From contig NZ_JAJUHW010000002.1 of the NCBI RefSeq assembly GCF_029265695.1, positions 79,674-143,673 of the forward strand: a stretch of DNA of 64,000 nucleotides. The letters run 5' to 3'. The notes beneath the pieces are model-generated. The model saw only the letters and a program-made list of their open reading frames with translations. It ran no database searches and had not been told where the DNA came from. Made by a program: the position numbers and the translations under genes. The DNA is from Gracilinema caldarium (GTDB lineage Bacteria > Spirochaetota > Spirochaetia > Treponematales > Breznakiellaceae). Positions 1-64,000 of this stretch are shown here, in pieces; position 1 is the first letter of the stretch; every line of letters starts with the position of its first letter.

Positions 1-408
1 GGCCTTTCCCTGAACGAGAGCGCCGGCAAGCCCAAGGCTCGGATAGGGATGAAAAAGATAATCGTTAAGAAAATCTGTATAGGAATTAAAAACGGTAAGG
101 GCCGAATCTATTGTTTCTTGATTCGAAGCGTCCCAAATCAGCAGCGCTCCGTCTCCCATGAGCTTGTAATAGGAACAGTTATATCCATATTGATTGACAC
201 AGGAAAGCAGGTTTGTTGTAAAGCTTTGTATGAGCGGAAAGACGATCCTATCATCGTTGCTGCGTAAAAAATCGCTAAAATTACGGATATCGATACACAG
301 TATTAAGGCTTTTTCAATGGTGTTGCCCAAGTATACATTGTCAAAGAAATCGACAGGCATTTTCTTGAGGCCCTGTCGTGTAAGTTCATCAAGTTCTATC
401 GTGTTCAT
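1..408 (-). CDS. class III adenylate/guanylate cyclase domain protein, N-terminal part (runs off left edge)
   Basis: This reading frame is absent from the ORF track because its stop lies outside the window; I translated it by hand from the minus strand. It starts MNTIELDELTRQG and gives 136 residues. The catalytic-domain signatures of class III nucleotidyl cyclases are visible: CIDIRNFSDF, with the first metal-binding Asp, near residue 40, and YYKLMGDGALLIWD, with the second Asp, near residue 80. It probably makes cAMP or cGMP, but the residues that choose the base lie outside the window. No Shine-Dalgarno precedes the ATG. A TACAAT hexamer ends 6 nt before it, so the mRNA may be leaderless. 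The frame stays open upstream to TTG codons, so a slightly longer protein is possible. Family assignment is fairly sure; substrate is unknown. Confidence 0.75.
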   Translation of the reverse strand, partial: MNTIELDELTRQGLKKMPVDFFDNVYLGNTIEKALILCIDIRNFSDFLRSNDDRIVFPLIQSFTTNLLSCVNQYGYNCSYYKLMGDGALLIWDASNQETIDSALTVFNSYTDFLNDYLFHPYPSLGLAGALVQGKA

Positions 409-414
409 GCCCGT

Positions 415-444
415 ATTGTACTCTAAAATAAGCAATCTAGCCAA
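415..444 (-). promoter_or_regulatory. putative sigma-70 promoter of the cyclase gene
   Basis: On the minus strand TTGGCT (-35) is followed after 18 nt by TACAAT (-10), and the ATG begins 6 nt after the -10. Initiation at the usual distance would put the first base of the message at the start codon. A 7-bp inverted repeat, CCAATTT-aaa-AAATTGG (441-457 on the plus strand), overlaps the -35 and could be an operator. Confidence 0.45.
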
Positions 445-466
445 TTTAAAAAATTGGACTTTTTAG

Positions 467-504
467 AAAAAAAGAGGGGTGTTCAACAAATTATTGAACA
501 CCCC
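467..504 (-). terminator. Rho-independent terminator of tRNA-Val
   Basis: A perfect 11-bp stem (GGGGTGTTCAA / TTGAACACCCC, 7-nt loop) occupies 476-504. On the minus strand it is followed by TCTTTTTTT, the classic stem plus U-tract. It lies just downstream of the tRNA in the direction of transcription. Confidence 0.85.
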
Positions 505-512
505 CATGTGTT

Positions 513-586
513 TGGGCGCTGAGAGACTCGAACTCCCGACATCCTCGGTGTAAGCGAGGCGCTCTAGCCAACTGAGCTAAGCGCCC
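513..586 (-). tRNA. tRNA-Val (anticodon UAC)
   Basis: The minus strand folds as a 74-nt cloverleaf including the discriminator A. The acceptor stem is GGGCGCT/AGCGCCC, the D arm GCTCAGTTGGCTAGAGC, the anticodon arm CCTCG-CTTACAC-CGAGG with anticodon TAC, and the T arm GGGAG-TTCGAGT-CTCTC. The terminal CCA is not encoded. It decodes GUA and probably other GUN valine codons. Confidence 0.95.
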
Positions 587-658
587 GATGGGGAGAAACT
601 ATCATAAAGTAGGACGTAAAGTCAAGCCTCTCGGCGATATTTCTCGTTTTTCTGGGGC

Positions 659-687
659 TTGTTAGGCTTTCCAAGTCCATGTATGCT
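659..687 (+). promoter_or_regulatory. putative sigma-70 promoter of uvrA
   Basis: TTGTTA (659-664) and TATGCT (682-687) are 17 nt apart. The ATG at 697 lies 9 nt after the -10, so the transcript would start at or just before it. The upstream in-frame ATG at 679 lies inside this promoter, which argues against it as the translational start. Confidence 0.45.
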
Positions 688-696
688 TACCCAAGT

Positions 697-3534
697 ATGG
701 ATAAATTAATTATTAAAGGTGCCCGGGAACATAATCTTAAAAATATCGATCTTGAACTACCCCGGGACAAACTCATTGTTATTTCGGGACTTTCCGGATC
801 AGGAAAAAGCTCCCTTGCTTTCGATACTATCTTTGCAGAGGGCCAGCGCCGCTATGTAGAGAGCCTTTCCGCCTATGCGCGCCAGTTCCTTGGCCGTATG
901 GATAAACCCGATCTGGATTATATCGAAGGTCTTTCCCCTGCCATATCGATCGAGCAAAAAACAACCCATCGGAATCCACGCTCGACCGTAGGTACGGTCA
1001 CGGAAATATACGACTATTACCGGCTTTTGTATGCCCGTATCGGAATTCCCCATTGTCCATCCTGCGGAAGGGAAATTAAGGAGCAATCGGTGGACCAGAT
1101 GGTGGATACTATTCTATCATTTCAAGAGGGGACCCGGGTGCAGCTTTTAGCTCCCGTCATCCGGGGAAAAAAGGGTGAACACCAGAAAATCCTTGAGGAT
1201 GCACGGAAAGCAGGTTTTGTCAGGGCTCGCATTGACGGTCTCATGGTTAACCTGGAAGATGATATCAAGCTGGACAAACAGAAAAAGCATACGATAGAAA
1301 TTGTGGTAGACCGGCTCGTTATAAGCTCCGATATTCGCTCCCGTCTTGCCGAATCGGTTGAGACTGCCCTTGATTCGGCGGATGGCATTATGCAAGTCAT
1401 TCGTTCCACCGCTGATGGTGATGAGGAGCTTTTTTTCAGCCGACAGAGTGCCTGTCCCGAATGCGGTATATCGATTCCTGAGTTGCAGCCCCGGCTATTT
1501 TCCTTTAACAATCCTTTTGGAGCCTGTCCTGCCTGTACTGGACTGGGAATTAAAATGGAATTTGATCCGGATCTCATTATTCCCGACAAAAGTCTTTCCT
1601 TTAATGAAGGGGGCTGTATTCCCTATAATCCCGATTCCGCTTGGAACAGGAGCCGTTTTGAAAGTCTCGCCCGGCATCTACATTTCAGCCTGGATACTCC
1701 TTTTAATGAACTTCCGAAAAAGGTTCTCGATGCCATTTTATATGGTACTGACGATGCAATCGATGTAGTGTACGAGAATAGGGAGAAAACAGGCAAGTTT
1801 GAATATAAGTCTCGGTTCCCCGGTATTTTGGAGGATCTGAAACGCCGGTATCGGGAGAGCCAAAGTCAGGGGGTTCGGGATTGGCTTGAAAAGTTTATGA
1901 GCCAGAAACCCTGTGAAGTCTGCGGCGGACGGAGACTCAAACCAGAGGCCCTCTCGGTTACGGTCGGGGGCAAAAATATTCATGAATTGAGCAGCCTTTC
2001 GGTAGCCGATTCACTTGCATTTTTTGATTCTATTCGCTTTACCGACACGGAACGGACTATTGCAAAGCAGATCCTAAAAGAAATTGTATCCCGCCTGGGC
2101 TTTATGAAAAATGTGGGTCTCGACTATCTCACTTTGGAAAGAAAAGCTGCGACCCTTTCAGGCGGAGAGGCCCAGCGGATCCGGCTTGCTACCCAGATTG
2201 GTTCAAGCCTTGTGGGTGTGCTCTATATTCTCGATGAACCTTCAATCGGTCTCCATCAGCGGGACAACCAGCGGCTTATCGATACTCTCATCTATTTGCG
2301 GAATATCGGCAATACCCTCATCGTGGTAGAACATGATGAGCAGACCCTCCGGACCGCAGATTATATTGTTGATTTGGGGCCCGGAGCTGGTGTTCACGGC
2401 GGTAAGGTGATTGCCCAGGGGACACCGGAAGAGGTAATGAAGGTAAAGGATAGCCTTACCGGTCAATACCTTGCGGGAACCCTTTTTATGGAACTGCCAA
2501 AGGAGCGGCGGAGGGGAAACGGGCGCTTTATAAAGCTTAAAAATGCCTCAGAACATAATCTCAAGGGGATAGATGTGTCTATTCCCCTCGGAGCCTTTAC
2601 CTGTATTACCGGTGTCTCCGGTTCTGGAAAATCAACACTTCTCTCTGATGTACTCTATCCTGCAATATCTAACAGGGTAAGTGGGACTAGTTATACAGAG
2701 GGTGCATACGAAAGCATAGAAGGAGTCGAATACATCGACAAGGTTATAAATATTGATCAGAGCCCCATCGGCCGAACTCCCCGGTCAAACCCTGCAACCT
2801 ATGTGGGCGTTTTTTCTGGCATCCGGGATCTTTTTGCGGCCCTTCCCGAGGCTAAAACCAGGGGTTACAAGCCTGGCCGTTTTTCCTTTAACGTTAAGGG
2901 CGGAAGGTGTGAAAACTGTCAGGGAGACGGAACGATTAAGATAGAAATGAACTTTCTCCCCGATGTTTATATTACCTGTGATGTCTGTCATGGAAGGCGT
3001 TTTAATAAGGAAACTCTGGAAGTACGCTATAAGGGCAAAAATATTGCCGATGTTCTTGATATGACCATAGAGGAAGCTGCAGAGTTTTTTGCGTTTATCC
3101 CCCATGTGGCTCGCAAACTGGAAACTTTACTTTCTGTCGGTCTTGGGTACATCAAACTAGGCCAGTCTGCCTTAACCCTTTCGGGTGGAGAGGCCCAGCG
3201 GGTTAAGCTTGCTTTGGAGCTTTCTAAACGTTCTACAGGAAAAACCCTCTATATTCTGGATGAACCTACCACGGGGCTCCATTTTGCCGACGTAAAACAG
3301 CTTATGGAAGTGATTCAGAGGCTTGTGGACGGAGGAAATACGGTGGTTATGATAGAGCACAATCTGGATGTAATACTGCAGGCCGATTATATCATAGATC
3401 TTGGCCCTGAAGGGGGAGACCGGGGAGGTTCTGTAGTGGTGACCGGAACACCGGAAGAGGTAGCTGCCTGTGAAAAGTCCTATACAGGGTATTATATAAA
3501 AGAGCAGCTTGAACGGAGCCTGTCCAATCGATGA
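697..3534 (+). CDS. uvrA: excinuclease ABC subunit A (UvrA)
   Basis: Damage-recognition ATPase of nucleotide excision repair; it loads UvrB at lesions. The protein has the duplicated ABC layout: Walker [14 protein letters not shown] near residue 30, a UvrA signature LSGGEAQR near 487, a second Walker [10 protein letters not shown] near 637 and a second LSGGEAQR near 830. Zinc-finger cysteines are visible (CPSCGREI and the CENCQGDG...CDVCHGRR module in the C-terminal half). I chose the ATG at 697 ([16 protein letters not shown], 945 aa) over 679 because UvrA proteins normally begin this way and because 679 falls within a candidate promoter. There is no clear Shine-Dalgarno. The stop overlaps the next gene by 4 nt (ATGA), so the two are probably cotranscribed. 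Confidence 0.97.
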
Positions 3535-6500
3535 GAAAATTCGCTGCAATTTCGATTTCTGCGATGGTTTTCATGGCAGGACTTTTAGGTGCCCAAACTG
3601 AAGGCGCCAGTCCCATTTCCAATTCCCCATCTGGGCCTCAGGTTTCAGCCGATTCTGAAGACGCTGCATTTCAAGAGCCCAATTATATCGAGATGGATAT
3701 CCGTACATCTCGGCTTGAAGAACTGGCAGACTGGTGCCGCAGGCTGGGGCTTTCCGATGCGGGGACCTGGGAAGAACTCGCCGGAAGGCTGCGGACCTTT
3801 TACGGGATTGCAGCTCCTGCTGCTGAAACGAAAGAAGGGCGGACCATTACCATAGAATCTGCCCGCAGTTCTGAATATTTTACCCTTGAAAGTGTAAATG
3901 AATCCTATGCTCGGCTTAAGGGTGCGGTCATTATAACGGTAAAAGACGGAGATTTTGCCCACCGGCTCAAGGCAGACGAGGTTCTTTTTAACCGAAGCCG
4001 TAACAGTATAACCGCCACTGGAGCTGTTGAGTATGTCAAGGAAGGGGGCGGTGTAAAAGAGGTTTTTAAGGGCGACTCTATTTCTATCAATGTGGATACC
4101 TGGGAAGGTCTATTCCTGGGCGGAGCTTCCGAGCGATCCTTACAGGATAAAACGACAGCTTATCGTTTTGCGGGGGAAGTAATTTCCCGGGACGAGGAAG
4201 AGGTAACTGTTTTACAGAATGCAACTATTACCAGTGCATCCAGGGACGACCCCTATTGGTCTATAGGGGCGGCAAAATTGTGGCTCCTTCCGAGCTCCGA
4301 TTGGGCCATGGCTCATGCGGTTTTAAAGGTTGGGGAAATTCCCCTTTTATATATTCCGTTTATTTATCTCCCCGGGGACGAAGTGGTTTTTCATCCTGTT
4401 TTAGGATACCGATCTCGTGAAGGGTCCTTTGTCCAAACCACAACCTACCTGCTTGGGAGGCCGAAGGCGACAAGCGCTTCGGAAAATTCTATAACAAAAA
4501 TACTCGGCTCTGCTTCTGATACGGAACGGAAGCAGGAAGGCCTGTTTTTGCGAAGCACAGGCCAGCGAATAGTTAACCAGGATGGCCCAAGCCTGAGTAT
4601 TCTTTTTGATATTTATACTAATTTGGGTGCCTATGCAGGACTCAATGCAAGCTTTCCGAAAGGTGGGATTTTAGGTAAAACAGATTTGTCAATTGGGCTT
4701 GGACTTACCAGGGATGTATATCAAGTCCTACCCAATTATTATACACCGTTTAAAAATAATGATGGTATAAGCAACTGGAACACATCGGATATTTTTGGGT
4801 ATCCAATACCTTTTCGGTATCGTTTTAAAACTACAGGTACTTTGCAAAGTCCCTTTTTTTCGTTTAATTGGGAGTTTCCGTTATATTCAGATCCCTATGT
4901 GGATCGGGACTTTCTGAATAGGACAGAATCAATGGATTGGCTCCAGATGATTAAGGAAGGGAGCAGTCAGACCCAAACAAGTACTGCCAATCAAGTATCG
5001 ACCCTGGGCTCATACCAGTGGAGATTCAATGTAGCCTTTCCTGGCCCTGTTTTTGAAATTAAGCCTTCTATTGTCACCTTGTCAGTCAATTCCTTATCTT
5101 CATCTCTTTATTTTAATACCCGGTCAGTCAGCAATCCAGCTTCTCCTTTGGATGCACTCTTTTTTTATCCAGAGCGGTTTACCCTGTACTCAACAAATTT
5201 TTCGCTTCGGGGATCCCTCGTTACTCCTTCTACGAGCCAGCTTGCTTCCTCGTCATCCAGTACACAGCAAGGTACCAGCGCTGTTACTGTTCCCGCTGAC
5301 TTGAAGGTCCCGGATGTCTGGTCCCCTTGGGCTGCCGAAAAGACAAGGGATTCCGTTCAAGATCGTTCCGTACTTGCAGAGATTTCTGATCCCCTGGAGA
5401 CTTTGCAGCCCCCGGCTCTCCAGCAGACTTTTACCGTAACAAGCGCCCAAAGCCCCTATAAAATGCAAATGGATTACAGCTTTAATCCAGCTATTTCGAC
5501 TGAGCTTTTCTTCCGCTCCAACGCCTCCCATTGGCCGACCAAAGATGCAGTTCGTTGGGATGACTTCGCTTCCATTTTTACCAATTTCCGAGGCGATGCA
5601 AACATTGGATTATCTGTTGCAGATCCTTCTAATATGCTTTCTGCCTCATGGAAATTAACGAATCAAAGCGCACTGCAAATATACAACTATATGAACCAGG
5701 AGGCCGAAGAATATGATACCCAAACCGAGCGGGAAACGGCGCTGCTTCGCAGCTATGCAGGAACCTATAACAATGTAATACCGGAATTAAGCTTTAAAAT
5801 TGCTCCTTTTGTGCAGGACGAAATCTGGAAAACTACAAGTTTTCAGTATGTGCTGCGAGGTACCCTGGTAAAAACGGCATTTGTGGGCGATGCGGCTACC
5901 GGGGAATGGCTAACTAACATGGGAGAATGGACAAAAGAATATGTTTCAAGCCATCAAATACAGCTGAATTTAGCGGCCAGTACAAGTTCGCTTTCCCAGA
6001 ATAGCTCATTTTCCCTGGAATTACCGCCCAGGGATAGCTCTTTAAAAAGCACTGTGAATGTATCATACGGGATTAGCCGTTCGAGCCTTTCTTTCTCGAT
6101 TGCAGATCCCTTTGGAGAGCCGGTTTTTAAGCCCCTTACCGCTTCGGAAGAGATAAAATTGAGGGAAAAACTCAGTATTAAACAGGATCTCATCTATGAT
6201 CCGGAACTGAAGGCTCTTACATCTTGGAACACCGGGGCTGTTTTAGGGCCAGCTTCGCTAAACTATCGGGCTGCAAGAAATCAAGGTTCCGGAACATTAG
6301 AACCGGTGGCATTTTCTCTTGGATACATCAATGTATTTAACTACAATACACTATGGAAAAACAGGATTGCCTATACCTTGGATATCAACAGTAGTCTGAA
6401 TATGGATCTCCAGCGCTATACCAACTCGGTGTTTACCTTTACGATGGGGACTACGGTCAAGATTGCCCAGTTTCTCGACCTCAGTTTCAGCACTAAATCT

Positions 6501-6857
6501 CAAAATTCTGTTGTATTCCGGTATATGCAGAACTGGCCGATATGGAAAACCCCCGATTTTATGCCAGGGGAACAGAATCTTTTGGTGGATCTGCTTAATT
6601 CCTTCAGATTCGATAATGAAGAACTGCGAAAAAAGTCCGGTTTTAAGCTTAAATCCCTCAGTTTTAAGGCGGTCCACTATCTCGGAGACTGGAATGCCAC
6701 ATTAGGAATAGATTTAAATCCCTATTTGAATAACGCAATAGTCCCTAAACGCTACCAATTTAATACTTCTGTTTCCTTCCTTGTTCAATGGATTCCCATT
6801 CCAGAATTCAAAACTGAAACCTTTAGCGATACAAAGAATGGATTCATATTCAAGTAA
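3531..6857 (+). CDS. LptD/OstA-like outer-membrane beta-barrel protein
   Basis: Large exported protein (1108 aa) with a signal peptide ([22 protein letters not shown]). An N-terminal OstA/LptA-like beta-jellyroll segment at about residues 100-230 has strands such as [12 protein letters not shown] and [20 protein letters not shown] long C-terminal region rich in alternating aromatic and polar strands is typical of outer-membrane barrels. In Gram-negatives LptD inserts lipopolysaccharide into the outer leaflet; in treponemes, many of which lack classic LPS, the substrate is uncertain and may be a glycolipid. Translation is coupled to uvrA through an ATGA overlap, an arrangement I recall from other treponemes. 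Family placement is good; substrate is inference. Confidence 0.8.
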
Positions 6858-6862
6858 TGCCC

Positions 6863-6889
6863 TTGACGTGACCCCCAGGCCTCTATAAA
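6863..6889 (+). promoter_or_regulatory. putative promoter of the phoH operon
   Basis: TTGACG (6863-6868) and TATAAA (6884-6889) are separated by 15 nt, slightly short. Initiation about 7 nt after the -10 would place the first transcribed bases at the left arm of the hairpin at 6894-6942. No other promoter-like pair was seen between the LptD-like gene and phoH. Confidence 0.4.
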
Positions 6890-6893
6890 CTTT

Positions 6894-6942
6894 CCCCTAA
6901 CATGCAATTGAAATGGTTTATGTTTCAACTACATGTTAGGGG
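6894..6942 (+). promoter_or_regulatory. inverted repeat / RNA hairpin masking the phoH ribosome-binding site and ATG
   Basis: CCCCTAACATG (6894-6904) is the exact reverse complement of CATGTTAGGGG (6932-6942). Within it, TTGAAA (6908-6913) pairs in register with TTTCAA (6923-6928), giving a long, nearly continuous stem. The right arm contains both the annotated ATG (6933) and the only Shine-Dalgarno-like stretch (AGGGG). There is no U-tract, so it does not look like a terminator. A DNA operator is the alternative. Confidence 0.6.
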
Positions 6943-7922
6943 TTCCTTTGGACAGTAATGTAACCATTATTTTGGATAGTCAAGATATTGCAAGCGGTGT
7001 CTGCGGCGCTAATGACAGTAACCTGCGGGTGATAGAAAAATCCTTGGGTGGACATATTGCCACTAAAGGAAATGTATTGCGGCTGGAGGGCTATGATGAG
7101 GCACTGCAAAACCGCATAAAGCTTATCATCGATCATCTTATCGATGCGGTCCGAAAGGGTGAACACCCGTCTCCTGAATATGTGCGGTCCTTGACTGTTA
7201 CCCTCGAGTCGGGTCCTCTGGAGCAGGGCGAGGCCGCTAAAGTTCTGGATCCGCTGCGAGAAGGGGTTATTCAAATACCAAATGGTTTTGGCAGGGTATA
7301 CCCGCGGACACTCAACCAAGCAGCCTATATCCAAGGGATTCGCACCCATGAAATAGTGTTCTGTGTCGGTCCTGCGGGTACGGGGAAAACCTTTCTTGCA
7401 GTTGCGGAAGCACTCAGGCAGGTATTATCTAAAAAACGCCGTAAACTCGTACTTACCCGTCCGGTTGTGGAAGCCGGTGAAAGTCTGGGTTTCTTGCCAG
7501 GAGATCTGGCTCAGAAAATCAATCCTTATCTGCGCCCGCTGTACGATGCCATGGAAGCCTTGGTGCCCTACGAAACCATTCGCAGAATGGAAGATAATCG
7601 GGCTATAGAAATAGCCCCCCTGGCTTATATGCGGGGCCGAAGTTTGAACGACTGTATTATAATCCTTGATGAAGCCCAAAACACCACAAAGGAACAGATG
7701 AAAATGTTTCTTACCCGTATAGGAGAGGGATCTCAAGCCATTGTGACCGGTGATACGACGCAGATAGATTTGCCCCGCCGCAGTGACTCGGGGTTGCTCC
7801 ATGCTATTTCGTTGCTTCATAATGTGGAGGGGCTCTATTTTTCGTATCTCAATACCGCTGATGTGGTACGAAACCCCCTTATTAAAAAGATCATCCAAGC
7901 CTATGACCATGAATCAAAATAA
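6933..7922 (+). CDS. PhoH-family ATPase
   Basis: Cytoplasmic P-loop ATPase of the PhoH family (329 aa), often linked to RNA metabolism. Walker A GPAGTGKTFLAVAEAL lies near residue 146, Walker B IILDEAQNTT near 243, and SQAIVTGDTTQIDLP downstream matches the sensor region. The N-terminal segment (NDSNLRVIEKSLGGHI) matches the family. Start choice is open: ATG 6933 has no ribosome-binding site, whereas TTG 6948 has AGGGG five nt upstream and would give MDSNVTIILD. It is the first gene of a run phoH-pgpH-ybeY-tlyC-TPR and overlaps the next gene by about 20 nt. The phoH-pgpH-ybeY order is common in bacteria. Confidence 0.93.
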   Translation: MLGVPLDSNVTIILDSQDIASGVCGANDSNLRVIEKSLGGHIATKGNVLRLEGYDEALQNRIKLIIDHLIDAVRKGEHPSPEYVRSLTVTLESGPLEQGEAAKVLDPLREGVIQIPNGFGRVYPRTLNQAAYIQGIRTHEIVFCVGPAGTGKTFLAVAEALRQVLSKKRRKLVLTRPVVEAGESLGFLPGDLAQKINPYLRPLYDAMEALVPYETIRRMEDNRAIEIAPLAYMRGRSLNDCIIILDEAQNTTKEQMKMFLTRIGEGSQAIVTGDTTQIDLPRRSDSGLLHAISLLHNVEGLYFSYLNTADVVRNPLIKKIIQAYDHESK

Positions 7923-10110
7923 TTCTTTTTTAAGCTCCCTATGGCCCCATAAGATCCGCTTTTGGCCTGCTCTGGCTATAAGTGCAACCTTTGCCATGAT
8001 TCTTTTTGTTACCCTGGGCAATATAGGCAGTTCCGCTGCGAATAGTCCAATACTCCGTGAATTTGAAGTCGGCAAGGTTGCTGAACGGGATTTTATTGCG
8101 GATAAATCAATATCTTATGTGGACGATGAAGCTACACAGCTCCGCAAAAAAGCCCAGGAGCACTTGGTACCCGCGGTTTTTCGCTATTCTACCGATGCAA
8201 CAAGAGATGCCCTTGCCATGTTTGGCCGTTTTAAGTCCATGGTACGTTCCCTTTTTACAAACCGGGTATCTGCTGACGCCTTCAGATTGGGAATACAGGC
8301 AGAATACCCTGGAATGTTTCCCCAGCAAGTACTCGAGACCCTGTATCGAAGCCCCTCACGGGAACGGTTTTTAGAATATGCCGAATCGGTTTTAAAAATT
8401 CTCTTAGAGGAAGGAATTTTTGCCACGGGTAAACTGAATCTGGATCTATACAATCCGGACCAGGTAGAAGTGATTCGCAAAGGGGCAATCCGTACTGAGC
8501 GAGAACGGATTCCTATTAACCGTATGGTTACTTTAATCACCGCTAAAGAGCGAATCGCAGAAATTGCAAGTTCAGGTTCCTATCCCTCAAGTTTTACGTC
8601 CATAGCTCCCTATATCCTGACACCCTTTGTGGTCGAAAATGTGTTTTTTTCGCAGGAGGATACTAATCTTCGTCTCGAAGAGACCAGGGCTCGGTTAGAA
8701 CCGGTGATTAGGCAAATTGAGCGGGGTGAACGGATTATTAAAAAAGGGTCCATAGTTTCAAAAGACGATTTAGCTCGGATTAAAGCGCTGAATCAAGGCA
8801 AGGATCGGCAGAATCCAATTTATATAATGGGCCTTGTAGGGATGCTGCTCTTTTCATTTGGGCTGCTTCTATTTATGACAAGCCCTGCAATGGTGGGGAG
8901 AAAGCTTGAAGCAAAGGAGATTTACTTTCTCACTATTTTAGGGGGACTATACGGTATCAGCGCTATTGTTCTTTCCAGAATGATAGGAATAGAGTACCTC
9001 TCACTGGCTGTTTTTGTGCCTACTGCTCTTTTTGTTATGCTCCCCGCCGTTATTACTGGCGGAAGAACCGCCACCGCTATAGCCATATCAATGCCCGTCA
9101 TCGCCTTTGCCCTTGGGGCCTATGATGAGCAGGCCTTCCTGTTTGCCCTCGCTGCGGGCATAACGGGAGTTTTCTCTATGCGGGCGGCGGAGCGGCGTAT
9201 AGACCTTATTAAAGCCGGATTGTTTGTGGCTGCGATGCAGGCTCTCTTTTCACTGGTCCTGCTTCTCTTTGATCAGAGTCCCCTTTCTGTATTTCCCATG
9301 GTGATATTCTGGTCAGCTTTTAATGGACTTATTTGCGGTATGCTGGTGCTCGCCTTTTTGCCCCTGCTCGAACAGTGGCTCAATGCAACGACGACATTTA
9401 GGCTTATGGAACTGGCAGATCTCAATTCTCCGGTCTTAAAGCGGCTTCTTACCGTAGCGCCCGGAACCTATAGTCATTCGGTTACGGTGGCCAACTTAGC
9501 TGAGTCTGCCTGCAGAGATATTGGGGCTAATGCGCTTCTTGCCCGGGTTGGAGCCTATTATCATGACATTGGAAAAATGGATCAGCCCGATTATTTTATC
9601 GAAAATCAGGCTGCCTATAACAAGCATGATGAACTTGCTCCGCGGCTCTCTGCGACTATTATAAGAAGCCATGTAAAGCTCGGTATTGAAAAAGCTCGGG
9701 CCCTTGGTCTTCCGCAAGCGGTCATTGATATTATATCAGAACATCATGGAAATTCGGTTATAGCCTGGTTTTACAATGAGGCTCTAAAGCGGGAGGATCA
9801 GGTCAAGGCCGATGATTTTTCTTATCCTGGCAATCCTCCGCGCAGCAAAGAATCGGCGGTAGTCATGCTGGCCGATACGGTAGAAGCTGCCATGCGCACC
9901 CTCAAAAAGCCCACAATTACCAAAATTGAAAAATTTGTTCATGAACTGATTATTGGTAAATTTGAACAGGGACAACTTGATCAATCAGAATTAACATTTA
10001 AGGATTTGGAATTGATTAAAAGCGCCTTCGTCCGCGTCTTAGCTGGACACTATCATTCGAGAATTGAATATCCAAAAATAAGCCGGGAGGTTCCCTTTGA
10101 ACAGGGTTGA
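7903..10110 (+). CDS. 7TM-HD family phosphohydrolase (PgpH/YqfF-like)
   Basis: Integral-membrane HD-domain hydrolase of about 735 aa. Members studied in Firmicutes (PgpH) hydrolyse cyclic di-AMP. One N-terminal membrane segment (FWPALAISATFAMILFVTLG) is followed by a large extracytoplasmic 7TMR-HDED domain with EVGKVAERDF. A multi-pass region runs from about residue 305 to 510. The cytoplasmic HD domain has YSHSVTVANLAE, YYHDIGKMDQPDYF near residue 551 and ISEHHGNSVI. The ORF track begins at 7783, inside phoH; I place the start at ATG 7903 (MTMNQNNSF) or 7909, a short overlap with phoH. No diadenylate cyclase gene lies in this window, so c-di-AMP as substrate is family inference. Confidence 0.9.
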   Translation: MTMNQNNSFLSSLWPHKIRFWPALAISATFAMILFVTLGNIGSSAANSPILREFEVGKVAERDFIADKSISYVDDEATQLRKKAQEHLVPAVFRYSTDATRDALAMFGRFKSMVRSLFTNRVSADAFRLGIQAEYPGMFPQQVLETLYRSPSRERFLEYAESVLKILLEEGIFATGKLNLDLYNPDQVEVIRKGAIRTERERIPINRMVTLITAKERIAEIASSGSYPSSFTSIAPYILTPFVVENVFFSQEDTNLRLEETRARLEPVIRQIERGERIIKKGSIVSKDDLARIKALNQGKDRQNPIYIMGLVGMLLFSFGLLLFMTSPAMVGRKLEAKEIYFLTILGGLYGISAIVLSRMIGIEYLSLAVFVPTALFVMLPAVITGGRTATAIAISMPVIAFALGAYDEQAFLFALAAGITGVFSMRAAERRIDLIKAGLFVAAMQALFSLVLLLFDQSPLSVFPMVIFWSAFNGLICGMLVLAFLPLLEQWLNATTTFRLMELADLNSPVLKRLLTVAPGTYSHSVTVANLAESACRDIGANALLARVGAYYHDIGKMDQPDYFIENQAAYNKHDELAPRLSATIIRSHVKLGIEKARALGLPQAVIDIISEHHGNSVIAWFYNEALKREDQVKADDFSYPGNPPRSKESAVVMLADTVEAAMRTLKKPTITKIEKFVHELIIGKFEQGQLDQSELTFKDLELIKSAFVRVLAGHYHSRIEYPKISREVPFEQG

Positions 10111-10555
10111 AATTTCATCCGCCGAAAGTCTAGAACCCTTACCTTGGATGCACAAACTCGAAGCTTTTGCCTTGCTCATTCTAGAAAAACTTAAAAAAAA
10201 CAATTGGGATATTTCTATTCTTCTTTGTGATGATGAAACTATTCGCCAGCTTAATGCGGAATACCGGAATAAAAATGAACCTACCGATGTTTTATCCTTT
10301 GATCTGGGAGAGACAGTGGAAGAGGATGGAGAAAAGCGATATCTCGCGGGCGATATTGTCATCTCCCTGCAAACCCTGTATGAGAATGCTCATTATTTCA
10401 GCGTAGAGCCCGATGAGGAGTTTCGTCGTCTTGTAATCCATGGTATTCTGCACTTGAGCGGCATGGATCATCAAACTAATGATGCTTCAGAACCGATGCT
10501 GCAGTTTCAGGAACTTCTTCTTGAGCAAACAAAAGAGGAGCATATTCTTTTATGA
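10097..10555 (+). CDS. ybeY: endoribonuclease YbeY
   Basis: Single-strand endoribonuclease for 16S rRNA maturation and ribosome quality control (152 aa). The zinc-binding signature HGILHLSGMDH is intact near residues 115-125, and NAEYRNKNEPTDVLSFD is the other conserved block. The start is a TTG overlapping the end of the HD-phosphohydrolase gene, supported by GGGAGG 7 nt upstream. Its stop overlaps the next start (ATGA). Confidence 0.95.
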   Translation: MNRVEISSAESLEPLPWMHKLEAFALLILEKLKKNNWDISILLCDDETIRQLNAEYRNKNEPTDVLSFDLGETVEEDGEKRYLAGDIVISLQTLYENAHYFSVEPDEEFRRLVIHGILHLSGMDHQTNDASEPMLQFQELLLEQTKEEHILL

Positions 10556-11334
10556 ATATCAAAGAAATCTGGAATCGTTTTTTTAGTGCAGCCACCCAAG
10601 AGGAAATAAAGGAATTTGAAAAGCTGGAATCGGATCAAAAGGACATGATCCGCGGCGTGGTTGAACTTTCTGATACCATGGTTAAGGAAGTCATGGTTCC
10701 TCGAATTGATACGATTTTTCTTTCTGTTGAAATGAACCAGGATGAAATGCTGGAAAAAATCGCTGAGAGCGGACATTCACGATTCCCAGTTTATAAAGAT
10801 ACGATCGATAATGTTATCGGTATTTTGTATGTTAAAGATTTGCTCCGCACTCTCGTTAAGCATGAATCGATTCAGATGCAAACCATACTGCGAAAGCCAT
10901 TTTTTGTTCCCGAATCTAAGCGTATTGATGATCTTCTGCGGGATATGCGCCGCAAACGGGTCCATATTGCCGTAGCCGTGGACGAATATGGCGGCGTTTC
11001 CGGTATCGTCTGCATGGAAGATATTATCGAAGAAATCGTTGGAGATATACAGGACGAATTTGACAATGAACGGGAAGACATACTTCAGATCGGAGATGGG
11101 GTGTATCTCTGCGATGCTCGGCTTAATCTGGAGGATCTGGCGGAAGAACTAAAATTAGATTTACCGGTAAACGATTTTGACACCCTTGGGGGTTTTGTAT
11201 TTGATCTTTTCGGAAAAATACCGGTAAAATACGAAAAAGTCAGCTATGGTGGTCATGATTTCATTATTCAGGACATGGAGGGCCACAAAATCAACACCGT
11301 TAAAATAGTGTTAAAACGGAGCCCGACGGAATGA
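10552..11334 (+). CDS. CBS-domain protein with CorC/HlyC C-terminal domain (TlyC-like)
   Basis: Soluble 260-aa protein. A CBS pair (about residues 45-165) carries VKEVMVPRIDTIFL, SGHSRFPVYKDTIDNVIGILYVKDLL and VAVDEYGGVSGIVCMEDIIEEIVGDI. The CorC_HlyC transporter-associated domain (about 175-257) includes DFDTLGGFVFDLFGKIP. Spirochaetal members are often called hemolysin TlyC, but the family relates to metal-ion homeostasis and haemolytic activity is doubtful. There is no N-terminal DUF21 membrane domain. It sits directly after ybeY with an ATGA overlap. Confidence 0.9.
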   Translation: MNIKEIWNRFFSAATQEEIKEFEKLESDQKDMIRGVVELSDTMVKEVMVPRIDTIFLSVEMNQDEMLEKIAESGHSRFPVYKDTIDNVIGILYVKDLLRTLVKHESIQMQTILRKPFFVPESKRIDDLLRDMRRKRVHIAVAVDEYGGVSGIVCMEDIIEEIVGDIQDEFDNEREDILQIGDGVYLCDARLNLEDLAEELKLDLPVNDFDTLGGFVFDLFGKIPVKYEKVSYGGHDFIIQDMEGHKINTVKIVLKRSPTE

Positions 11335-13304
11335 AACGGAATGCGCTCTCCTTCTTTATCAGCTTGCTGCTCTTTCCCGCACTGCTTTCAGCCCAGCAAA
11401 GCCTTAATACGTGGTTTCAAAAAGGGCAGACCGCAATGGTGCAGGAAGATTGGTATAGCGCTGCGGAAGCATTTCTGGAAGCATTAAAAATCAACCAGTC
11501 CCATGCAGAAAGTGTCGCGGCCCTCGCTGAATGCTATTACCAATTACGGGAATATGACCAAGCCCTTTCCTGGGTTCGGAAGGCAAGAACCCTGAATAGG
11601 GGTTCGATGAATCTGGCTAATCTGGAAGCCCTTATACTTATTGCTATGGGACAGCTCGAAACCGCATCGTCTGTTCTGTCGGAGATTCTGGCCCGGGAAC
11701 CCTATAACAGGGACGCCCTCTTTGCTGCTGCAGAATTAGAACTAGCCCGTGGCAAGGTTGGTGAAGCGGTCAAAAAATACCGCGAGGCGGTTGCCCGATA
11801 TCCCGACGATCGGAGGGCCCTGGTATCACTTGCCTTAGTCCAGGGATCCCTTGGAGACTATGACGCAGCCCGGTTAAATATTACCAGGGCCGTATCTCTC
11901 CATTCAGACGATTATCGAGTCCATTATTATGCTGCTTATCTTGATGCATTAGCGGGTAAATTAGAAAGCGCCGCCGCGTCCCTTGATATCGCCCTCACGC
12001 TTAAACCCAATTTCCTGGCTGCCCATTCCTTGCTTGCCAGTGTTCGCTATCGGGCAAACAGATTCGATGAAGCTGCACGGATTGCGGATCAGATTATAGC
12101 GGCGAATCGTAATGATGTAAGCGCCTGGTATATTAAAGGGATGTCCTTTATCCGGCTTGGACGCTTTGCGGAAGCCCGTCAGATCCTTTCCGTGGCTCTT
12201 TCGATAGACAGCGAAGATGAGTTTATACGAGCCGCCCTGGAAGATACGGTCCTTAAATCAACTGCCCTTGAGTCTTCTGAACGGTCTGTGTGGGCATCCT
12301 GGCATTTTAACAGGGCTCGATCTTTCCAGAGCAATAACCTTTTACAGGAAGCTCTTTTTGAATACCGCAGGGGACTGCGGATACATCCCTATGCTCCAGA
12401 ACGTCAGGAATATGCTGAATTGCTTCGGATTCAGGGATACCCTGGCCGCCAGCTCGAAGAACTCAAGTTTCTGCAAGACATCGGCAGGTCCAATCGAGTC
12501 ATCAATGACACTGTGGAAGCCTATAACTCTTTGCTTTATGATACTCTTCCTCGGATCTGGCAGGTTAACCCCTATACCTTGCAAAACCGTCATTGGAAAG
12601 TTGCGGTCTTCTCGGTAGGTTCTCAATCAGGAATGAAACATGTGGATGCCGGTGCGGTAGCGGCGGCTTATTTTCAGGATTTGCTTAGCCATGACGGCAA
12701 TATTGCGGTTATGTCTTTAGAAATACGGCAGCCCAGTTTTTCATCTGCATTCAGAACTGCCCGAGAGGCTGGAGCGGATTATTTTCTTATACTTTCAGTA
12801 AAGGAACAGGATCGGGACTTATCCATTCAAGCGGATATGTATGTCGGGAGAACAGGATCTTCAGCCGCATCCTTCTCGGTATATAAGGTCGGACAGGACC
12901 GGCTGCGTAATGGGAGCCGCCAAATTGTGTCCCAATTGCAGGCTGCTTTGCCCTTTAGAGCCCTTATTCTGCAGAGAAAGGCAAACCTTGTATTGATTGA
13001 TAAAGGAAAAGCCGATGGTGTTGCCAAATCGAATACCTATCAAATTATTCGAAAGGGCAGCTCTGTGGTACGGAACGAAGGGGTTGGTCTTGTATACTCT
13101 CCAAAGGATGTCATTGGAACCCTGGTTATCGATGAAGTTGATGAACTAGTCTCTCAAGGGACAGCCACCAGAGCAGGCTTTTATGATGAGATCACCAAGG
13201 GCGATGAGGTAATCGCCATCCCTGAAAAAGGGCCAAGCCAATCTGTACCCCAGGATGTATCCATAGATCCTGAGCTGAGGTACCTTCTGAGGACACTCCG
13301 CTAG
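11331..13304 (+). CDS. exported TPR-repeat protein
   Basis: 657-aa protein with a cleavable signal peptide (MKRNALSFFISLLLFPALLSAQQ), so probably periplasmic. About eight TPR units span residues 25-310 (for example GDYDAARLNITRAVSLHSDD and NRFDEAARIADQIIAANRND). A short TPR-like stretch near 330-370 is followed by an alpha/beta domain near 420-520 (WKVAVFSVGSQSG, AREAGADYFLILSV). A beta-rich C-terminus has NLVLIDKGKADGVAKSNTYQIIRKG. That last part resembles the C-terminal fold of envelope proteins such as FlgT, but this is only a visual resemblance. It is the last gene of the phoH run and ends 2 bp from a convergent gene. Role probably in envelope assembly; unproven. Confidence 0.75.
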   Translation: MKRNALSFFISLLLFPALLSAQQSLNTWFQKGQTAMVQEDWYSAAEAFLEALKINQSHAESVAALAECYYQLREYDQALSWVRKARTLNRGSMNLANLEALILIAMGQLETASSVLSEILAREPYNRDALFAAAELELARGKVGEAVKKYREAVARYPDDRRALVSLALVQGSLGDYDAARLNITRAVSLHSDDYRVHYYAAYLDALAGKLESAAASLDIALTLKPNFLAAHSLLASVRYRANRFDEAARIADQIIAANRNDVSAWYIKGMSFIRLGRFAEARQILSVALSIDSEDEFIRAALEDTVLKSTALESSERSVWASWHFNRARSFQSNNLLQEALFEYRRGLRIHPYAPERQEYAELLRIQGYPGRQLEELKFLQDIGRSNRVINDTVEAYNSLLYDTLPRIWQVNPYTLQNRHWKVAVFSVGSQSGMKHVDAGAVAAAYFQDLLSHDGNIAVMSLEIRQPSFSSAFRTAREAGADYFLILSVKEQDRDLSIQADMYVGRTGSSAASFSVYKVGQDRLRNGSRQIVSQLQAALPFRALILQRKANLVLIDKGKADGVAKSNTYQIIRKGSSVVRNEGVGLVYSPKDVIGTLVIDEVDELVSQGTATRAGFYDEITKGDEVIAIPEKGPSQSVPQDVSIDPELRYLLRTLR

Positions 13305-13306
13305 TA

Positions 13307-14551
13307 TCACATACCCTTTGATTGCAGCAGGGGCAATATGGATTGGATCCATTCGCGTGCCTCTGCAGGATAGGTGTTTTGCATAAGTAAAAATTCAAAG
13401 AGGGCTTCGCGGTACTTCTCCGTCATATAATATGCTTGACCAAGATAGAACCTGCCTCGGGCTTCTATAATAGACGATCTTGGCAAAGATAAAAAACGTA
13501 CCAGCTGGTCAATGACCTCATTCCAATCTCTGCTTGCAAAAGGCCCCTGTACGATGGAGCGAAGGGTAAATTCTTCTCCGCCTCCGGAGGCATTAAGATC
13601 CTGAGAAAAGGCCCGAGGTTTTTTAAGAACCATTTTTTGCGGTTCTGGGAATGGCAAAGAGGCGACAGCCTTTTGAGTCTCCGGGCTAAGCGGGAGAGCG
13701 AGAGGTGGCAAAATAATCGTATTATCTGCACTGGGGACAGCGGCTGAGATAGAAAGTGTGGGAAGCGGAATAGAGCGAATGTTCTGCTGGGGCCCCGGAA
13801 GACCGATACGGAACGAACCAGCGGGAACCTCAGCGGGTACCAGGGTTGTATTTTTTCCCGCTTCAAGATTTAATTTCCCCTGTTTAATATCGTCCTCGAA
13901 AACCAATGCGTAGTAATAAGAAATATCTGGGACTGGATAGTCAACAAAGGGACTCGATGTAATACCCCCTTGAACGATGACTGCCTGAAGAAGATCCTGT
14001 ATATGCCGTATGGGCTGGGTACTCCGATATAAAACAAGCGGCCGGCTTGATGTGGTTTCGGAACCGTTTAATGAAAAAGAAAGCAGGATACTATCCTTTT
14101 GTACTTCTGTTTTGAGTGAGGATATATTCTGGTACTTTGAATCGGATTGAGAAAGCACAAGATTTGTTTTCTTTACATCCAACTCTACATAGTTCGTATT
14201 GGGAATCCTAACCATGTATGGATTTCCATCAGATCCGCTCGCAAGCACCAGATATGACCTAAGCCCATCGGATTCAATAGGTTCAATATAGGACTGAACG
14301 CCATGGGGAACCTGTATGCTATCCAGGTCCTTTGGGGTACTGGAACCGGCGGGAATAATTTTGCGGATAATGGTGACGGGTCCGGTACTGTCGGGAGCAT
14401 CAATCCATTGAAGACGGACTACATTGTCCTGAACGGCAGCGGTAAGCTGCCGAACAAAGGGAAGCGCAGATGTCGTATCTTCTGCAAGGATCGGATATAA
14501 TTTACTTAGCGCTATTAAAATAAGCAGGAAAACCTTTTCCGGATGTTTCAT
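13307..14551 (-). CDS. exported protein with Fn3-like segments and a C-terminal TPR-like motif, function unknown
   Basis: Not recognised as a named family. The start is placed at the second ATG (MKHPEKVFLLILIALSKLYPILAEDT), which gives a signal peptide and 414 aa. The longer ORF (14569) would begin inside a TATACT -10 element 6 nt upstream of this ATG. Two similar beta-type segments (TAAVQDNVVRLQWIDAPDS near residue 35 and TEVQKDSILLSFSLNGSE near 140) suggest fibronectin-III-like modules. The end (ARGRFYLGQAYYMTEKYREA) is one clear TPR helix pair. Probably periplasmic or surface-associated. It is convergent with the TPR gene (2-bp gap) and divergent from the Cas2-like gene. Confidence 0.7.
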   Translation of the reverse strand: MKHPEKVFLLILIALSKLYPILAEDTTSALPFVRQLTAAVQDNVVRLQWIDAPDSTGPVTIIRKIIPAGSSTPKDLDSIQVPHGVQSYIEPIESDGLRSYLVLASGSDGNPYMVRIPNTNYVELDVKKTNLVLSQSDSKYQNISSLKTEVQKDSILLSFSLNGSETTSSRPLVLYRSTQPIRHIQDLLQAVIVQGGITSSPFVDYPVPDISYYYALVFEDDIKQGKLNLEAGKNTTLVPAEVPAGSFRIGLPGPQQNIRSIPLPTLSISAAVPSADNTIILPPLALPLSPETQKAVASLPFPEPQKMVLKKPRAFSQDLNASGGGEEFTLRSIVQGPFASRDWNEVIDQLVRFLSLPRSSIIEARGRFYLGQAYYMTEKYREALFEFLLMQNTYPAEAREWIQSILPLLQSKGM

Positions 14552-14557
14552 AGAAAC

Positions 14558-14563
14558 AGTATA
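14558..14563 (-). promoter_or_regulatory. -10 element of the exported-protein gene (leaderless type)
   Basis: On the minus strand TATACT is followed by GTTTCT (6 nt) and then ATGAAACAT. No ribosome-binding site fits before this ATG and no good -35 is apparent. The 6-nt spacing matches that of three other genes in the window. Confidence 0.45.
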
Positions 14564-14621
14564 CTCCATTGTTTAATTTTCGGCTATTTTTTTACAAGTA
14601 AACAGCTCTTAGAATACGGGT

Positions 14622-14650
14622 TTGACAGAACGGTCCCTTTTCCGTAAGCT
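14622..14650 (+). promoter_or_regulatory. sigma-70 promoter of the Cas2-like gene (leaderless type)
   Basis: A perfect TTGACA -35 (14622-14627), a 17-nt spacer and TAAGCT (14645-14650) are followed by ACTGGT and then ATG. The predicted transcription start coincides with the start codon. Probably drives the Cas2-like gene and prfB. Confidence 0.65.
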
Positions 14651-14656
14651 ACTGGT

Positions 14657-14935
14657 ATGTTTGTATCGGTAGCCTTGGATCCCGGGTCGGAAGAACGGGC
14701 TCGAGAATTGGCAGATTTACTTGCCCAGTATGGATTTGAAAAAATTCAGCGCGGTTTGTGGGAATCTGGTCTTTTTCATCCTTCCAGCCTTGATCGGTTA
14801 AAGCGCGATATAGACCGTATTACCGATGCCTTTGACCGGATTCGTATTTTTCAATATCCTGTTGAAGGCACCTTGGTTATTTCCTCGCTGAAAGACAAAA
14901 AATGGCGGCGTCTTATTGTCCGCCCTTCAACATAA
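14657..14935 (+). CDS. Cas2-like small protein, orphan
   Basis: 92-aa protein whose plan resembles the CRISPR-associated Cas2 / VapD ferredoxin-like family. A first strand ends in Asp (MFVSVALDP, D8, where Cas2 has its conserved Asp). A helix-strand unit RELADLLAQYGFEKIQRGLWES follows, close to the Cas2 pattern 'LxxYGFxRIQxSVFE', then a second helix (SLDRLKRDIDRITD) and a strand pair (DRIRIFQYPVEGTLVISSL). No cas1, other cas gene or repeat array is present. It stands 11 nt before prfB behind its own strong promoter. It could be a nuclease, a toxin-like RNase or a repurposed dimeric fold. Similarity is judged by eye; function unknown. Confidence 0.65.
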   Translation: MFVSVALDPGSEERARELADLLAQYGFEKIQRGLWESGLFHPSSLDRLKRDIDRITDAFDRIRIFQYPVEGTLVISSLKDKKWRRLIVRPST

Positions 14936-14946
14936 GGAGACTTAAT

Positions 14947-16066
14947 ATGCTGCTTTCCGAATTAGGTGGTCCTATCCAGGACCTCAAAGCACAAATTTAT
15001 GACACCTGGAGGCGTCTTTGAAGCCGCAGGTTTTGAAGAAAAAATAAAAAATCTTGAAGAAAAAACCCAAGCAAGTGATTTTTGGAACGATTCAGCCAGA
15101 GCTGAAAAAGTAATGAACGAAATAAAGGCCCTTAAGGCTCGGTATGAACCGTGGAAAAGTCTGGTGGCAGAGATTGATGATGTGGAAGTTCTCTACCAGC
15201 TCGCCAGTGCTGAAAATGACGAATCCCATGCGGGGGAAATAGAAACAACCTTAAAAGAACTACAGAAACGGTTTGAAAAACAAAATCTTGTAGAACTCAT
15301 GTCCGGAGAAGTAGATCAAAGCAGCTGCTTCTTAACGGTACATGCAGGTGCTGGAGGAACCGAGGCCTGCGATTGGGCTCAGATGCTGTACCGAATGTAT
15401 GTACGATGGGCGGAGCGGAAAGGATATTCTATAGAAGAAGTCGATATGCTCGAAGCCGAGGGCGGCATTAAGTCGGCAACAGTAAAAATTGATGGTGATT
15501 ATGCCTATGGGTACCTTAAGGGTGAATCCGGGGTACATCGGCTGGTACGCATTTCGCCCTTCGATGCCAACGCACGGCGGCATACATCATTTGCATCGGT
15601 GTATGTCTTCCCCGTTCTCGATGATTCTATAGAGGTGGAAATTAGACCTGAAGATCTTCGTATCGATACATACCGTTCTGGAGGTGCGGGCGGACAGCAT
15701 GTTAACAAGACTGACAGTGCGGTACGTCTCACCCATCTTCCTACCGGTATTGTGGTAGCCTGCCAAAACGAGCGAAGTCAGATTAAAAACAAAGCGACAG
15801 CAATGAGCATGCTTAAGGCCCGGCTTTACGAATATTACCGGGCTGAAAAAGAAAAAGAAAACGAGCGCTTTGCCCAGGAGAAAAAAGACATTTCTTGGGG
15901 TAACCAGATTAGGTCCTATGTGTTTCAGCCATATACGTTGGTTAAGGATTCCCGTACTAAAATAGAAGTGGGGAACATTCAGGCCGTGATGGATGGCGAC
16001 ATAGATGTGTTTATTGAGGAGTATCTCCGTTTTGCATGGCATAATTCACAGCAGCAGTCTTCATAA
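14947..16066 (+). CDS. prfB: peptide chain release factor 2, +1 programmed frameshift
   Basis: RF2 releases completed peptides at UGA and UAA codons. The first 24 codons (MLLSELGGPIQDLKAQIYDTWRRL) end in an in-frame TGA at 15019. A +1 shift on CTT-T moves translation into the long frame (EAAGFEEKIKN...). The ORF track missed the true start and begins at an artefactual codon at 14966. The GGQ motif (RSGGAGGQHVNKTDSAVR) and the RF domain are intact. The start has AAGGAG at suitable spacing. Full length after the shift is about 372 aa, normal for RF2. The gene is presumably autoregulated by RF2 level. Its end overlaps the start region of the PEGA-protein gene. Confidence 0.97.
15008..15021 (+). 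promoter_or_regulatory. prfB +1 programmed frameshift site
   Basis: GGAGG (15008-15012), a 3-nt spacer, CTT and TGA (15019-15021) reproduce the canonical bacterial RF2 recoding site: an internal Shine-Dalgarno at exact spacing, a slippery CUU codon and a UGA stop. Slow termination when RF2 is scarce favours the shift. Confidence 0.95.
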
Positions 16067-17528
16067 ATTATCCTTTGTTGTCATTTTATGGGGAATGCTG
16101 CTGTTCCCGCTGCATTCTGTTTCTGGTCTTGGCACTGCAGAACAGACAAAACCGGAACCGCAGGCAGAAAAACAGAATGCAGTGATTTATGTATGCGATA
16201 TTGATGTATCTCAACTCCCTTCTGAACAGAAAATTGCTGGCCGACGCCTCCGCAATGAGTTTCTGCATATTTTAGGCCAGATTCAAAGGCGTAAAAGAAG
16301 ATCCGAAGAAATACTTCTATACCGGGATTCACTCTGGAAAGAATGGAAGGCTCGGGCTGCAAAATCGCTGACAGAGGCCCGCAATAGCCGGGATACTCTT
16401 TTTTTTAAGGGCTATTCTGAAAACACCTATAAAAAAGAACTGATTAAAATCGAGGCTTCAATTCGAGATTTAGAAAATAACTATGCCGCTGTCCAAACCA
16501 ATCCCCCCAACATAGCGGAAATAGTAACGCTATCCTTACATAAGGATATGGCTAGTGGAAATTTTAAGAATGCTCCCTCTTTGGATGGACGGAAAAAGTT
16601 TTGCACCGAACAGGGTGTGGATTTTCTTGTGGTAAGTTCCCTTCGTGAACTCTATGGCCGCTGGATACTGACATACAGCCTGTATCGTGCGGTCGATGAT
16701 ACGGTGATGTATACAGACACATTGGCTTTTTCCCCGGAAGAACTGGAATCGATACTGCCCCTGTTTGCTACATCCCTTTATGAGACCCTATCCGGAGAAC
16801 CTGCGGGGGCCATACAAATTATGGCAAAGCCTGAGAATTCTGAAATAATTGTAAATGAAAAAATGATGGGGAAGGGTAATACATCTGTTATAGAGGGGCC
16901 TCCTGAAGTACTTTTTGTACAGGTAACTCATCCTGCGTATTTCCCTGCTGAATTTACGATTGAACGCCGATCGAATGAGCTCAGCACAGCGAGCATCGCT
17001 CTCACTCCCATGGCGCAGTATGCACTCCGTCTGGAGATTCAAAATAAAGAAAATTTCTCGCTCTATGTTAATGGTCTTTACAGAGGAAATACGCCTTCAG
17101 ATATAACTCTTCCAGCAGGAAACTATGTCCTCCAGATTATAAAAAATGAAGGTGAAACAGAGATTCAATCGAAGCTGCTCGTTTTAAAATCGAAAGACGG
17201 TCTTGTATCCCTATCAGAAAACGATGTGCAGTCAAGAGGAAAGAAAACGGTAGAGCAGGCACGAAAGGGGTTCTATGGAGCATTCGGCCGTTTTTGGCTG
17301 GCCTTGCCGGCGGCCTTTCTTCTCAGCGGCATAACAGATACGTATATTAACGCTTACAACCTAAGCGGTAACAGGGATTTGATTAATCCTGCGACAACTT
17401 TTTATTATTCATCCCAGGGAGCCTGGGTAGTCACGGGTATTTTTTTAATTGAGTCCCTGTTCCGTTTAGGCTTCTATGTGTATAGTGCATCAAATGGAGC
17501 TAGTACGGTAATTGAACCAAAACAATAA
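16032..17528 (+). CDS. PEGA-domain membrane protein
   Basis: About 498 aa. The start is set at TTG 16032, which has GAGGAG about 10 nt upstream and yields a signal-anchor (KLSFVVILWGMLLFPLHSVSG); the ORF-track ATG at 16005 lies deeper inside prfB. A charged helical region (about residues 60-160, rich in Lys, Arg and Glu) precedes two PEGA-like beta modules: AGAIQIMAKPENSEIIVNEK near 255 and FSLYVNGLYRGNTPSDITLPAG near 340. Two membrane segments lie near the C-terminus (FWLALPAAFLLSGI and VVTGIFLIESLFRLGFYVY). PEGA modules are surface beta-domains; role unknown. It lies between prfB and ftsY. Confidence 0.7.
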   Translation: MHGIIHSSSLHKLSFVVILWGMLLFPLHSVSGLGTAEQTKPEPQAEKQNAVIYVCDIDVSQLPSEQKIAGRRLRNEFLHILGQIQRRKRRSEEILLYRDSLWKEWKARAAKSLTEARNSRDTLFFKGYSENTYKKELIKIEASIRDLENNYAAVQTNPPNIAEIVTLSLHKDMASGNFKNAPSLDGRKKFCTEQGVDFLVVSSLRELYGRWILTYSLYRAVDDTVMYTDTLAFSPEELESILPLFATSLYETLSGEPAGAIQIMAKPENSEIIVNEKMMGKGNTSVIEGPPEVLFVQVTHPAYFPAEFTIERRSNELSTASIALTPMAQYALRLEIQNKENFSLYVNGLYRGNTPSDITLPAGNYVLQIIKNEGETEIQSKLLVLKSKDGLVSLSENDVQSRGKKTVEQARKGFYGAFGRFWLALPAAFLLSGITDTYINAYNLSGNRDLINPATTFYYSSQGAWVVTGIFLIESLFRLGFYVYSASNGASTVIEPKQ

Positions 17529-17546
17529 AATGAAAGGATGGTATTT

Positions 17547-18437
17547 GTGGCAAGCGGCACATTTGCGGATAAGTTAAAGCGTCTTCTGGGACTTGAAGGG
17601 AGACTTTCTGATGAACTCTTTGATGATTTAACTGATTTGCTTGTAGAAGGTGATTTTGGCGCTGCAGAGGCTTATAAAACGGTAGATGCCTTAAAGGCTT
17701 ATTGCAAAAAGCAGGGTGCGAGCGAAGTCGAAGCAGTGAAAACAATACTATCTCAGCTGCTTACCGAGCAGCTACAGAAAGTGCCACAATCTCAAGCTGT
17801 ATTACAAAAGCCCGATCGGCTGACTATAATGCTTCTTTTAGGTGTAAACGGAGTCGGCAAAACGACAACCTGCGCAAAGCTTGCCAGTCAGTATCAGCGC
17901 CTATACCAGATCCGGCCCATCCTCGCAGCAGCCGATACGTTCCGGGCTGCCGCTATAGATCAGCTTAAAATACACGGGGAACGGCTTGGATTGCGGGTAG
18001 TGGCCCATAAGCAGGGCGGTGACCCTGGGGCCGTCGTTTTTGATGCAATCGAAGCGGCCCAGGCATCCGCTTCTCCCCTCGTGATTGGAGATACCGCTGG
18101 CCGCATGCACACAAAATCTGCTCTTGTGGAAGAATTAAAAAAAATCGATAGGATTGTGCTATCCAAAGCGCAGGATGCGCGATATTACAAATTATTGGTA
18201 CTGGATGCCACTACAGGACGCAATGCGCTTGCCCAGGCAGAGGTATTCCACAGTGCAGTAAAATTAGACGGTGTCATCCTTACTAAATATGATTCAAGCG
18301 CTAAGGGCGGAGTTATCTTTTCTCTGGCTGAGTCCTTATCGCTCCCGGTGCTTTATCTATGCACTGGAGAACAATATAACGACATCCGTCAGTTTGATTC
18401 TGAAGCCTTTGTCAAAGAATTTATAGGAATATCCTAA
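17547..18437 (+). CDS. ftsY: signal recognition particle receptor FtsY
   Basis: SRP-receptor GTPase that docks ribosome-SRP complexes at the membrane. A short N domain (FADKLKRLLGLEG...) is followed by the G domain: GVNGVGKTTTCAKLA near residue 98, a DTFRAAAIDQLK block, DTAGRMHTKSALVEELKKI near 181 and TKYDSSAKGG near 246. At about 296 aa it lacks the acidic A domain of E. coli FtsY, as is common. Start: GTG 17547 has GAAAGGA 8 nt upstream, whereas the ATG at 17538 overlaps that sequence, so GTG is preferred. Confidence 0.95.
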   Translation: MASGTFADKLKRLLGLEGRLSDELFDDLTDLLVEGDFGAAEAYKTVDALKAYCKKQGASEVEAVKTILSQLLTEQLQKVPQSQAVLQKPDRLTIMLLLGVNGVGKTTTCAKLASQYQRLYQIRPILAAADTFRAAAIDQLKIHGERLGLRVVAHKQGGDPGAVVFDAIEAAQASASPLVIGDTAGRMHTKSALVEELKKIDRIVLSKAQDARYYKLLVLDATTGRNALAQAEVFHSAVKLDGVILTKYDSSAKGGVIFSLAESLSLPVLYLCTGEQYNDIRQFDSEAFVKEFIGIS

Positions 18438-18444
18438 TCCGCTT

Positions 18445-19473
18445 ATGAAAACAAAGCTATTCCCCTGTCTGTTCATCCTTGTTCTGTTTCCGATTTCTGC
18501 TTCGGACTGGTATCGTTCCAGTCCGGGAGGTATTGCGCTGGAACAAATGGGTAAGCTTGCAGCTCTGCGCCAGGAATATGCTTTGGAAGTTTACGAACCG
18601 GCTCTATCGGAACTGCCTGAAATGCTCCAGGATATTGGAAAGAAAGCAAGTCGCATGAGTGCTGAGCGGCTTTACCATAATGAAAAAGTAACGCTCAGCA
18701 GATACAAATTTTGGGATGGGCAAAACAAGATGCTCTACGCATCCCAATTCGACACGCAAGGTTATTCATGGATAGAGTGTTATGACACAAAACAGCAGCT
18801 TATAGAAGAATACTGGGCTGTTCAAGATTCTGACTGGTTCAGAAGGGTATTTGTTTTTGCGGGAGATCGCATTTCCGTATCTAAAACTTTTGCAGCTCCT
18901 CCGATGGAAGAAGGTTCGCTCATATTCACTGACTTTTACCGCTATGACCGCTCAGGTTTACTGCGTATCATAGAAAGAGTGCCAGCAAAAGAATCTCTCG
19001 TTTCTGCTAAAACTGAATGGTTTTCAAAGAATGTCCCATCCCTCACGAGCCTTAACAGGCCGGGGCCCGGGGCTGTTGTCATCCCAGAAACTATAAAAAC
19101 TGAGACCTTACAGGATATCATAATTTTGTATAATCTTGATTCAAGGGGCAGGGTGATACGGGAGCAGCATAAAAAACAAGATGGCAGTGTACTATATGAG
19201 CGGACCAATGTATGGGAACAGGATCGGCTGGTAACGGTAACCATTGATGAGCAGGGCCCTACAAAAAGAATTGAATATACCTATGATGCACAGGGAAACC
19301 GAATAAGCGAAAAATACTACGCTGGTACCCAACTGGAGCGGCAAATTATTATTCAAGGAAACCAGGAAATCGAAGAATTATATGATAAAGGGCAGCTTGT
19401 TCTTAAAACTATATGGGTTAATGGAATAAAGATACAGGAGCAGCGGCCTAGACGCCAACAACTTAAACCATAG
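18445..19473 (+). CDS. exported protein with YD-repeat-like beta segments, function unknown
   Basis: 342 aa with a signal peptide (MKTKLFPCLFILVLFPISAS). The C-terminal third consists of short alternating strands reminiscent of YD/RHS or MORN-variant repeats (LYNLDSRGRVIREQHKKQDG, IEYTYDAQGNRISEKYY). The N-terminal part is not recognised. It begins 7 nt after ftsY and is probably cotranscribed. Likely periplasmic or surface-attached; there is no lipobox Cys in the signal peptide. No confident functional call. Confidence 0.6.
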   Translation: MKTKLFPCLFILVLFPISASDWYRSSPGGIALEQMGKLAALRQEYALEVYEPALSELPEMLQDIGKKASRMSAERLYHNEKVTLSRYKFWDGQNKMLYASQFDTQGYSWIECYDTKQQLIEEYWAVQDSDWFRRVFVFAGDRISVSKTFAAPPMEEGSLIFTDFYRYDRSGLLRIIERVPAKESLVSAKTEWFSKNVPSLTSLNRPGPGAVVIPETIKTETLQDIIILYNLDSRGRVIREQHKKQDGSVLYERTNVWEQDRLVTVTIDEQGPTKRIEYTYDAQGNRISEKYYAGTQLERQIIIQGNQEIEELYDKGQLVLKTIWVNGIKIQEQRPRRQQLKP

Positions 19474-19486
19474 CAGGGAGTAAATC

Positions 19487-19522
19487 ATGGTGTATCTTTT
19501 CTGCTGCTCAGGAGAAACATAA
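19487..19522 (+). CDS. 11-residue leader peptide ORF before the Lol genes
   Basis: Too short for the ORF track. AGGGAG (19475-19480) sits 6 nt before an ATG that opens MVYLFCCSGET-stop. The stop is 3 nt before the ATG of the Lol permease, and the permease's own AGGAG lies inside the end of this ORF. The layout fits translational coupling or attenuation; the two adjacent Cys codons could sense cysteinyl-tRNA. Expression is unproven. Confidence 0.35.
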   Translation: MVYLFCCSGET

Positions 19523-19525
19523 TCT

Positions 19526-20839
19526 ATGGGCAAACGACGCTGGATAGGTTTTATTGCATTACGATATTTGTCGCGGTCTAAAAAACGACGCAGATCTTCC
19601 GCTTCAGTTTCATCGATGTTCACTATTATAGGCATCGCTACCGGTGTCTTTGCACTCATTATTGTCATCGGCATCATGAATGGTTTCCAAATGGGATTTA
19701 TAGAAAGCATCCTTGAGATTTCTTCATTTCATCTCCGTATTGAAAAGCCATTAGAGGAGAGCACGGAACCATGGCTTTCAAACCCTCATATTCGCTCGGC
19801 AATCACTTTTTCGGAATTTCAAGCCCTGATCCGGGGAACGCGAAAAAATCAGCAGGTTGCGCTTGTGCGGGGCCTCCCTGCCGATGCGGCAGGGCGTGAT
19901 CCTGCCATGATACAGGCTCTCCATTTACAGGCTGGTAGCTTTGCTGTCGATAAAACCGATTCCATTATACTTGGTACAGAATTAGCCCGTATCTTAGGTG
20001 TACGGATTGGAGACCCTGTTTCACTGGCTTCAATAAGCGGTGATTTGTTTGGAGAGACAAGGCCAGAGCTGGATACCTTTGTTGTCACAGGCATATTTCG
20101 CTCCAATTATTATGAATTTGATTCCTCCTGGGCGTTCATCAATATGGACCGTGCTATAGCTCTTCAGGAAGGAAAGGGCACTGTGCAGCTAGGCGTTAAG
20201 CTCCATGATCGTTGGATGGACCAACAGGTTCAAAAAGAATTGGCAAAAACCAACCCAGATTGGTCAAACCGAATAACAACCTGGCGGGAATATAACCGTT
20301 CTTTTTTCGGAGCCCTCAGAACAGAAAAATTGACCATGTTTCTTTTAGTGGGACTTATATTTGTTGTCGTTGCCCTGAATATGTACCAATCGCAGCGAAA
20401 ATCGGTTTTGGAACGGAGAGAAGAAATAGGATTACTTCGGGCTATGGGAGCATCTGTGCCGTCGATTAAAACAATTTTTGCGATTAACGGGTTTGTGGTA
20501 GGTTTCTCAGGGGCAACCCTCGGCATGCTGCCGGCTCTTTGGTTTGCAAATAATATACAAATGTTTTTTATAATGCTCGAGGGTCTCGTGAATGGTTTTA
20601 TTGGAACTGCAAATGTTATAGTAACGTTTATATCCGGCAATGCGATCCAATTTGACCAAAGAATTACCTTTTTCTCTCCCCAAGTTTTTTATTTAAAGGA
20701 TATTCCATGCAGGCTGGTGCCTTCTGAAGTTTTGATTATCTATTTATTTGGCCTTTTATCAGCCACCCTTGCGTCCCTCTGGGCTGCTGGCCCGGTAAGC
20801 AAGCTTTATCCTGCGGAGGTGCTTCGCTATGATCAGTAA
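19526..20839 (+). CDS. LolC/LolE-family ABC transporter permease (first copy)
   Basis: 437-aa inner-membrane permease of the lipoprotein-releasing (Lol) family. A first membrane helix (MFTIIGIATGVFALIIVIGIMNGFQMG) is followed by a large periplasmic MacB-PCD-like domain and three C-terminal helices (FLLVGLIFVVVALNMYQS, IFAINGFVVGFSGATLGMLP, VLIIYLFGLLSATLASLW). The family motif RREEIGLLRAMGA is clear. With the downstream LolD-like ATPase and second permease it would release lipoproteins from the inner membrane of this diderm. AGGAGA lies about 11 nt before the ATG, within the leader ORF. Confidence 0.88.
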   Translation: MGKRRWIGFIALRYLSRSKKRRRSSASVSSMFTIIGIATGVFALIIVIGIMNGFQMGFIESILEISSFHLRIEKPLEESTEPWLSNPHIRSAITFSEFQALIRGTRKNQQVALVRGLPADAAGRDPAMIQALHLQAGSFAVDKTDSIILGTELARILGVRIGDPVSLASISGDLFGETRPELDTFVVTGIFRSNYYEFDSSWAFINMDRAIALQEGKGTVQLGVKLHDRWMDQQVQKELAKTNPDWSNRITTWREYNRSFFGALRTEKLTMFLLVGLIFVVVALNMYQSQRKSVLERREEIGLLRAMGASVPSIKTIFAINGFVVGFSGATLGMLPALWFANNIQMFFIMLEGLVNGFIGTANVIVTFISGNAIQFDQRITFFSPQVFYLKDIPCRLVPSEVLIIYLFGLLSATLASLWAAGPVSKLYPAEVLRYDQ

Positions 20840-21554
20840 TGAAACGATGCAGACTTCTGTTCCTGCTCTTGAGATTCGGGAGGTCCATAAATCCTATCTT
20901 TCCGGGACTGAAACCCTGGCAATTTTACGATCCGTGTCCTTTTCTGTTTTAGAAGGTTCAAGCGTGGCAATCACTGGAGAAAGCGGCAGCGGCAAGAGTA
21001 CCCTGCTTAATATCCTTGGCGGTCTTGACCGGGCCGATGCGGGCTCCGTCCGGGTAGGGAAATACCTGCTAGAACAGCTCAATGAGCGCCAGCTCAATGA
21101 ATACCGAGGACGGCATGTGGGATTTATTTTTCAATTCCATTATCTCCTTAAGGATTTTACGGCCCTTGAGAATGTAATGCTTCCTGCTTACATGGCAGGG
21201 GCCTCCAAAAAGGATGCCTTGGAAAAGGCTCGACTTTTGCTTGCCGATGTAGGAATGGAACACCGGCTCGGCCATTATCCAGCCCAGCTTTCAGGCGGGG
21301 AACGCCAACGGGTTGCCGTGGCCCGTTCATTGGTAAATGATCCGGATGTGATTTTAGCCGATGAGCCTACGGGCAATCTGGATCGATACAACAGTCAGTC
21401 TGTGGCGGAACTTCTCTTTGCAAATGCCGAAAAATATCGAAAAACCCTCATTGTGGTGACCCATGACGAAGGAATAGCGCGGCGGGCAGAAATCCGATTC
21501 AAACTAAATGAAGGTATCCTTATGACCCAGGACGATAGCGGAGTTTCTCCATGA
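20829..21554 (+). CDS. lolD: LolD-like ABC transporter ATPase
   Basis: Cytoplasmic ATPase (241 aa) powering the Lol/MacB-type complex. Walker [12 protein letters not shown] begins near residue 51, the Q-loop is in FIFQFHYLL, the signature [13 protein letters not shown] is near 154, Walker [13 protein letters not shown] near 174 and the switch His in VVTHDE. It overlaps the upstream permease by 11 nt and the downstream permease by 4 nt, so the three are a single transcription and assembly unit. Confidence 0.92.
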
Positions 21555-22819
21555 GACAACGGGTACGTTTTTTTATTGCCCTGCGGTATCTCTTAGGCAG
21601 GTCTCCCGAAGGTAGCAGGTATTTGCGGGGGGCTGCTCTGGGAATAGCAATCAGTATGATTCCCATCATGGTAACCCTCATCGTTTCAGATGGTATGATA
21701 CAGGGAATTACTGACCGTTATTTAGAACTGGGGACTGGCCATTTGCAGGTCTATGCCTATGGGCCTGCACAGGAAGAGGTCTCCCTTTTAATACCCCATA
21801 TACAGGATATTGAAGGAGTTAGTCTAATAAGTCCCGAACGGGACGGTCTTGGCATAGTGGTCGGGCCCAATGGTAAAACCGGTGTTACCCTTCGATCTGT
21901 TTCGCACAATTATATTGAGTATCCTGGTACCCGCCAATATCTTTCACTCCTTTCAGGGGAACTGAGCCTGTCTGGCCCAAGATCATGTCTTATAGGGACT
22001 AAGGTGGCTGAGTCTATCGGTGCCAAGCCAGGTGATACCATACGGCTTATGACAGTTAAAAATACAAATACGGGGAATATGATACCGAGGATAACGGCCC
22101 TCACTGTAAGTGGCATTGTTTCTTCAGGGTATCGTGAACTGGATTCTTTATGGTGCTTTATCCCCTATGACTTAGGCCGTTCTATACTGTCTTCGGATAC
22201 CTCTAAATCATTTTTGGTTATTAAAACTAAGAACCCCTATAAGGGACTTGAGTCAACCGCTGCGGTAATCCAAGAACGGTTAGGCGATACTAGTGGAGTG
22301 TACAACTGGAAAGAGCTGCAGGCTACCCAATACCAGTCTTTTGAATCTACCAGACAGATGCTGCTTCTTATTATGGCAATTATTGTTTTAGTTGCAGCGG
22401 TCAATGTGGCGTCCGCAACCAGTATGCTGGTGGTGGAACGGCGGCGTGAAATAGCCATCCTTAAATCCTATGGGGCAGCTCCTTTCGATATTTCTTTGCT
22501 TTTTTCATTAGGGGCTGGAATCACCGGCTTTATCGGTTCTGCTATAGGAATCGCATTGGGACTGGGAATTGGGTATACTATCAATGAAATCATCCATGGA
22601 TTAGAATTTATCCTGTCTGGAATTTCGAGTTTGTACCATGGAGATCCGGTTGTGATTCTTAACCCCTCCTATTATCTTGAACGGATCCCTATTGTGGTTA
22701 ATTGGTCGGTTGTTGGCATACTGTTTGTGATTACCGTGCTTGGTTCTATGATTGCCGCCCTGGGTGGTGCCCGTCAGGCTGGCAAACTATTACCGGTTGA
22801 AATATTACAGAAATATTAA
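21551..22819 (+). CDS. LolC/LolE-family ABC transporter permease (second copy)
   Basis: 422-aa permease of the same family as the first copy but clearly diverged, giving a LolCDE-like heterodimer. It shows an N-terminal helix (GAALGIAISMIPIMVTLIV), a periplasmic domain, the motif RRREIAILKSYGA and three C-terminal helices. Its start overlaps the ATPase stop (ATGA). Ten nucleotides separate it from mcsA. Confidence 0.88.
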   Translation: MRQRVRFFIALRYLLGRSPEGSRYLRGAALGIAISMIPIMVTLIVSDGMIQGITDRYLELGTGHLQVYAYGPAQEEVSLLIPHIQDIEGVSLISPERDGLGIVVGPNGKTGVTLRSVSHNYIEYPGTRQYLSLLSGELSLSGPRSCLIGTKVAESIGAKPGDTIRLMTVKNTNTGNMIPRITALTVSGIVSSGYRELDSLWCFIPYDLGRSILSSDTSKSFLVIKTKNPYKGLESTAAVIQERLGDTSGVYNWKELQATQYQSFESTRQMLLLIMAIIVLVAAVNVASATSMLVVERRREIAILKSYGAAPFDISLLFSLGAGITGFIGSAIGIALGLGIGYTINEIIHGLEFILSGISSLYHGDPVVILNPSYYLERIPIVVNWSVVGILFVITVLGSMIAALGGARQAGKLLPVEILQKY

Positions 22820-22829
22820 GGATGGACAT

Positions 22830-23363
22830 ATGCTTTGTGATATTTGCGGAAAACGGGAAGCAATTGTATTTATTCATCAGGTGGGTGCGGGGGGACAGTC
22901 AGAATTGCATCTTTGTTCCCAATGTGCCTACGAACATGGTTTACAAAATTTGGAAGGTGATATAGGCAAGGCGCTTTCAGATCTGCTTAAGAAACTGCCC
23001 TTAGATAAAGTGCCCGCATCGGGCCTTTCTCCCTTAGGAAAAGCGAAAAAAAAATATCCCGAACAATGTCCCTTCTGCGGACTTTCTTTACAGGAACTTA
23101 AAAAACAAGGTCTTGCGGGCTGTGAAACATGCTGGAATGTATTTGGAGATCTGTTGGTTGTACCTCATGTTAAAAAACAGGGGGCTCAACAGCATAGGGG
23201 CCGTTTTTCGATCCAAGTTTCTGATGCAATTGCCCAAAAGCAGGAGCTGGAACAACTGAAGAACCTTTTACAGGCTGCAGTTGAAAGGGAAGATTATGAG
23301 CAGGCCGCAATCTACCGGGACCGGATTCGGATTCTAGAAATGGGAGCTGCACGTCGTGGATAA
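22830..23363 (+). CDS. mcsA: McsA-like zinc-finger / UVR-domain protein
   Basis: About 177 aa. Four CxxC pairs are visible: CDIC at the start, CSQC near residue 30, CPFC near 80 and CETC near 95. A C-terminal UVR motif (LEQLKNLLQAAVEREDYEQAAIYRDRIR) follows. In Bacillus, McsA activates the arginine kinase McsB, and both regulate ClpC. The ORF track starts at 22752 inside the permease; ATG 22830 has AAGGATGG just upstream and gives the standard MLCDICGKR start. It overlaps the McsB-like gene by 8 nt. Confidence 0.9.
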   Translation: MLCDICGKREAIVFIHQVGAGGQSELHLCSQCAYEHGLQNLEGDIGKALSDLLKKLPLDKVPASGLSPLGKAKKKYPEQCPFCGLSLQELKKQGLAGCETCWNVFGDLLVVPHVKKQGAQQHRGRFSIQVSDAIAQKQELEQLKNLLQAAVEREDYEQAAIYRDRIRILEMGAARRG

Positions 23364-24453
23364 TACATGTCTTGAAAACTGGTTTTGGTTTGGCCCAAAT
23401 CATCAGCAGGATTGTATTCTGTATAGCCGTCTCGGCTTTCATCGATCCCTCAAAAATGAACTGTTTCCTCATCGTGCTTCCCCGGAAGACAAGGAAGGGG
23501 TTCTTAATAATGTGCTTGCAGCCCTTAAGGGCCTCGAGATTGATCCCTATATTTTAATAGGACCTGAGAGTTCTAGAGATTGTCAATTATCTGCTCGGGA
23601 GGTTTTTGATATTCCAGAGGTGTTAACCCTGAAAGCGGGAGAAGCGGTTTTTATCGGGGAAAAGGCCTTTCTTGCGACCATAAATATTCATTCCCATATT
23701 AATTTTTCGCTCATGGGACCAGGATCTCAGCCTTTGGAACAGTTTCAGGATCTAGTAGCCATTGATACTCAGCTTGATAAACGCCTCTCCTGGGCCTGCA
23801 CCGAAACCTATGGATTTCTTAACCCAGACCCTATTCATACGGGCAGCGGAATGGAATTTGAAGCCCTTTTGTTTTTGCCGGGTATTATAGACAGTGATAT
23901 GTATGATCGAGTTATGAAGGGACTCCTTGCCCAGGGCTTTGCAATTTCAGTATACGATACAAAGGAGCAAAAGGATGAAGAAGACCTATCGCAGCAAGAG
24001 ATAAGGAGCCCTTTTATTCAACTAACCTATACAGTACCCCTGGGAGTTTCTGAACAGGAAGGGCTTGAAAAAATAACAAATGCCCTTGAAGGTCTTATGA
24101 AGGGTGAACGGGCCACGAGGGAGCGGCTTGCGGAAAAGCTTTCGGAAGAAATAAAGGACAAGTCCTGGCGTGCTTATGCGCTTTTAACTCATGCACAGCT
24201 TCTGTCTAAAACGGAGTGCCGCAGCCTCATTTCAGATTTGCGAGCCGGTATTGTATATGGCAGTTTGCCGATGAGCAGTGCTCAAGGGATTCTGAAAGAC
24301 TGCGACCGATTGTGGTTTGGCACAGAAACGCTGGTACGGCAAGCCCTGGAAGCTTATCCTGCCGATCAGAGATCGGAAAAATTATCAAAAAGTCTCAGAT
24401 CAAAACTTGTCCGGAACATACTTTCGCAGTACCATATAGAGGGGGAGATTTAA
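23356..24453 (+). CDS. McsB-like protein with degenerate arginine-kinase active site
   Basis: 365 aa, same length and order as McsB (protein-arginine kinase, phosphagen-kinase fold), and it aligns by eye along its whole length: QDCILYSRLGFHRSLKNELFP with the McsB SSRIRLARN block, VPLGVSEQE with TLGKSEQD, and AYALLTHAQLLSKTECRSLISDLRAGI with the C-terminal block. The catalytic parts are changed: NEEDH is INIHSH, SCPTNxGTGxRAS is NPDPIHTGSGMEFE, and the phosphoarginine-pocket RDxxRA is absent. Probably a pseudokinase acting as a ClpC adaptor. GTG start; its stop lies 1 nt before the clpC start. Confidence 0.75.
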   Translation: MDNTCLENWFWFGPNHQQDCILYSRLGFHRSLKNELFPHRASPEDKEGVLNNVLAALKGLEIDPYILIGPESSRDCQLSAREVFDIPEVLTLKAGEAVFIGEKAFLATINIHSHINFSLMGPGSQPLEQFQDLVAIDTQLDKRLSWACTETYGFLNPDPIHTGSGMEFEALLFLPGIIDSDMYDRVMKGLLAQGFAISVYDTKEQKDEEDLSQQEIRSPFIQLTYTVPLGVSEQEGLEKITNALEGLMKGERATRERLAEKLSEEIKDKSWRAYALLTHAQLLSKTECRSLISDLRAGIVYGSLPMSSAQGILKDCDRLWFGTETLVRQALEAYPADQRSEKLSKSLRSKLVRNILSQYHIEGEI

Positions 24454-24454
24454 T

Positions 24455-27025
24455 TTGTTTAAAGGTTTGACCCAACGGGCCCAACGAATATTAACGGTTA
24501 TCGCACAGGATGAAGCTCGCCGCTTCCACAGCGATCAGCTTCTGCCTGAACATATACTCGTGGCGATTATTAAAGATGGATCCGGTACAGCCTGCAGAGC
24601 CCTCGAGGATCTGGCCATCGATTTGCAGGATTTTCGCCATGTCCTTGAACGGGAAATACCGCAAAAAACGGGAACCTTTATTTTTGGCGATGTCCCGCCG
24701 TCCCGTCGTGCCAGGATGCTTCTTGAGGCTGCGGCCGAAGAAGCCCGCGCTTTTGGACACGAATATGTCGGAACGGAACATCTTTTATTGGCCTCGGTGA
24801 GGGAAGAGGATTCACCGGCTGCCCGGTATATTGCCGAAAAACATATCAGTTCTGAGATGCTTCGTTCCACCATACAGCTCGTGTTAGGACAATTCAGAGA
24901 CGATGGCCCTGCCGAAGATCCTCGGGATAATTCGCATATTTCCAGTTCAGGACCTGGTGCTGGTTCTGGCGCAGGTGCTTTTGGCAGCGCTACGTCTTCG
25001 GGTCCAAAAATAACAAGGACCCCTATATTAGACGAATTTTCCCGGGACCTCACTTCCATGGCCCGGCTTGGTGCTATGGATCCTGTTATTGGTCGGGAAA
25101 AGGAAGTTCGCCGGGTAGTACGCATCCTCGCCAGGAGAACGAAAAATAATCCCATACTGGTAGGCGAGCCTGGGGTCGGCAAAACCGCGGTGGTGGAAGC
25201 CCTGGCCCAGCTTATCGCTTCAGAAAACGTTCCGGAAATCCTTGCAGACAAGCGGCTCCTCGCCCTCGATCTCGCATCGGTGGTAGCGGGTACAAAGTAC
25301 CGCGGCGAATTTGAGGAACGGCTCAAAAAAATCATGAAGGAAATCAGCCAGGCTGGAAATATCATCCTCTTTATCGATGAAATACACACCGTAATAGGAG
25401 CCGGAGGGGCTGAAGGCACCATTGATGCCTCTAATATGCTCAAACCGGCCCTTTCCCGGGGCGAAGTGCAATGTATAGGCGCCACAACCCTGTCTGAGTA
25501 CCGAAAACACTTTGAAAAGGATGCGGCCCTAGAACGACGTTTTCAAATGGTGGCCATAGAAGAACCCTCCCTCGATGAAACCATACAGATCCTTCGGGGT
25601 ATTAAATCCAAATATGAAGAACATCATCGGGTAGTCTACAGTGAAGGAGCAATTCTTGCGGCGGCCACCCTGGCCCAGCGATATATTACAGGCCGGTTTA
25701 TGCCCGACAAGGCTATCGATCTCCTGGACGAAGCGGGGGCGAAACGGAAACTTGAGACTGATATAAAACCTGCGGAGCTCAGTGAGATCGAAGCGGAGAT
25801 AAAGCGCCTTACGGAAGAAAAGGTTCGCCTGGTTGCAGCCCAGGACTATGAAAAAGCCGCGGATCTCCGCGACCAGGTTCGGTCTCTTCGTTACCAGCTC
25901 GAATCGGTAAAGCAAGCATGGGAACGGCTTTCCCGGGAAGAGCGGCCTGAAGTCTCCGAAGCGGATATACGGCAAGTCGTAGCCGAGGCCACAGGCATAC
26001 CCCTTGCCCGGCTCGAAGAAAGCGCGTCTCGAAAACTGTTAAAGATAGAAGAAGAACTGCACCGTTCGGTCATCGGCCAGGATGATGCGGTCCAGCGGAT
26101 TGCAGCGGCTATCCGGCGGAGCAGGGCCGGTGTTTCATCATTAAAACGACCCCAGGGCTCCTTCATTTTCTTAGGGCCCACGGGCGTTGGCAAGACGCTC
26201 TTAGCAAAACGGCTCGCCGAGTACCTCTTTGGTACTGAAGAAGCCCTGGTCCGCATTGATATGTCGGATTATATGGAAAAACACAACGCATCCCGTCTTG
26301 TAGGAGCCCCTCCGGGTTATGTGGGATACGAAGAGGGCGGGGTCCTGACTGAAAAAATTCGGCGAAACCCCTACCGGGTCATCCTGTTTGATGAGATTGA
26401 AAAAGCCCATCACGATGTCTTTAACCTGCTCCTTCAGGTATTAGAAGAGGGGGAATTAAAGGACAACCTGGGCCATACGGTCAGTTTCCGCAACACGGTC
26501 ATCATTATGACCAGCAATGCGGGGGCCCGTGAAATTTCCCGGGACGCCCGGCTCGGTTTTAACCCCGATACGGGGATTATGAACCTGGAAGAAATCCGTT
26601 CTGCAGCCCTGGCAGAACTCAAGCGGCTATTTAACCCCGAGTTTATCAACCGGGTAGATGACATAGTGGTTTTCCATGCCCTGTCCCGTGAGCAGGTCCA
26701 GGCTATTCTTGCCCTTGAAATACAGGAGCTGAACAGTCGGCTCCATGATCAAGGTTATGTTATCCAGGTAAAACAAAGCGCCCAGGATCTTCTGATAGAA
26801 AAGGGCTGGGATCCAAAATATGGTGCCCGCCCGATGCGCCGGGCAATTCAAAAGGAACTGGAGGATGTACTGGCGGTGCTTATTCTTGAACAGGACTATC
26901 CGGCAGGGACGGTGTTTGTCGCAGAAGGGCGGGACGGCAAAATCAGCATTAAACCGAAAAGAAATAAACCAGCCCTTATTTCATCGGTTCCAGTGGTTTC
27001 TACTGAGCCGGTGAGCAAGTCCTGA
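24455..27025 (+). CDS. clpC: ClpC-type AAA+ unfoldase
   Basis: 856-aa Hsp100 unfoldase that feeds ClpP. Two N-terminal Clp-N repeats (about residues 1-150) are followed by a Gly/Ser linker ([14 protein letters not shown]), AAA1 with [14 protein letters not shown] near 237, a UVR-type middle segment ([19 protein letters not shown] near 465) and AAA2 with [15 protein letters not shown] near 574. The ClpP-docking LGF loop lies in [11 protein letters not shown] near 698. TTG start preceded by GGGGGAGA. It follows mcsA and the McsB-like gene, but there is no ctsR here and no clpP in the window. Confidence 0.95.
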
Positions 27026-27039
27026 TCGAGGAGGTTTTC

Positions 27040-27747
27040 ATGGTCCAATTGCCCGTTAAAGGAACTCAAGAGTACATAAGCCTTGCCCCTTCCAAAATAA
27101 TAGCCGTAGGGCTCAATTATCATGCCCATGTCCAGGAAAGCAAGGTTTTTGACCTAAAAAAACTCGAAGTTCCCAGCGAACCAGTCTTGTTTGCCAAAAC
27201 TCCCAATGTGCTCATCGGTCCCGATGAACCTATTGTGATTCCGGCCCTTCTTAAAGAATATCATTTTGATGAGCCCAGAATCGATCATGAGGCTGAACTA
27301 GCAATTATTATTTCAAAAAAATGTAAGCATGTTACAGAACAGGATGCCCTGAACTATGTGCTTGGCTACACCTGTTTTAACGATGTGAGCCAGCGCAACA
27401 TCCAGAAATCAGACGCCTCCGGGTGGTTCCGGGGAAAATCCTTTGATACCTTTGGCCCCATAGGCCCCGTAATTGTGCCACCCCATCTGTTGCCGGATCC
27501 GCAAAAACTCGCTATTAGCTGCCGAGTCAACGGTAAAACTACCCAAGTAGCCTCCACTGCGGATATGATTTTTAGCATTCATAAGCTTATTTCGTTTATA
27601 TCTCACAATTTCACCCTCGAAGCGGGTGACATCATTGCCACCGGAACCCCCAGTGGCGTAAGCCCCATAAAGGCCGGCGACGAAGTTGAAGTAGAAATTG
27701 AAGGTATCGGCATTTTGCGGAACCCGGTGATCGAGGAAATTTTATAA
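27040..27747 (+). CDS. fumarylacetoacetate hydrolase family protein
   Basis: 235-aa member of the FAH superfamily (acylpyruvase / oxaloacetate-type hydrolases). IIAVGLNYHAHVQES and the metal-binding region DHEAELAIIISKKCKHV are visible, along with FNDVSQRNIQ, a family block, and GDIIATGTPSGVSP. Substrate cannot be read from sequence. GAGGAGG gives a strong ribosome-binding site. It shares one base with the next gene (TAATG), so it is tightly coupled to the SufS-like enzyme. Confidence 0.9.
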   Translation: MVQLPVKGTQEYISLAPSKIIAVGLNYHAHVQESKVFDLKKLEVPSEPVLFAKTPNVLIGPDEPIVIPALLKEYHFDEPRIDHEAELAIIISKKCKHVTEQDALNYVLGYTCFNDVSQRNIQKSDASGWFRGKSFDTFGPIGPVIVPPHLLPDPQKLAISCRVNGKTTQVASTADMIFSIHKLISFISHNFTLEAGDIIATGTPSGVSPIKAGDEVEVEIEGIGILRNPVIEEIL

Positions 27748-29237
27748 TGCAAAATTGGGAAGCCCATTTTTCTCTTTTTCGTAAAAACACTATAGGTATA
27801 AACGCTGTCCTTAATGGTCCATACGGACAAGTCCCCCTTGTTTACGCTGACTGGATAGCCTCAGGCCGACTCTACGGCCCCATAGAAGAGCAGATGCTTA
27901 AGGTCGCTTACCCCTTTGTGGCAAATACCCATTCGGAGTCCAGTGCCTTGGGAGCCAGCATGACCCGGGCTTACCATGAGGCTCGGCGCAGGATAAAGGC
28001 CCATGTTCATGTAGGTCCTGATGATGTACTTATCACCGCTGGTTCTGGCATGACCGGAGCGGTCAACAAGCTTCAGCGCATTCTGGGGCTCCGCATACCC
28101 GAACGGGCCCGGGGACTCTGCGGCCGGGGAAACTGCGAAGTCCCGGAAAAAGATAGACCTGTGGTGTTTATTACCCACATGGAACACCATTCAAATCATA
28201 CAAGCTGGCTTGAGTCTCTCGCTGATGTGGTTATTTTGGAACCCGACAGCCAGTTTATGGTTCAGCCAGAGGAATTAGAAAAACAGCTTAAGCAGTATGC
28301 TTCCCGGCCGGTTAAAATCGGCGCCTTTTCCGCCGCTTCAAACGTTACCGGCATCAGGCCTCCCTATAGGGAGCTTGCCCGTATCATGCACCAGCACGGC
28401 GGTATAGCCTTGGTCGATTTTGCCGCCGCCGGGCCATACGATCCCATAGACATGCACCCAGAGGGAGACAGTGAAGGCTATCTAGACGGGATATATTTTA
28501 GTCCCCATAAATTTTTAGGCGGACCCGGTTCTCCCGGTATAGTTGTTTTTAATAAACGGCTCTACCACAATACTACCCCGGATGATCCCGGCGGCGGCAC
28601 CGTTAAGTGGACGGACCGCTGGGAGCATGCCCACTATGTGGATGATATTGAAGCCCGGGAAGACGGGGGAACCCCCGCATTTCTCGGTACCATTCGAGCC
28701 GCCATGGCTATGGATCTAAAGGAAGCTATGGGAAGCGGGCCGATCCACGAACGGGAACAGGAGCTTATCAATCTAGCTTTTGATAGTCTTATTGATATAC
28801 CCGGACTACATATAATGGCAGACCATGAGCGGAACCGTATCGGAGCCCTTTCTTTTTATTTTGACCATCTCCATTACAACCTGGTGGTTCGGCTCCTCTC
28901 TGAACGGTACGGGATACAGGTGAGGGGCGGCTGTTCCTGTGCGGGCACTTACGGTCACTATTTGCTCCATATTGATAAAAAATGGTCCCATATGATTGCC
29001 TGCCAGGTAGAATCGGGGGACCTTTCTAAAAAGCCGGGCTGGGTAAGGCTTTCACTCCATCCGACTATGACCAATGATGAACTGGCCTATGTGCTTGGGG
29101 CTATAAAAGAAATTGGCGAAAACGGAGTTCGGTGGTCAGAAGATTATTTTTTTGATAAGGCAACTGGGGAATTCTTTAGAAAAGACGGCCGGGACTTTGC
29201 AGCCTTTTCTTTGGAAGATCTCTTTAGTCTGGCTTAG
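27747..29237 (+). CDS. class V aminotransferase / SufS-like PLP enzyme
   Basis: 496-aa fold-type I PLP protein. The Schiff-base Lys is in YFSPHKFLGGPGS (K255), the PLP-phosphate region is LITAGSGMTGAVNKL, and HMEHHSN and ALVDFAAAGPYDPID match the family. A C-terminal loop VRGGCSCAGTYGHYLL (residues about 394-408) has two cysteines where cysteine desulfurases carry their nucleophile, but the surrounding motif differs from IscS and SufS. It is longer than SufS (about 400 aa), with extra segments such as ERARGLCGRGNCEVPEK. No Fe-S scaffold gene is adjacent. Desulfurase or lyase activity is plausible; the exact reaction is unknown. Confidence 0.8.
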   Translation: MQNWEAHFSLFRKNTIGINAVLNGPYGQVPLVYADWIASGRLYGPIEEQMLKVAYPFVANTHSESSALGASMTRAYHEARRRIKAHVHVGPDDVLITAGSGMTGAVNKLQRILGLRIPERARGLCGRGNCEVPEKDRPVVFITHMEHHSNHTSWLESLADVVILEPDSQFMVQPEELEKQLKQYASRPVKIGAFSAASNVTGIRPPYRELARIMHQHGGIALVDFAAAGPYDPIDMHPEGDSEGYLDGIYFSPHKFLGGPGSPGIVVFNKRLYHNTTPDDPGGGTVKWTDRWEHAHYVDDIEAREDGGTPAFLGTIRAAMAMDLKEAMGSGPIHEREQELINLAFDSLIDIPGLHIMADHERNRIGALSFYFDHLHYNLVVRLLSERYGIQVRGGCSCAGTYGHYLLHIDKKWSHMIACQVESGDLSKKPGWVRLSLHPTMTNDELAYVLGAIKEIGENGVRWSEDYFFDKATGEFFRKDGRDFAAFSLEDLFSLA

Positions 29238-29253
29238 CGGTGAGGAGGAAATT

Positions 29254-29739
29254 ATGCAGACAACTATTTTTAGTTTTTCCGCTGAACGGAATGACGGTAC
29301 TGAAATAAATCTATCTCAATACAAAGGTAAAGTGCTACTTGTGGTGAATACGGCAAGCAAATGCGGTTTTACACCCCAGTACAAGGGCCTCCAGGCTTTA
29401 TATGAGAAATATAGAGATAAGGGATTGATGGTGCTTGGTTTTCCCTGCGATCAGTTTGCCCACCAGGAACCAGGTTCCGACGCAGAAATTGCCCAATTCT
29501 GTGAAGTAAACTATGGGGTCACCTTTCCGCTTATGAAAAAAATCGAAGTAAATGGTGCAGGAGCTCATCCCCTTTTTGTTTGGCTCCGCAGTAAGGCCCA
29601 TGGAGTTATAGGAGATTCAATAAAGTGGAATTTTACCAAGTTTCTTGTTTCCCGGGATGGTCAAATGGTTAAACGCTATGCTCCGATTGTTGAACCGGAA
29701 AAGCTAGAAGCGGACATAGAAGCCTTTTTAGCAAAATGA
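29254..29739 (+). CDS. glutathione peroxidase family protein (Cys type)
   Basis: 161-aa thiol peroxidase of the GPX family. Peroxidatic Cys37 is in NTASKCGFTPQYKGL (TGC codon, not selenocysteine), the FPCDQF block is present, a probable resolving Cys83 is in EIAQFC, and IKWNFTKFLV supplies the Trp/Asn of the active site. Cys-type enzymes usually use thioredoxin. The true start is the ATG after GAGGAGGA (29254); the ORF-track start at 29113 is inside the previous gene. Last gene before a hairpin and a convergent gene. Confidence 0.93.
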   Translation: MQTTIFSFSAERNDGTEINLSQYKGKVLLVVNTASKCGFTPQYKGLQALYEKYRDKGLMVLGFPCDQFAHQEPGSDAEIAQFCEVNYGVTFPLMKKIEVNGAGAHPLFVWLRSKAHGVIGDSIKWNFTKFLVSRDGQMVKRYAPIVEPEKLEADIEAFLAK

Positions 29740-29792
29740 AAGAAGAACTTTTGCTTTCGACCCAGAAATGTTAATAAACTTTCCAAACATAA

Positions 29793-29819
29793 GGGCTGTC
29801 TTAGTTTTTTAGACAGCCC
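29793..29819. terminator. hairpin between convergent gpx and glgC
   Basis: GGGCTGTCT and AGACAGCCC form a perfect 9-bp stem with a T-rich 9-nt loop, in the only gap between the two convergent genes. Neither strand has a good U-tract after the stem, so termination efficiency is uncertain. Confidence 0.5.
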
Positions 29820-29867
29820 CCTCCGGAGACAAAAGCAATTAAAAATCTCTTAGGCCTTCTGTCTGAC

Positions 29868-31142
29868 TTAAATTACCGTTCCTGGATACAGGACAGCGTT
29901 CTTCGGAATAACGATAATGCCATCCACGATATGGTAATGGCCGTAATCTCCGTCAGTCCTGTTAAGATCATCTATACCGATACGGCACCCTTCGCCGATC
30001 CGGGCGTTTTTGTCTATAATGGCTCCCTTTACGATGGTGCCCTTTCCAATTCCTACATCGGGGAGCCGTGCTTCAGCATTCTGACGCTTCTGCTCCTCTG
30101 ATTCGTAAAAGTCGGCGCCCATACAAACCACCCCATTCAGGCTGGCTCCAGATTCTATGATAGTGCGGATACCGACGATAGAATTGGAAATCGACGCGTT
30201 GGTAATGATACACCCTTCTGCCGCTATGGACTGGTTCATATTACTGAAGTTCATTTTGGAGGGCGGCAGATTCCGCATATGGGTATAAATAGGCGCCTTT
30301 TCATCGTAGAAATCGAACTTCGGCTTTAGACTGGTAAGATCCAGGTTTGCTTCGTAGAAGTTTTTAATGGTTCCGATATCTTCCCAGTAACCGTCGTAAA
30401 TATATGCGTTAACCTTCTTTTTCCCAATAAGGGAGGGAATGATTTCTTTACCGAAATCGGTGTAATCGTTATCCAGGCTTGCTTCCATAGCTTGGGCGTC
30501 GAACACATAAATGCCCATGGACGCCAGGTAATCTTTACCCTTTGTTCTGCGGTCCTGAAGCAATTCAGAAGGAATCTTAAAATCGCTAATATCTTTTACC
30601 GGTCCCGGTTTTTCCAAAAATTCGGTGATTTCGTTTTTCTTATTAGCCTTCAGGATACCGAGCTGGCTCGCATCTTCCCGGGTAACCGCGGTACAGGCAA
30701 TGGTAACCTCAGCTCCCGAATCCTTATGCTGTTTCAGGAGTTCCTGCAGATCCATCCGGTACAGCTGATCCCCCGAAAGAATCAGGTAATGGCTTGGATT
30801 CTGGGTTCTAAAATGGATAAAGTTTTTGCGGACCGCATCGGCAGTCCCTTCGTACCAGCCGGAATGTTCAAAGGTTTGTTCAGCAGCGAGAATCTCTACA
30901 AAACCCCGGGAAAAGGAGTCAAATGAATAGGTATGGGCAACATGCATATGGAGGGATGCTGAGTTGAATTGGGTCAGAATATAGATTTTCCTGAGATTCG
31001 AGTTGATGCAGTTAGAAATAGGAATATCCACCAGCCTGTATTTTCCGCCAAAGGGAACGGCTGGTTTTGCCCGTGATTGGGTGAGTGGGAATAACCGCGT
31101 TCCTTTCCCTCCACCTAGTACAATGGAAAGTACCTGAGACAT
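29868..31142 (-). CDS. glgC: glucose-1-phosphate adenylyltransferase
   Basis: Makes ADP-glucose for glycogen synthesis (424 aa, normal length). The nucleotide-binding start IVLGGGKGTRLFPLTQSRAKPAVPFGGKYRLVDIPISNC is typical, FDYIL-like LILSGDQLYRMD follows, and the C-terminal half has left-handed beta-helix hexapeptides (IIDKNARIGEGCRIG). The ribosome-binding site AGGAGGAG is strong. A single gene here; glycogen synthase and branching enzyme are not in the window. Confidence 0.95.
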   Translation of the reverse strand: MSQVLSIVLGGGKGTRLFPLTQSRAKPAVPFGGKYRLVDIPISNCINSNLRKIYILTQFNSASLHMHVAHTYSFDSFSRGFVEILAAEQTFEHSGWYEGTADAVRKNFIHFRTQNPSHYLILSGDQLYRMDLQELLKQHKDSGAEVTIACTAVTREDASQLGILKANKKNEITEFLEKPGPVKDISDFKIPSELLQDRRTKGKDYLASMGIYVFDAQAMEASLDNDYTDFGKEIIPSLIGKKKVNAYIYDGYWEDIGTIKNFYEANLDLTSLKPKFDFYDEKAPIYTHMRNLPPSKMNFSNMNQSIAAEGCIITNASISNSIVGIRTIIESGASLNGVVCMGADFYESEEQKRQNAEARLPDVGIGKGTIVKGAIIDKNARIGEGCRIGIDDLNRTDGDYGHYHIVDGIIVIPKNAVLYPGTVI

Positions 31143-31184
31143 GATGCTCCTCCTGAAGTTTTATTTGCACCGTCCTTTTCTCCT

Positions 31185-31213
31185 AGTATAAGGTGAGATA
31201 TTCCATCTGTCGA
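31185..31213 (-). promoter_or_regulatory. sigma-70 promoter of glgC
   Basis: On the minus strand TCGACA and TATACT are 17 nt apart, leaving a 5' leader of about 35 nt that contains AGGAGGAG. This contrasts with the leaderless-type promoter of the divergent mrfA gene. Confidence 0.5.
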
Positions 31214-31221
31214 TACTTTCT

Positions 31222-31230
31222 TGCTATAAT
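31222..31230 (+). promoter_or_regulatory. extended -10 promoter of mrfA (leaderless type)
   Basis: TGC-TATAAT is a consensus extended -10. The ATG begins 6 nt later (TCTTTT-ATG) with no Shine-Dalgarno and no room for one. No clear -35 is present, as expected for extended -10 promoters. Confidence 0.6.
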
Positions 31231-31236
31231 TCTTTT

Positions 31237-33588
31237 ATGAATCACGATCACGCTCCCAATCATGCGAACGCTCAAGCTAACGCTCAAGCTAACGCTTTGG
31301 ATATATTGCTCACTAATCCTGCATTTGCGGACCATATTGTTCTTGAAAAAAGGATCCCCGCCGCACCTGCTGTTACGGTGCCTCTGCCAAAAGAAGTGGA
31401 TCCCCGGCTGAAGTCCGCACTGGAAGGCCGGGGTATCCGCGAACTGTATACCCACCAGGCGGAGGTGTGGAATTGTGTGCGCAAGGGTGAACATACAGTG
31501 GTGGTGACTCCTACCGCATCGGGGAAAACCCTCTGCTATAATTTGCCTGCTTTACAGGCCCTGTTGGAGGATGAACATGCACGGGCACTATACCTCTTTC
31601 CGACCAAGGCCCTATCCCAGGACCAGCAGGCGGAACTGAACGAACTGGTAGACGGCAAAGCGGGTAAGCTCCCCATCAAGGTGTGTACCTACGACGGCGA
31701 TACCCCCGATTCATTAAGGCTCGCAGCCCGGGATACGGGGCGGATTATCGTTTCAAATCCGGATATGCTCCATGCGGGTATTCTGCCAAATCACCCCAAG
31801 TGGATTAAGTTTTTTTCCCGCCTCACCTATGTGGTGATCGATGAGGCCCATACCTACCGGGGTGTTTTCGGCAGCCATGTGGCCAATGTGCTGAGGCGGC
31901 TTTTCCGGATTGCCGCTTTTTACGGTGCTCATCCGGTTGTGATCCTATGCTCTGCCACTATCGGCAATCCCAGGGAATTAGCCGAAAGCCTCATCGGCAT
32001 GCCGGTAGCTCTGGTGGATAAAAACGGAGCTCCCCGGGGAGAAAAGAGGATAATCCTGTATAATCCGCCATTGGTAGATGCGGTGCAAGGGATCAGGCGC
32101 AGTGTGGTTACCGAAAGCCGCCGCTGGACCGTAGCGCTCCTCAAGGCGGGAATTAAAACCATACTGTTTGCCCACTCGCGGCTTAAAACAGAGGTGGCCG
32201 CTTCGTACATCAGGGAAGACTTGGCAAATATCTATACGGATAATCACCATATCAAAGTGGAACCATACCGGGGAGGACTCTTACCCAATGAACGGCGGGA
32301 AATAGAAAAGGGCCTCAGGGATGGGACTATTCAAGGTGTTGTTTCCACCAATGCGCTTGAGCTTGGTATTGATATTGGCGGCCTTGATGCGGCTGTTGTG
32401 GCAGGTTTTCCCGGATCTTTCAATTCCTTTTGGCAGCAGATTGGCCGCTCTGGCCGCAGAGGCGGTACTTCCCTGGCGGTTTTTATAGCCTCCTCTTCGC
32501 CTTTGGACCAATATATTATTAAACATCCAGACTGGTTTTTTAGAAGTTCCGCTGAAGAGGCTCATATTGATCCAAATAATCCCTATGTGATTACGGACCA
32601 TGTAAAATGTGCTGCCTTTGAATTGCCCTTTACCCAAGAGAATCTTGCAGCGGGAAAAGACCCCTTTGGTTCCGCTGTTGTAGATGTACTTACCTATTTG
32701 GAAGAGGAGGGGATTCTCCGCTCTGTTGGAGGCCGTTGGTACTGGGCCGATCGGTCTTACCCGGCGGAAAGCATCAGTCTCCGTTCCGCTACGGCGGACA
32801 ATGTGGCTATTATCGACACGACCCAGGGCCGCAATGCGGTGATTGGCGAAATGGACCGGCCTAGCGCCAAGGAATTGATTTTTGACAATGCAGTATACAT
32901 TCACCGGAGCCGCCAATATGTGGTTAAAAAGCTGGATATCCAGAACCGGAAATGCCTTGTGGAAGAGGCGGATGTGAATTATTATACCGATGCGCTGGTT
33001 AAAACTGATATAAAGGTTCTCATGGAAGATGAAAAGCGGGAAGTGCCGGGAAATCTGTGCCGTCTGGTTTTAGGGGATGTGCTTGTCCGATCCCAGGCGG
33101 CGAAATTTAAAAAAATACGCTTCCATACCCATGAAAATATCGGTTACGGGACGATTGAACTGCCTGAGGAAGAACTGCAGACCCGGTCCCTTGCCTTGCT
33201 GTTTGAAGCGGGAACAGAGGCCGGCAAAGCCCTCGAGGGACGGGACGAAGAAGCGACGGGACGGATACTATCGGGCGTTGGCTCCCTCATTAAGCGTATT
33301 GCCCCCGTTTTTGTTCTCTGCGATCCCCGTGATTTAGGTGTTTCCGAACGGGTCCGGGATCCGCATTTTATGGTGCCCGCCCTTTTTATTTTTGACCATT
33401 ACCCCGGAGGAACCGGGCTCGCAGAAGCCCTCGCTTCTCATATCCCTGATCTTCTGCGTTGGGTGGCAGAGGCTGTAGAGCTTTGTTCTTGTGAAAAGGG
33501 CTGCCCCAGCTGTGTAGGCCCCGATGGGGATAAAGGGGCAGTACGGGACTTTTTGCATCAGGTGCTTGGCGATGGCGGGAAATCTTAA
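31237..33588 (+). CDS. mrfA: MrfA-like DEAD/DEAH-box DNA helicase
   Basis: 783-aa SF2 helicase of the MrfA/YprA (Lhr-related) family, which in Bacillus subtilis repairs mitomycin-type DNA damage with MrfB. Motif I TPTASGKTLCYNLPAL is near residue 90, motif II DEAH near 201, motif III SATIGNP, and motif VI QQIGRSGRRG near 400. The C-terminal DUF1998-type zinc module ends CSCEKGCPSCVGP near 750. The N-terminus carries a short Asn-Ala/Gln-Ala repeat from a 12-nt DNA repeat. The next gene starts inside its 3' end, as expected for an mrfAB pair. Confidence 0.88.
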   Translation: MNHDHAPNHANAQANAQANALDILLTNPAFADHIVLEKRIPAAPAVTVPLPKEVDPRLKSALEGRGIRELYTHQAEVWNCVRKGEHTVVVTPTASGKTLCYNLPALQALLEDEHARALYLFPTKALSQDQQAELNELVDGKAGKLPIKVCTYDGDTPDSLRLAARDTGRIIVSNPDMLHAGILPNHPKWIKFFSRLTYVVIDEAHTYRGVFGSHVANVLRRLFRIAAFYGAHPVVILCSATIGNPRELAESLIGMPVALVDKNGAPRGEKRIILYNPPLVDAVQGIRRSVVTESRRWTVALLKAGIKTILFAHSRLKTEVAASYIREDLANIYTDNHHIKVEPYRGGLLPNERREIEKGLRDGTIQGVVSTNALELGIDIGGLDAAVVAGFPGSFNSFWQQIGRSGRRGGTSLAVFIASSSPLDQYIIKHPDWFFRSSAEEAHIDPNNPYVITDHVKCAAFELPFTQENLAAGKDPFGSAVVDVLTYLEEEGILRSVGGRWYWADRSYPAESISLRSATADNVAIIDTTQGRNAVIGEMDRPSAKELIFDNAVYIHRSRQYVVKKLDIQNRKCLVEEADVNYYTDALVKTDIKVLMEDEKREVPGNLCRLVLGDVLVRSQAAKFKKIRFHTHENIGYGTIELPEEELQTRSLALLFEAGTEAGKALEGRDEEATGRILSGVGSLIKRIAPVFVLCDPRDLGVSERVRDPHFMVPALFIFDHYPGGTGLAEALASHIPDLLRWVAEAVELCSCEKGCPSCVGPDGDKGAVRDFLHQVLGDGGKS

Positions 33589-34960
33589 GTCCCGGCTTGA
33601 GCGCATCAGGGCCGGAAGCGTAGGGCCGGGGCTCCCTTGCCATTCCCGTGAAAGTTCCGCCTTTTCTGTCCCCGTTCCGCGTATACTTCCTGAATCGGAT
33701 ACTTCCAGGTCTCCTGCTTCTTTTTTCCCGCCGCCCTGGACTGTTCTGGATCCCCTGGTACTGTTCCGACGCCGTTTAGTACGGTGGGAAGAAGACAGCG
33801 TGCTTTGTTCTTTCCTTTCCTGTTATGAAGGAAAGGGCCGTCTCTCCGAACTGTCGCCGTCTTTTCTCAGCATCCTCTTTCGCGGCGGGGAGTCCTCGTC
33901 AGAGGATCTAACTTTACAGGACCTTCTTTTCTTTGACCTGGAAACCACGGGGCTTTCTGGAGGGGCAGGTACGGTAGCATTTCTGGCCGCCTTTGGGATC
34001 TTGACCGAACAGGGTCTCGAAGTTCGTCAATACCTCCTTTTGGACTACCCGGGGGAACCGATATTTTTAGAATATGTCCATGCGGAATTAACAGGCATGG
34101 AGGATAGGGTACTCGTTTCCTACAATGGCAAAGCCTTTGACATCCAGATACTCCGCAACCGATTTGCTATGCAGGGCCGGCTATTAAGAGACCAGAGGCA
34201 TATTGATCTTTTGTATATTTCCCGGCTCCTCTGGTCTGGTCTTCTGCCATCCTGTTCTCTGGGTACACTGGAAACTCAGGTTCTGAACAGAAGGCGGGAA
34301 GGGGATATTCCGGGAGCCTTGGCACCTCAAATATGGTTTGACTTCCTGCGTGAAGGACCCCACGGGTCTGCCCTGGAAAAACTGTACGGAGTCTGTGACC
34401 ATAATGTGCTTGATATTGTAGGCCTCTCTTCTCTTTTCGGTATGGTACTCCGCATTGGGTCTGATCCTGTGGGGGCTATCGAAGAGAGGGCCTTTCATTT
34501 GGATAGGCTTGCGCTCCTCTGGCCAGAAGAAGAAACACGGAGGATCCTCTTACAGGAAGCGGCCCTGCGGGGATCCCTTCGTGCCCGCTACGAGCTTGCT
34601 CGCATTGCTCGCCGTTCAGGCGAATGGGAGCGCTACCGCAGCCTCATGGAAGAGACCGCCGATGCTGCAGATTCTGTTTCTGAAAGCGCTATGGTTCCCA
34701 GAGGGGCTGTACTCCTCTGGCGGCTGCGGGCAAACATACAGCTCGCAAGCTATTACGAGTGGAAAGCCCGGGACTATGAAGCTGCCATAATCCGGACCCG
34801 CAGGGCCGCTGCCTTGTTTGTGGAGCTGAGCGCAGAACGGCTCAGAAGCGGCGCCAAAGCCGCTTCTCCATTCATCAATATGAAACTGGAAGAACGCCTG
34901 AACCGGCTCCTTGCAAAACAGCAGAATGGGTGTCCTAAAAAAATAGGCAGACAGGGATAG
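33572..34960 (+). CDS. mrfB: MrfB-like DEDDh exonuclease with TPR-like tail
   Basis: About 462 aa, RNase H-fold YprB family. Exo I FFDLETTGLSGGAGT has the catalytic Asp at about residue 122. Exo II lies in LVSYNGKAFDIQILRNRF, and exo III has His-Asp in CDHNVLDIVGL. The C-terminal third is helical and TPR-like (ARYELARIARRSGEWERY). The ORF track begins at 33524; ATG 33572 (MAGNLKSRLERIRAG) matches family N-termini and overlaps mrfA by 17 nt. MrfA and MrfB act together in interstrand/monoadduct repair in B. subtilis; the same role here is inference from the pair. Confidence 0.85.
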   Translation: MAGNLKSRLERIRAGSVGPGLPCHSRESSAFSVPVPRILPESDTSRSPASFFPPPWTVLDPLVLFRRRLVRWEEDSVLCSFLSCYEGKGRLSELSPSFLSILFRGGESSSEDLTLQDLLFFDLETTGLSGGAGTVAFLAAFGILTEQGLEVRQYLLLDYPGEPIFLEYVHAELTGMEDRVLVSYNGKAFDIQILRNRFAMQGRLLRDQRHIDLLYISRLLWSGLLPSCSLGTLETQVLNRRREGDIPGALAPQIWFDFLREGPHGSALEKLYGVCDHNVLDIVGLSSLFGMVLRIGSDPVGAIEERAFHLDRLALLWPEEETRRILLQEAALRGSLRARYELARIARRSGEWERYRSLMEETADAADSVSESAMVPRGAVLLWRLRANIQLASYYEWKARDYEAAIIRTRRAAALFVELSAERLRSGAKAASPFINMKLEERLNRLLAKQQNGCPKKIGRQG

Positions 34961-34999
34961 AAAAGCCACATCTGAAAGTCACCGCTAAATGAAGCGCAG

Positions 35000-35026
35000 C
35001 GGGCTCATCCAATGGTGGCCCGTTTT
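35000..35026 (+). terminator. probable Rho-independent terminator after mrfB
   Basis: CGGGC and GCCCG form a 5-bp GC stem with a 13-nt loop, followed by TTTT. It lies between the convergent mrfB and pcrA genes. The stem is short, so confidence is moderate. Confidence 0.5.
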
Positions 35027-35031
35027 GTCTA

Positions 35032-37035
35032 TCAGGCAAATTTGCTTTTTATCTGGGCAAAGTAGTTCGCCGCTTCGTCGGCGGTTTCTATGGCCGCTTC
35101 CCCTTCGTGGTATTCAACCAGGTGCTGGGGAATCTCCTGGAGAAAAGGCGAAGGGCTGCACTCGGCCAAGCTTTGCATTCTGCGGCGTTTGCGGCAGCTT
35201 GTGATAAAGAGCTTATCCCGGGCTCGGGTAATGGCCACATAAAAAAGGCGGCGCTCCTCTTCGATGTTGCCATCTCCTTCTTCGAGGCTCCGGGCGTGGG
35301 GAATGAGGCCGTCCTCGGCTCCGGCGATGAACACCACGGGGAACTCAAGGCCCTTGGATGCGTGGATGGTCATCAAATTAACCTTGCCTTTGCCGGCTTC
35401 CTCGTTGTCGTCGTCCCGGGTGATAAGGCTGATCCGGTTGAGGTAGGGGAACAGGGTGGGGTCAAAGTTGTCCGGGTCATTTTCCCAGGTTTCGATGGAC
35501 TGAATAAGATGTTCGATGTTCAAGAATTTCCAGCGGGCGGCCTTTTCGTTTTTATTGTATTCGGTAACCAGGTAGCTCCAGTAATCGATGTTGTCCACAA
35601 GGGCCCGGACTTTTTTGGCCAGGCCCCGCTTGCCCAGCATTTCCCCCCGGAAATATTCAATCAGGGTGATAAAACTTTCCACATCGATGCGGCCCTTTTC
35701 GGGAAAGAGGGTGTCGTTGGCATAGCGGAGGCGGTTCATCGCATCCCAGACCGAGGTTTGGTGCTGCCGGGCAAAACTGGTGATATGTTCTACCGAGGAT
35801 TTACCGATGCCCCGCCGGGGGGTGTTGATTATTCTGAGGAGGTTCACGTCGTCGTCCGGATTGGCGATGACCCGGAGGTAGCTGATAATGTCCTTTATTT
35901 CCTTTCTCTGGAAAAAGCTCGTACCCCCCGAGACCCGATATGGTATGTTTTCGGCGAGGAAGGCTTCTTCGATGTGGCGGGTCATGGAGTTTGTGCGGAT
36001 GAGGACGCCAAAATCGTCGTATTTTAGCTTTTCCTTCATCATAATAGACCGTATTGATTGGGCGATAAAGTCCGCCTCGTCGCTTTCGTTTTCAGGATAA
36101 AATATTTCTATGGGTTTTCCGCCCCCATTACCGGACCAGAGTTTTTTATCCTTCCGATTCGTGTTATGGGAAATGACTCCGTTAGCGGCCTCTAGAATCG
36201 TGCTGGTGGACCGGTAATTCTGTTCCAGTTTTATTTCCACCAGGCCCGGAAAGTCCCGTTCGTAGTTTAGGATATTTTCGTAGTTTGCTCCCCGCCAGGA
36301 ATAGATAGATTGATCGTCATCGCCTACCACGCAGACATTCCGGTCCGCTAAAAGGCGCATCATGCGGTACTGGGTAAGGCTGGTGTCCTGGAATTCATCG
36401 ACCATGATATAGCGGTAGCGGTGCCGGTATTCGGCGAGCACATCAGGATGTTCTTCGAAAAGCTGGATGGGCAGCACTAAGAGGTCGTCAAAGTCCACGG
36501 CGTTGTAGACCTTAAGGCTGTGCTGGTATTCCTTGTAGACCCGTTCATATTCGTCATTAGCTCCGTCGCCCCAATGGTAACGGCCGATTTTTACGTTGGA
36601 AAAAAGCTGGCCTATTTTGTACAGGTCCGCGGTTTCCGTGGATAGTCCGCATTCCCGTATGCAGTCCTTAATGAGCTGGGTCCGGTCGGTTTCGTCGTAA
36701 ATGGAAAAATTATGCCGATATCCGAGCCTATCTATATGGGCGCGCAGTATTTGAACCCCGAATGCATGAAAGGTGCTCACCGTGAGGTTTTGCAGCTTTT
36801 TGCCCGTCAGGTCCCGGACCCGTTCTTCCATTTCCCGGGCAGCTTTGTTGGTAAAGGTAAGGGCCAGAATAGCCGATTGGGGAATACCCTGTTCGAGCAT
36901 ATAGGCAATCCGGTAGGTTATTACCCGGGTCTTGCCCGAACCAGCACCGGCAATAATCAGTACCGGTCCCTCGATGGTTTTAACCGCCCGAATCTGCTGT
37001 TCATTTAGTTCCGCTTCAAAATGAAGTTTTGACAT
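35032..37035 (-). CDS. UvrD/PcrA/Rep-family DNA helicase
   Basis: 667-aa SF1A 3'-5' helicase. The Q motif is LNEQQIRAVKTIEGPVLI, Walker A AGAGSGKTRVITYR is near residue 32, TFTNKAAREMEERV follows, motif II VDEFQDTS is near 220, motif III GDDDQSIYSWRGA, and motif VI VAITRARDKLFIT. Length is nearer Rep than PcrA, but treponemes commonly carry one such protein serving UvrD-like repair. It is the last gene of a minus-strand run beginning at rdgB. ORFs reported on the plus strand here (for example 35107-36027) are its shadow. Confidence 0.93.
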   Translation of the reverse strand: MSKLHFEAELNEQQIRAVKTIEGPVLIIAGAGSGKTRVITYRIAYMLEQGIPQSAILALTFTNKAAREMEERVRDLTGKKLQNLTVSTFHAFGVQILRAHIDRLGYRHNFSIYDETDRTQLIKDCIRECGLSTETADLYKIGQLFSNVKIGRYHWGDGANDEYERVYKEYQHSLKVYNAVDFDDLLVLPIQLFEEHPDVLAEYRHRYRYIMVDEFQDTSLTQYRMMRLLADRNVCVVGDDDQSIYSWRGANYENILNYERDFPGLVEIKLEQNYRSTSTILEAANGVISHNTNRKDKKLWSGNGGGKPIEIFYPENESDEADFIAQSIRSIMMKEKLKYDDFGVLIRTNSMTRHIEEAFLAENIPYRVSGGTSFFQRKEIKDIISYLRVIANPDDDVNLLRIINTPRRGIGKSSVEHITSFARQHQTSVWDAMNRLRYANDTLFPEKGRIDVESFITLIEYFRGEMLGKRGLAKKVRALVDNIDYWSYLVTEYNKNEKAARWKFLNIEHLIQSIETWENDPDNFDPTLFPYLNRISLITRDDDNEEAGKGKVNLMTIHASKGLEFPVVFIAGAEDGLIPHARSLEEGDGNIEEERRLFYVAITRARDKLFITSCRKRRRMQSLAECSPSPFLQEIPQHLVEYHEGEAAIETADEAANYFAQIKSKFA

Positions 37036-37044
37036 GGGTCTCTC

Positions 37045-37524
37045 TTACATCTTTTTCACAAAAATAGCAAAGGCAGAAAGCCCCAGCATGGAAACAGCGG
37101 TGACGATGAGCCCCGCGCAGACCACACCAATAATAACTGCCAAGAGGGTCTTTTTTTTGTCCAATCCCAGTATCCAGGCTCCCAAGGTACCGGTCCAAGC
37201 CCCGGTTACCGGCAAGGGAATAGCCACAAAGGCAGCGATACCGAGCCAGCCCCATTTTTCAACCTTTTCGTGAACCTTACCCCTGGCCCGTTCTACAAAG
37301 GAATCAAAGAGACCCCGATACCAGTTCCAGTGGTAAAAGAGCCGGTGAAATGTAGAAAGGAAAAGCCAGCACACAGGGGCTACAAGGGCATTGATACCTA
37401 CACTGAATAGCAAAGCAATATACCAGGGTATCCCTTGGGAAAGTGCAAAGGGAATAGCTCCTCGGAGTTCAGAAATGGGAAGAAATGCAAAAAAGGTGGT
37501 CCATAAAAAGGTATGCAGGTTCAT
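37045..37524 (-). CDS. COG2426-type small membrane protein
   Basis: 159-aa protein with about four membrane helices (YIALLFSVGINALVAPVCWLFL, GWLGIAAFVAIPLPVTGAWTG, LLAVIIGVVCAGLIVTAVSML). The motif ISELRGAIPFAL is near the N-terminus and IPLPVTGAWTGTLGAW in the middle. The family is often labelled 'small multidrug export protein', but transport function is not established. Nine nt separate it from each neighbour, so it is in the same operon as the permease and the helicase. Confidence 0.8.
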   Translation of the reverse strand: MNLHTFLWTTFFAFLPISELRGAIPFALSQGIPWYIALLFSVGINALVAPVCWLFLSTFHRLFYHWNWYRGLFDSFVERARGKVHEKVEKWGWLGIAAFVAIPLPVTGAWTGTLGAWILGLDKKKTLLAVIIGVVCAGLIVTAVSMLGLSAFAIFVKKM

Positions 37525-37533
37525 CGGTTTTCC

Positions 37534-38781
37534 TTATGTGAACATGAGGTAAAGGGTCCCCAGAATAACGGTTACCACCGTGGTGGGCAAGCCTACCTTA
37601 AGGTAGGTTCCAAAGCTGATATGGATGCCGAACTTTTTTGCGCTTTCGGCAACTATGAGGTTTGCTACGGAGCCCAGTAAGGTGAGATTCCCCGCATAGG
37701 TGCTGGCCATGGCAAGGACCAGGTAAAATTTCTCCGTGTCGGCAAAATACTGGGCCAGGGGCCGCATGAGCATGACCGCCGGTACATTGGAGATAAGGTT
37801 GGAAAGCACCAGTGTAAAGGCCGAGAGGCCCGCCATGCTTTGGCCCACCAGGGGTAAGGCCTTAGCGACAAACCACGCAAAAGCTTCTGTTTTGGCAACC
37901 GCGGCAGTAATGATAAAGAGGCCCCCAAAAAAGGCAATAATGGTCCAGTCAAGTTCAGCGAAGACCCGTTCGGGCTTTATCCGTCGGGTCGTGAGCAGGA
38001 TAGCTGCAGCGACCATAGCGGCCGCATAAACCGGAGCATTAAGTATAAAGGCCACAATCATAATCAATATTGCAGCCAAGCTTTTGTACAGGAGCGGCTT
38101 ATACAGGTTCTGATTCGCCGATTCTCCGCTCATCAACTCTGCCGCAGTCATCCGTTCGTTGGCGGAAAACTCTTTTCTGAACACCACAATAGTCAGAATG
38201 TAGGCCACCATAAGACCCGCTATGGAGGGAATCGCAAGGCGGGCAAGAAAGCGTACGAAGGAAATGCCGCTTGAAGCTCCGATGAGCATGTTTTGGGGGT
38301 TTCCGATAATGGTAGCTGCGGAGCCTATATTGGCAGCCAGAGCCAGGGCAATCAGATAAGGAACCGGATCCCGCTTGGCCCTCACGCAGAGGGTCGCCAC
38401 AAGGGGTGTCATCATGATGCAGATCGTATCGTTGAGGAACAGAGCCGAAAGCACCGCAGCGGATGCCATAACCAGGGCAAGGAGTTTTCGCGGCCGGTCT
38501 GCAGCCCTAAGGACTGCAAGCCCCGCCATATCAAAGAAACCAGAAAACTTCAGGTTCGCCGTAATAATCATCATGGAAAGAATGAGAATCAGGGTGCTTA
38601 AATCGATGGCCGCCGCTGCTTCCTCAGCAGAAATGCCCCCAAGGGCAATAAGGAAGGCAGCCCCCGCAAAGGCAATAGTAGCCCGGTTCATCCTGAGCCG
38701 GGGAAGCCTCCCCACGGCTATGCCGAAGAGGGCGAGAAAAATGACCGAGTCCACAAGAATAGCATGAATCATTTTATCCAT
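37534..38781 (-). CDS. ArsB/NhaD-type anion or ion permease
   Basis: 415-aa inner-membrane transporter with about 10-11 hydrophobic helices. The ion-transporter superfamily signatures are present: LSALFLNDTICIMMTPLV (NDT in an unwound helix) and ANIGSAATIIGNPQNMLIG in the first half, and FTLVLSNLISNVPAVMLM in the second. The substrate could be Na+/H+, arsenite or a dicarboxylate; sequence alone does not decide. No arsR or arsC is nearby. Confidence 0.85.
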   Translation of the reverse strand: MDKMIHAILVDSVIFLALFGIAVGRLPRLRMNRATIAFAGAAFLIALGGISAEEAAAAIDLSTLILILSMMIITANLKFSGFFDMAGLAVLRAADRPRKLLALVMASAAVLSALFLNDTICIMMTPLVATLCVRAKRDPVPYLIALALAANIGSAATIIGNPQNMLIGASSGISFVRFLARLAIPSIAGLMVAYILTIVVFRKEFSANERMTAAELMSGESANQNLYKPLLYKSLAAILIMIVAFILNAPVYAAAMVAAAILLTTRRIKPERVFAELDWTIIAFFGGLFIITAAVAKTEAFAWFVAKALPLVGQSMAGLSAFTLVLSNLISNVPAVMLMRPLAQYFADTEKFYLVLAMASTYAGNLTLLGSVANLIVAESAKKFGIHISFGTYLKVGLPTTVVTVILGTLYLMFT

Positions 38782-38796
38782 ATTGATGAACGCCTC

Positions 38797-39378
38797 TTAC
38801 TTACTAAGCAATCGAGCCAGTGCTCTGCCAGCCTTTCCACGGTGGCTGATACGGTTTTTTTCCTCCTCCGAGAGTTCCGCCACCGTGCATCCCCGGTCCG
38901 GCAGATAGAGGATGGGGTCGTAGCCAAAACCGCCTGTTCCCCTGCTTTCACGGATAATCTCGCCTTCCAGGGTTTCCTGTACCACATAAAAACGGTCATG
39001 GCTGAACAGGGCTACCATGGAACAGACAAAGCGGGCCTTTCGGTCCGTAGCCTCTTCTAGTTCCTTAAGAAGCAGCTGGTTTCGTTCCCAGCTTTCTAAT
39101 TTTTTGCCATCCGTACTGCCGTAACGGGCAGAATAAATCCCCGGCCGGCCATCCAGGGCATCCACGCACAGTCCCGAATCATCGGCAATAACCGGCTCGT
39201 GAACGAGGTCAAACAGAGCCCGGGCCTTAAGCAGAGTGTTTTCAATAAAACTCCTGCCTGTTTCCTCAGGATCAAAGACAAGTCCTGCAGAGGCGGGAGT
39301 TCTGAGTGTATAATCAGAAAAAATCGCTTCCAGTTCTCGTTTTTTATGATCGTTGTTTGTAGCAAGCCAAAGTGTCAT
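38797..39378 (-). CDS. rdgB: XTP/dITP diphosphatase (RdgB/HAM1)
   Basis: Removes ITP, dITP and XTP from the nucleotide pool. The family start TLWLATNNDHKKRELEAIF, VIADDSGLCVDALDGRPGIYSARYGS and GTGGFGYDPILYLPD are all present. I take the inner ATG (39378, 193 aa) because family members begin a few residues before LATxN and because a TAGTAT -10 lies 7 nt upstream; the ATG at 39387 would overlap that element. First gene of the minus-strand run to pcrA. Confidence 0.93.
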   Translation of the reverse strand: MTLWLATNNDHKKRELEAIFSDYTLRTPASAGLVFDPEETGRSFIENTLLKARALFDLVHEPVIADDSGLCVDALDGRPGIYSARYGSTDGKKLESWERNQLLLKELEEATDRKARFVCSMVALFSHDRFYVVQETLEGEIIRESRGTGGFGYDPILYLPDRGCTVAELSEEEKNRISHRGKAGRALARLLSK

Positions 39379-39385
39379 GGATTGC

Positions 39386-39415
39386 ATACTACAACAGGAT
39401 GCCCCCCTGCGACAA
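39386..39415 (-). promoter_or_regulatory. putative promoter of rdgB
   Basis: On the minus strand TTGTCG and TAGTAT are 18 nt apart, with the ATG at 39378 located 7 nt after the -10. No Shine-Dalgarno is present. Divergent from the promoter of the methyltransferase-kinase gene. Confidence 0.4.
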
Positions 39416-39435
39416 TAAGCGGCAAACCCTAGCGG

Positions 39436-39471
39436 CTATCCCTTGCGGGATAGGTAAAACTGCGCTACAGT
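39436..39471 (+). promoter_or_regulatory. promoter with overlapping inverted repeat, methyltransferase-psuK operon
   Basis: TTGCGG (39443-39448) and TACAGT (39466-39471) are 17 nt apart, and the ATG begins 9 nt after the -10 without a Shine-Dalgarno. A perfect 7-bp inverted repeat, CTATCCC-TTGC-GGGATAG (39436-39453), covers the -35 and is a candidate operator. Confidence 0.45.
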
Positions 39472-39480
39472 AGTTCTCCC

Positions 39481-41277
39481 ATGAACTGTCCCCTCTGCGA
39501 TAGGCCGAGCACAGAAATAATCTCAACAAAACGGCGTTCCTTTTATAGCTGCAGTCTATGCGGCTTTGTCTGGGCCGACCCCGCTTTATATCTGAGTCGC
39601 GACGAAGAAGAAAAACGTTACAGCCTCCATGAGAACAGCCGTGAAAATGCCGGTTATGTCCGTTTCTTGTCAGAAATTCTGGACCAGGGGCTTCAGTACT
39701 GGTATAGCAAGCGTAGACCTCAGGTTTATCATCAGGAGGGGGCACTGGGTGATACGAAAACAGCCCCGCTTGTGCTGGATTGGGGAGCCGGGCCTAATCC
39801 GCTTGCATCAGAACTTCTGCAGGAACGGGGCTGCACCGTCTATTCCTATGATCCCCTCTTTGGTTCACCCCTTCCGCTAGAGGATCCGCGTTTCGATATA
39901 ATATTCTGCATCGAGGTAGCTGAGCATTTTAAGGATCCCCTAAAAGATTTTAGTGCCATGGCACGATACCTTAAAAACGGCGGTCTTCTCATTATTCATA
40001 CCCACAAGATTCCCTGCGAAGTTTTTGCTGGCGAAGCTGGTTCTCTCAAGGACTTTTTTGCCCCCTGGTGGTACAAGGAAGATCCCACCCATGTGTCTTT
40101 TTACTCAGATCAAAGTCTCGAAGTCCTAGCCCTTTGCAGCGGTCTCCATTTTATTCAGGGGGAAAACCTGCACTTTTTCACAAAACCCCAGCCCGTTTTA
40201 GTTGCCGGGGGTGCCAATGTGGATATAGAAGGCAGGCCCTATGGCCCGCTCCGGGACCGCGATTCTAATCCGGGCCGTGTCCGTTTTTCCCGGGGTGGCG
40301 CAGGCCGAAACATGGCGGAAAACCTGGCACGCCTTAACATACCGGTCCAGTTTATCGGAGTGTTTGGCAGAGACCCTCTCTCACGGATGCTGTTTGAAGA
40401 GACAAAAGAGACGGGAGTACATCTTGATGGAGTGCTCCATGTTGAAAGCGACAGTCCTTCCTGTTATGTATCCATACTGGATGACTTGGGGGACATGCGG
40501 CTTGCCCTTTCATCAATGGACAGTATTTCCCTTCTCAATCCCGAAGCTATCAGGGCCTGTCTAGAAAAGTTCTCATCAGTGTCTGGTCCGGAGGATCCTC
40601 TTTTTTCTGCCCTTATCGCTGATGGGAACCTGTTACCCGAAACCATCGATGCTCTGCTAGCCGCCCTGCCGCATGTCCCCGCCTGGTTTGATCCGGTTTC
40701 TACTGCTAAGGCCCGGCGCTTTGCCGCGTACCAGAATGGGGGCCTCATCGGTCGCTTTTATGGTCTAAAACCTAATGCGGACGAACTCTTGGCTATGGCT
40801 GAAACCCTGGGCTACAGTTTTGCATCTCATTTAAATACAGTATACCAAAACTTCATAGAACATGCTTTTTTCAAAGGTTTTAAGAACTTAGATCAGCATG
40901 GGCTTAAAAAGATTTTACAGGCCGCTCTTTTTCTTTTGGAAAAGGGCTGCCGGGAACTCCATGTAAGCGTCGGAGTCGATGGAGTTTTTCTCGTGACTAA
41001 GGACCGTGTAATCTGGGGAAAGCCCCCGATTATTCCCATGAAAAGCGCTACCGGTGCCGGGGATTCATACCTGGCGGCGGTGGTTCGGACGGACCTTCTA
41101 AGCAACTGGTCAGAAGATCCACACTACAGGATTGCCTCTGGCTGTGCTGCCTCGGCGATTACGCTGGAAGATGAAGAAGCGGTGAGCCGTAATATGTCAC
41201 CAGCCGCCCTGTATCGGCTTATCAATGAATGGAAAGAAAAAGGACAATTTACCGTGGTTGCCAGTGACGATCACTAA
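39481..41277 (+). CDS. fusion: zinc-ribbon/SAM methyltransferase domain + PfkB-type pseudouridine kinase
   Basis: 598 aa with two parts. Residues 1 to about 238: a CPLC...CSLC zinc ribbon and a class I SAM methyltransferase (VLDWGAGPNPLASELL motif I, DIIFCIEVAEHFKDP, LKNGGLLIIHTH). Residues about 239-598: a PfkB kinase closest to PsuK, with VAGGANVDIEG, FSRGGAGRNMAENLARLN and the catalytic GAGDSYLAAVV. The frame is continuous with no stop or shift. PsuK phosphorylates pseudouridine; the next gene (psuG) cleaves the product, supporting this assignment. The methyltransferase target is unknown. Confidence 0.85.
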   Translation: MNCPLCDRPSTEIISTKRRSFYSCSLCGFVWADPALYLSRDEEEKRYSLHENSRENAGYVRFLSEILDQGLQYWYSKRRPQVYHQEGALGDTKTAPLVLDWGAGPNPLASELLQERGCTVYSYDPLFGSPLPLEDPRFDIIFCIEVAEHFKDPLKDFSAMARYLKNGGLLIIHTHKIPCEVFAGEAGSLKDFFAPWWYKEDPTHVSFYSDQSLEVLALCSGLHFIQGENLHFFTKPQPVLVAGGANVDIEGRPYGPLRDRDSNPGRVRFSRGGAGRNMAENLARLNIPVQFIGVFGRDPLSRMLFEETKETGVHLDGVLHVESDSPSCYVSILDDLGDMRLALSSMDSISLLNPEAIRACLEKFSSVSGPEDPLFSALIADGNLLPETIDALLAALPHVPAWFDPVSTAKARRFAAYQNGGLIGRFYGLKPNADELLAMAETLGYSFASHLNTVYQNFIEHAFFKGFKNLDQHGLKKILQAALFLLEKGCRELHVSVGVDGVFLVTKDRVIWGKPPIIPMKSATGAGDSYLAAVVRTDLLSNWSEDPHYRIASGCAASAITLEDEEAVSRNMSPAALYRLINEWKEKGQFTVVASDDH

Positions 41278-41299
41278 GAGTATATGACAGGAGTATAGT

Positions 41300-42229
41300 A
41301 TGAAGAAGACAGAAACACAGGAATATCTTGAACTATCACCGGAAGTGGACTCGGCGCTCCGGGATGGCCGGCCGGTAGTTGCCCTGGAATCCACTATTAT
41401 CAGCCATGGCATGCCCTACCCCAAAAATGTGGAAACCGCCCTGCAGGTGGAAGCCCAGGTCCGCTCAAAGGGAGCTATACCCGCAACCATTGCAATTATG
41501 AACGGAAAGCTTAAAGCGGGGCTTACTACGGATGAGATTGAGTTCCTTGGCAAAAAGGGCTTGGCTGTCATAAAGTCAAGCCGTCGTGACATCCCCTTTG
41601 TGCTTGCGAAAAAAGAAACCGGTGCAACAACCGTGGCGGCTACCATGATTGTCGCTCACATGGCAGGAGTACGGATCTTCGCTACCGGCGGCATCGGCGG
41701 GGTTCATCGCTTTGCCCAGGAAACCTTCGATATTTCGGCTGATTTGGAAGAGCTTGCCCGGACAAGCGTTGCTGTGATCTGTGCAGGGGCTAAAAGTATT
41801 CTCGATTTAGGGCTCACTCTGGAATACCTGGAAACTCGAGGGGTTCCTGTTATTGGATATAAAACCAAGGAACTCCCCGCTTTTTATTGCAGGGAATCGG
41901 GTTTCCCCGTGGATTACCGGCTTGATACGCCTGAAGAAATTGCCCAGGTCTTGTCCCTTAAATGGCAGACCGGGCTCGAGGGCGGCGTAGTTATCGCAAA
42001 TCCTATTCCGGAAGCCTATGCGCTTCCTAAAGCGGATATAGATCGGATCATTGAACAAGCCCTATCCGAAGCCCGCAGCCGCGGCATAAAGGGAAAAGAA
42101 ACAACTCCGTTTCTCCTTGCCAAAATAGTGGAACTTTCCGGTGGAAAAAGTCTCGAAGCTAACATACAATTGGTATTGAACAATGCATCCCTTGCAGCCC
42201 AAATTGCTGCAAAGCTTGCGGAACGATAG
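41300..42229 (+). CDS. psuG: pseudouridine-5'-phosphate glycosidase
   Basis: 309 aa. Converts pseudouridine 5'-phosphate to uracil and ribose 5-phosphate (reversible). Family blocks VVALESTIISHGMPYPKN, GATTVAATMIVAHMAGVRIFATGGIGGVHR, SVAVICAGAKSILDL and VVIANPIPE are all present. CAGGAG lies before the ATG. Pairing with the upstream PsuK domain gives a complete pseudouridine degradation route, presumably for salvage from RNA turnover. Confidence 0.95.
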   Translation: MKKTETQEYLELSPEVDSALRDGRPVVALESTIISHGMPYPKNVETALQVEAQVRSKGAIPATIAIMNGKLKAGLTTDEIEFLGKKGLAVIKSSRRDIPFVLAKKETGATTVAATMIVAHMAGVRIFATGGIGGVHRFAQETFDISADLEELARTSVAVICAGAKSILDLGLTLEYLETRGVPVIGYKTKELPAFYCRESGFPVDYRLDTPEEIAQVLSLKWQTGLEGGVVIANPIPEAYALPKADIDRIIEQALSEARSRGIKGKETTPFLLAKIVELSGGKSLEANIQLVLNNASLAAQIAAKLAER

Positions 42230-42274
42230 AGCTTTTACATGCTGGCCGGTTCAAGCCGGCCGCGGAGATCCTTC

Positions 42275-43336
42275 ATGGTCGCAGTTTCCGCTGATACAAC
42301 CCAGGATTTACACAAGAGTTTTACTGAAGCAGAAGTATTTAAACTCGCTCCGGGAAACAGGGTCCTTATTATAAGCGATTTTCATATGGGAGACGGCGGC
42401 CGCTCAGATGATCTATTAAAAAATGGAAACCTGATACAGGACATCCTAGAAAAGTACTATCTTACCCAGGACTGGTACCTCGTACTGAACGGCGATATCG
42501 AAGAACTGCAGCGCTATTCCTATTCAAAGATTCGGTCCTATTGGGGTAAGCTCTACGAAATATTTGATGCATTCTATAAAAAAGGACGGCTTTTTAAAAT
42601 TCTTGGCAATCATGATGAGGATCTGGTTCTGGAAAAACGGTATCCTTATCCGCTGCTCGGTTCTCTGAAAATTGAGACACCGGTTATTCCCGTGTATGTT
42701 TTTCACGGGCACCAGACATCAAAAGTATACACCAATTATAATCATATTATACGGGCCAGTCTTCGCTATTTTCTAAAACCCTTGGGTATCCGCAATATAT
42801 CTTCTGGCCGCAGCCCGCGGCACCGGTTTTCAGTAGAAAAAAAAGCCTATAACTACGCTCGGAACAACGGTATTATTTCTGTTATTGGGCACACCCACCG
42901 TCCCCTGTTTGAATCCCTCGGCCGGTTTGATTATATCAAATTTGAAATTGAACGGCTGTGCAGGGAATATCCCCTGGCTGCTGGGGAAGATAGAAAACGC
43001 ATAGCCGACGAAGTCCTTTTTCTCAGGATAGAACTGGCTAAGCTTAAACGATCCGAACGGCGGAATAGCTTAAAGGAAAGCCTGTATGGAGATGAACTTC
43101 CGGTCCCGTGTCTATTTAATTCCGGTTCTGTTATCGGGAAGAAGGGCATCAATGCAATAGAACTAGATAGCAGCAATATTTCATTGGTCTATTGGTTCAC
43201 CGAAGGGAAGGGGAAAAAGTTTGTTCGCCGCGGTTCTTATACGATCGAACCGCTTGCGGGAACAGAACAGCGGCGTTCTGTCTTAAATACGGATCGCCTC
43301 GATTATATCATGGCTAAAATTGAGTTATTAGGATGA
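42275..43336 (+). CDS. calcineurin-like metallophosphoesterase
   Basis: About 353 aa. The metal-binding motifs are in order: IISDFHMGDGGRSDD, LNGDIEEL, ILGNHDED, VFHGHQ and VIGHTHRPLFES. Target not recognised. The ORF track starts at 42239; I prefer ATG 42275 because GGAGA lies 6 nt upstream, while the earlier ATG has no ribosome-binding site. A GGCCGG-ttcaag-CCGGCC hairpin (42244-42261) sits in the psuG-to-phosphoesterase gap. Followed by a terminator. Confidence 0.88.
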   Translation: MVAVSADTTQDLHKSFTEAEVFKLAPGNRVLIISDFHMGDGGRSDDLLKNGNLIQDILEKYYLTQDWYLVLNGDIEELQRYSYSKIRSYWGKLYEIFDAFYKKGRLFKILGNHDEDLVLEKRYPYPLLGSLKIETPVIPVYVFHGHQTSKVYTNYNHIIRASLRYFLKPLGIRNISSGRSPRHRFSVEKKAYNYARNNGIISVIGHTHRPLFESLGRFDYIKFEIERLCREYPLAAGEDRKRIADEVLFLRIELAKLKRSERRNSLKESLYGDELPVPCLFNSGSVIGKKGINAIELDSSNISLVYWFTEGKGKKFVRRGSYTIEPLAGTEQRRSVLNTDRLDYIMAKIELLG

Positions 43337-43341
43337 AATCC

Positions 43342-43370
43342 TTGACGCATAGGCCACCTTGGGGCAATAT
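43342..43370 (+). promoter_or_regulatory. promoter-like pair just before a terminator
   Basis: TTGACG (43342-43347), 17 nt, CAATAT (43365-43370). The predicted start would fall about at the stem of the terminator at 43378-43411, so either the hairpin attenuates this promoter or the pair is chance. It is the best promoter match upstream of the flagellar operon. Confidence 0.3.
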
Positions 43371-43377
43371 TAGCAAG

Positions 43378-43411
43378 GGGCTTTCTCTGTAAAACAAGGT
43401 AAAGCCCTTTT
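43378..43411 (+). terminator. Rho-independent terminator after the metallophosphoesterase gene
   Basis: GGGCTTT pairs with AAAGCCC across a 16-nt loop and is followed directly by TTTT. It closes the psu-phosphoesterase run and separates it from the flagellar genes. Confidence 0.65.
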
Positions 43412-43420
43412 ACACTAGAG

Positions 43421-43558
43421 GCTCTTTCAAAACTCAGGGAGTTTTGAAAGAGCTACCTTAAAAACCGCGATTTGGCGCAGCGGTTGCAACGCAACCGCAA
43501 GCAATCGCAAAGCCAATTTCAAGACGCGAAGCGTAGTGACAGACTTTTGAAATTGGCT
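43421..43558. repeat. multi-hairpin intergenic element (REP/MITE-like or structured RNA)
   Basis: Three perfect inverted repeats occur in 138 nt: GCTCTTTCAAAACTC-agg-GAGTTTTGAAAGAGC (15 bp, 43421-43453), GCGGTTGC-aac-GCAACCGC (8 bp, 43480-43498) and AGCCAATTTCAA...TTGAAATTGGCT (12 bp, 43511-43558). The last encloses a small ACGC-gaa-GCGT hairpin. No protein-coding sense was seen. It lies between the terminator and flbB. I did not notice a second copy in the window. Confidence 0.65.
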
Positions 43559-43586
43559 CACTGTGCCATAAAAAAGGGGAACCAGA

Positions 43587-44219
43587 GTGGCTGGCTATGG
43601 AACACAACGCATTTTAGGCAGAGTTATCGTTCTCATTATTCTTATTATTGTGCTCGCCATCGGTGGTCTTGTCTGGTTTGATTATTTAGCAATTATCGAT
43701 GCAAAGGCCATCCTGAGTCCCCTCTATTCTGCCCTTGGTCTAAAACCTCGAACCCAGCAGAGTCTTACCGATACACAGGCTATTTCCATTGATGCGGAAC
43801 GCCTGGCAGTGCGACTAGAAGAACTGAATCTCAGAAGTATCGAACTAGATAAACGGGAAGCGGAACTCAAGAAAAAAGAAGCTGAAATAGACCAAAAGGC
43901 CCAGGAATTACAGGATAGACAAAAAGCGCAGGATGAACGGGAAAAAACCTTTAACCTTACGGTCCAACAGTTCGAAAATAGAAGGGTAAACATCGAACAG
44001 AATTCGAGATACCTGGTCGGTATGCCGCCGGACAAGGCGGTAAAAATTTTAGCAGCCATGGATGACCAGGATATTATCGATGTGTTCCGGATGACCGAGG
44101 AAATCGCTCAGAAGGAGGGTAAGGCCTCCCTGGTTGCCTACTGGCTCTCACTGCTGCCGGCCGAACGTTCTGCCGAACTGCAGCGAAAGATGGCTGGAAA
44201 GCCCCGGACCCTGAATTGA
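43587..44219 (+). CDS. flbB: FlbB-like flagellar protein (MotE/MgtE-N-like)
   Basis: 210 aa. An N-terminal membrane helix (VIVLIILIIVLAIGGLVWF) is followed by a long charged coiled coil (about residues 70-130, ELDKREAELKKKEAEIDQKAQ) and a C-terminal helical module, YLVGMPPDKAVKILAAMDDQDIIDVFRM, resembling the MgtE-N/MotE domain. In Borrelia FlbB is a periplasmic-flagellar collar protein; position at the head of the fliK-flgD-flgE run agrees. GTG start with AAGGGGA upstream. First gene of the motility operon here. Confidence 0.8.
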   Translation: MAGYGTQRILGRVIVLIILIIVLAIGGLVWFDYLAIIDAKAILSPLYSALGLKPRTQQSLTDTQAISIDAERLAVRLEELNLRSIELDKREAELKKKEAEIDQKAQELQDRQKAQDEREKTFNLTVQQFENRRVNIEQNSRYLVGMPPDKAVKILAAMDDQDIIDVFRMTEEIAQKEGKASLVAYWLSLLPAERSAELQRKMAGKPRTLN

Positions 44220-44276
44220 GCCCCCCTTTCCTTCCCCGGTCACCGGCCGTCCGGTGTTTCGGGAGGAGGAAGGACC

Positions 44277-45581
44277 GTGCTTGCAGTCCCCAATGCATCC
44301 ACCATATCGCAGACTCAAAAGTCAAAACAGGGGCAGCGTAATTCAACTCTGTTCAAATCAAACCAATGTTCAGGATCCTTCGAAGGTATTCTAAAAAAAT
44401 TACAGTCCTTCGGAAACGGCAACACCGACTCTGGCGCTGAAATTGCGAGCAAGGAAAAATCTGTCTCTAAGTCGGGAACGGCGGACAAGCAAAGGTCTTT
44501 GCAATCAGTAAAGGCCAAAGCCGAAGGGACTAATAATAAAAAAGTGCCTCAGCAGCAAACGGAGAAGCGCTCGCCTTTTGATCCGCTCCATAGCGCCTTA
44601 CAGAAAAATATCCATGAAGGTATTAGTACATCGAACCTGTCGCTTAAAGAAACAGAAGGCATTCAGCAAAAGAAAAAAGATTCCTCAGGCGAAACAAGCG
44701 ATCCAGGTACTGTCCTATCTCGTCAGGGTATTTCAAAGCAAAATGAACTTACAAAGCAGGGCCGAAACGGCAGGGCCGTACAAGATACTGGATCTGACCA
44801 AAACCTGGCAATCCTTGCGTCTCAAAATGGAAGCCTAGTCCAGTCCCGGCAAAGTACGATTAAAGCGGAAAAACAAGATGATGTAAGTAGTACACAGGAA
44901 AAAAGAACGGAAAAAGTGCGGGACCGACGGAAGGAACGGATAGATATAGAAGTCTATGACCTCAGGACCCAAAGCGCAGAACAGAAGGCAAAACAGAACG
45001 AAATAAGTAGCGCCGCCGAAGGAAACACGAAAACCGCTGAGTTGACCGTCCATCTTAAAGAAGAGGGTATAAAAAAGGACAAGGGAGACTCATGGACAGC
45101 ACCGCTTAGTCCCTCCCGTTCTTTTCAAGATATGCTTGCCCAGGAACTAAGAACCTCCTTAAACGGCGATATAGTAAAACATGCATCAATGGTACTTAAA
45201 GATGGAGGGGAAGGGCTTATCAGGCTGAACCTAAAACCTGAATCTCTCGGCAACATTAGAATAAAACTTGAAATGGCGGACAATAAGGTTTCTGGCCATA
45301 TCGTCGTGGAAAGCGAAGAAGCTCTGCGGGCCTTTGAAAAAGAACTCCATTCTCTCGAGCAGGCTTTCAAAGATGGGGGATTCCAGGGGGCAAGTCTTGA
45401 AATTTCTGTGTCTGCCGATGGCCGCGGTTCAGGCCACGGGAGACAGGACAATCTGCAGCAACCCTTCTATTCAGAGCGGCTTGTAGCAGGCACGTATAGC
45501 GAGACGGTGTCTGATGTGCCGCTCTCCCAGAATAGCCAATTAAGTTCTGGAACAAATGTATCGATAAATATGTTAGCCTAA
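44277..45581 (+). CDS. fliK: flagellar hook-length control protein FliK
   Basis: 434 aa. The long Lys/Gln/Ser/Thr-rich N-terminal two thirds looks disordered, as in other FliK ruler proteins. The C-terminal Flg_hook domain is recognisable at about residues 300-395 (GEGLIRLNLKPESLGNIRIKLEMADNKVSGHIVVES). In treponemes the gene was named tap1. GTG start preceded by GGGAGGAGGA. A short CACCGG-ccgt-CCGGTG hairpin (44241-44256) lies in the gap after flbB. Confidence 0.88.
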   Translation: MLAVPNASTISQTQKSKQGQRNSTLFKSNQCSGSFEGILKKLQSFGNGNTDSGAEIASKEKSVSKSGTADKQRSLQSVKAKAEGTNNKKVPQQQTEKRSPFDPLHSALQKNIHEGISTSNLSLKETEGIQQKKKDSSGETSDPGTVLSRQGISKQNELTKQGRNGRAVQDTGSDQNLAILASQNGSLVQSRQSTIKAEKQDDVSSTQEKRTEKVRDRRKERIDIEVYDLRTQSAEQKAKQNEISSAAEGNTKTAELTVHLKEEGIKKDKGDSWTAPLSPSRSFQDMLAQELRTSLNGDIVKHASMVLKDGGEGLIRLNLKPESLGNIRIKLEMADNKVSGHIVVESEEALRAFEKELHSLEQAFKDGGFQGASLEISVSADGRGSGHGRQDNLQQPFYSERLVAGTYSETVSDVPLSQNSQLSSGTNVSINMLA

Positions 45582-45594
45582 GGAGGCCATACTG

Positions 45595-46044
45595 ATGGAA
45601 CTGAATGCAACCCTGAATGCCCAGGAACAATCACTGCTTCGCATGCAGGTGGATAGTTTTAACAAAGCGATTGAGCAGGGCAAAAAGACAAGTCAGAATT
45701 TGGGAAAAGATGATTTTATAAAAATCCTTATTACCCAGCTCACCCATCAGGATCCAACGGCACCGATGGAAGACAAGGAATTTATAGCCCAAATGGCCCA
45801 GTTTTCGTCCCTGGAACAAATGACCAATATGGCGCAGGACTTTAACCGTCTTGCCAATATGCTGTCCGGCAGCGAAGCTACGAGCTCCCTGGGAAAGGCG
45901 GTAGAACTGACCGATGGTGATAAAGTGATAAATGGAGTAGTGCAGGCTGTTACCAGGGGTGCAGTCCCCCAGGTTTTGGTCAACGGCAACTACTATATCT
46001 GGGAACAGGTTACTAAAGTGTACACCAATGCGGATAAGGAGTAA
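45595..46044 (+). CDS. flgD: flagellar hook capping protein FlgD
   Basis: 149 aa, scaffold for hook assembly. The N-terminal block LGKDDFIKILITQLTHQDPTAPMEDKEFIAQMAQFSSLEQMTN is diagnostic. The protein is short and lacks most of the C-terminal Ig/Tudor-like part of enterobacterial FlgD, as is common in spirochaetes. AAGGAGG ribosome-binding site. Confidence 0.95.
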   Translation: MELNATLNAQEQSLLRMQVDSFNKAIEQGKKTSQNLGKDDFIKILITQLTHQDPTAPMEDKEFIAQMAQFSSLEQMTNMAQDFNRLANMLSGSEATSSLGKAVELTDGDKVINGVVQAVTRGAVPQVLVNGNYYIWEQVTKVYTNADKE

Positions 46045-46050
46045 TGGCTT

Positions 46051-47451
46051 ATGATGCGATCATTGTATTCCGGTGTAGCGGGTTTACAGAATCACCAGGT
46101 CCGTATGGATGTGGTGGGTAACAATATTTCTAATGTTAATACTACGGGCTTTAAAAAAGGAAGGGTCAATTTCCAAGACCTCTTGTATCAGCAGATGTCC
46201 GGTGCTGCTCGGCCCACCGAAGAGGTAGGCGGCGTGAATCCCAAAGAAGTCGGTCTTGGAATGATGATTGCTTCCATCGATACGATACATACCCAGGGAT
46301 CCTTGCAGACTACCGGTGTTGGTACCGATTTGGCCATCCAGGGACAGGGCTTTTTTGTACTTAAAAATGGAGAGAAGTCCTTTTACACCCGGGCTGGTGC
46401 TTTTAGTCTTGATCGGGACGGAACGCTGGTAAACCCTGCGAATGGAATGCGAGTCCAAGGTTGGATGGCCCGGGATGTGGGCGGAACAACTAGAATTGAT
46501 ACTGCCCGGGATGTGGAGGACCTCATTATTCCTGTTGGCTCCAAGGATCCCGCAAAGGCAACCAGTTCTGTAAATTTTGCTTGTAACTTGGATAAACGTA
46601 CGCCGGAAATTCCAGAGAATGCTGGACCCGGTGCAATTCTTGACGGAACATGGAGCACGGACTTTAAAATTTACGATAACTTTGGTCAGGAACACACATT
46701 ACGTGTAGATTTTACTCGAGTTCCCGGCCAAAATAACCAGTGGCAGGGACGGGTAACGGTCGATCCAGAAGGGCAGACACCAACCAATACAGCGGTTGGC
46801 TTGGCTCCGGGAACCACCGCAGCTGGTGGTCCAAATATCTTTACAATCACTTTTTCAAATCTTGGAACTCTGGCAGGTGTTACCGATGCCAACGGTAATC
46901 AGTCCCCAACAGAAGGGGATGTCAATGTCCGTGTAGCCTTTGATGTTCAAGGATCTACTCCGGGAGCCGATGGTAACCTGTTACGGCAGGAATTTAATAT
47001 AAACCTGGGGAGAATTGGCAGTGTAGTCAATACAGTAACCCAGTTTGCTGAAAAGAGTTCCACCAAGGCTTTCATGCAGGATGGTTATCCCATGGGATAT
47101 CTTGAAAATTTCAAGATTGATCAGAGTGGAATTATTACCGGCGTTTATTCAAATGGAACCAACCGGCTCATTGGACAAGTAGCAATGGCTAGTTTTACAA
47201 ATCCTGGAGGTCTTGAAAAGGCTGGCGAGAATACCTATGTGGTGTCCAATAACTCAGGTCTTGCTAACATAAGTCCCTCTGGCATCGCAGGTAAAGGAAA
47301 ATTGATTGCGGGAGCATTGGAAATGTCTAATGTGGATCTGGCAGAGCAGTTCACCGATATGATCGTAACTCAGCGTGGATTCCAAGCTAACTCCAAGACA
47401 ATACAGACATCGGACCAGATGCTCCAGGAACTCTTAACCTTGAAACGATAA
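46051..47451 (+). CDS. flgE: flagellar hook protein FlgE
   Basis: 466 aa, hook subunit. N-terminal [36 protein letters not shown] and C-terminal [26 protein letters not shown] form the D0 coiled region. Residues Lys165 (IIPVGSK) and Cys178 (NFACN) occupy exactly the positions that form the self-catalysed lysinoalanine cross-link reported for T. denticola FlgE, so the hook is probably covalently cross-linked. Follows flgD by 6 nt. Confidence 0.97.
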
Positions 47452-47470
47452 TATGATACAGTAGGACCGC

Positions 47471-47668
47471 ATGATACAGGTAACGAGGCTTGACGGAACA
47501 GAATATTACATCAATCCCCATCAGATTGAGTCTATCGAGACACATCCTGATACTACCCTGGTCATGCTGTCCGGTAAAAAAGTTGTTGTGAAAGAAACTA
47601 CTGAACAGATTTTAAAGCGAATCATCGATTACAGAAAACTGATAGGCGGATTCAAGAACGAGGAGTAA
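47471..47668 (+). CDS. flbD: flagellar protein FlbD
   Basis: 65-aa small protein typical of the slot between flgE and motA in spirochaetes and Firmicutes (SwrD-like). The sequence MIQVTRLDGTEYYINPHQIESIETHPDTTLVMLSGKKVVVKE fits the family. The exact role is unclear; it supports stator power in Bacillus. Confidence 0.93.
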   Translation: MIQVTRLDGTEYYINPHQIESIETHPDTTLVMLSGKKVVVKETTEQILKRIIDYRKLIGGFKNEE

Positions 47669-47674
47669 CAGACC

Positions 47675-48457
47675 ATGGATTTAGCGACTATAATCGGGTT
47701 AGTCGGTGCTTTTACCATGCTGGTAATGTCTATCTTTACCTCGGGCGGTACAATTTTAACCTACATGGACTTACCCTCATTCTTGATGGTCGTTGTAGGC
47801 TCCTATTTTACCTTGTTTATCAACTTTAGTATGTCTGAAACCCTGGGTATTTTTAAGGTAATCGGACTAGCTTTCAAGATTCCCAATTTTGGTGAACAAG
47901 CAATCATAACAAAATTAATGGCCTTTTCTGAACGAGCACGACGAGAAGGTCTGCTTGCATTGGAAGAAGAACTGGAAGATCTAGACGATGAATTTATGAA
48001 GAAAGGTCTTCGGTTGGTTGTTGACGGTACAGATGCTGAAATAATTCGCACATTGATGGAAACAGAATTAAATCAGATGCAAGCAAGGCATGCGGTTAAA
48101 ATGAATCTTGTAGATTCCTGGTCTAAACTCGCGCCTGGTTTGGGAATGTTGGGTACCGTTACCGGTCTTATCGCTATGATGAAAAATCTTGAAGATAAAA
48201 GTGCTATTGGTCCAAATATGGCAGTTGCGCTCATTACAACTTTTTATGGCGCAATCATGGCTAATATTATTTTGATCCCCATACTTGGAAAATTAAAAGT
48301 TCAGGATGAATCAGAGACCCAGGTAAAAGAAATGATCATTGAAGGTGTTCTTTCTATTCAAGCTGGCGATAATCCCCGTATTTTGGCACTAAAACTGTTA
48401 TCCTTCCTCTCACCGAATGTACGCAAATCGGTAGAAGCCGAGATCCTTAAGGACTAG
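47675..48457 (+). CDS. motA: flagellar stator protein MotA
   Basis: 260-aa inner-membrane stator subunit with four helices. The cytoplasmic loop carries charged segments (FSERARREGLLALEEELEDLDDEFMKKGLR) expected to contact FliG. The second half has LAPGLGMLGTVTGLIAMMKNL and NMAVALITTFYGAIMANIILIPILGKL, with the conserved prolines. Six nt after flbD, and followed 3 nt later by motB. Confidence 0.96.
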   Translation: MDLATIIGLVGAFTMLVMSIFTSGGTILTYMDLPSFLMVVVGSYFTLFINFSMSETLGIFKVIGLAFKIPNFGEQAIITKLMAFSERARREGLLALEEELEDLDDEFMKKGLRLVVDGTDAEIIRTLMETELNQMQARHAVKMNLVDSWSKLAPGLGMLGTVTGLIAMMKNLEDKSAIGPNMAVALITTFYGAIMANIILIPILGKLKVQDESETQVKEMIIEGVLSIQAGDNPRILALKLLSFLSPNVRKSVEAEILKD

Positions 48458-48460
48458 GAT

Positions 48461-49195
48461 ATGGCAAAAAAGCAAAAGAAATCCGAGGGTGGGGGAGGAG
48501 CTCCGGAATGGATGGTTACCTATTCTGACATGGTTACCCTTCTGCTTACCTTTTTTGCAGCCCTCTTTAATGTATCCGAAGTAGATGAAGTTCAATTGCA
48601 GCAAATGATTTCTTCCCTCAACAATATTGGCATGGGGGCTATGGAAGGAGGAGCAACACTCACTGCTGGTCGAAATGCTGATTTAGGAAACACTATCATG
48701 TCTCTTCCTTCAATGGAAAAGGGAAAATCAATGTCTACGGCAAAGAAAAAGGCCACCAGTCTTTTTGCCCCCGAAGTAAAGTCCAATAAAGTAAGAATAA
48801 CAAGTGATGAACGGGGCCTCGTTATAAGCCTAGCCTCAGATGCCTTTTTTGCACCCGCCAGCGCTCAAATAAACATAGAAGAAACAAGGGATATACTGCT
48901 CCGTCTTGGAGCATTGTTAAACTCAGAGGAATTACAGGGCCGAAAATTCCGTATCGAAGGCCATACCGACGCCACTCCCGTGGATCCGAACGGCCCCTGG
49001 CCGTCAAATTGGGATCTTTCTACTGCCAGATCTATTAACGTACTGAGATATCTTACCGATATTGGAGTAGAGGAGAAGCGGTTCCAAGTGGCCGGATTCG
49101 CCGATACCATGCCGGTGGCTTCCAATGATACGCCAGAAGGCAGGGCATACAATAGGCGAGTCGATATTGTCGTTCTGGACGAAGGCCATTTATAA
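48461..49195 (+). CDS. motB: flagellar stator protein MotB
   Basis: 244 aa. A single N-terminal membrane helix (EWMVTYSDMVTLLLTFFAALFN) carries the proton-carrying Asp23. A C-terminal OmpA-like peptidoglycan-binding domain follows (FRIEGHTDATPVDP, NWDLSTARSINVLRYL, RRVDIVV). Binds the wall and anchors the MotA channel. Confidence 0.96.
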   Translation: MAKKQKKSEGGGGAPEWMVTYSDMVTLLLTFFAALFNVSEVDEVQLQQMISSLNNIGMGAMEGGATLTAGRNADLGNTIMSLPSMEKGKSMSTAKKKATSLFAPEVKSNKVRITSDERGLVISLASDAFFAPASAQINIEETRDILLRLGALLNSEELQGRKFRIEGHTDATPVDPNGPWPSNWDLSTARSINVLRYLTDIGVEEKRFQVAGFADTMPVASNDTPEGRAYNRRVDIVVLDEGHL

Positions 49196-49230
49196 CAGTT
49201 TGCCAAAGCAACCTGTTTATCCTTTCCTAT

Positions 49231-49259
49231 TTGCACTACCGCTTTTTTTCGTATATTAT
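49231..49259 (+). promoter_or_regulatory. putative internal promoter before fliL
   Basis: TTGCAC (49231-49236) and TATTAT (49254-49259) are 17 nt apart in the 90-nt gap after motB, the largest gap within this part of the operon. It is followed by GGAGG and the fliL ATG. It may boost the downstream switch and export genes. Confidence 0.45.
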
Positions 49260-49285
49260 TATCGAAAACATGGAGGTACTTCGCC

Positions 49286-49843
49286 ATGGCTGAAGACCAG
49301 GATGAGCTTAATCTTGATGATACCGAATCTACAATAGAGAGTGCCCCAAAGAAAGGTTCAGGTCTGGGCGGGATTCTCCCCACTATCCTTAAATTCGTCG
49401 CTATCGGTCTTGGTGCTCTTATTTTTATAGTCACTGTCTCGGTTATTACCTATCGCATTATGGCCGGATCTGGAAAGCCTCAAACTACGGTATCAGCCGA
49501 GGCAGATCCGTTCCAGCCCAAAAAACCAGTCTATTCCTGGTTTACTACAATCGGTGTTGTACGAACTCGTACCAACGATCCAACGCCCTATTCGGTGGTT
49601 GTCAATGTCATTATCGGTTATGAGCTGAATGACAAAAATGCCCAGACAGAATTGACCAACCGCTTATATGAGCTCAAGGACTTTGTCAGAAAATATTTCA
49701 GCAATAAATCCGCTAAGGATCTCAAGCCTGAGAATGAGCAGGCTTTAAAAAATGAAATTAAGCAGTTGCTTAATGATTTTATTTTACAAAATGCGAAGGC
49801 TAAGGAAATATTGTTTCAACAGCTCGATGTAGTTGAAATGTAA
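49286..49843 (+). CDS. fliL: flagellar basal body protein FliL
   Basis: 185 aa. One membrane helix (LKFVAIGLGALIFIVTVSVITYRIM) follows an acidic cytoplasmic start. The periplasmic stomatin-like domain ends with the family block LKNEIKQLLNDFILQNAKAKEILFQQLDVVEM. FliL supports the stator and, in Borrelia, flagellar orientation. GGAGG lies upstream of the ATG. Confidence 0.93.
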   Translation: MAEDQDELNLDDTESTIESAPKKGSGLGGILPTILKFVAIGLGALIFIVTVSVITYRIMAGSGKPQTTVSAEADPFQPKKPVYSWFTTIGVVRTRTNDPTPYSVVVNVIIGYELNDKNAQTELTNRLYELKDFVRKYFSNKSAKDLKPENEQALKNEIKQLLNDFILQNAKAKEILFQQLDVVEM

Positions 49844-49865
49844 TGAATAAAGGTGGAAGAACCGC

Positions 49866-50897
49866 ATGACCGAAGTACTGTCACAGGAAGAGATAGACCA
49901 GCTTCTGACCGCAATCAACGCCGGAGATGCAGAACCCGAGGCATTTAAGCCCGCGACAGATACTCGTAAGATAAAAATATATGACTTTAAACGGCCTGAC
50001 AAATTTTCTAAAGAGCAGATCCGTACCGTTTCGATTATGCACGAAACCTTTGCCCGGCTTACCACCACATCCTTGTCGGCCAATTTGCGGAGCATGGTAC
50101 ATGTCCATGTTGCTTCGGTAGACCAGCTTACCTATGAAGAATTTATCCGTTCAATTCCGACACCCACAACCTTGGCAATTATCAATATGGATCCCCTCAA
50201 AGGTAACGCAATTCTGGAAATAGACCCTGCGGTTACCTTTTCTATAATTGACCGCTTGTTCGGAGGTACCGGAGAAGGTACTAAGGTGCAGCATGAATTA
50301 ACCGACATTGAACAGTCGGTTATGGAAGGAATTATCGTCCGGATCCTCGGTAATATGCGCGAAGCCTGGGCAACGGTCATAGACCTCCGACCCCGGCTTG
50401 GCCAAATAGATACTAATCCGCAATTTGCCCAGATTGTACCCCCTACGGAAATGGTGGTTCTTGTTACTTTGGAAACAAAGGTAGGCGAAGTGGAAGGGAT
50501 GATGAATTTCTGTATTCCCTACCTCACCATTGAACCAATTATCGGTAAACTTTCTGCCCAGTACTGGTACTCTTCGGTTCGCCGCGGTACCACCACGGAA
50601 AACCTTAATATCTTAAAAGAAAAGCTCTCTTCGGTAGATGTTAATGTGGTTGCCGAGGTCGGCAAAATCCAGATACCTGTGCGGGATGTACTTTCTCTGC
50701 GGGTCGGGGATGTTATAAGGTTGTATAATGTTCGTGTAGGAGATCCGATGACGCTTAATGTGGGAAATAAAAAGAAATTTCTTTGCAGACCCGGTGTTAT
50801 CGGTAAAAAAATGGCTGTACAGATAGTAAAGAAGTTAGCTGAGCTTGAACAGGAAGAGTTCGAGGAACTTGCATCAGAAGGAGAAGAAAACATATGA
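49866..50897 (+). CDS. fliM: flagellar motor switch protein FliM
   Basis: 343-aa C-ring component. The N-terminal CheY-P binding peptide is VLSQEEIDQLLTAI. The CheC-like middle domain carries LFGGTGEGTKVQHELTDIEQSVME, and the C-terminal SpoA domain VRDVLSLRVGDVIRL. Its stop overlaps the fliY start (ATGA). Confidence 0.97.
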   Translation: MTEVLSQEEIDQLLTAINAGDAEPEAFKPATDTRKIKIYDFKRPDKFSKEQIRTVSIMHETFARLTTTSLSANLRSMVHVHVASVDQLTYEEFIRSIPTPTTLAIINMDPLKGNAILEIDPAVTFSIIDRLFGGTGEGTKVQHELTDIEQSVMEGIIVRILGNMREAWATVIDLRPRLGQIDTNPQFAQIVPPTEMVVLVTLETKVGEVEGMMNFCIPYLTIEPIIGKLSAQYWYSSVRRGTTTENLNILKEKLSSVDVNVVAEVGKIQIPVRDVLSLRVGDVIRLYNVRVGDPMTLNVGNKKKFLCRPGVIGKKMAVQIVKKLAELEQEEFEELASEGEENI

Positions 50898-52126
50898 GCG
50901 ATGGCGCCCTTTCCCAGGATGAAATAGATGCCCTCTTGGCAGGAGTTGATTCTTCTAGTCTCGGCATGCCTGCAGCGTCTTCAGGCGGCGGTATCAGCGA
51001 ACAAAGTAAGGCTCTGTTGCAGGATTATCTTGTTTCAACCGTTCAGACCCAATCTTCTAACCTTTCCATGATGATGGGTACCAATGTCATCATGCAGCTA
51101 ACCCAACTGGACGGTGTGAATCGTGAGTCCTTTCTGCAAAAAGTTCCCGATATGGTCGTTGCGGTAAAGGCTGATTTTACCGCTGGTTTCCCTGGTGAGC
51201 ATGTGTTTGTACTTTCAGAAGAGGGGGCTAAAAAAATTGCCAGTCTGATGAATAAAGAAGAAAACATCGAACTGGACGATATGGCTCTTTCTGTAATCAG
51301 CGAAATCATTTCCCAGCTTACGGGGACTCAGATTACGACCCTGTCTGAAAAGACGGGGAATAAATCTATTGCTTCCATTTCTCCGGAGGCATCCTTTGTG
51401 CCAAAAGCTGTCGTCGCTCTTCCCAATGGGGATTTTGTCCGCGTGACCTACCAATTAAGTCTCGGCGATGGCTCTACACTTCCTCTGTGGGAAATATACG
51501 GCCCCTCGGTTGTTCAGGATATTACCGCTGCCTTGAGCGGCGGTTCTGCAGGCAAAGGAGCGAACATGCAGTCCATGGCTGGCATGGGAAATATGCCGAT
51601 GGGCGGTGCATCCATGGGCGGTTTTGGTGGTACTCCAGCCATGGGCGGAATGGGTATGCCAGCCATGCAGGCTCAGGCTCCCATGGGCGGTATGGGAATG
51701 GGTGGCGCTCCTATGGGCGGTATGCCGATGGGTGGAATGGGCGCTTTCCCTGGCATGGGTCAAAATCCTGCAGCGGGCTTCGGTTCTTATGGTATGGCCG
51801 GAGGATCAACCAATGTCCAGCCAGTACAATTCCCCAGCCTTGTTCCTCAGGCATCATCGGCAGAACAGGGAAATATCGGTCTCATCATGGATGTTTACAT
51901 GGAGATGACCGTTGAATTGGGGCGGACCAAAAAACTAATTAAAGAAATATTAGGCATGGGCGAAGGGACCATTATCGAGTTGGATAAACTTGCCGGTGAG
52001 CCCGTAGATATTCTGGTGAACCATAAACTTATCGCCAAGGGCGAAGTAGTTGTTATTGATGAAAATTTTGGTGTCCGTGTAACTGAAATCGTTTCACCTA
52101 TGGAAAGAATGTCCGATATGGGGTAA
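50894..52126 (+). CDS. fliY: flagellar motor switch protein FliY/FliN with Met-Gly-rich linker
   Basis: 410 aa. An N-terminal peptide similar to that of FliM (ALSQDEIDALLAGVD) is followed by a CheC/FliY-type domain (residues about 35-200, EENIELDDMALSVISEIISQLTGTQ). Next comes an unusual low-complexity segment of MGG/GMG units (about residues 225-305), then a C-terminal SpoA/FliN domain (LIMDVYMEMTVELGRTKKLIKEILGMGEGTIIELDKLAGEPVDILVNHKLIAKGEVVVIDENFGVRV). C-ring base; may also act as a CheY-P phosphatase as FliY does elsewhere. Confidence 0.95.
   Translation: MSDGALSQDEIDALLAGVDSSSLGMPAASSGGGISEQSKALLQDYLVSTVQTQSSNLSMMMGTNVIMQLTQLDGVNRESFLQKVPDMVVAVKADFTAGFPGEHVFVLSEEGAKKIASLMNKEENIELDDMALSVISEIISQLTGTQITTLSEKTGNKSIASISPEASFVPKAVVALPNGDFVRVTYQLSLGDGSTLPLWEIYGPSVVQDITAALSGGSAGKGANMQSMAGMGNMPMGGASMGGFGGTPAMGGMGMPAMQAQAPMGGMGMGGAPMGGMPMGGMGAFPGMGQNPAAGFGSYGMAGGSTNVQPVQFPSLVPQASSAEQGNIGLIMDVYMEMTVELGRTKKLIKEILGMGEGTIIELDKLAGEPVDILVNHKLIAKGEVVVIDENFGVRVTEIVSPMERMSDMG
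51566..51804 (+). repeat. Met/Gly-rich low-complexity repeat inside fliY
   Basis: Degenerate repeats based on ATGGGCGGTATGGGA encode GNMPMGG, SMGGFGG, APMGGMGMGG and PMGGMPMGGMG units, about 80 residues in all. The DNA repeats suggest expansion by slippage. It links the CheC-like and SpoA domains. Confidence 0.85.
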
Positions 52127-52169
52127 AATAGACGCGATAAGGGGACCAATTGTCTCTGGGAGGGGAAAA

Positions 52170-52808
52170 CTGAAAAATCTTCGCGTCTTCGCCCTGGCCA
52201 TATTATTGGCAGTATCGGGGCGTGTACTGGTATATAGTCAGACAACAGCTCAGGATAAAACAGCCCAACCGGCAACAGCGAACGCAAATGGTGTCCCTGC
52301 CACTGCGATACCCAATGACGAAGGGAGCCTGCAGATAGGCGAAGCTGCAGGAACCGGCGGACAACAGACTCAAGGAACCATCAATTTTTGGACCCTATTT
52401 CGCCTCATTCTTGTCCTTGGTCTTTCTGTGGCTGCCATTTATGGTATTGTCTACGGATTAAAAAAAATAGCCCGGCCCGCTGAAGCCAGGGATCCATACT
52501 TACGGGTTCTTGGTACAACCCATCTCGGTTCTAATCGATTTGTTCATATCGTTGCGGTGGGCACAAAGGCATGGCTTATAGGCTCCTCTGACGGGTCGGT
52601 ACAACCGATTGCAGAAATTACCGACAAGGAACTATTGGATGCAATGTTTCTGGATGAATCTAAAAAAATGTCGGAATCCGGAAAGAGTGGAAAGGATTTT
52701 GCATCGATCCTGCGCCGCTTTATACCAAATCAAAAGATACCTGAGACAACAATCGATCTCAATGCGGAACGGCTAAGAAAACAGCGCGAACGGCTGCGGG
52801 GGTTGTAG
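52170..52808 (+). CDS. fliO: flagellar biosynthesis protein FliO (FliZ), probable CTG start
   Basis: Export-apparatus membrane protein, about 212 aa. The ORF track begins at TTG 52206, which cuts a signal peptide in half. In frame upstream, CTG 52170 is preceded by GGGAGGGG at 4 nt and gives KNLRVFALAILLAVSGRVLVYSQ, a complete signal sequence; no ATG, GTG or TTG with a ribosome-binding site exists in that stretch. A second membrane helix (LFRLILVLGLSVAAIYGIVYGLKKI) precedes the FliO domain (YLRVLGTTHLGSNRFVHIVAVGTKAWLIGSSDG). One nt before fliP. Confidence 0.85.
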   Translation: MKNLRVFALAILLAVSGRVLVYSQTTAQDKTAQPATANANGVPATAIPNDEGSLQIGEAAGTGGQQTQGTINFWTLFRLILVLGLSVAAIYGIVYGLKKIARPAEARDPYLRVLGTTHLGSNRFVHIVAVGTKAWLIGSSDGSVQPIAEITDKELLDAMFLDESKKMSESGKSGKDFASILRRFIPNQKIPETTIDLNAERLRKQRERLRGL

Positions 52809-52809
52809 A

Positions 52810-53664
52810 ATGGGCAATCTACAACGAAACTTTTTGATTGTTTTTATTTGGCTTTTTCTTTTTACTGCAGGAACCGGGTTCGCTCAAGAATCTCAGGGTA
52901 CCCAAAATACGACACAAAACCAGAACTTTCCGACCCGCTCAACCCAGGGAACGGTACGTGTCCCGAATCCTCAGGCTCCTCCGGTTGTCCCTTTTATAGA
53001 TCTCACGGTACGAAATCCCAGCACAGGTAAGGAAGTTGCCTTTTCAATTCAGATGCTCCTGCTCCTTACTATTCTGTCACTGGCGCCAAGCCTGCTTATT
53101 CTCATGACCAGTTTCTTGCGGATTTCTATCGTTTTGGATTTTATAAAACGGGCACTGTCGCTCCAACAATCTCCGCCGAACCAGGTAATACTCGGTATAT
53201 CTTTATTTTTAACCCTGTTTATTATGTGGCCAACCTTCCAGGAGATTTATGATAATTCTTTTAAGCCCCTGTCCGACGGAAAAATTGGCTTAGAACAGGC
53301 CTATACACAGGCTGAAAAGCCCTTAAGGCTTTTTATGTACAAACAGATGCAGGGCAATCCAAACAATATTAGGCTTTTTATGGCCATGCGGGGATTGCCG
53401 AAACCAAATACTCTGGCCGATGTCCCTACCTATGTTCTCATTCCAGCCTTTATACTCAATGAACTCACCGTGGCGTTTAAAATAGGCATACTGCTTTTTA
53501 TTCCCTTTATTATTATCGATATGGTCGTGGCCAGCGTACTTATGTCCATGGGTATGATCATGCTTCCGCCGGTCATGATATCCATGCCCTTTAAGCTTAT
53601 TTTGTTCGTGCTGGTGGATGGATGGGGTCTTTTAACCGAACAGCTCGTGCGTTCCTTTTTTTAG
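52810..53664 (+). CDS. fliP: flagellar export protein FliP
   Basis: 284 aa with a signal peptide (FLIVFIWLFLFTAGTGFAQ) and the export-gate core. PSLLILMTSFLRISIVLDFIKRAL and PPNQVILGISLFLTLFIMWPTF are diagnostic, with LIPAFILNELTVAFKIGILLFIPFIIIDMVVASVLMSMGMIMLPP near the end. Forms the FliPQR pore. Confidence 0.97.
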   Translation: MGNLQRNFLIVFIWLFLFTAGTGFAQESQGTQNTTQNQNFPTRSTQGTVRVPNPQAPPVVPFIDLTVRNPSTGKEVAFSIQMLLLLTILSLAPSLLILMTSFLRISIVLDFIKRALSLQQSPPNQVILGISLFLTLFIMWPTFQEIYDNSFKPLSDGKIGLEQAYTQAEKPLRLFMYKQMQGNPNNIRLFMAMRGLPKPNTLADVPTYVLIPAFILNELTVAFKIGILLFIPFIIIDMVVASVLMSMGMIMLPPVMISMPFKLILFVLVDGWGLLTEQLVRSFF

Positions 53665-53673
53665 GGGTAAGTC

Positions 53674-53943
53674 ATGGGAATTGGTGAAATTGTAACGTTA
53701 ATGCGGGGAGGAATATTTCAAGTTATTATTCTATCTGCTCCCATTTTACTGACCGCTCTGGTTGTGGGCCTTATTATTTCCATACTGCAGGCGACGACTT
53801 CGATCCAGGAACAGACCCTGACCTTTGTACCTAAAATAATTGCCATATTATTGATATTGGCCTTGTTGGGTGGATTCATGTTTTCATCCTTGGGTGATTA
53901 TACCGTACAACTCTTTAAGATGATTCCGTCCATGGCGAGGTAA
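53674..53943 (+). CDS. fliQ: flagellar export protein FliQ
   Basis: 89 aa with two membrane helices (VIILSAPILLTALVVGLIISILQATTS and IIAILLILALLGGFMFSSLGDYT). Normal length and position between fliP and fliR. TTSIQEQTLTFVPK is the family signature. Confidence 0.97.
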   Translation: MGIGEIVTLMRGGIFQVIILSAPILLTALVVGLIISILQATTSIQEQTLTFVPKIIAILLILALLGGFMFSSLGDYTVQLFKMIPSMAR

Positions 53944-53946
53944 GGC

Positions 53947-54735
53947 ATGTTGGAACAGATCCTGGCGAATGCACCGCTTTATTTACTCATCGCTGTCAGG
54001 GCCCTTGCTATGATAGAGATTGCTCCCCTCATTTCTTCCGATGCCATACCCCAGGTCGCTAAAGTTGCTCTGGCGGGCTTTGCTGCCTTTGCAGTTTTCC
54101 CTCAGGCGGCGACTATCAGCTTACCTGCGGAAGTATTTAATCTGGGGTATCTTGTTCTTGTCATTGGAGAAGCCTTTATAGGTATCATTATCGGTTTTTA
54201 TCTCACTATCATCTATTCTGCTTTTTCCTCCGCTGGACAATTTTTCTCCCTTCAGATGGGTTTTGGTGCATCGGAAACCTATGACCCCCTAGCGCAAATT
54301 GAAAACCCCCTTATGGGTCAGTATTTAAACCTAATAGGTATGCTGGTGTTTCTTTCAGTGGATGGATTCCAACAGCTTTTTCTGGGCGGTTTTCAGCGCT
54401 CTGTCCAGGCCTTTAATGTGTTAAGCCTGGTGAATGCCCGGAACGGAATTTTGCTTACATTGCTGAAAGGTCTGAGCCAGCTTTTTATCGATGCCCTTGT
54501 CATGTCCATGCCAATTCTGGGAACCCTGTTCCTTGTGTCCCTTGCCATGGGGCTTCTTTCCAAAGCGGCCCCCCAAATGAACCTGCTGACCGAAGGTTTT
54601 CCCATTTCCATTACCGTGGCATTTTTCCTCATTATGGCTACCATGCCTTTTTTGGTAGAAGCCTTTGCTTATGTCATTAATAACGGTTTCAACCTTCTTG
54701 AACAGCTTATCATCTCAATAGGAAAACCCCTATGA
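53947..54735 (+). CDS. fliR: flagellar export protein FliR
   Basis: 262-aa export-gate membrane protein with about six helices. AGQFFSLQMGFGASETYDPLAQIENPLMGQYLNLIGMLVFL is the typical central block. Overlaps flhB by 4 nt (ATGA). Confidence 0.96.
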   Translation: MLEQILANAPLYLLIAVRALAMIEIAPLISSDAIPQVAKVALAGFAAFAVFPQAATISLPAEVFNLGYLVLVIGEAFIGIIIGFYLTIIYSAFSSAGQFFSLQMGFGASETYDPLAQIENPLMGQYLNLIGMLVFLSVDGFQQLFLGGFQRSVQAFNVLSLVNARNGILLTLLKGLSQLFIDALVMSMPILGTLFLVSLAMGLLSKAAPQMNLLTEGFPISITVAFFLIMATMPFLVEAFAYVINNGFNLLEQLIISIGKPL

Positions 54736-55889
54736 GTAAGACTAGTTTTAAGCAGTTTCTCGAAGAAGCCATATCACTTCAAAATGCGCTTTCGATAGAT
54801 CTTCAGTGGTTTGCTGCTGAAGATGAAGGACGAACAGAAGAACCTTCGGAATATAAAATTCGGAAAGCCCGCGAAGAAGGCAGGGTTGCGAAAAGTCAGG
54901 AACTTGTGGGGTCCCTGGGCCTGTTGCTCCCAACGTTGACACTTATTTTCTTGGGCCCTTCTCTATTTAGAACCTCTTTGGAAATGTTTCGATTCTTTTT
55001 CACCCGAATAAATGAAACTGAATCGATCTTTAATGGAACCTTTTTCATGGCTTTTATTTCCTATTTTTTGCGTCTTGCATTGCCGGTAATTTCTGTAGCC
55101 ATGATCTCAGGTATTATTGCGAATTTGGTACAGACAGGCTTTCTTTTTACGACAAAACCCCTGGTTCCAAAGTTTTCAAAGATTGTTCCCCGTCTCGGCC
55201 AATATTTTCAGCGTACCCTTTTTTCGGTTGAGGGCCTTTTTAACTTTGCGAAGTCGGTGGTTAAAATTGCTATTATCGGGATTGTGTCCTATGTTATTAT
55301 CAGTTCAAAAATTGAACAACTTGCTCGGCTCCAAACCGCCACCCTTTGGAAGGGTTTTACTACCATCGCAGGGCTTACTGCTCAGCTTTTAATCATCGCA
55401 TCTTTACTTTTGCTGGGTCTTTCAATTCCTGACTATCTTTTCCAGCGCTGGCAGTATATGGAATCCCTCAAAATGACTAAACAGGAAGTAAAAGAGGAGC
55501 GGAAAATGTACGAGGGAGATCCGCTCATTAAAAGCAGACTCAGGCAGCGAATGCGGGAACTGCTTTCAAGAAATATGGCTGCCAATGTTCCAAAGGCCGA
55601 TGTGGTTATCACCAACCCGACCCACTATGCGGTTGCGCTGGAGTGGAATAAGGAAACCATGCCGGCTCCTATGGTAAGTGCTAAAGGAGTGGATGAAGTA
55701 GCACAAAGGATAAAGGAGATAGCCAAGGAACATGGGGTTCCCATTGTTGAAAACAAACCTTTAGCGCGGGCACTGTACGCAGAAGTGGAAATTGGGGATA
55801 TAATACCAGAAACATACTATCAGGCCATTGCCACGGTACTGGCCCATGTATATAAGATTAACGAAGAACGCCGTAAAGCGGCAGTATAA
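54732..55889 (+). CDS. flhB: flagellar export switch protein FlhB
   Basis: 385 aa. Four membrane helices are followed by a cytoplasmic domain with the self-cleavage site NPTHYAVALEWN (Asn near residue 295), which switches substrate specificity from hook to filament. The N-terminus has an additional about 30-residue segment (TSFKQFLEEAISLQNALSIDLQWFAAEDEG) before the usual RTEEPSEYKIRKAREEGRVAKSQEL. Confidence 0.97.
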   Translation: MSKTSFKQFLEEAISLQNALSIDLQWFAAEDEGRTEEPSEYKIRKAREEGRVAKSQELVGSLGLLLPTLTLIFLGPSLFRTSLEMFRFFFTRINETESIFNGTFFMAFISYFLRLALPVISVAMISGIIANLVQTGFLFTTKPLVPKFSKIVPRLGQYFQRTLFSVEGLFNFAKSVVKIAIIGIVSYVIISSKIEQLARLQTATLWKGFTTIAGLTAQLLIIASLLLLGLSIPDYLFQRWQYMESLKMTKQEVKEERKMYEGDPLIKSRLRQRMRELLSRNMAANVPKADVVITNPTHYAVALEWNKETMPAPMVSAKGVDEVAQRIKEIAKEHGVPIVENKPLARALYAEVEIGDIIPETYYQAIATVLAHVYKINEERRKAAV

Positions 55890-55904
55890 AGGGAAAAGTG
55901 ATAC

Positions 55905-57992
55905 ATGTCCGATGCCCGTAGAATTTTAAGCGACAGTTTTCTAAAGGATAGAAGCGACCTGTTTGTAGCCGTCGGCGTTGTCGCCGTGGTTATGATGCTC
56001 ATCATTCCGCTGCCGACGGTACTGCTCGACGCCCTCATGGCCCTTAATCTTGTCTTGGCCTTGCTTATCCTTTTGATTGTCCTTTACACAAAGCGGCCGA
56101 CAGATTTCAGCATTTTTCCCACCGTACTCCTTGTGTCCACCGTCTTTGGGCTTGCCATCAACGTTTCATCCACACGGCTCATTCTTTCCCAGGGGGCCCG
56201 TTTCGACGGTAAAATGATAAAGGCCTTTTCATCCTTTGTAGTCGGCTCAGGAGGCACCGAAGGCCTTGTCATAGGATTTGTTATTTTTATTGTCATTATT
56301 GCTGTGCAAGCCATAGTAATCACAAAGGGCGCCACCCGGGTTGCGGAAGTGGCTGCCCGCTTTGCCCTGGATGCTCTCCCTGGCAAACAGATGGCCATAG
56401 AAGCGGAATACAATTCCGGTGCTATTACCGAGGAAGAGGCTTTCCGTAGAAAAAATGAACTCCAGCGGGAAGTTGACTTTTACGGAGCCATGGATGGTGC
56501 CAGTAAATTTGTTTCGGGAAACGTAAAGGTTGGTATTTTTATAACGGTAATTAATGTTCTGGGTGGTATTATCATTGGGGTCAGTCTTCATGGAGAAAAT
56601 ATACTCACCGCCCTTGGGACCTATACTACCTTCTCGATCGGCGATGGCCTGCTCTCCCAGTTTCCGGCCCTGTTGGTTTCTACTGCCACGGGTATCATTG
56701 TTACCCGTTCTATTTCTGATGGTACCTTCGGTTCCGATATAACAAACCAGTTTTCCCGGGATGCGCGAATCTATTGGATCGGTGCCTTTGTTTTAGCAGC
56801 CCTGGCCCTTATGCCCGGCTTCCCCTGGTATGTGCTCATTCCGCTTTCACTGACACTGGGCGTTACGGCCTACCGTTTAGGGCAGGGTAAACTGAAGGCT
56901 CAGGAAGCGGAAAAGACAAAAACATCGGCAGCTAAAAAGCCCGCCGATGAAGCCGCTGAAATGTCGCCGGTGGTTCCCCTGGATCCCCTTTCTTTGGAAC
57001 TGGGATATGGTCTTATTCCCCTGGTCGATCGGGACAAGGGTGCGGAACTCCTTGAACGGGTCCACCGGATTCGCCGTGAGTCGGCGCTGGATCTTGGGCT
57101 TGTCATTCCCCGTATCCGTATTATTGATAATATGCGCCTGGAACCCTCCGAGTACTGTTTTAAAATAAAAGGAGTTGATGTGGGCCGGGGCAAAATCCGC
57201 ATGGGTTATTTTTTGTGCATTAACCCCGGCGGGGTGACTGAAGAAATACCGGGCGAAAAAACAAAGGATCCCGCCTTCGGTCTTCCTGCCCTGTGGATCA
57301 GCGAAGACCGCCGGGAAGAGGCCGAACGGGCAGGTTACACCGTGGTGGATCCACCCTCCATTATTGCAACCCATTTAACAGAAATTATAAAACGTCATGC
57401 TTCTGAAATCCTTGGGCGTCAGGAAACTCAGGCCATCCTTGAAACCCTTAAAAAAGAGTATCCTGCGGTGGTGGAAGAAGCCCAGAAACTGCTTTCTCTC
57501 GGGGAGATTCAAAAGGTTCTGCAATCCCTACTGAGGGAACAGGTATCAATCCGTAACATGGTAGCTATTTTGGAAGCCCTGGCGGACTTTGCGCCGGTTA
57601 CCAAGGACACTCAGTTCCTAACCGAAAAGGCTCGGCAAGCCCTGGCTCGGCAGATCTGCCTCCAGTATGCCGATGAAGAGCGGACCCTCAGAGTGTTGAC
57701 CATAGAGCAGTCTTTGGAACAAAAAATAATAGACAGCCGGGTAGAAACATCCAGTGGAGTCGTTGCTGCCCTGGAGCCGAGCCTGCAGCGGGCCTGGATT
57801 AAGGCCCTCTCCCGGTCGGTGGCAGCCATGCAGGAGCAGGGGATGATACCCATCGTACTCTGTTCCGAAGCAGGCCGGCCTCTGGTAAAGTCCAGTACAG
57901 AACGGGAAATCCCTGATCTCGTGGTCCTTTCTGTCCCGGAAATAGTATCGGATATCACCGTAGAAGCGGTAGGCGAAATAAGGGTTGAATAG
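55905..57992 (+). CDS. flhA: flagellar export protein FlhA
   Basis: 695-aa export-gate core. About eight membrane helices (residues 20-330) contain the FHIPEP-region block RVAEVAARFALDALPGKQMAIEAEYNSGAI. The soluble domain follows (LELGYGLIPLVDRDKGAELLERVHRIRRESALDLGLVIPRIRI). An alanine/lysine linker (KTSAAKKPADEAAEMS) separates the two. Complete. Confidence 0.97.
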   Translation: MSDARRILSDSFLKDRSDLFVAVGVVAVVMMLIIPLPTVLLDALMALNLVLALLILLIVLYTKRPTDFSIFPTVLLVSTVFGLAINVSSTRLILSQGARFDGKMIKAFSSFVVGSGGTEGLVIGFVIFIVIIAVQAIVITKGATRVAEVAARFALDALPGKQMAIEAEYNSGAITEEEAFRRKNELQREVDFYGAMDGASKFVSGNVKVGIFITVINVLGGIIIGVSLHGENILTALGTYTTFSIGDGLLSQFPALLVSTATGIIVTRSISDGTFGSDITNQFSRDARIYWIGAFVLAALALMPGFPWYVLIPLSLTLGVTAYRLGQGKLKAQEAEKTKTSAAKKPADEAAEMSPVVPLDPLSLELGYGLIPLVDRDKGAELLERVHRIRRESALDLGLVIPRIRIIDNMRLEPSEYCFKIKGVDVGRGKIRMGYFLCINPGGVTEEIPGEKTKDPAFGLPALWISEDRREEAERAGYTVVDPPSIIATHLTEIIKRHASEILGRQETQAILETLKKEYPAVVEEAQKLLSLGEIQKVLQSLLREQVSIRNMVAILEALADFAPVTKDTQFLTEKARQALARQICLQYADEERTLRVLTIEQSLEQKIIDSRVETSSGVVAALEPSLQRAWIKALSRSVAAMQEQGMIPIVLCSEAGRPLVKSSTEREIPDLVVLSVPEIVSDITVEAVGEIRVE

Positions 57993-58006
57993 AAAAAGGA
58001 AACGGT

Positions 58007-59218
58007 ATGGAATATTTTACTGAACAGGCACCTACCCATGCAGAATGTATTCGCAAAATAAAAGAAAAGTATGGGGAAAACGCTAAAATATTGATGAAAA
58101 AATCAATCCGAATTGGCGGCTTTTTAGGGCTCTTTGCCAAAGACGGCGTAGAAATGACGGGAATAGTAAATAATGAGCCTATTAGGTATGCCGCTGATCC
58201 GCTTAAGAATGTACGAAAGCCTCTGGACCTGGAAGAGGAAAAACGAAAAATCCTTGCCATGGCAGGCAAACCTGATCCATCTATTCAAACGGTTTTGCAG
58301 GAAGTACGCAGCTTAAAAGAAAAATTGGAAACTGCCCAAATACAGGGCAAACCAAGCGAAGAACATCAGACTATAGCAAAAATCGGAGATCTTTTGTATT
58401 TGAACGATTTTTCTCATGGCTATACACAGGCAATCCAAAACAGGATAAAAAAAGAATTTTCCCTTGAAGCCCTCGAAGATTATGATACAGTGCAGGATAA
58501 GGTTATCGAATGGATCGGCGAAAGTGTGAATCTATACCGGGAACCGGATTTTAAATTCCGGCCCCGGGTTTTCGTGTTGGTCGGGCCCACCGGAGTTGGT
58601 AAAACGACTACCATTGCAAAGCTTGCCGCCCTGTATGGCCTTGGTATCAATGGTACGAATCCTCTTTCAGTCAGGATGATAACCATAGACAACTACCGGA
58701 TCGCGGCAAAACAGCAGATAGAAACCTATGGCGAAATCATGCAAATACCCGTTTCCTGTGTAGAAACCTATGAGGACCTGCGAAAAACATTAGCCATGTA
58801 TGCCCAGGAAGTCGATCTTGTATTAGTGGACACCATCGGCAAAAGTCCCCGGGATGCGGTAAAGTTAGCGGAGATGAAACAAATACTTTCAGCCTGCGGA
58901 AGCGGTGCTGAAGTACATCTTGCTCTTTCAGCTTCTACCAAGTCCAGCGATATTAAAGAGATTATGCAACAGTATGAACCTTTTAATTATCGCTCCATTA
59001 TAGTAACCAAGCTTGATGAGACCAGTCGAGTGGGAAATATCATCAGCGCCGTAGCAGAACGGGGTAAATCCATTTCCTTTATTACCAACGGACAAAGGGT
59101 TCCCCAGGATATCGAACAGGCGACGGCGGTCCGGTTTTTAATCAACCTGGAAGGATTCCGAATTAATCGGCAGCGGATTGAAGAAAAATTTGCATTAGCA
59201 CAGCAAGTAGGTTTATAA
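58007..59218 (+). CDS. flhF: flagellar GTPase FlhF
   Basis: 403-aa SRP-type GTPase controlling flagellar placement and number. A basic N-terminus (EYFTEQAPTHAECIRKIKEKYG) is followed by the N domain and the G domain with [18 protein letters not shown] near residue 193, DNYRIAAKQQIETYGEIM, LVLVDTIGKSP and VTKLDETSRVGNI. In Borrelia FlhF sets polar location of the periplasmic flagella. Confidence 0.96.
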   Translation: MEYFTEQAPTHAECIRKIKEKYGENAKILMKKSIRIGGFLGLFAKDGVEMTGIVNNEPIRYAADPLKNVRKPLDLEEEKRKILAMAGKPDPSIQTVLQEVRSLKEKLETAQIQGKPSEEHQTIAKIGDLLYLNDFSHGYTQAIQNRIKKEFSLEALEDYDTVQDKVIEWIGESVNLYREPDFKFRPRVFVLVGPTGVGKTTTIAKLAALYGLGINGTNPLSVRMITIDNYRIAAKQQIETYGEIMQIPVSCVETYEDLRKTLAMYAQEVDLVLVDTIGKSPRDAVKLAEMKQILSACGSGAEVHLALSASTKSSDIKEIMQQYEPFNYRSIIVTKLDETSRVGNIISAVAERGKSISFITNGQRVPQDIEQATAVRFLINLEGFRINRQRIEEKFALAQQVGL

Positions 59219-59242
59219 AACTATTTTTTTACGGAGATTTTC

Positions 59243-60136
59243 ATGGAAGACCAGGCAGAACAGCTTCGTGAACTGATGAGGGCAAAAAATAACAACAGCC
59301 AATCCGTCCCCTCCGGCGCTTCCACCAAGCAAGCTCGGAAAACAAGGATTATTACCGTTGCCAGCGGAAAAGGCGGTGTAGGGAAAACCAATGTCTCGGT
59401 CAATATGGCCCTGGCTTATGCACGGCTTGGAAAAAAAGTAATAGTTATGGATGCTGACCTGGGGCTTGCCAATGTAAACGTAATGCTTAACATGATACCA
59501 AAGTACAACCTTTATCATGTCATCAGAAAGCAGAAAACCATGAAAGATATCCTCTTGGATACCGAATATGGTATTCAGATTGTCGCAGGAGCTTCGGGTT
59601 TTTCTAAAATTGCAAACTTGAGCGAAGATGAGCGGCAAAACTTTATCCAGGAACTGTATACTCTGTCCAACGCGGATATTATTATTATAGATACCAGTGC
59701 AGGGGTTTCCAATAACGTGCTTTCCTTTGTGGCTGCGGCCGACGACGCGGTTATTGTCACAACACCCGAACCTACCGCAATCACCGATGCATACGGCATT
59801 ATTAAAATTATTGCCACCGAAATTGATAATCTTAATATGGGGCTTAAACTGGTGGTGAACCGGGTAAAAACCGTAGCGGAGGCTAAAAAAGTGGCAGACC
59901 GGATGATTAATATTGCAGGCCAGTTTCTTAATCTAAAGGTCGACTATCTTGGATTTATTTATGATGATCCTGCGGTTCCCCAGGCAGTACTGCGCCAGAG
60001 ACCTTTTATGGTGTTGGATCCAAAAAGTAAAGCCTCTCTCTGTGTACAGCATATTGTGGGCCGGATGGAAAAAACGGAGATTCGCCAGGATGGTGGGCTT
60101 GGTAACCTCATCAAGCGGCTTTTTGGCAGGGAATAA
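59243..60136 (+). CDS. flhG: flagellar number regulator FlhG (MinD/ParA-like ATPase)
   Basis: 297 aa. An N-terminal DQAEQLRELMRAKNN motif of FlhG (FlhF-activating helix) precedes the deviant Walker A VASGKGGVGKTNVSVNMALAYA near residue 40. VMDADLGLANVNVML and IIIDTSAGVSNNV follow. Works with FlhF in controlling flagellar number and position. Confidence 0.95.
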   Translation: MEDQAEQLRELMRAKNNNSQSVPSGASTKQARKTRIITVASGKGGVGKTNVSVNMALAYARLGKKVIVMDADLGLANVNVMLNMIPKYNLYHVIRKQKTMKDILLDTEYGIQIVAGASGFSKIANLSEDERQNFIQELYTLSNADIIIIDTSAGVSNNVLSFVAAADDAVIVTTPEPTAITDAYGIIKIIATEIDNLNMGLKLVVNRVKTVAEAKKVADRMINIAGQFLNLKVDYLGFIYDDPAVPQAVLRQRPFMVLDPKSKASLCVQHIVGRMEKTEIRQDGGLGNLIKRLFGRE

Positions 60137-60140
60137 TTTT

Positions 60141-60169
60141 CTTGACCAAGGGACTGTTCTGGCCTAGTC
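60141..60169 (+). promoter_or_regulatory. putative promoter before the membrane protein / fliA genes
   Basis: TTGACC (60141-60146), 17 nt, TAGTCT (60164-60169), then a 13-nt leader with TGGAG before the ATG. It may give sigma-28 expression independent of the operon's distant promoter. Confidence 0.4.
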
Positions 60170-60182
60170 TTGTAGATGGAGC

Positions 60183-60851
60183 ATGCTGGTGTTTGATCCA
60201 AAAATAAGCGCCCTCGTTGCGGGTATAGCCTTTATTCTTTCCTTCCTCTTTGGCCTTTTAGCAGGCGCTTCGTTTCTTATTGTGCTGCTCAGGGCTGTTA
60301 TTTTTGCGATTTTTTTCTTTGTGTTCTCAGGTCTTGTCTACTGGCTTATTACCCAATTTATTCCAGAACTCTTAGAATCCCAAGGGTCAAGCTCAGAAGG
60401 AGTTCAGGCAGAGGTTCCTGATCTCGGAGCAAAAGTTAATATTTCGGTAGGAGAAGAAGAGCCAGTCCCTGAAAACACCCTTTCTGCTCAGCTTATGAAA
60501 GAAGGATTAGAAGAAGATGAATTCATTTCTGAAAAAGCTCTGGACCAGAAGGACGAAGACGGATATACTGAACAGAAAGAAGTTACGGCCCGAACAGAAA
60601 GTACGGTAGAATCAAGTCCAAGTCCGGCAATCCCCTTAGGGGTAATCGACGATGTTGATGAACTGCCTGATTTGGAAAGAATGTCAGATGCCTTTGTTAT
60701 GCCACTTTCAGAGGGATCGGAGGTTGATGAACCATCAACTGTTGCTGATATAAGCACTCCGGCTAGAAAGACCGGTTCTTCAGCAGCTTTTGATCCTAAA
60801 GAAATGGCGATGGCAATACAAACCATTTTGAAACGGGACCAGAAAGGATAG
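60183..60851 (+). CDS. small membrane protein with acidic cytoplasmic tail, unknown function
   Basis: 222 aa. Two N-terminal helices (LVAGIAFILSFLFGLLAGASFLIVLLRAVIFAIFFFVFSGLVYWLI) are followed by an acidic, Ser/Glu-rich, probably disordered tail. It ends in a short helix (DPKEMAMAIQTILKRDQKG). Not recognised as a named family. Position between flhG and fliA suggests a motility link. TGGAG precedes the ATG; 3 nt to fliA. Confidence 0.7.
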   Translation: MLVFDPKISALVAGIAFILSFLFGLLAGASFLIVLLRAVIFAIFFFVFSGLVYWLITQFIPELLESQGSSSEGVQAEVPDLGAKVNISVGEEEPVPENTLSAQLMKEGLEEDEFISEKALDQKDEDGYTEQKEVTARTESTVESSPSPAIPLGVIDDVDELPDLERMSDAFVMPLSEGSEVDEPSTVADISTPARKTGSSAAFDPKEMAMAIQTILKRDQKG

Positions 60852-60854
60852 GGT

Positions 60855-61643
60855 ATGGGGAATGTCCTCCTGGAGCAAAAAACGGAAGAAGAACTCTGGC
60901 TTGCTTATAAAAAGACCAGGGATCCAAAAATCCGTGAAACATTTATAAAACAGTACGCACCTCTGGTAAAATATGTAGCCGGCAAAGTCGCAGTGGGCAT
61001 GCCCCATAACGTCGAATTCGACGACCTGGTAGGTTTTGGAGTCTTCGGGCTCCTGGATGCCATAGAAAAGTTTGATCCAGAAAAGAACGTAAAATTTAAA
61101 ACCTATGCGGTTACAAGAATTCGCGGCGCCATTTTTGATGAACTTCGCTCCATTGATTGGGTTCCCCGGTCGGTGCGGCAGAAAACAAAAGAACTGGAAG
61201 ACACCATTGGAGCTCTGGAAGCCCAATTAGGGCGCACTGCTTCTGACCAGGAAATAGCCCAGGCTCTTGGAATGACCGAAGAAGATTTCCTGAAAACCAT
61301 GATGCGCATTTCGGGTACCTCTATCTTGTCATTAAATGATGTTTGGTTTTCCGGCGATGAAAATGACAAGGTTTCCATCGGAGAAAGTATCGAAGCTCCC
61401 TCTAGTTTAAACCCCGACATCATTGTAGAAAAAGATGAAATTCGACGTATTATTGTAGAGGCTATTAACGAATTGCCAGACAAGGAAAAAAAGGTTCTTG
61501 TTCTTTATTATTACGAAGATTTAACTCTTAAAGAGATAGGCCAGGTGCTGGAAGTTACCGAATCTCGGGTATCACAGCTCCATACAAAGGCAATACTAAG
61601 GCTGCGAGCTAAGTTAACCAACATCCGAAAAGGTATTATGTAG
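60855..61643 (+). CDS. fliA: RNA polymerase sigma-28 factor (FliA/WhiG)
   Basis: 262-aa flagellar sigma factor. Region 2: [42 protein letters not shown]. Region 3: [19 protein letters not shown]. Region 4: [45 protein letters not shown]. It should direct late flagellar genes (flagellin cores, chemotaxis). The anti-sigma FlgM is not in the window. Confidence 0.96.
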
Positions 61644-61654
61644 GAGCGGCACCC

Positions 61655-63616
61655 ATGATCGATTTTGTCCAGCTACAGGAAAGAATTAAGAAACAGCTGG
61701 AACGGGACCGGACAATCCGATCGGTGGAAGCTGAAGGGGACACCCTGGAAGAAGCGGTGGTAAATGCTGCAACACTGCTGGGGGTGAGTGTAAAAAAAGT
61801 AGAATACGAAGTATTAGAACGGGGGAATCCTGGTTTTTTTGGAACCGGGAAAAAAAGCTGGCGTATCAATGCCTATGAAAAGGCCGAAAAGCAGGAAACC
61901 GCATCGCTCTTTGAAACAGTCGGGCCAGAAATTACCATCGCTGCGCCGATTATCGAAGATAAGGATGGCGAAGCCTTTGCTCACTTAAGCCCTGAAGGCG
62001 CCTTCCTTAAAGTTACATCGCCAAAAGGCAAGGGTAGAAAAGCAACTGAAAAGCAGGCTATAGAAGCCTTAAATAGGCGGGCTGTTAGAGATATAAATGA
62101 AGAACTGGTATCTCGGGTAGTAAAAGAAGCCGCTGGGGAATATGTAAAAGTTGGCACCTTTATTCAAAATCCTGCGAACGATGCGATTATTACCGTTGAC
62201 ATCGCTGACCAGGAGATGAAGGCCTACATCTATGTGACTCCGCCTGGTCCGGGGGGCTGTGACCTTTCCTCGGAAACCATACTCAGTTTTCTTCGTAACA
62301 ACCGGGTCATACACGGCATAAAAGAAGAGGTGCTGCAGGAATTTACCGATAAGCCAAAATATAAAGAAATGGTGCTTGTGGCTGAAGGCAGCCGGCCGGT
62401 CAATGGCCGCGATGCTTATATTCAATATAACTTCGATACGGATCAGTCAAAAATAAAGCTGCGAGAAGGGGCAAACGGAAAAGTAGATTTTAAGGAACTG
62501 AATATAATTCAAAACGTGGTGGAAGGCCAGCCTCTGGCCCGCAAGGTTCCCGCAGAACGGGGTGTTCCCGGCAAAACCGTAACAGGAAAAGTTATTCCCG
62601 CAAAGAACGGCAAAGATATACCCATGCCGATTGGCAAAAATGTCCATGTCGGCGATGACCAGCTTACCATTATTGCCGATATGAACGGGCAGGTAGTCTT
62701 AAGCGGGGGAAAAATCAATGTGGAGCCCATATACACTGTACAGGGAGATGTAAACCTTCGAACAGGAAATATTATCTTTCTTGGTACGGTTATTATTACC
62801 GGGAACGTGGAAGATGGTTTCTCGGTAAAAGCTGCTGGCAATATCGAAGTCCATGGTACCGTAGAAAAGGCTGAATTGGATGCGGAAGGTGACATCATTG
62901 TTCACCAGGGTATCACCGGAAAAAGCAGCGGCTTTGTCCGGACTGGACGCTCTATTTGGGCCAGGTTTATCGAAAATGCCATCGTAGAAGCGGGCAACAT
63001 GGTGGTAGTGTCCGACGGTATCATCAACTCCCAGGTAAATGCGAACAAGAGCATTATCTGTCAGGGAAAACGGGCCAATATTGTAGGCGGACGGCTGCGG
63101 GCTGCGGAAGAAATTAATGCAAAGGTTTTGGGCAGCCCCGTAAGTGGTACCGAAACAATTTGTGAGGTCGGTTTTGATCCCAAAAGTAAGGAAAAACTTG
63201 ATCAGCTTACGTCTAAAAATGAAGGCTTGCACAAGCAACTTGAAGATATCGAGCTTAACCTACGAACCCTGGTAAGCATTAAAAAGCAAAGGAAGTCTTT
63301 GCCGGAAGACAAAGAAGCTTATTTACAGGAACTCATGGAACGGCGCCAGTTTGTAATGCGGGATATACAGGCTATCGATGAAGAAATTGCATCGATCCAA
63401 AATTATCTTAATACACTTAAAGTGCGCGGAAAAGTCTCGGCTTCCAGCAAGGTGTATCCTGGTGTAAAAATTATTATCCGTGATGCAAAAGAGGATGTAA
63501 AAAGCGAATACCGTGCGGTTACCTTTGTGTTGGAGAACAACCTTATTCGGGTAACTAAATATGAAGAACCGGATGAGGAAGCGAAGCGAGGCCCCGATGG
63601 CTATTCAACCAATTGA
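61655..63616 (+). CDS. FapA (DUF342) protein with N-terminal Jag-N domain
   Basis: 653 aa. Residues 1-70 form a Jag-N-like module (IRSVEAEGDTLEEAVVNAATLLGVSVKKVEYEVLERGNPGFFG). The FapA/DUF342 core follows: ADMNGQVVLSGGKINVEPIYTVQGDVNLRTGNI and beta-solenoid repeats (EDGFSVKAAGNIEVHGTVEKAELDAEGDIIV). A C-terminal coiled coil lies at about 510-590. DUF342 proteins affect polar flagellar assembly in other bacteria. Tail overlaps the next gene by 20 nt. Confidence 0.9.
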   Translation: MIDFVQLQERIKKQLERDRTIRSVEAEGDTLEEAVVNAATLLGVSVKKVEYEVLERGNPGFFGTGKKSWRINAYEKAEKQETASLFETVGPEITIAAPIIEDKDGEAFAHLSPEGAFLKVTSPKGKGRKATEKQAIEALNRRAVRDINEELVSRVVKEAAGEYVKVGTFIQNPANDAIITVDIADQEMKAYIYVTPPGPGGCDLSSETILSFLRNNRVIHGIKEEVLQEFTDKPKYKEMVLVAEGSRPVNGRDAYIQYNFDTDQSKIKLREGANGKVDFKELNIIQNVVEGQPLARKVPAERGVPGKTVTGKVIPAKNGKDIPMPIGKNVHVGDDQLTIIADMNGQVVLSGGKINVEPIYTVQGDVNLRTGNIIFLGTVIITGNVEDGFSVKAAGNIEVHGTVEKAELDAEGDIIVHQGITGKSSGFVRTGRSIWARFIENAIVEAGNMVVVSDGIINSQVNANKSIICQGKRANIVGGRLRAAEEINAKVLGSPVSGTETICEVGFDPKSKEKLDQLTSKNEGLHKQLEDIELNLRTLVSIKKQRKSLPEDKEAYLQELMERRQFVMRDIQAIDEEIASIQNYLNTLKVRGKVSASSKVYPGVKIIIRDAKEDVKSEYRAVTFVLENNLIRVTKYEEPDEEAKRGPDGYSTN

Positions 63617-63926
63617 TTTACAGACCCTTTTTACCCAAATGGACAAGGTCGGAAAACAAAAGACGGCTGAGAAAGAAGGCCTTATGCTTCAGCAGTCCCT
63701 GCAGGGTGCAGCGGAACTTAAAAAGACAGAAGAAAAGGTCCGTTCAGTTACAGAAACTAAGGAGCCGGAAGACGGAGCCGAACGGATAAAAGATAGAACT
63801 TCTAAAAAACAGAACCAAGAGGGATGGACCGAAAAAAAAGATGAAAAAAAGGAACAAGCCGAAGAACCTGTATCCGATGTTATCAAGGATCCCGATCTTG
63901 GAAAACATATTGATGTAAGCGGTTAG
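63597..63926 (+). CDS. small highly charged protein, unknown function
   Basis: The ORF track starts at 63561; I prefer ATG 63597 (MAIQPIDLQTLFTQMDKVGKQ, 109 aa). It begins with a short amphipathic helix and continues as a Lys/Glu-rich stretch likely to be coiled or disordered. Not recognised. It overlaps the end of the FapA gene and lies 5 nt before the last gene, so it is part of the motility operon. Confidence 0.6.
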   Translation: MAIQPIDLQTLFTQMDKVGKQKTAEKEGLMLQQSLQGAAELKKTEEKVRSVTETKEPEDGAERIKDRTSKKQNQEGWTEKKDEKKEQAEEPVSDVIKDPDLGKHIDVSG

Positions 63927-63931
63927 GGATA

Positions 63932-64000
63932 ATGGAAATTTCATTTATATTTTCGGTGGCGAGCCTCATTTTGTGGGCCTTTTCTTTTCTATATGTCCGA
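63932..64000 (+). CDS. N-terminus of a membrane protein, cut by the right edge
   Basis: Only 23 codons are present (MEISFIFSVASLILWAFSFLYVR): a membrane helix or signal anchor. AGGGAT lies just upstream. It is absent from the ORF track because no stop is in the window. No function can be assigned. Confidence 0.55.
   Translation, partial: MEISFIFSVASLILWAFSFLYVR

Follow-up and report, generated by a model that had tools for sequence, protein, structure and literature searches.

Back-to-back promoters predicted to yield leaderless messages from a divergent gene pair in a Treponematales spirochaete

Do the two genes that diverge from the 14549-14659 region begin their messages at the start codon itself? 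The question arises in a 64,000-nt stretch of the Gracilinema caldarium genome (the window, meaning the whole stretch analysed here), in which the start codons ATG 14551 and ATG 14657, on opposite strands, are separated by a 105-bp region. The original prediction had read a promoter on each strand with its -10 hexamer ending 6 nt before the ATG, and had taken the host for a spirochaete, which agrees with its place in the Treponematales, near Breznakiella. The explanation that we consider highly probable is that two divergent sigma-70-type promoters here would give rise to leaderless mRNAs, as members of a minor but systematic class of genes that, in this Treponematales lineage, stand first in their operon and are predicted to be leaderless. 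The features of the locus are as follows, with the basis of each in brackets.

14657..14935, plus strand: Cas2-like gene, 92 aa, predicted leaderless, first in an operon with prfB (open reading frame; Pfam PF09827)
14622..14627, plus strand: -35 TTGACA of the Cas2-like promoter (sequence, homologues)
14645..14650, plus strand: -10 TAAGCT of the Cas2-like promoter (sequence, homologues)
14651..14656, plus strand: 6-nt discriminator ACTGGT, with the predicted transcription start at the A of ATG 14657 (homologues)
13307..14551, minus strand: divergent gene of no known family, 414 aa, likely exported, predicted leaderless (open reading frame)
14558..14563, minus strand: -10 TATACT of the divergent gene (sequence, homologues)
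14552..14557, minus strand: 6-nt discriminator GTTTCT, with the predicted transcription start at the A of ATG 14551 (sequence, homologues)

Direct reading of the sequence gives exactly the predicted geometry on both strands: TTGACA, 17 nt, TAAGCT, 6 nt and the ATG at 14657 on the plus strand, and TATACT (14563-14558), the 6 nt GTTTCT and the ATG at 14551-14549 on the minus strand. The accompanying claim that neither gene has a Shine-Dalgarno sequence holds for the Cas2-like gene, at which, as at nearly all of its homologues, no strong Shine-Dalgarno is found (score 0); for the minus-strand gene, with a GGAG 12 nt 5' of ATG 14551, it is slightly overstated. The -35 of the minus-strand gene, TAGCCG, is also poor, matching the consensus at 3/6 positions. 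At both promoters, RNA polymerase with sigma-70 would begin transcription at the A of the start codon, the -10 ending 6 nt before it. Translation of the resulting message, with its 5'-terminal AUG, would have to do without a Shine-Dalgarno, presumably through 70S ribosomes or a route favoured by IF2, as is the case in other bacteria, whereas operon-internal genes would mostly use a Shine-Dalgarno. Both the actual 5' ends and the mode of translation start are what we infer from this arrangement.

The Cas2-like protein matches PF09827 weakly, at 26.6 bits against a cutoff of 23.8, which places it in the Cas2 family. It is 100% identical to a protein in a metagenome-assembled genome labelled Treponema sp. 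M74 and 78% identical to one from Breznakiella homolactica (Treponematales, Breznakiellaceae). The immediate neighbours of the gene are prfB and a gene with no Pfam match, and judged by these it looks like a stand-alone Cas2-like protein. Homologues occur in about a third of the family genomes (28/80) and offer 29 distinct loci with an upstream region. In 28 of these 29 a -35/-10 pair precedes the gene, with a TANNNT -10, the exception being L081, where the promoter is absent. Among the 28 loci with a site, the -10 lies exactly 6 nt from the ATG in 19 and 6-8 nt from it in 26, and the -35/-10 spacer is 17 nt in 25. The -35 is TTGACA or TTTACA in most of the 29 homologues, and the letter at -1 is a pyrimidine in 28 of them. 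The letters of the spacer and discriminator vary across homologues while the elements and their distances stay constant, the pattern expected of a functional leaderless promoter.

The downstream gene prfB of this operon has an ordinary start.

14947..16066, plus strand: prfB (RF2), downstream gene of the Cas2-like operon (Pfam PCRF and RF-1)

A Shine-Dalgarno, AAGGAG, precedes its ATG, and its translation would use the ordinary Shine-Dalgarno route. As a side observation, prfB contains the classic RF2 programmed frameshift: from ATG 14947 an in-frame TGA follows CTT (CTTTGA, 15016-15021) with GGAGG just 5' of it, and the RF2 reading continues in the +1 frame. This frameshift is ordinary, but a truncated open reading frame is to be expected from gene callers.

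A quite different account of the two hexamers would be that they are chance or compositional matches in AT-rich DNA, helped by in-frame stops, and that the true transcription starts lie further upstream, behind ordinary or Shine-Dalgarno-free leaders. TANNNT is indeed a short and frequent motif, the DNA upstream of genes is AT-rich, and the minus-strand gene, with its poor -35 and its GGAG 12 nt from the ATG, would suit such an account. Against it stand the conservation of the site across many genera despite changed surrounding sequence, and the lack of upstream space in compact relatives. In L088, L077, L080 and L090 the two ATGs are merely 77-79 bp apart, a distance filled by two back-to-back promoters, so that any start farther upstream could only arise within the opposite gene.

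The positional test across the genome bears on the same alternative. The window is part of a 3.04-Mb assembly in 88 contigs, and the test was run on a 1.04-Mb sample of stretches, against dinucleotide shuffles as background. Genes and starts were called by a home-made coding score alone, with upstream signals ignored; individual starts may therefore be wrong. The original prediction had named a genome-wide peak at 6 nt as the outcome that would support it and the absence of one as the outcome that would speak against it, and the peak is there: TANNNT lies exactly 6 nt from the start in 24/169 first genes without a Shine-Dalgarno, against 5.3±2.1 in shuffled sequence. In 24 of the same 169 genes, the ATG follows a -35/-10 pair at a distance of 6-8 nt, versus 2.2±1.5 shuffled. 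The corresponding full-promoter counts at 6-8 nt are 13 versus 0.9±0.9 in G028, a relative of the same genus, 4 versus 0.6 in G034, 9 versus 1.5 in G092 and 5 versus 0.6 in G110; the same test in E. coli gives 0 versus 0.6. The 6-nt TANNNT is near background in first genes with a Shine-Dalgarno (4/186) and in operon-internal genes (6/406), so that the peak is confined to genes without a Shine-Dalgarno. Operon-internal genes carry a Shine-Dalgarno in 74% of cases versus 52% for first genes, in line with what had been predicted of them. On this basis, a TANNNT at 6-8 nt together with a genome-wide peak restricted to genes without a Shine-Dalgarno, the two genes of the locus qualify as predicted leaderless.

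A 6-7 nt peak is seen at called and other in-frame ATGs, and none at the out-of-frame ATGs that surround these starts. In-frame stop codons were considered as the cause of the 6-nt peak and rejected: with hexamers that begin with a stop removed, 25 remain at 6 nt, versus about 3-5 elsewhere. The sites are also kept at the orthologous G028 start for 21 of 25 candidates. Chance matching, which reproduces the peak neither in shuffles nor at out-of-frame ATGs nor in E. coli, is in our view very improbable. Leaderless mRNAs prefer AUG as their start codon, and either bind to 70S ribosomes or receive help from IF2. The start codons behave in keeping with this: TANNNT lies at 6 nt in 59/494 ATG starts and in 0/99 GTG/TTG starts, an ATG-only peak.

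A second alternative accepts the promoters as real and places the start 2-5 nt before the ATG, at least where the spacing is 7-9 nt, giving very short leaders. Spacings of this kind do occur in the window, which holds five further sites.

31225..31236, plus strand: TATAAT and 6 nt before ATG 31237 of a MrfA/HRQ1-like helicase (sequence)
409..420, minus strand: TACAAT and 6 nt before ATG 408 (sequence)
39379..39391, minus strand: TAGTAT and 7 nt before ATG 39378 of rdgB, Ham1 family (sequence, Pfam)
39466..39480, plus strand: TACAGT and 9 nt before ATG 39481 of a methyltransferase-PfkB fusion, a weaker case (sequence, Pfam)
682..696, plus strand: TATGCT and 9 nt before ATG 697 of uvrA, a weaker case (sequence)

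The two 6-nt sites, given in the original prediction as 31225-31239 (TATAAT) and 406-420 on the minus strand (TACAAT), read as described. The helicase promoter (TATAAT at 31225-31230) has an extended -10 (TGC) and no good -35, and its TATAAT-6-ATG arrangement is kept in G028, the one genome compared; the promoter of ATG 408 (TACAAT at 420-415) has a -35-like hexamer upstream with 4/6 matches. The 7-9 nt spacings had likewise been noticed, and here come to 7 nt for rdgB, whose site is conserved in G028 and G034, and 9 nt for uvrA and for the fusion gene, which had been called the psuK fusion. This last gene (39481-41277) joins methyltransferase and PfkB kinase domains in one 598-aa protein, according to Pfam. 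In the two 9-nt cases the message would be predicted to begin 2-3 nt upstream of the ATG and not at it.

These spacings lend the short-leader alternative some weight, as does the known tendency of initiation to shift by 1-2 nt to either side of its preferred position; in Leptospira, moreover, roughly one in two messages classed as leaderless begins 2-10 nt before the start codon (PMC5243855). The distribution of spacings and initiator letters speaks against it. The peak lies at 6 nt, and there a pyrimidine at -1 precedes the A at +1 almost universally, in 35/36 candidates versus 303/473 Shine-Dalgarno genes, with a weaker pattern at 7 nt (19/25) and 8 nt (11/14). A pyrimidine at -1 followed by A at +1 is the usual initiator letter pair. 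Taking these points together, we regard very short leaders as rather unlikely, and retain initiation at the A of the ATG as the preferred reading for the 6-nt sites.

How large the class is can be estimated as the count at the promoter spacing minus the rate at control spacings. This excess amounts to 55/837 genes (6.6%) here and to 28/332 (8.4%) in G028, 11/315 in G034, 13/338 in G092 and 6/344 in G110, the signal being weak in Breznakiella (G034) and in G110; the same subtraction leaves none in E. coli. It is concentrated in divergent genes (47/216, versus 6 expected), with hardly any in co-directional genes with long upstream gaps (8/139, versus 4.7). Predicted leaderless first genes are hence a real but minor class, of about 6-8% of genes, and not the rule for all first genes; about half of the first genes have a Shine-Dalgarno. 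The systematic class proposed in the original prediction is borne out by this genome-wide excess, within that limit.

The start of the minus-strand gene requires separate consideration. A Pfam search with its product gave no match, and relatives are found in 39/60 family genomes. In the program-made list of open reading frames, its longest frame starts at 14569, which would put TATACT inside the coding sequence, and if this longer frame were the true gene, the minus side would not be leaderless from TATACT. An ATG at 14569 is found not only in the window but also in L023/L071 and L022, and lies near the start used in other genera. Neither a -10 nor a Shine-Dalgarno fits 14569, however, and the signal peptide is better from 14551, whose ATG opens a typical one, MKHPEKVFLLILIALSK. 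G028 has no ATG at the equivalent of 14569 and keeps the promoter and start as TATACT-AGTACT-ATG. Because G028 lacks the upstream ATG yet retains TATACT-6-ATG, and because of the signal peptide at 14551, the true start is better placed at 14551 than at 14569, and we consider the longer frame a distinctly improbable alternative.

With the start at 14551 preferred, the homologues of the minus-strand gene have a TANNNT exactly 6 nt from the ATG in 12 of the 16 loci with a placeable start, a somewhat favourable count, since for some of them one of several in-frame ATGs was picked in knowledge of the promoter. The promoter of other genera consists of CTNTGGACG, about 17-18 nt and TANNNT-6-ATG, often with GCCGA beside the -10. 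Genus g1 departs from those genera in its -10 as well as in its ATG, with the spacing still at 6 nt: a GCCGA remnant persists, and about 18 nt downstream stands a new TATACT, followed after 6 nt by a new ATG. This suggests that the start codon and the -10 moved together in evolution. One further feature would mark the older position.

14570..14586, minus strand: TAGCCGAAAATTAAACA, aligned with GCCGA and the -10 of other genera (homologue comparison)

This segment is likely the remnant of an older promoter whose start codon would have lain near 14569. Separately, the CTNTGGACG...GCCGA pattern, located about the -35 and directly ahead of the -10 of the divergent gene, is conserved in L077, L088, L080, L090, L074, L026 and L027; its conservation goes beyond the needs of a plain promoter, and it is possibly a regulator site. 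Reading the conserved GCCGAT beside the minus-strand -10 as a sigma-28 element was rejected by eye: where sigma-28 would have its -35 TAAA, the conserved CTNTGGACG stands instead.

Divergent pairs that are leaderless on both sides are not over-represented in this genome (3 seen, 5.1 expected), and in G028 there are 6, versus 3.6 expected. Back-to-back pairs are thus not special beyond the single-gene rate. Also in this genome, some divergent pairs have 63-67 bp between their ATGs, among them C37:41558-41622, L055:16028-16092, L059:9309-9373 and C11:14008-14075, with 64-67 bp and -10-like sites near both ATGs. A single palindromic stretch (TTGACAA, TTGTCCAA) contains both overlapping -35-like elements in C11 and in L055, so that two polymerases could hardly bind at the same time; among the 63-67 bp pairs, those with overlapping -35 elements could not be demonstrated to form a distinct class.

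A more far-reaching proposal, which we put forward as speculative and would sooner doubt than believe, is that the intergenic region between the Cas2-like and exported-protein genes is a compact, family-ancestral leaderless module of two back-to-back promoters, with 77-79 bp between the ATGs in four genera, in which -10 and ATG move together, and that leaderlessness is a selected trait of mainly divergent pairs in Treponematales, possibly forming a regulon. If true, such a regulon, the prfB operon included, would be favoured in translation when ribosomes or initiation factors change.

The locus offers a conserved two-strand test site for leaderless expression in Treponematales. There are consequences for annotation as well, as start callers that assume a Shine-Dalgarno will misplace several percent of starts. 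That the class favours divergent pairs suggests a joint evolution of leaderlessness and compact intergenic space.

Leaderless genes have precedents at several distances from this lineage. Our literature search found no Treponema 5'-end map that discusses leaderless messages. Zheng et al. (2011), in the accessible text of their survey, report leaderless (TA-led) genes in 207/953 bacterial genomes and in 6/18 spirochaetes, at a mean of 3.9% and a range of 1.8-6.9% (PMC3160421); no genome of the present family is among those named there. The present genes resemble their TA-led genes, as described in that text, in having a TANNNT whose first T lies about 12 bp before the start and no Shine-Dalgarno; they differ in frequency, our estimate of about 6.6% (8.4% in G028), obtained by a different method, lying at or above the top of the spirochaete range (PMC3160421).

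In Leptospira interrogans, a member of a distant spirochaete group, about 430-450 genes have a mapped start within 10 nt of the start codon and 170-184 exactly on it (PMC5243855). Those starts were measured by dRNA-seq; no common motif besides sigma-54 was reported there, whereas clear -35/-10 pairs are found here (PMC5243855). With leaderless expression measured in Leptospira and, in the literature consulted here, only predicted in other spirochaetes, the trait now has a firm sequence footing in Treponematales.

Further away, in the actinobacterium Mycobacterium tuberculosis, TANNNT-driven leaderless mRNAs account for about a quarter of the genes with a primary start, and closely juxtaposed divergent promoters are common, prpD/Rv1129c being leaderless on both sides (PMC3898074). 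The present locus shares with that pair the close divergent promoters and the predicted leaderlessness of both genes. It departs from M. tuberculosis, where promoters have no -35 consensus and Val starts are also used, in that the -35 is often clear and the peak is confined to ATG (PMC3898074). The phenomenon itself is already known from other bacteria, and the best part of the present case is a two-sided example conserved across the family.
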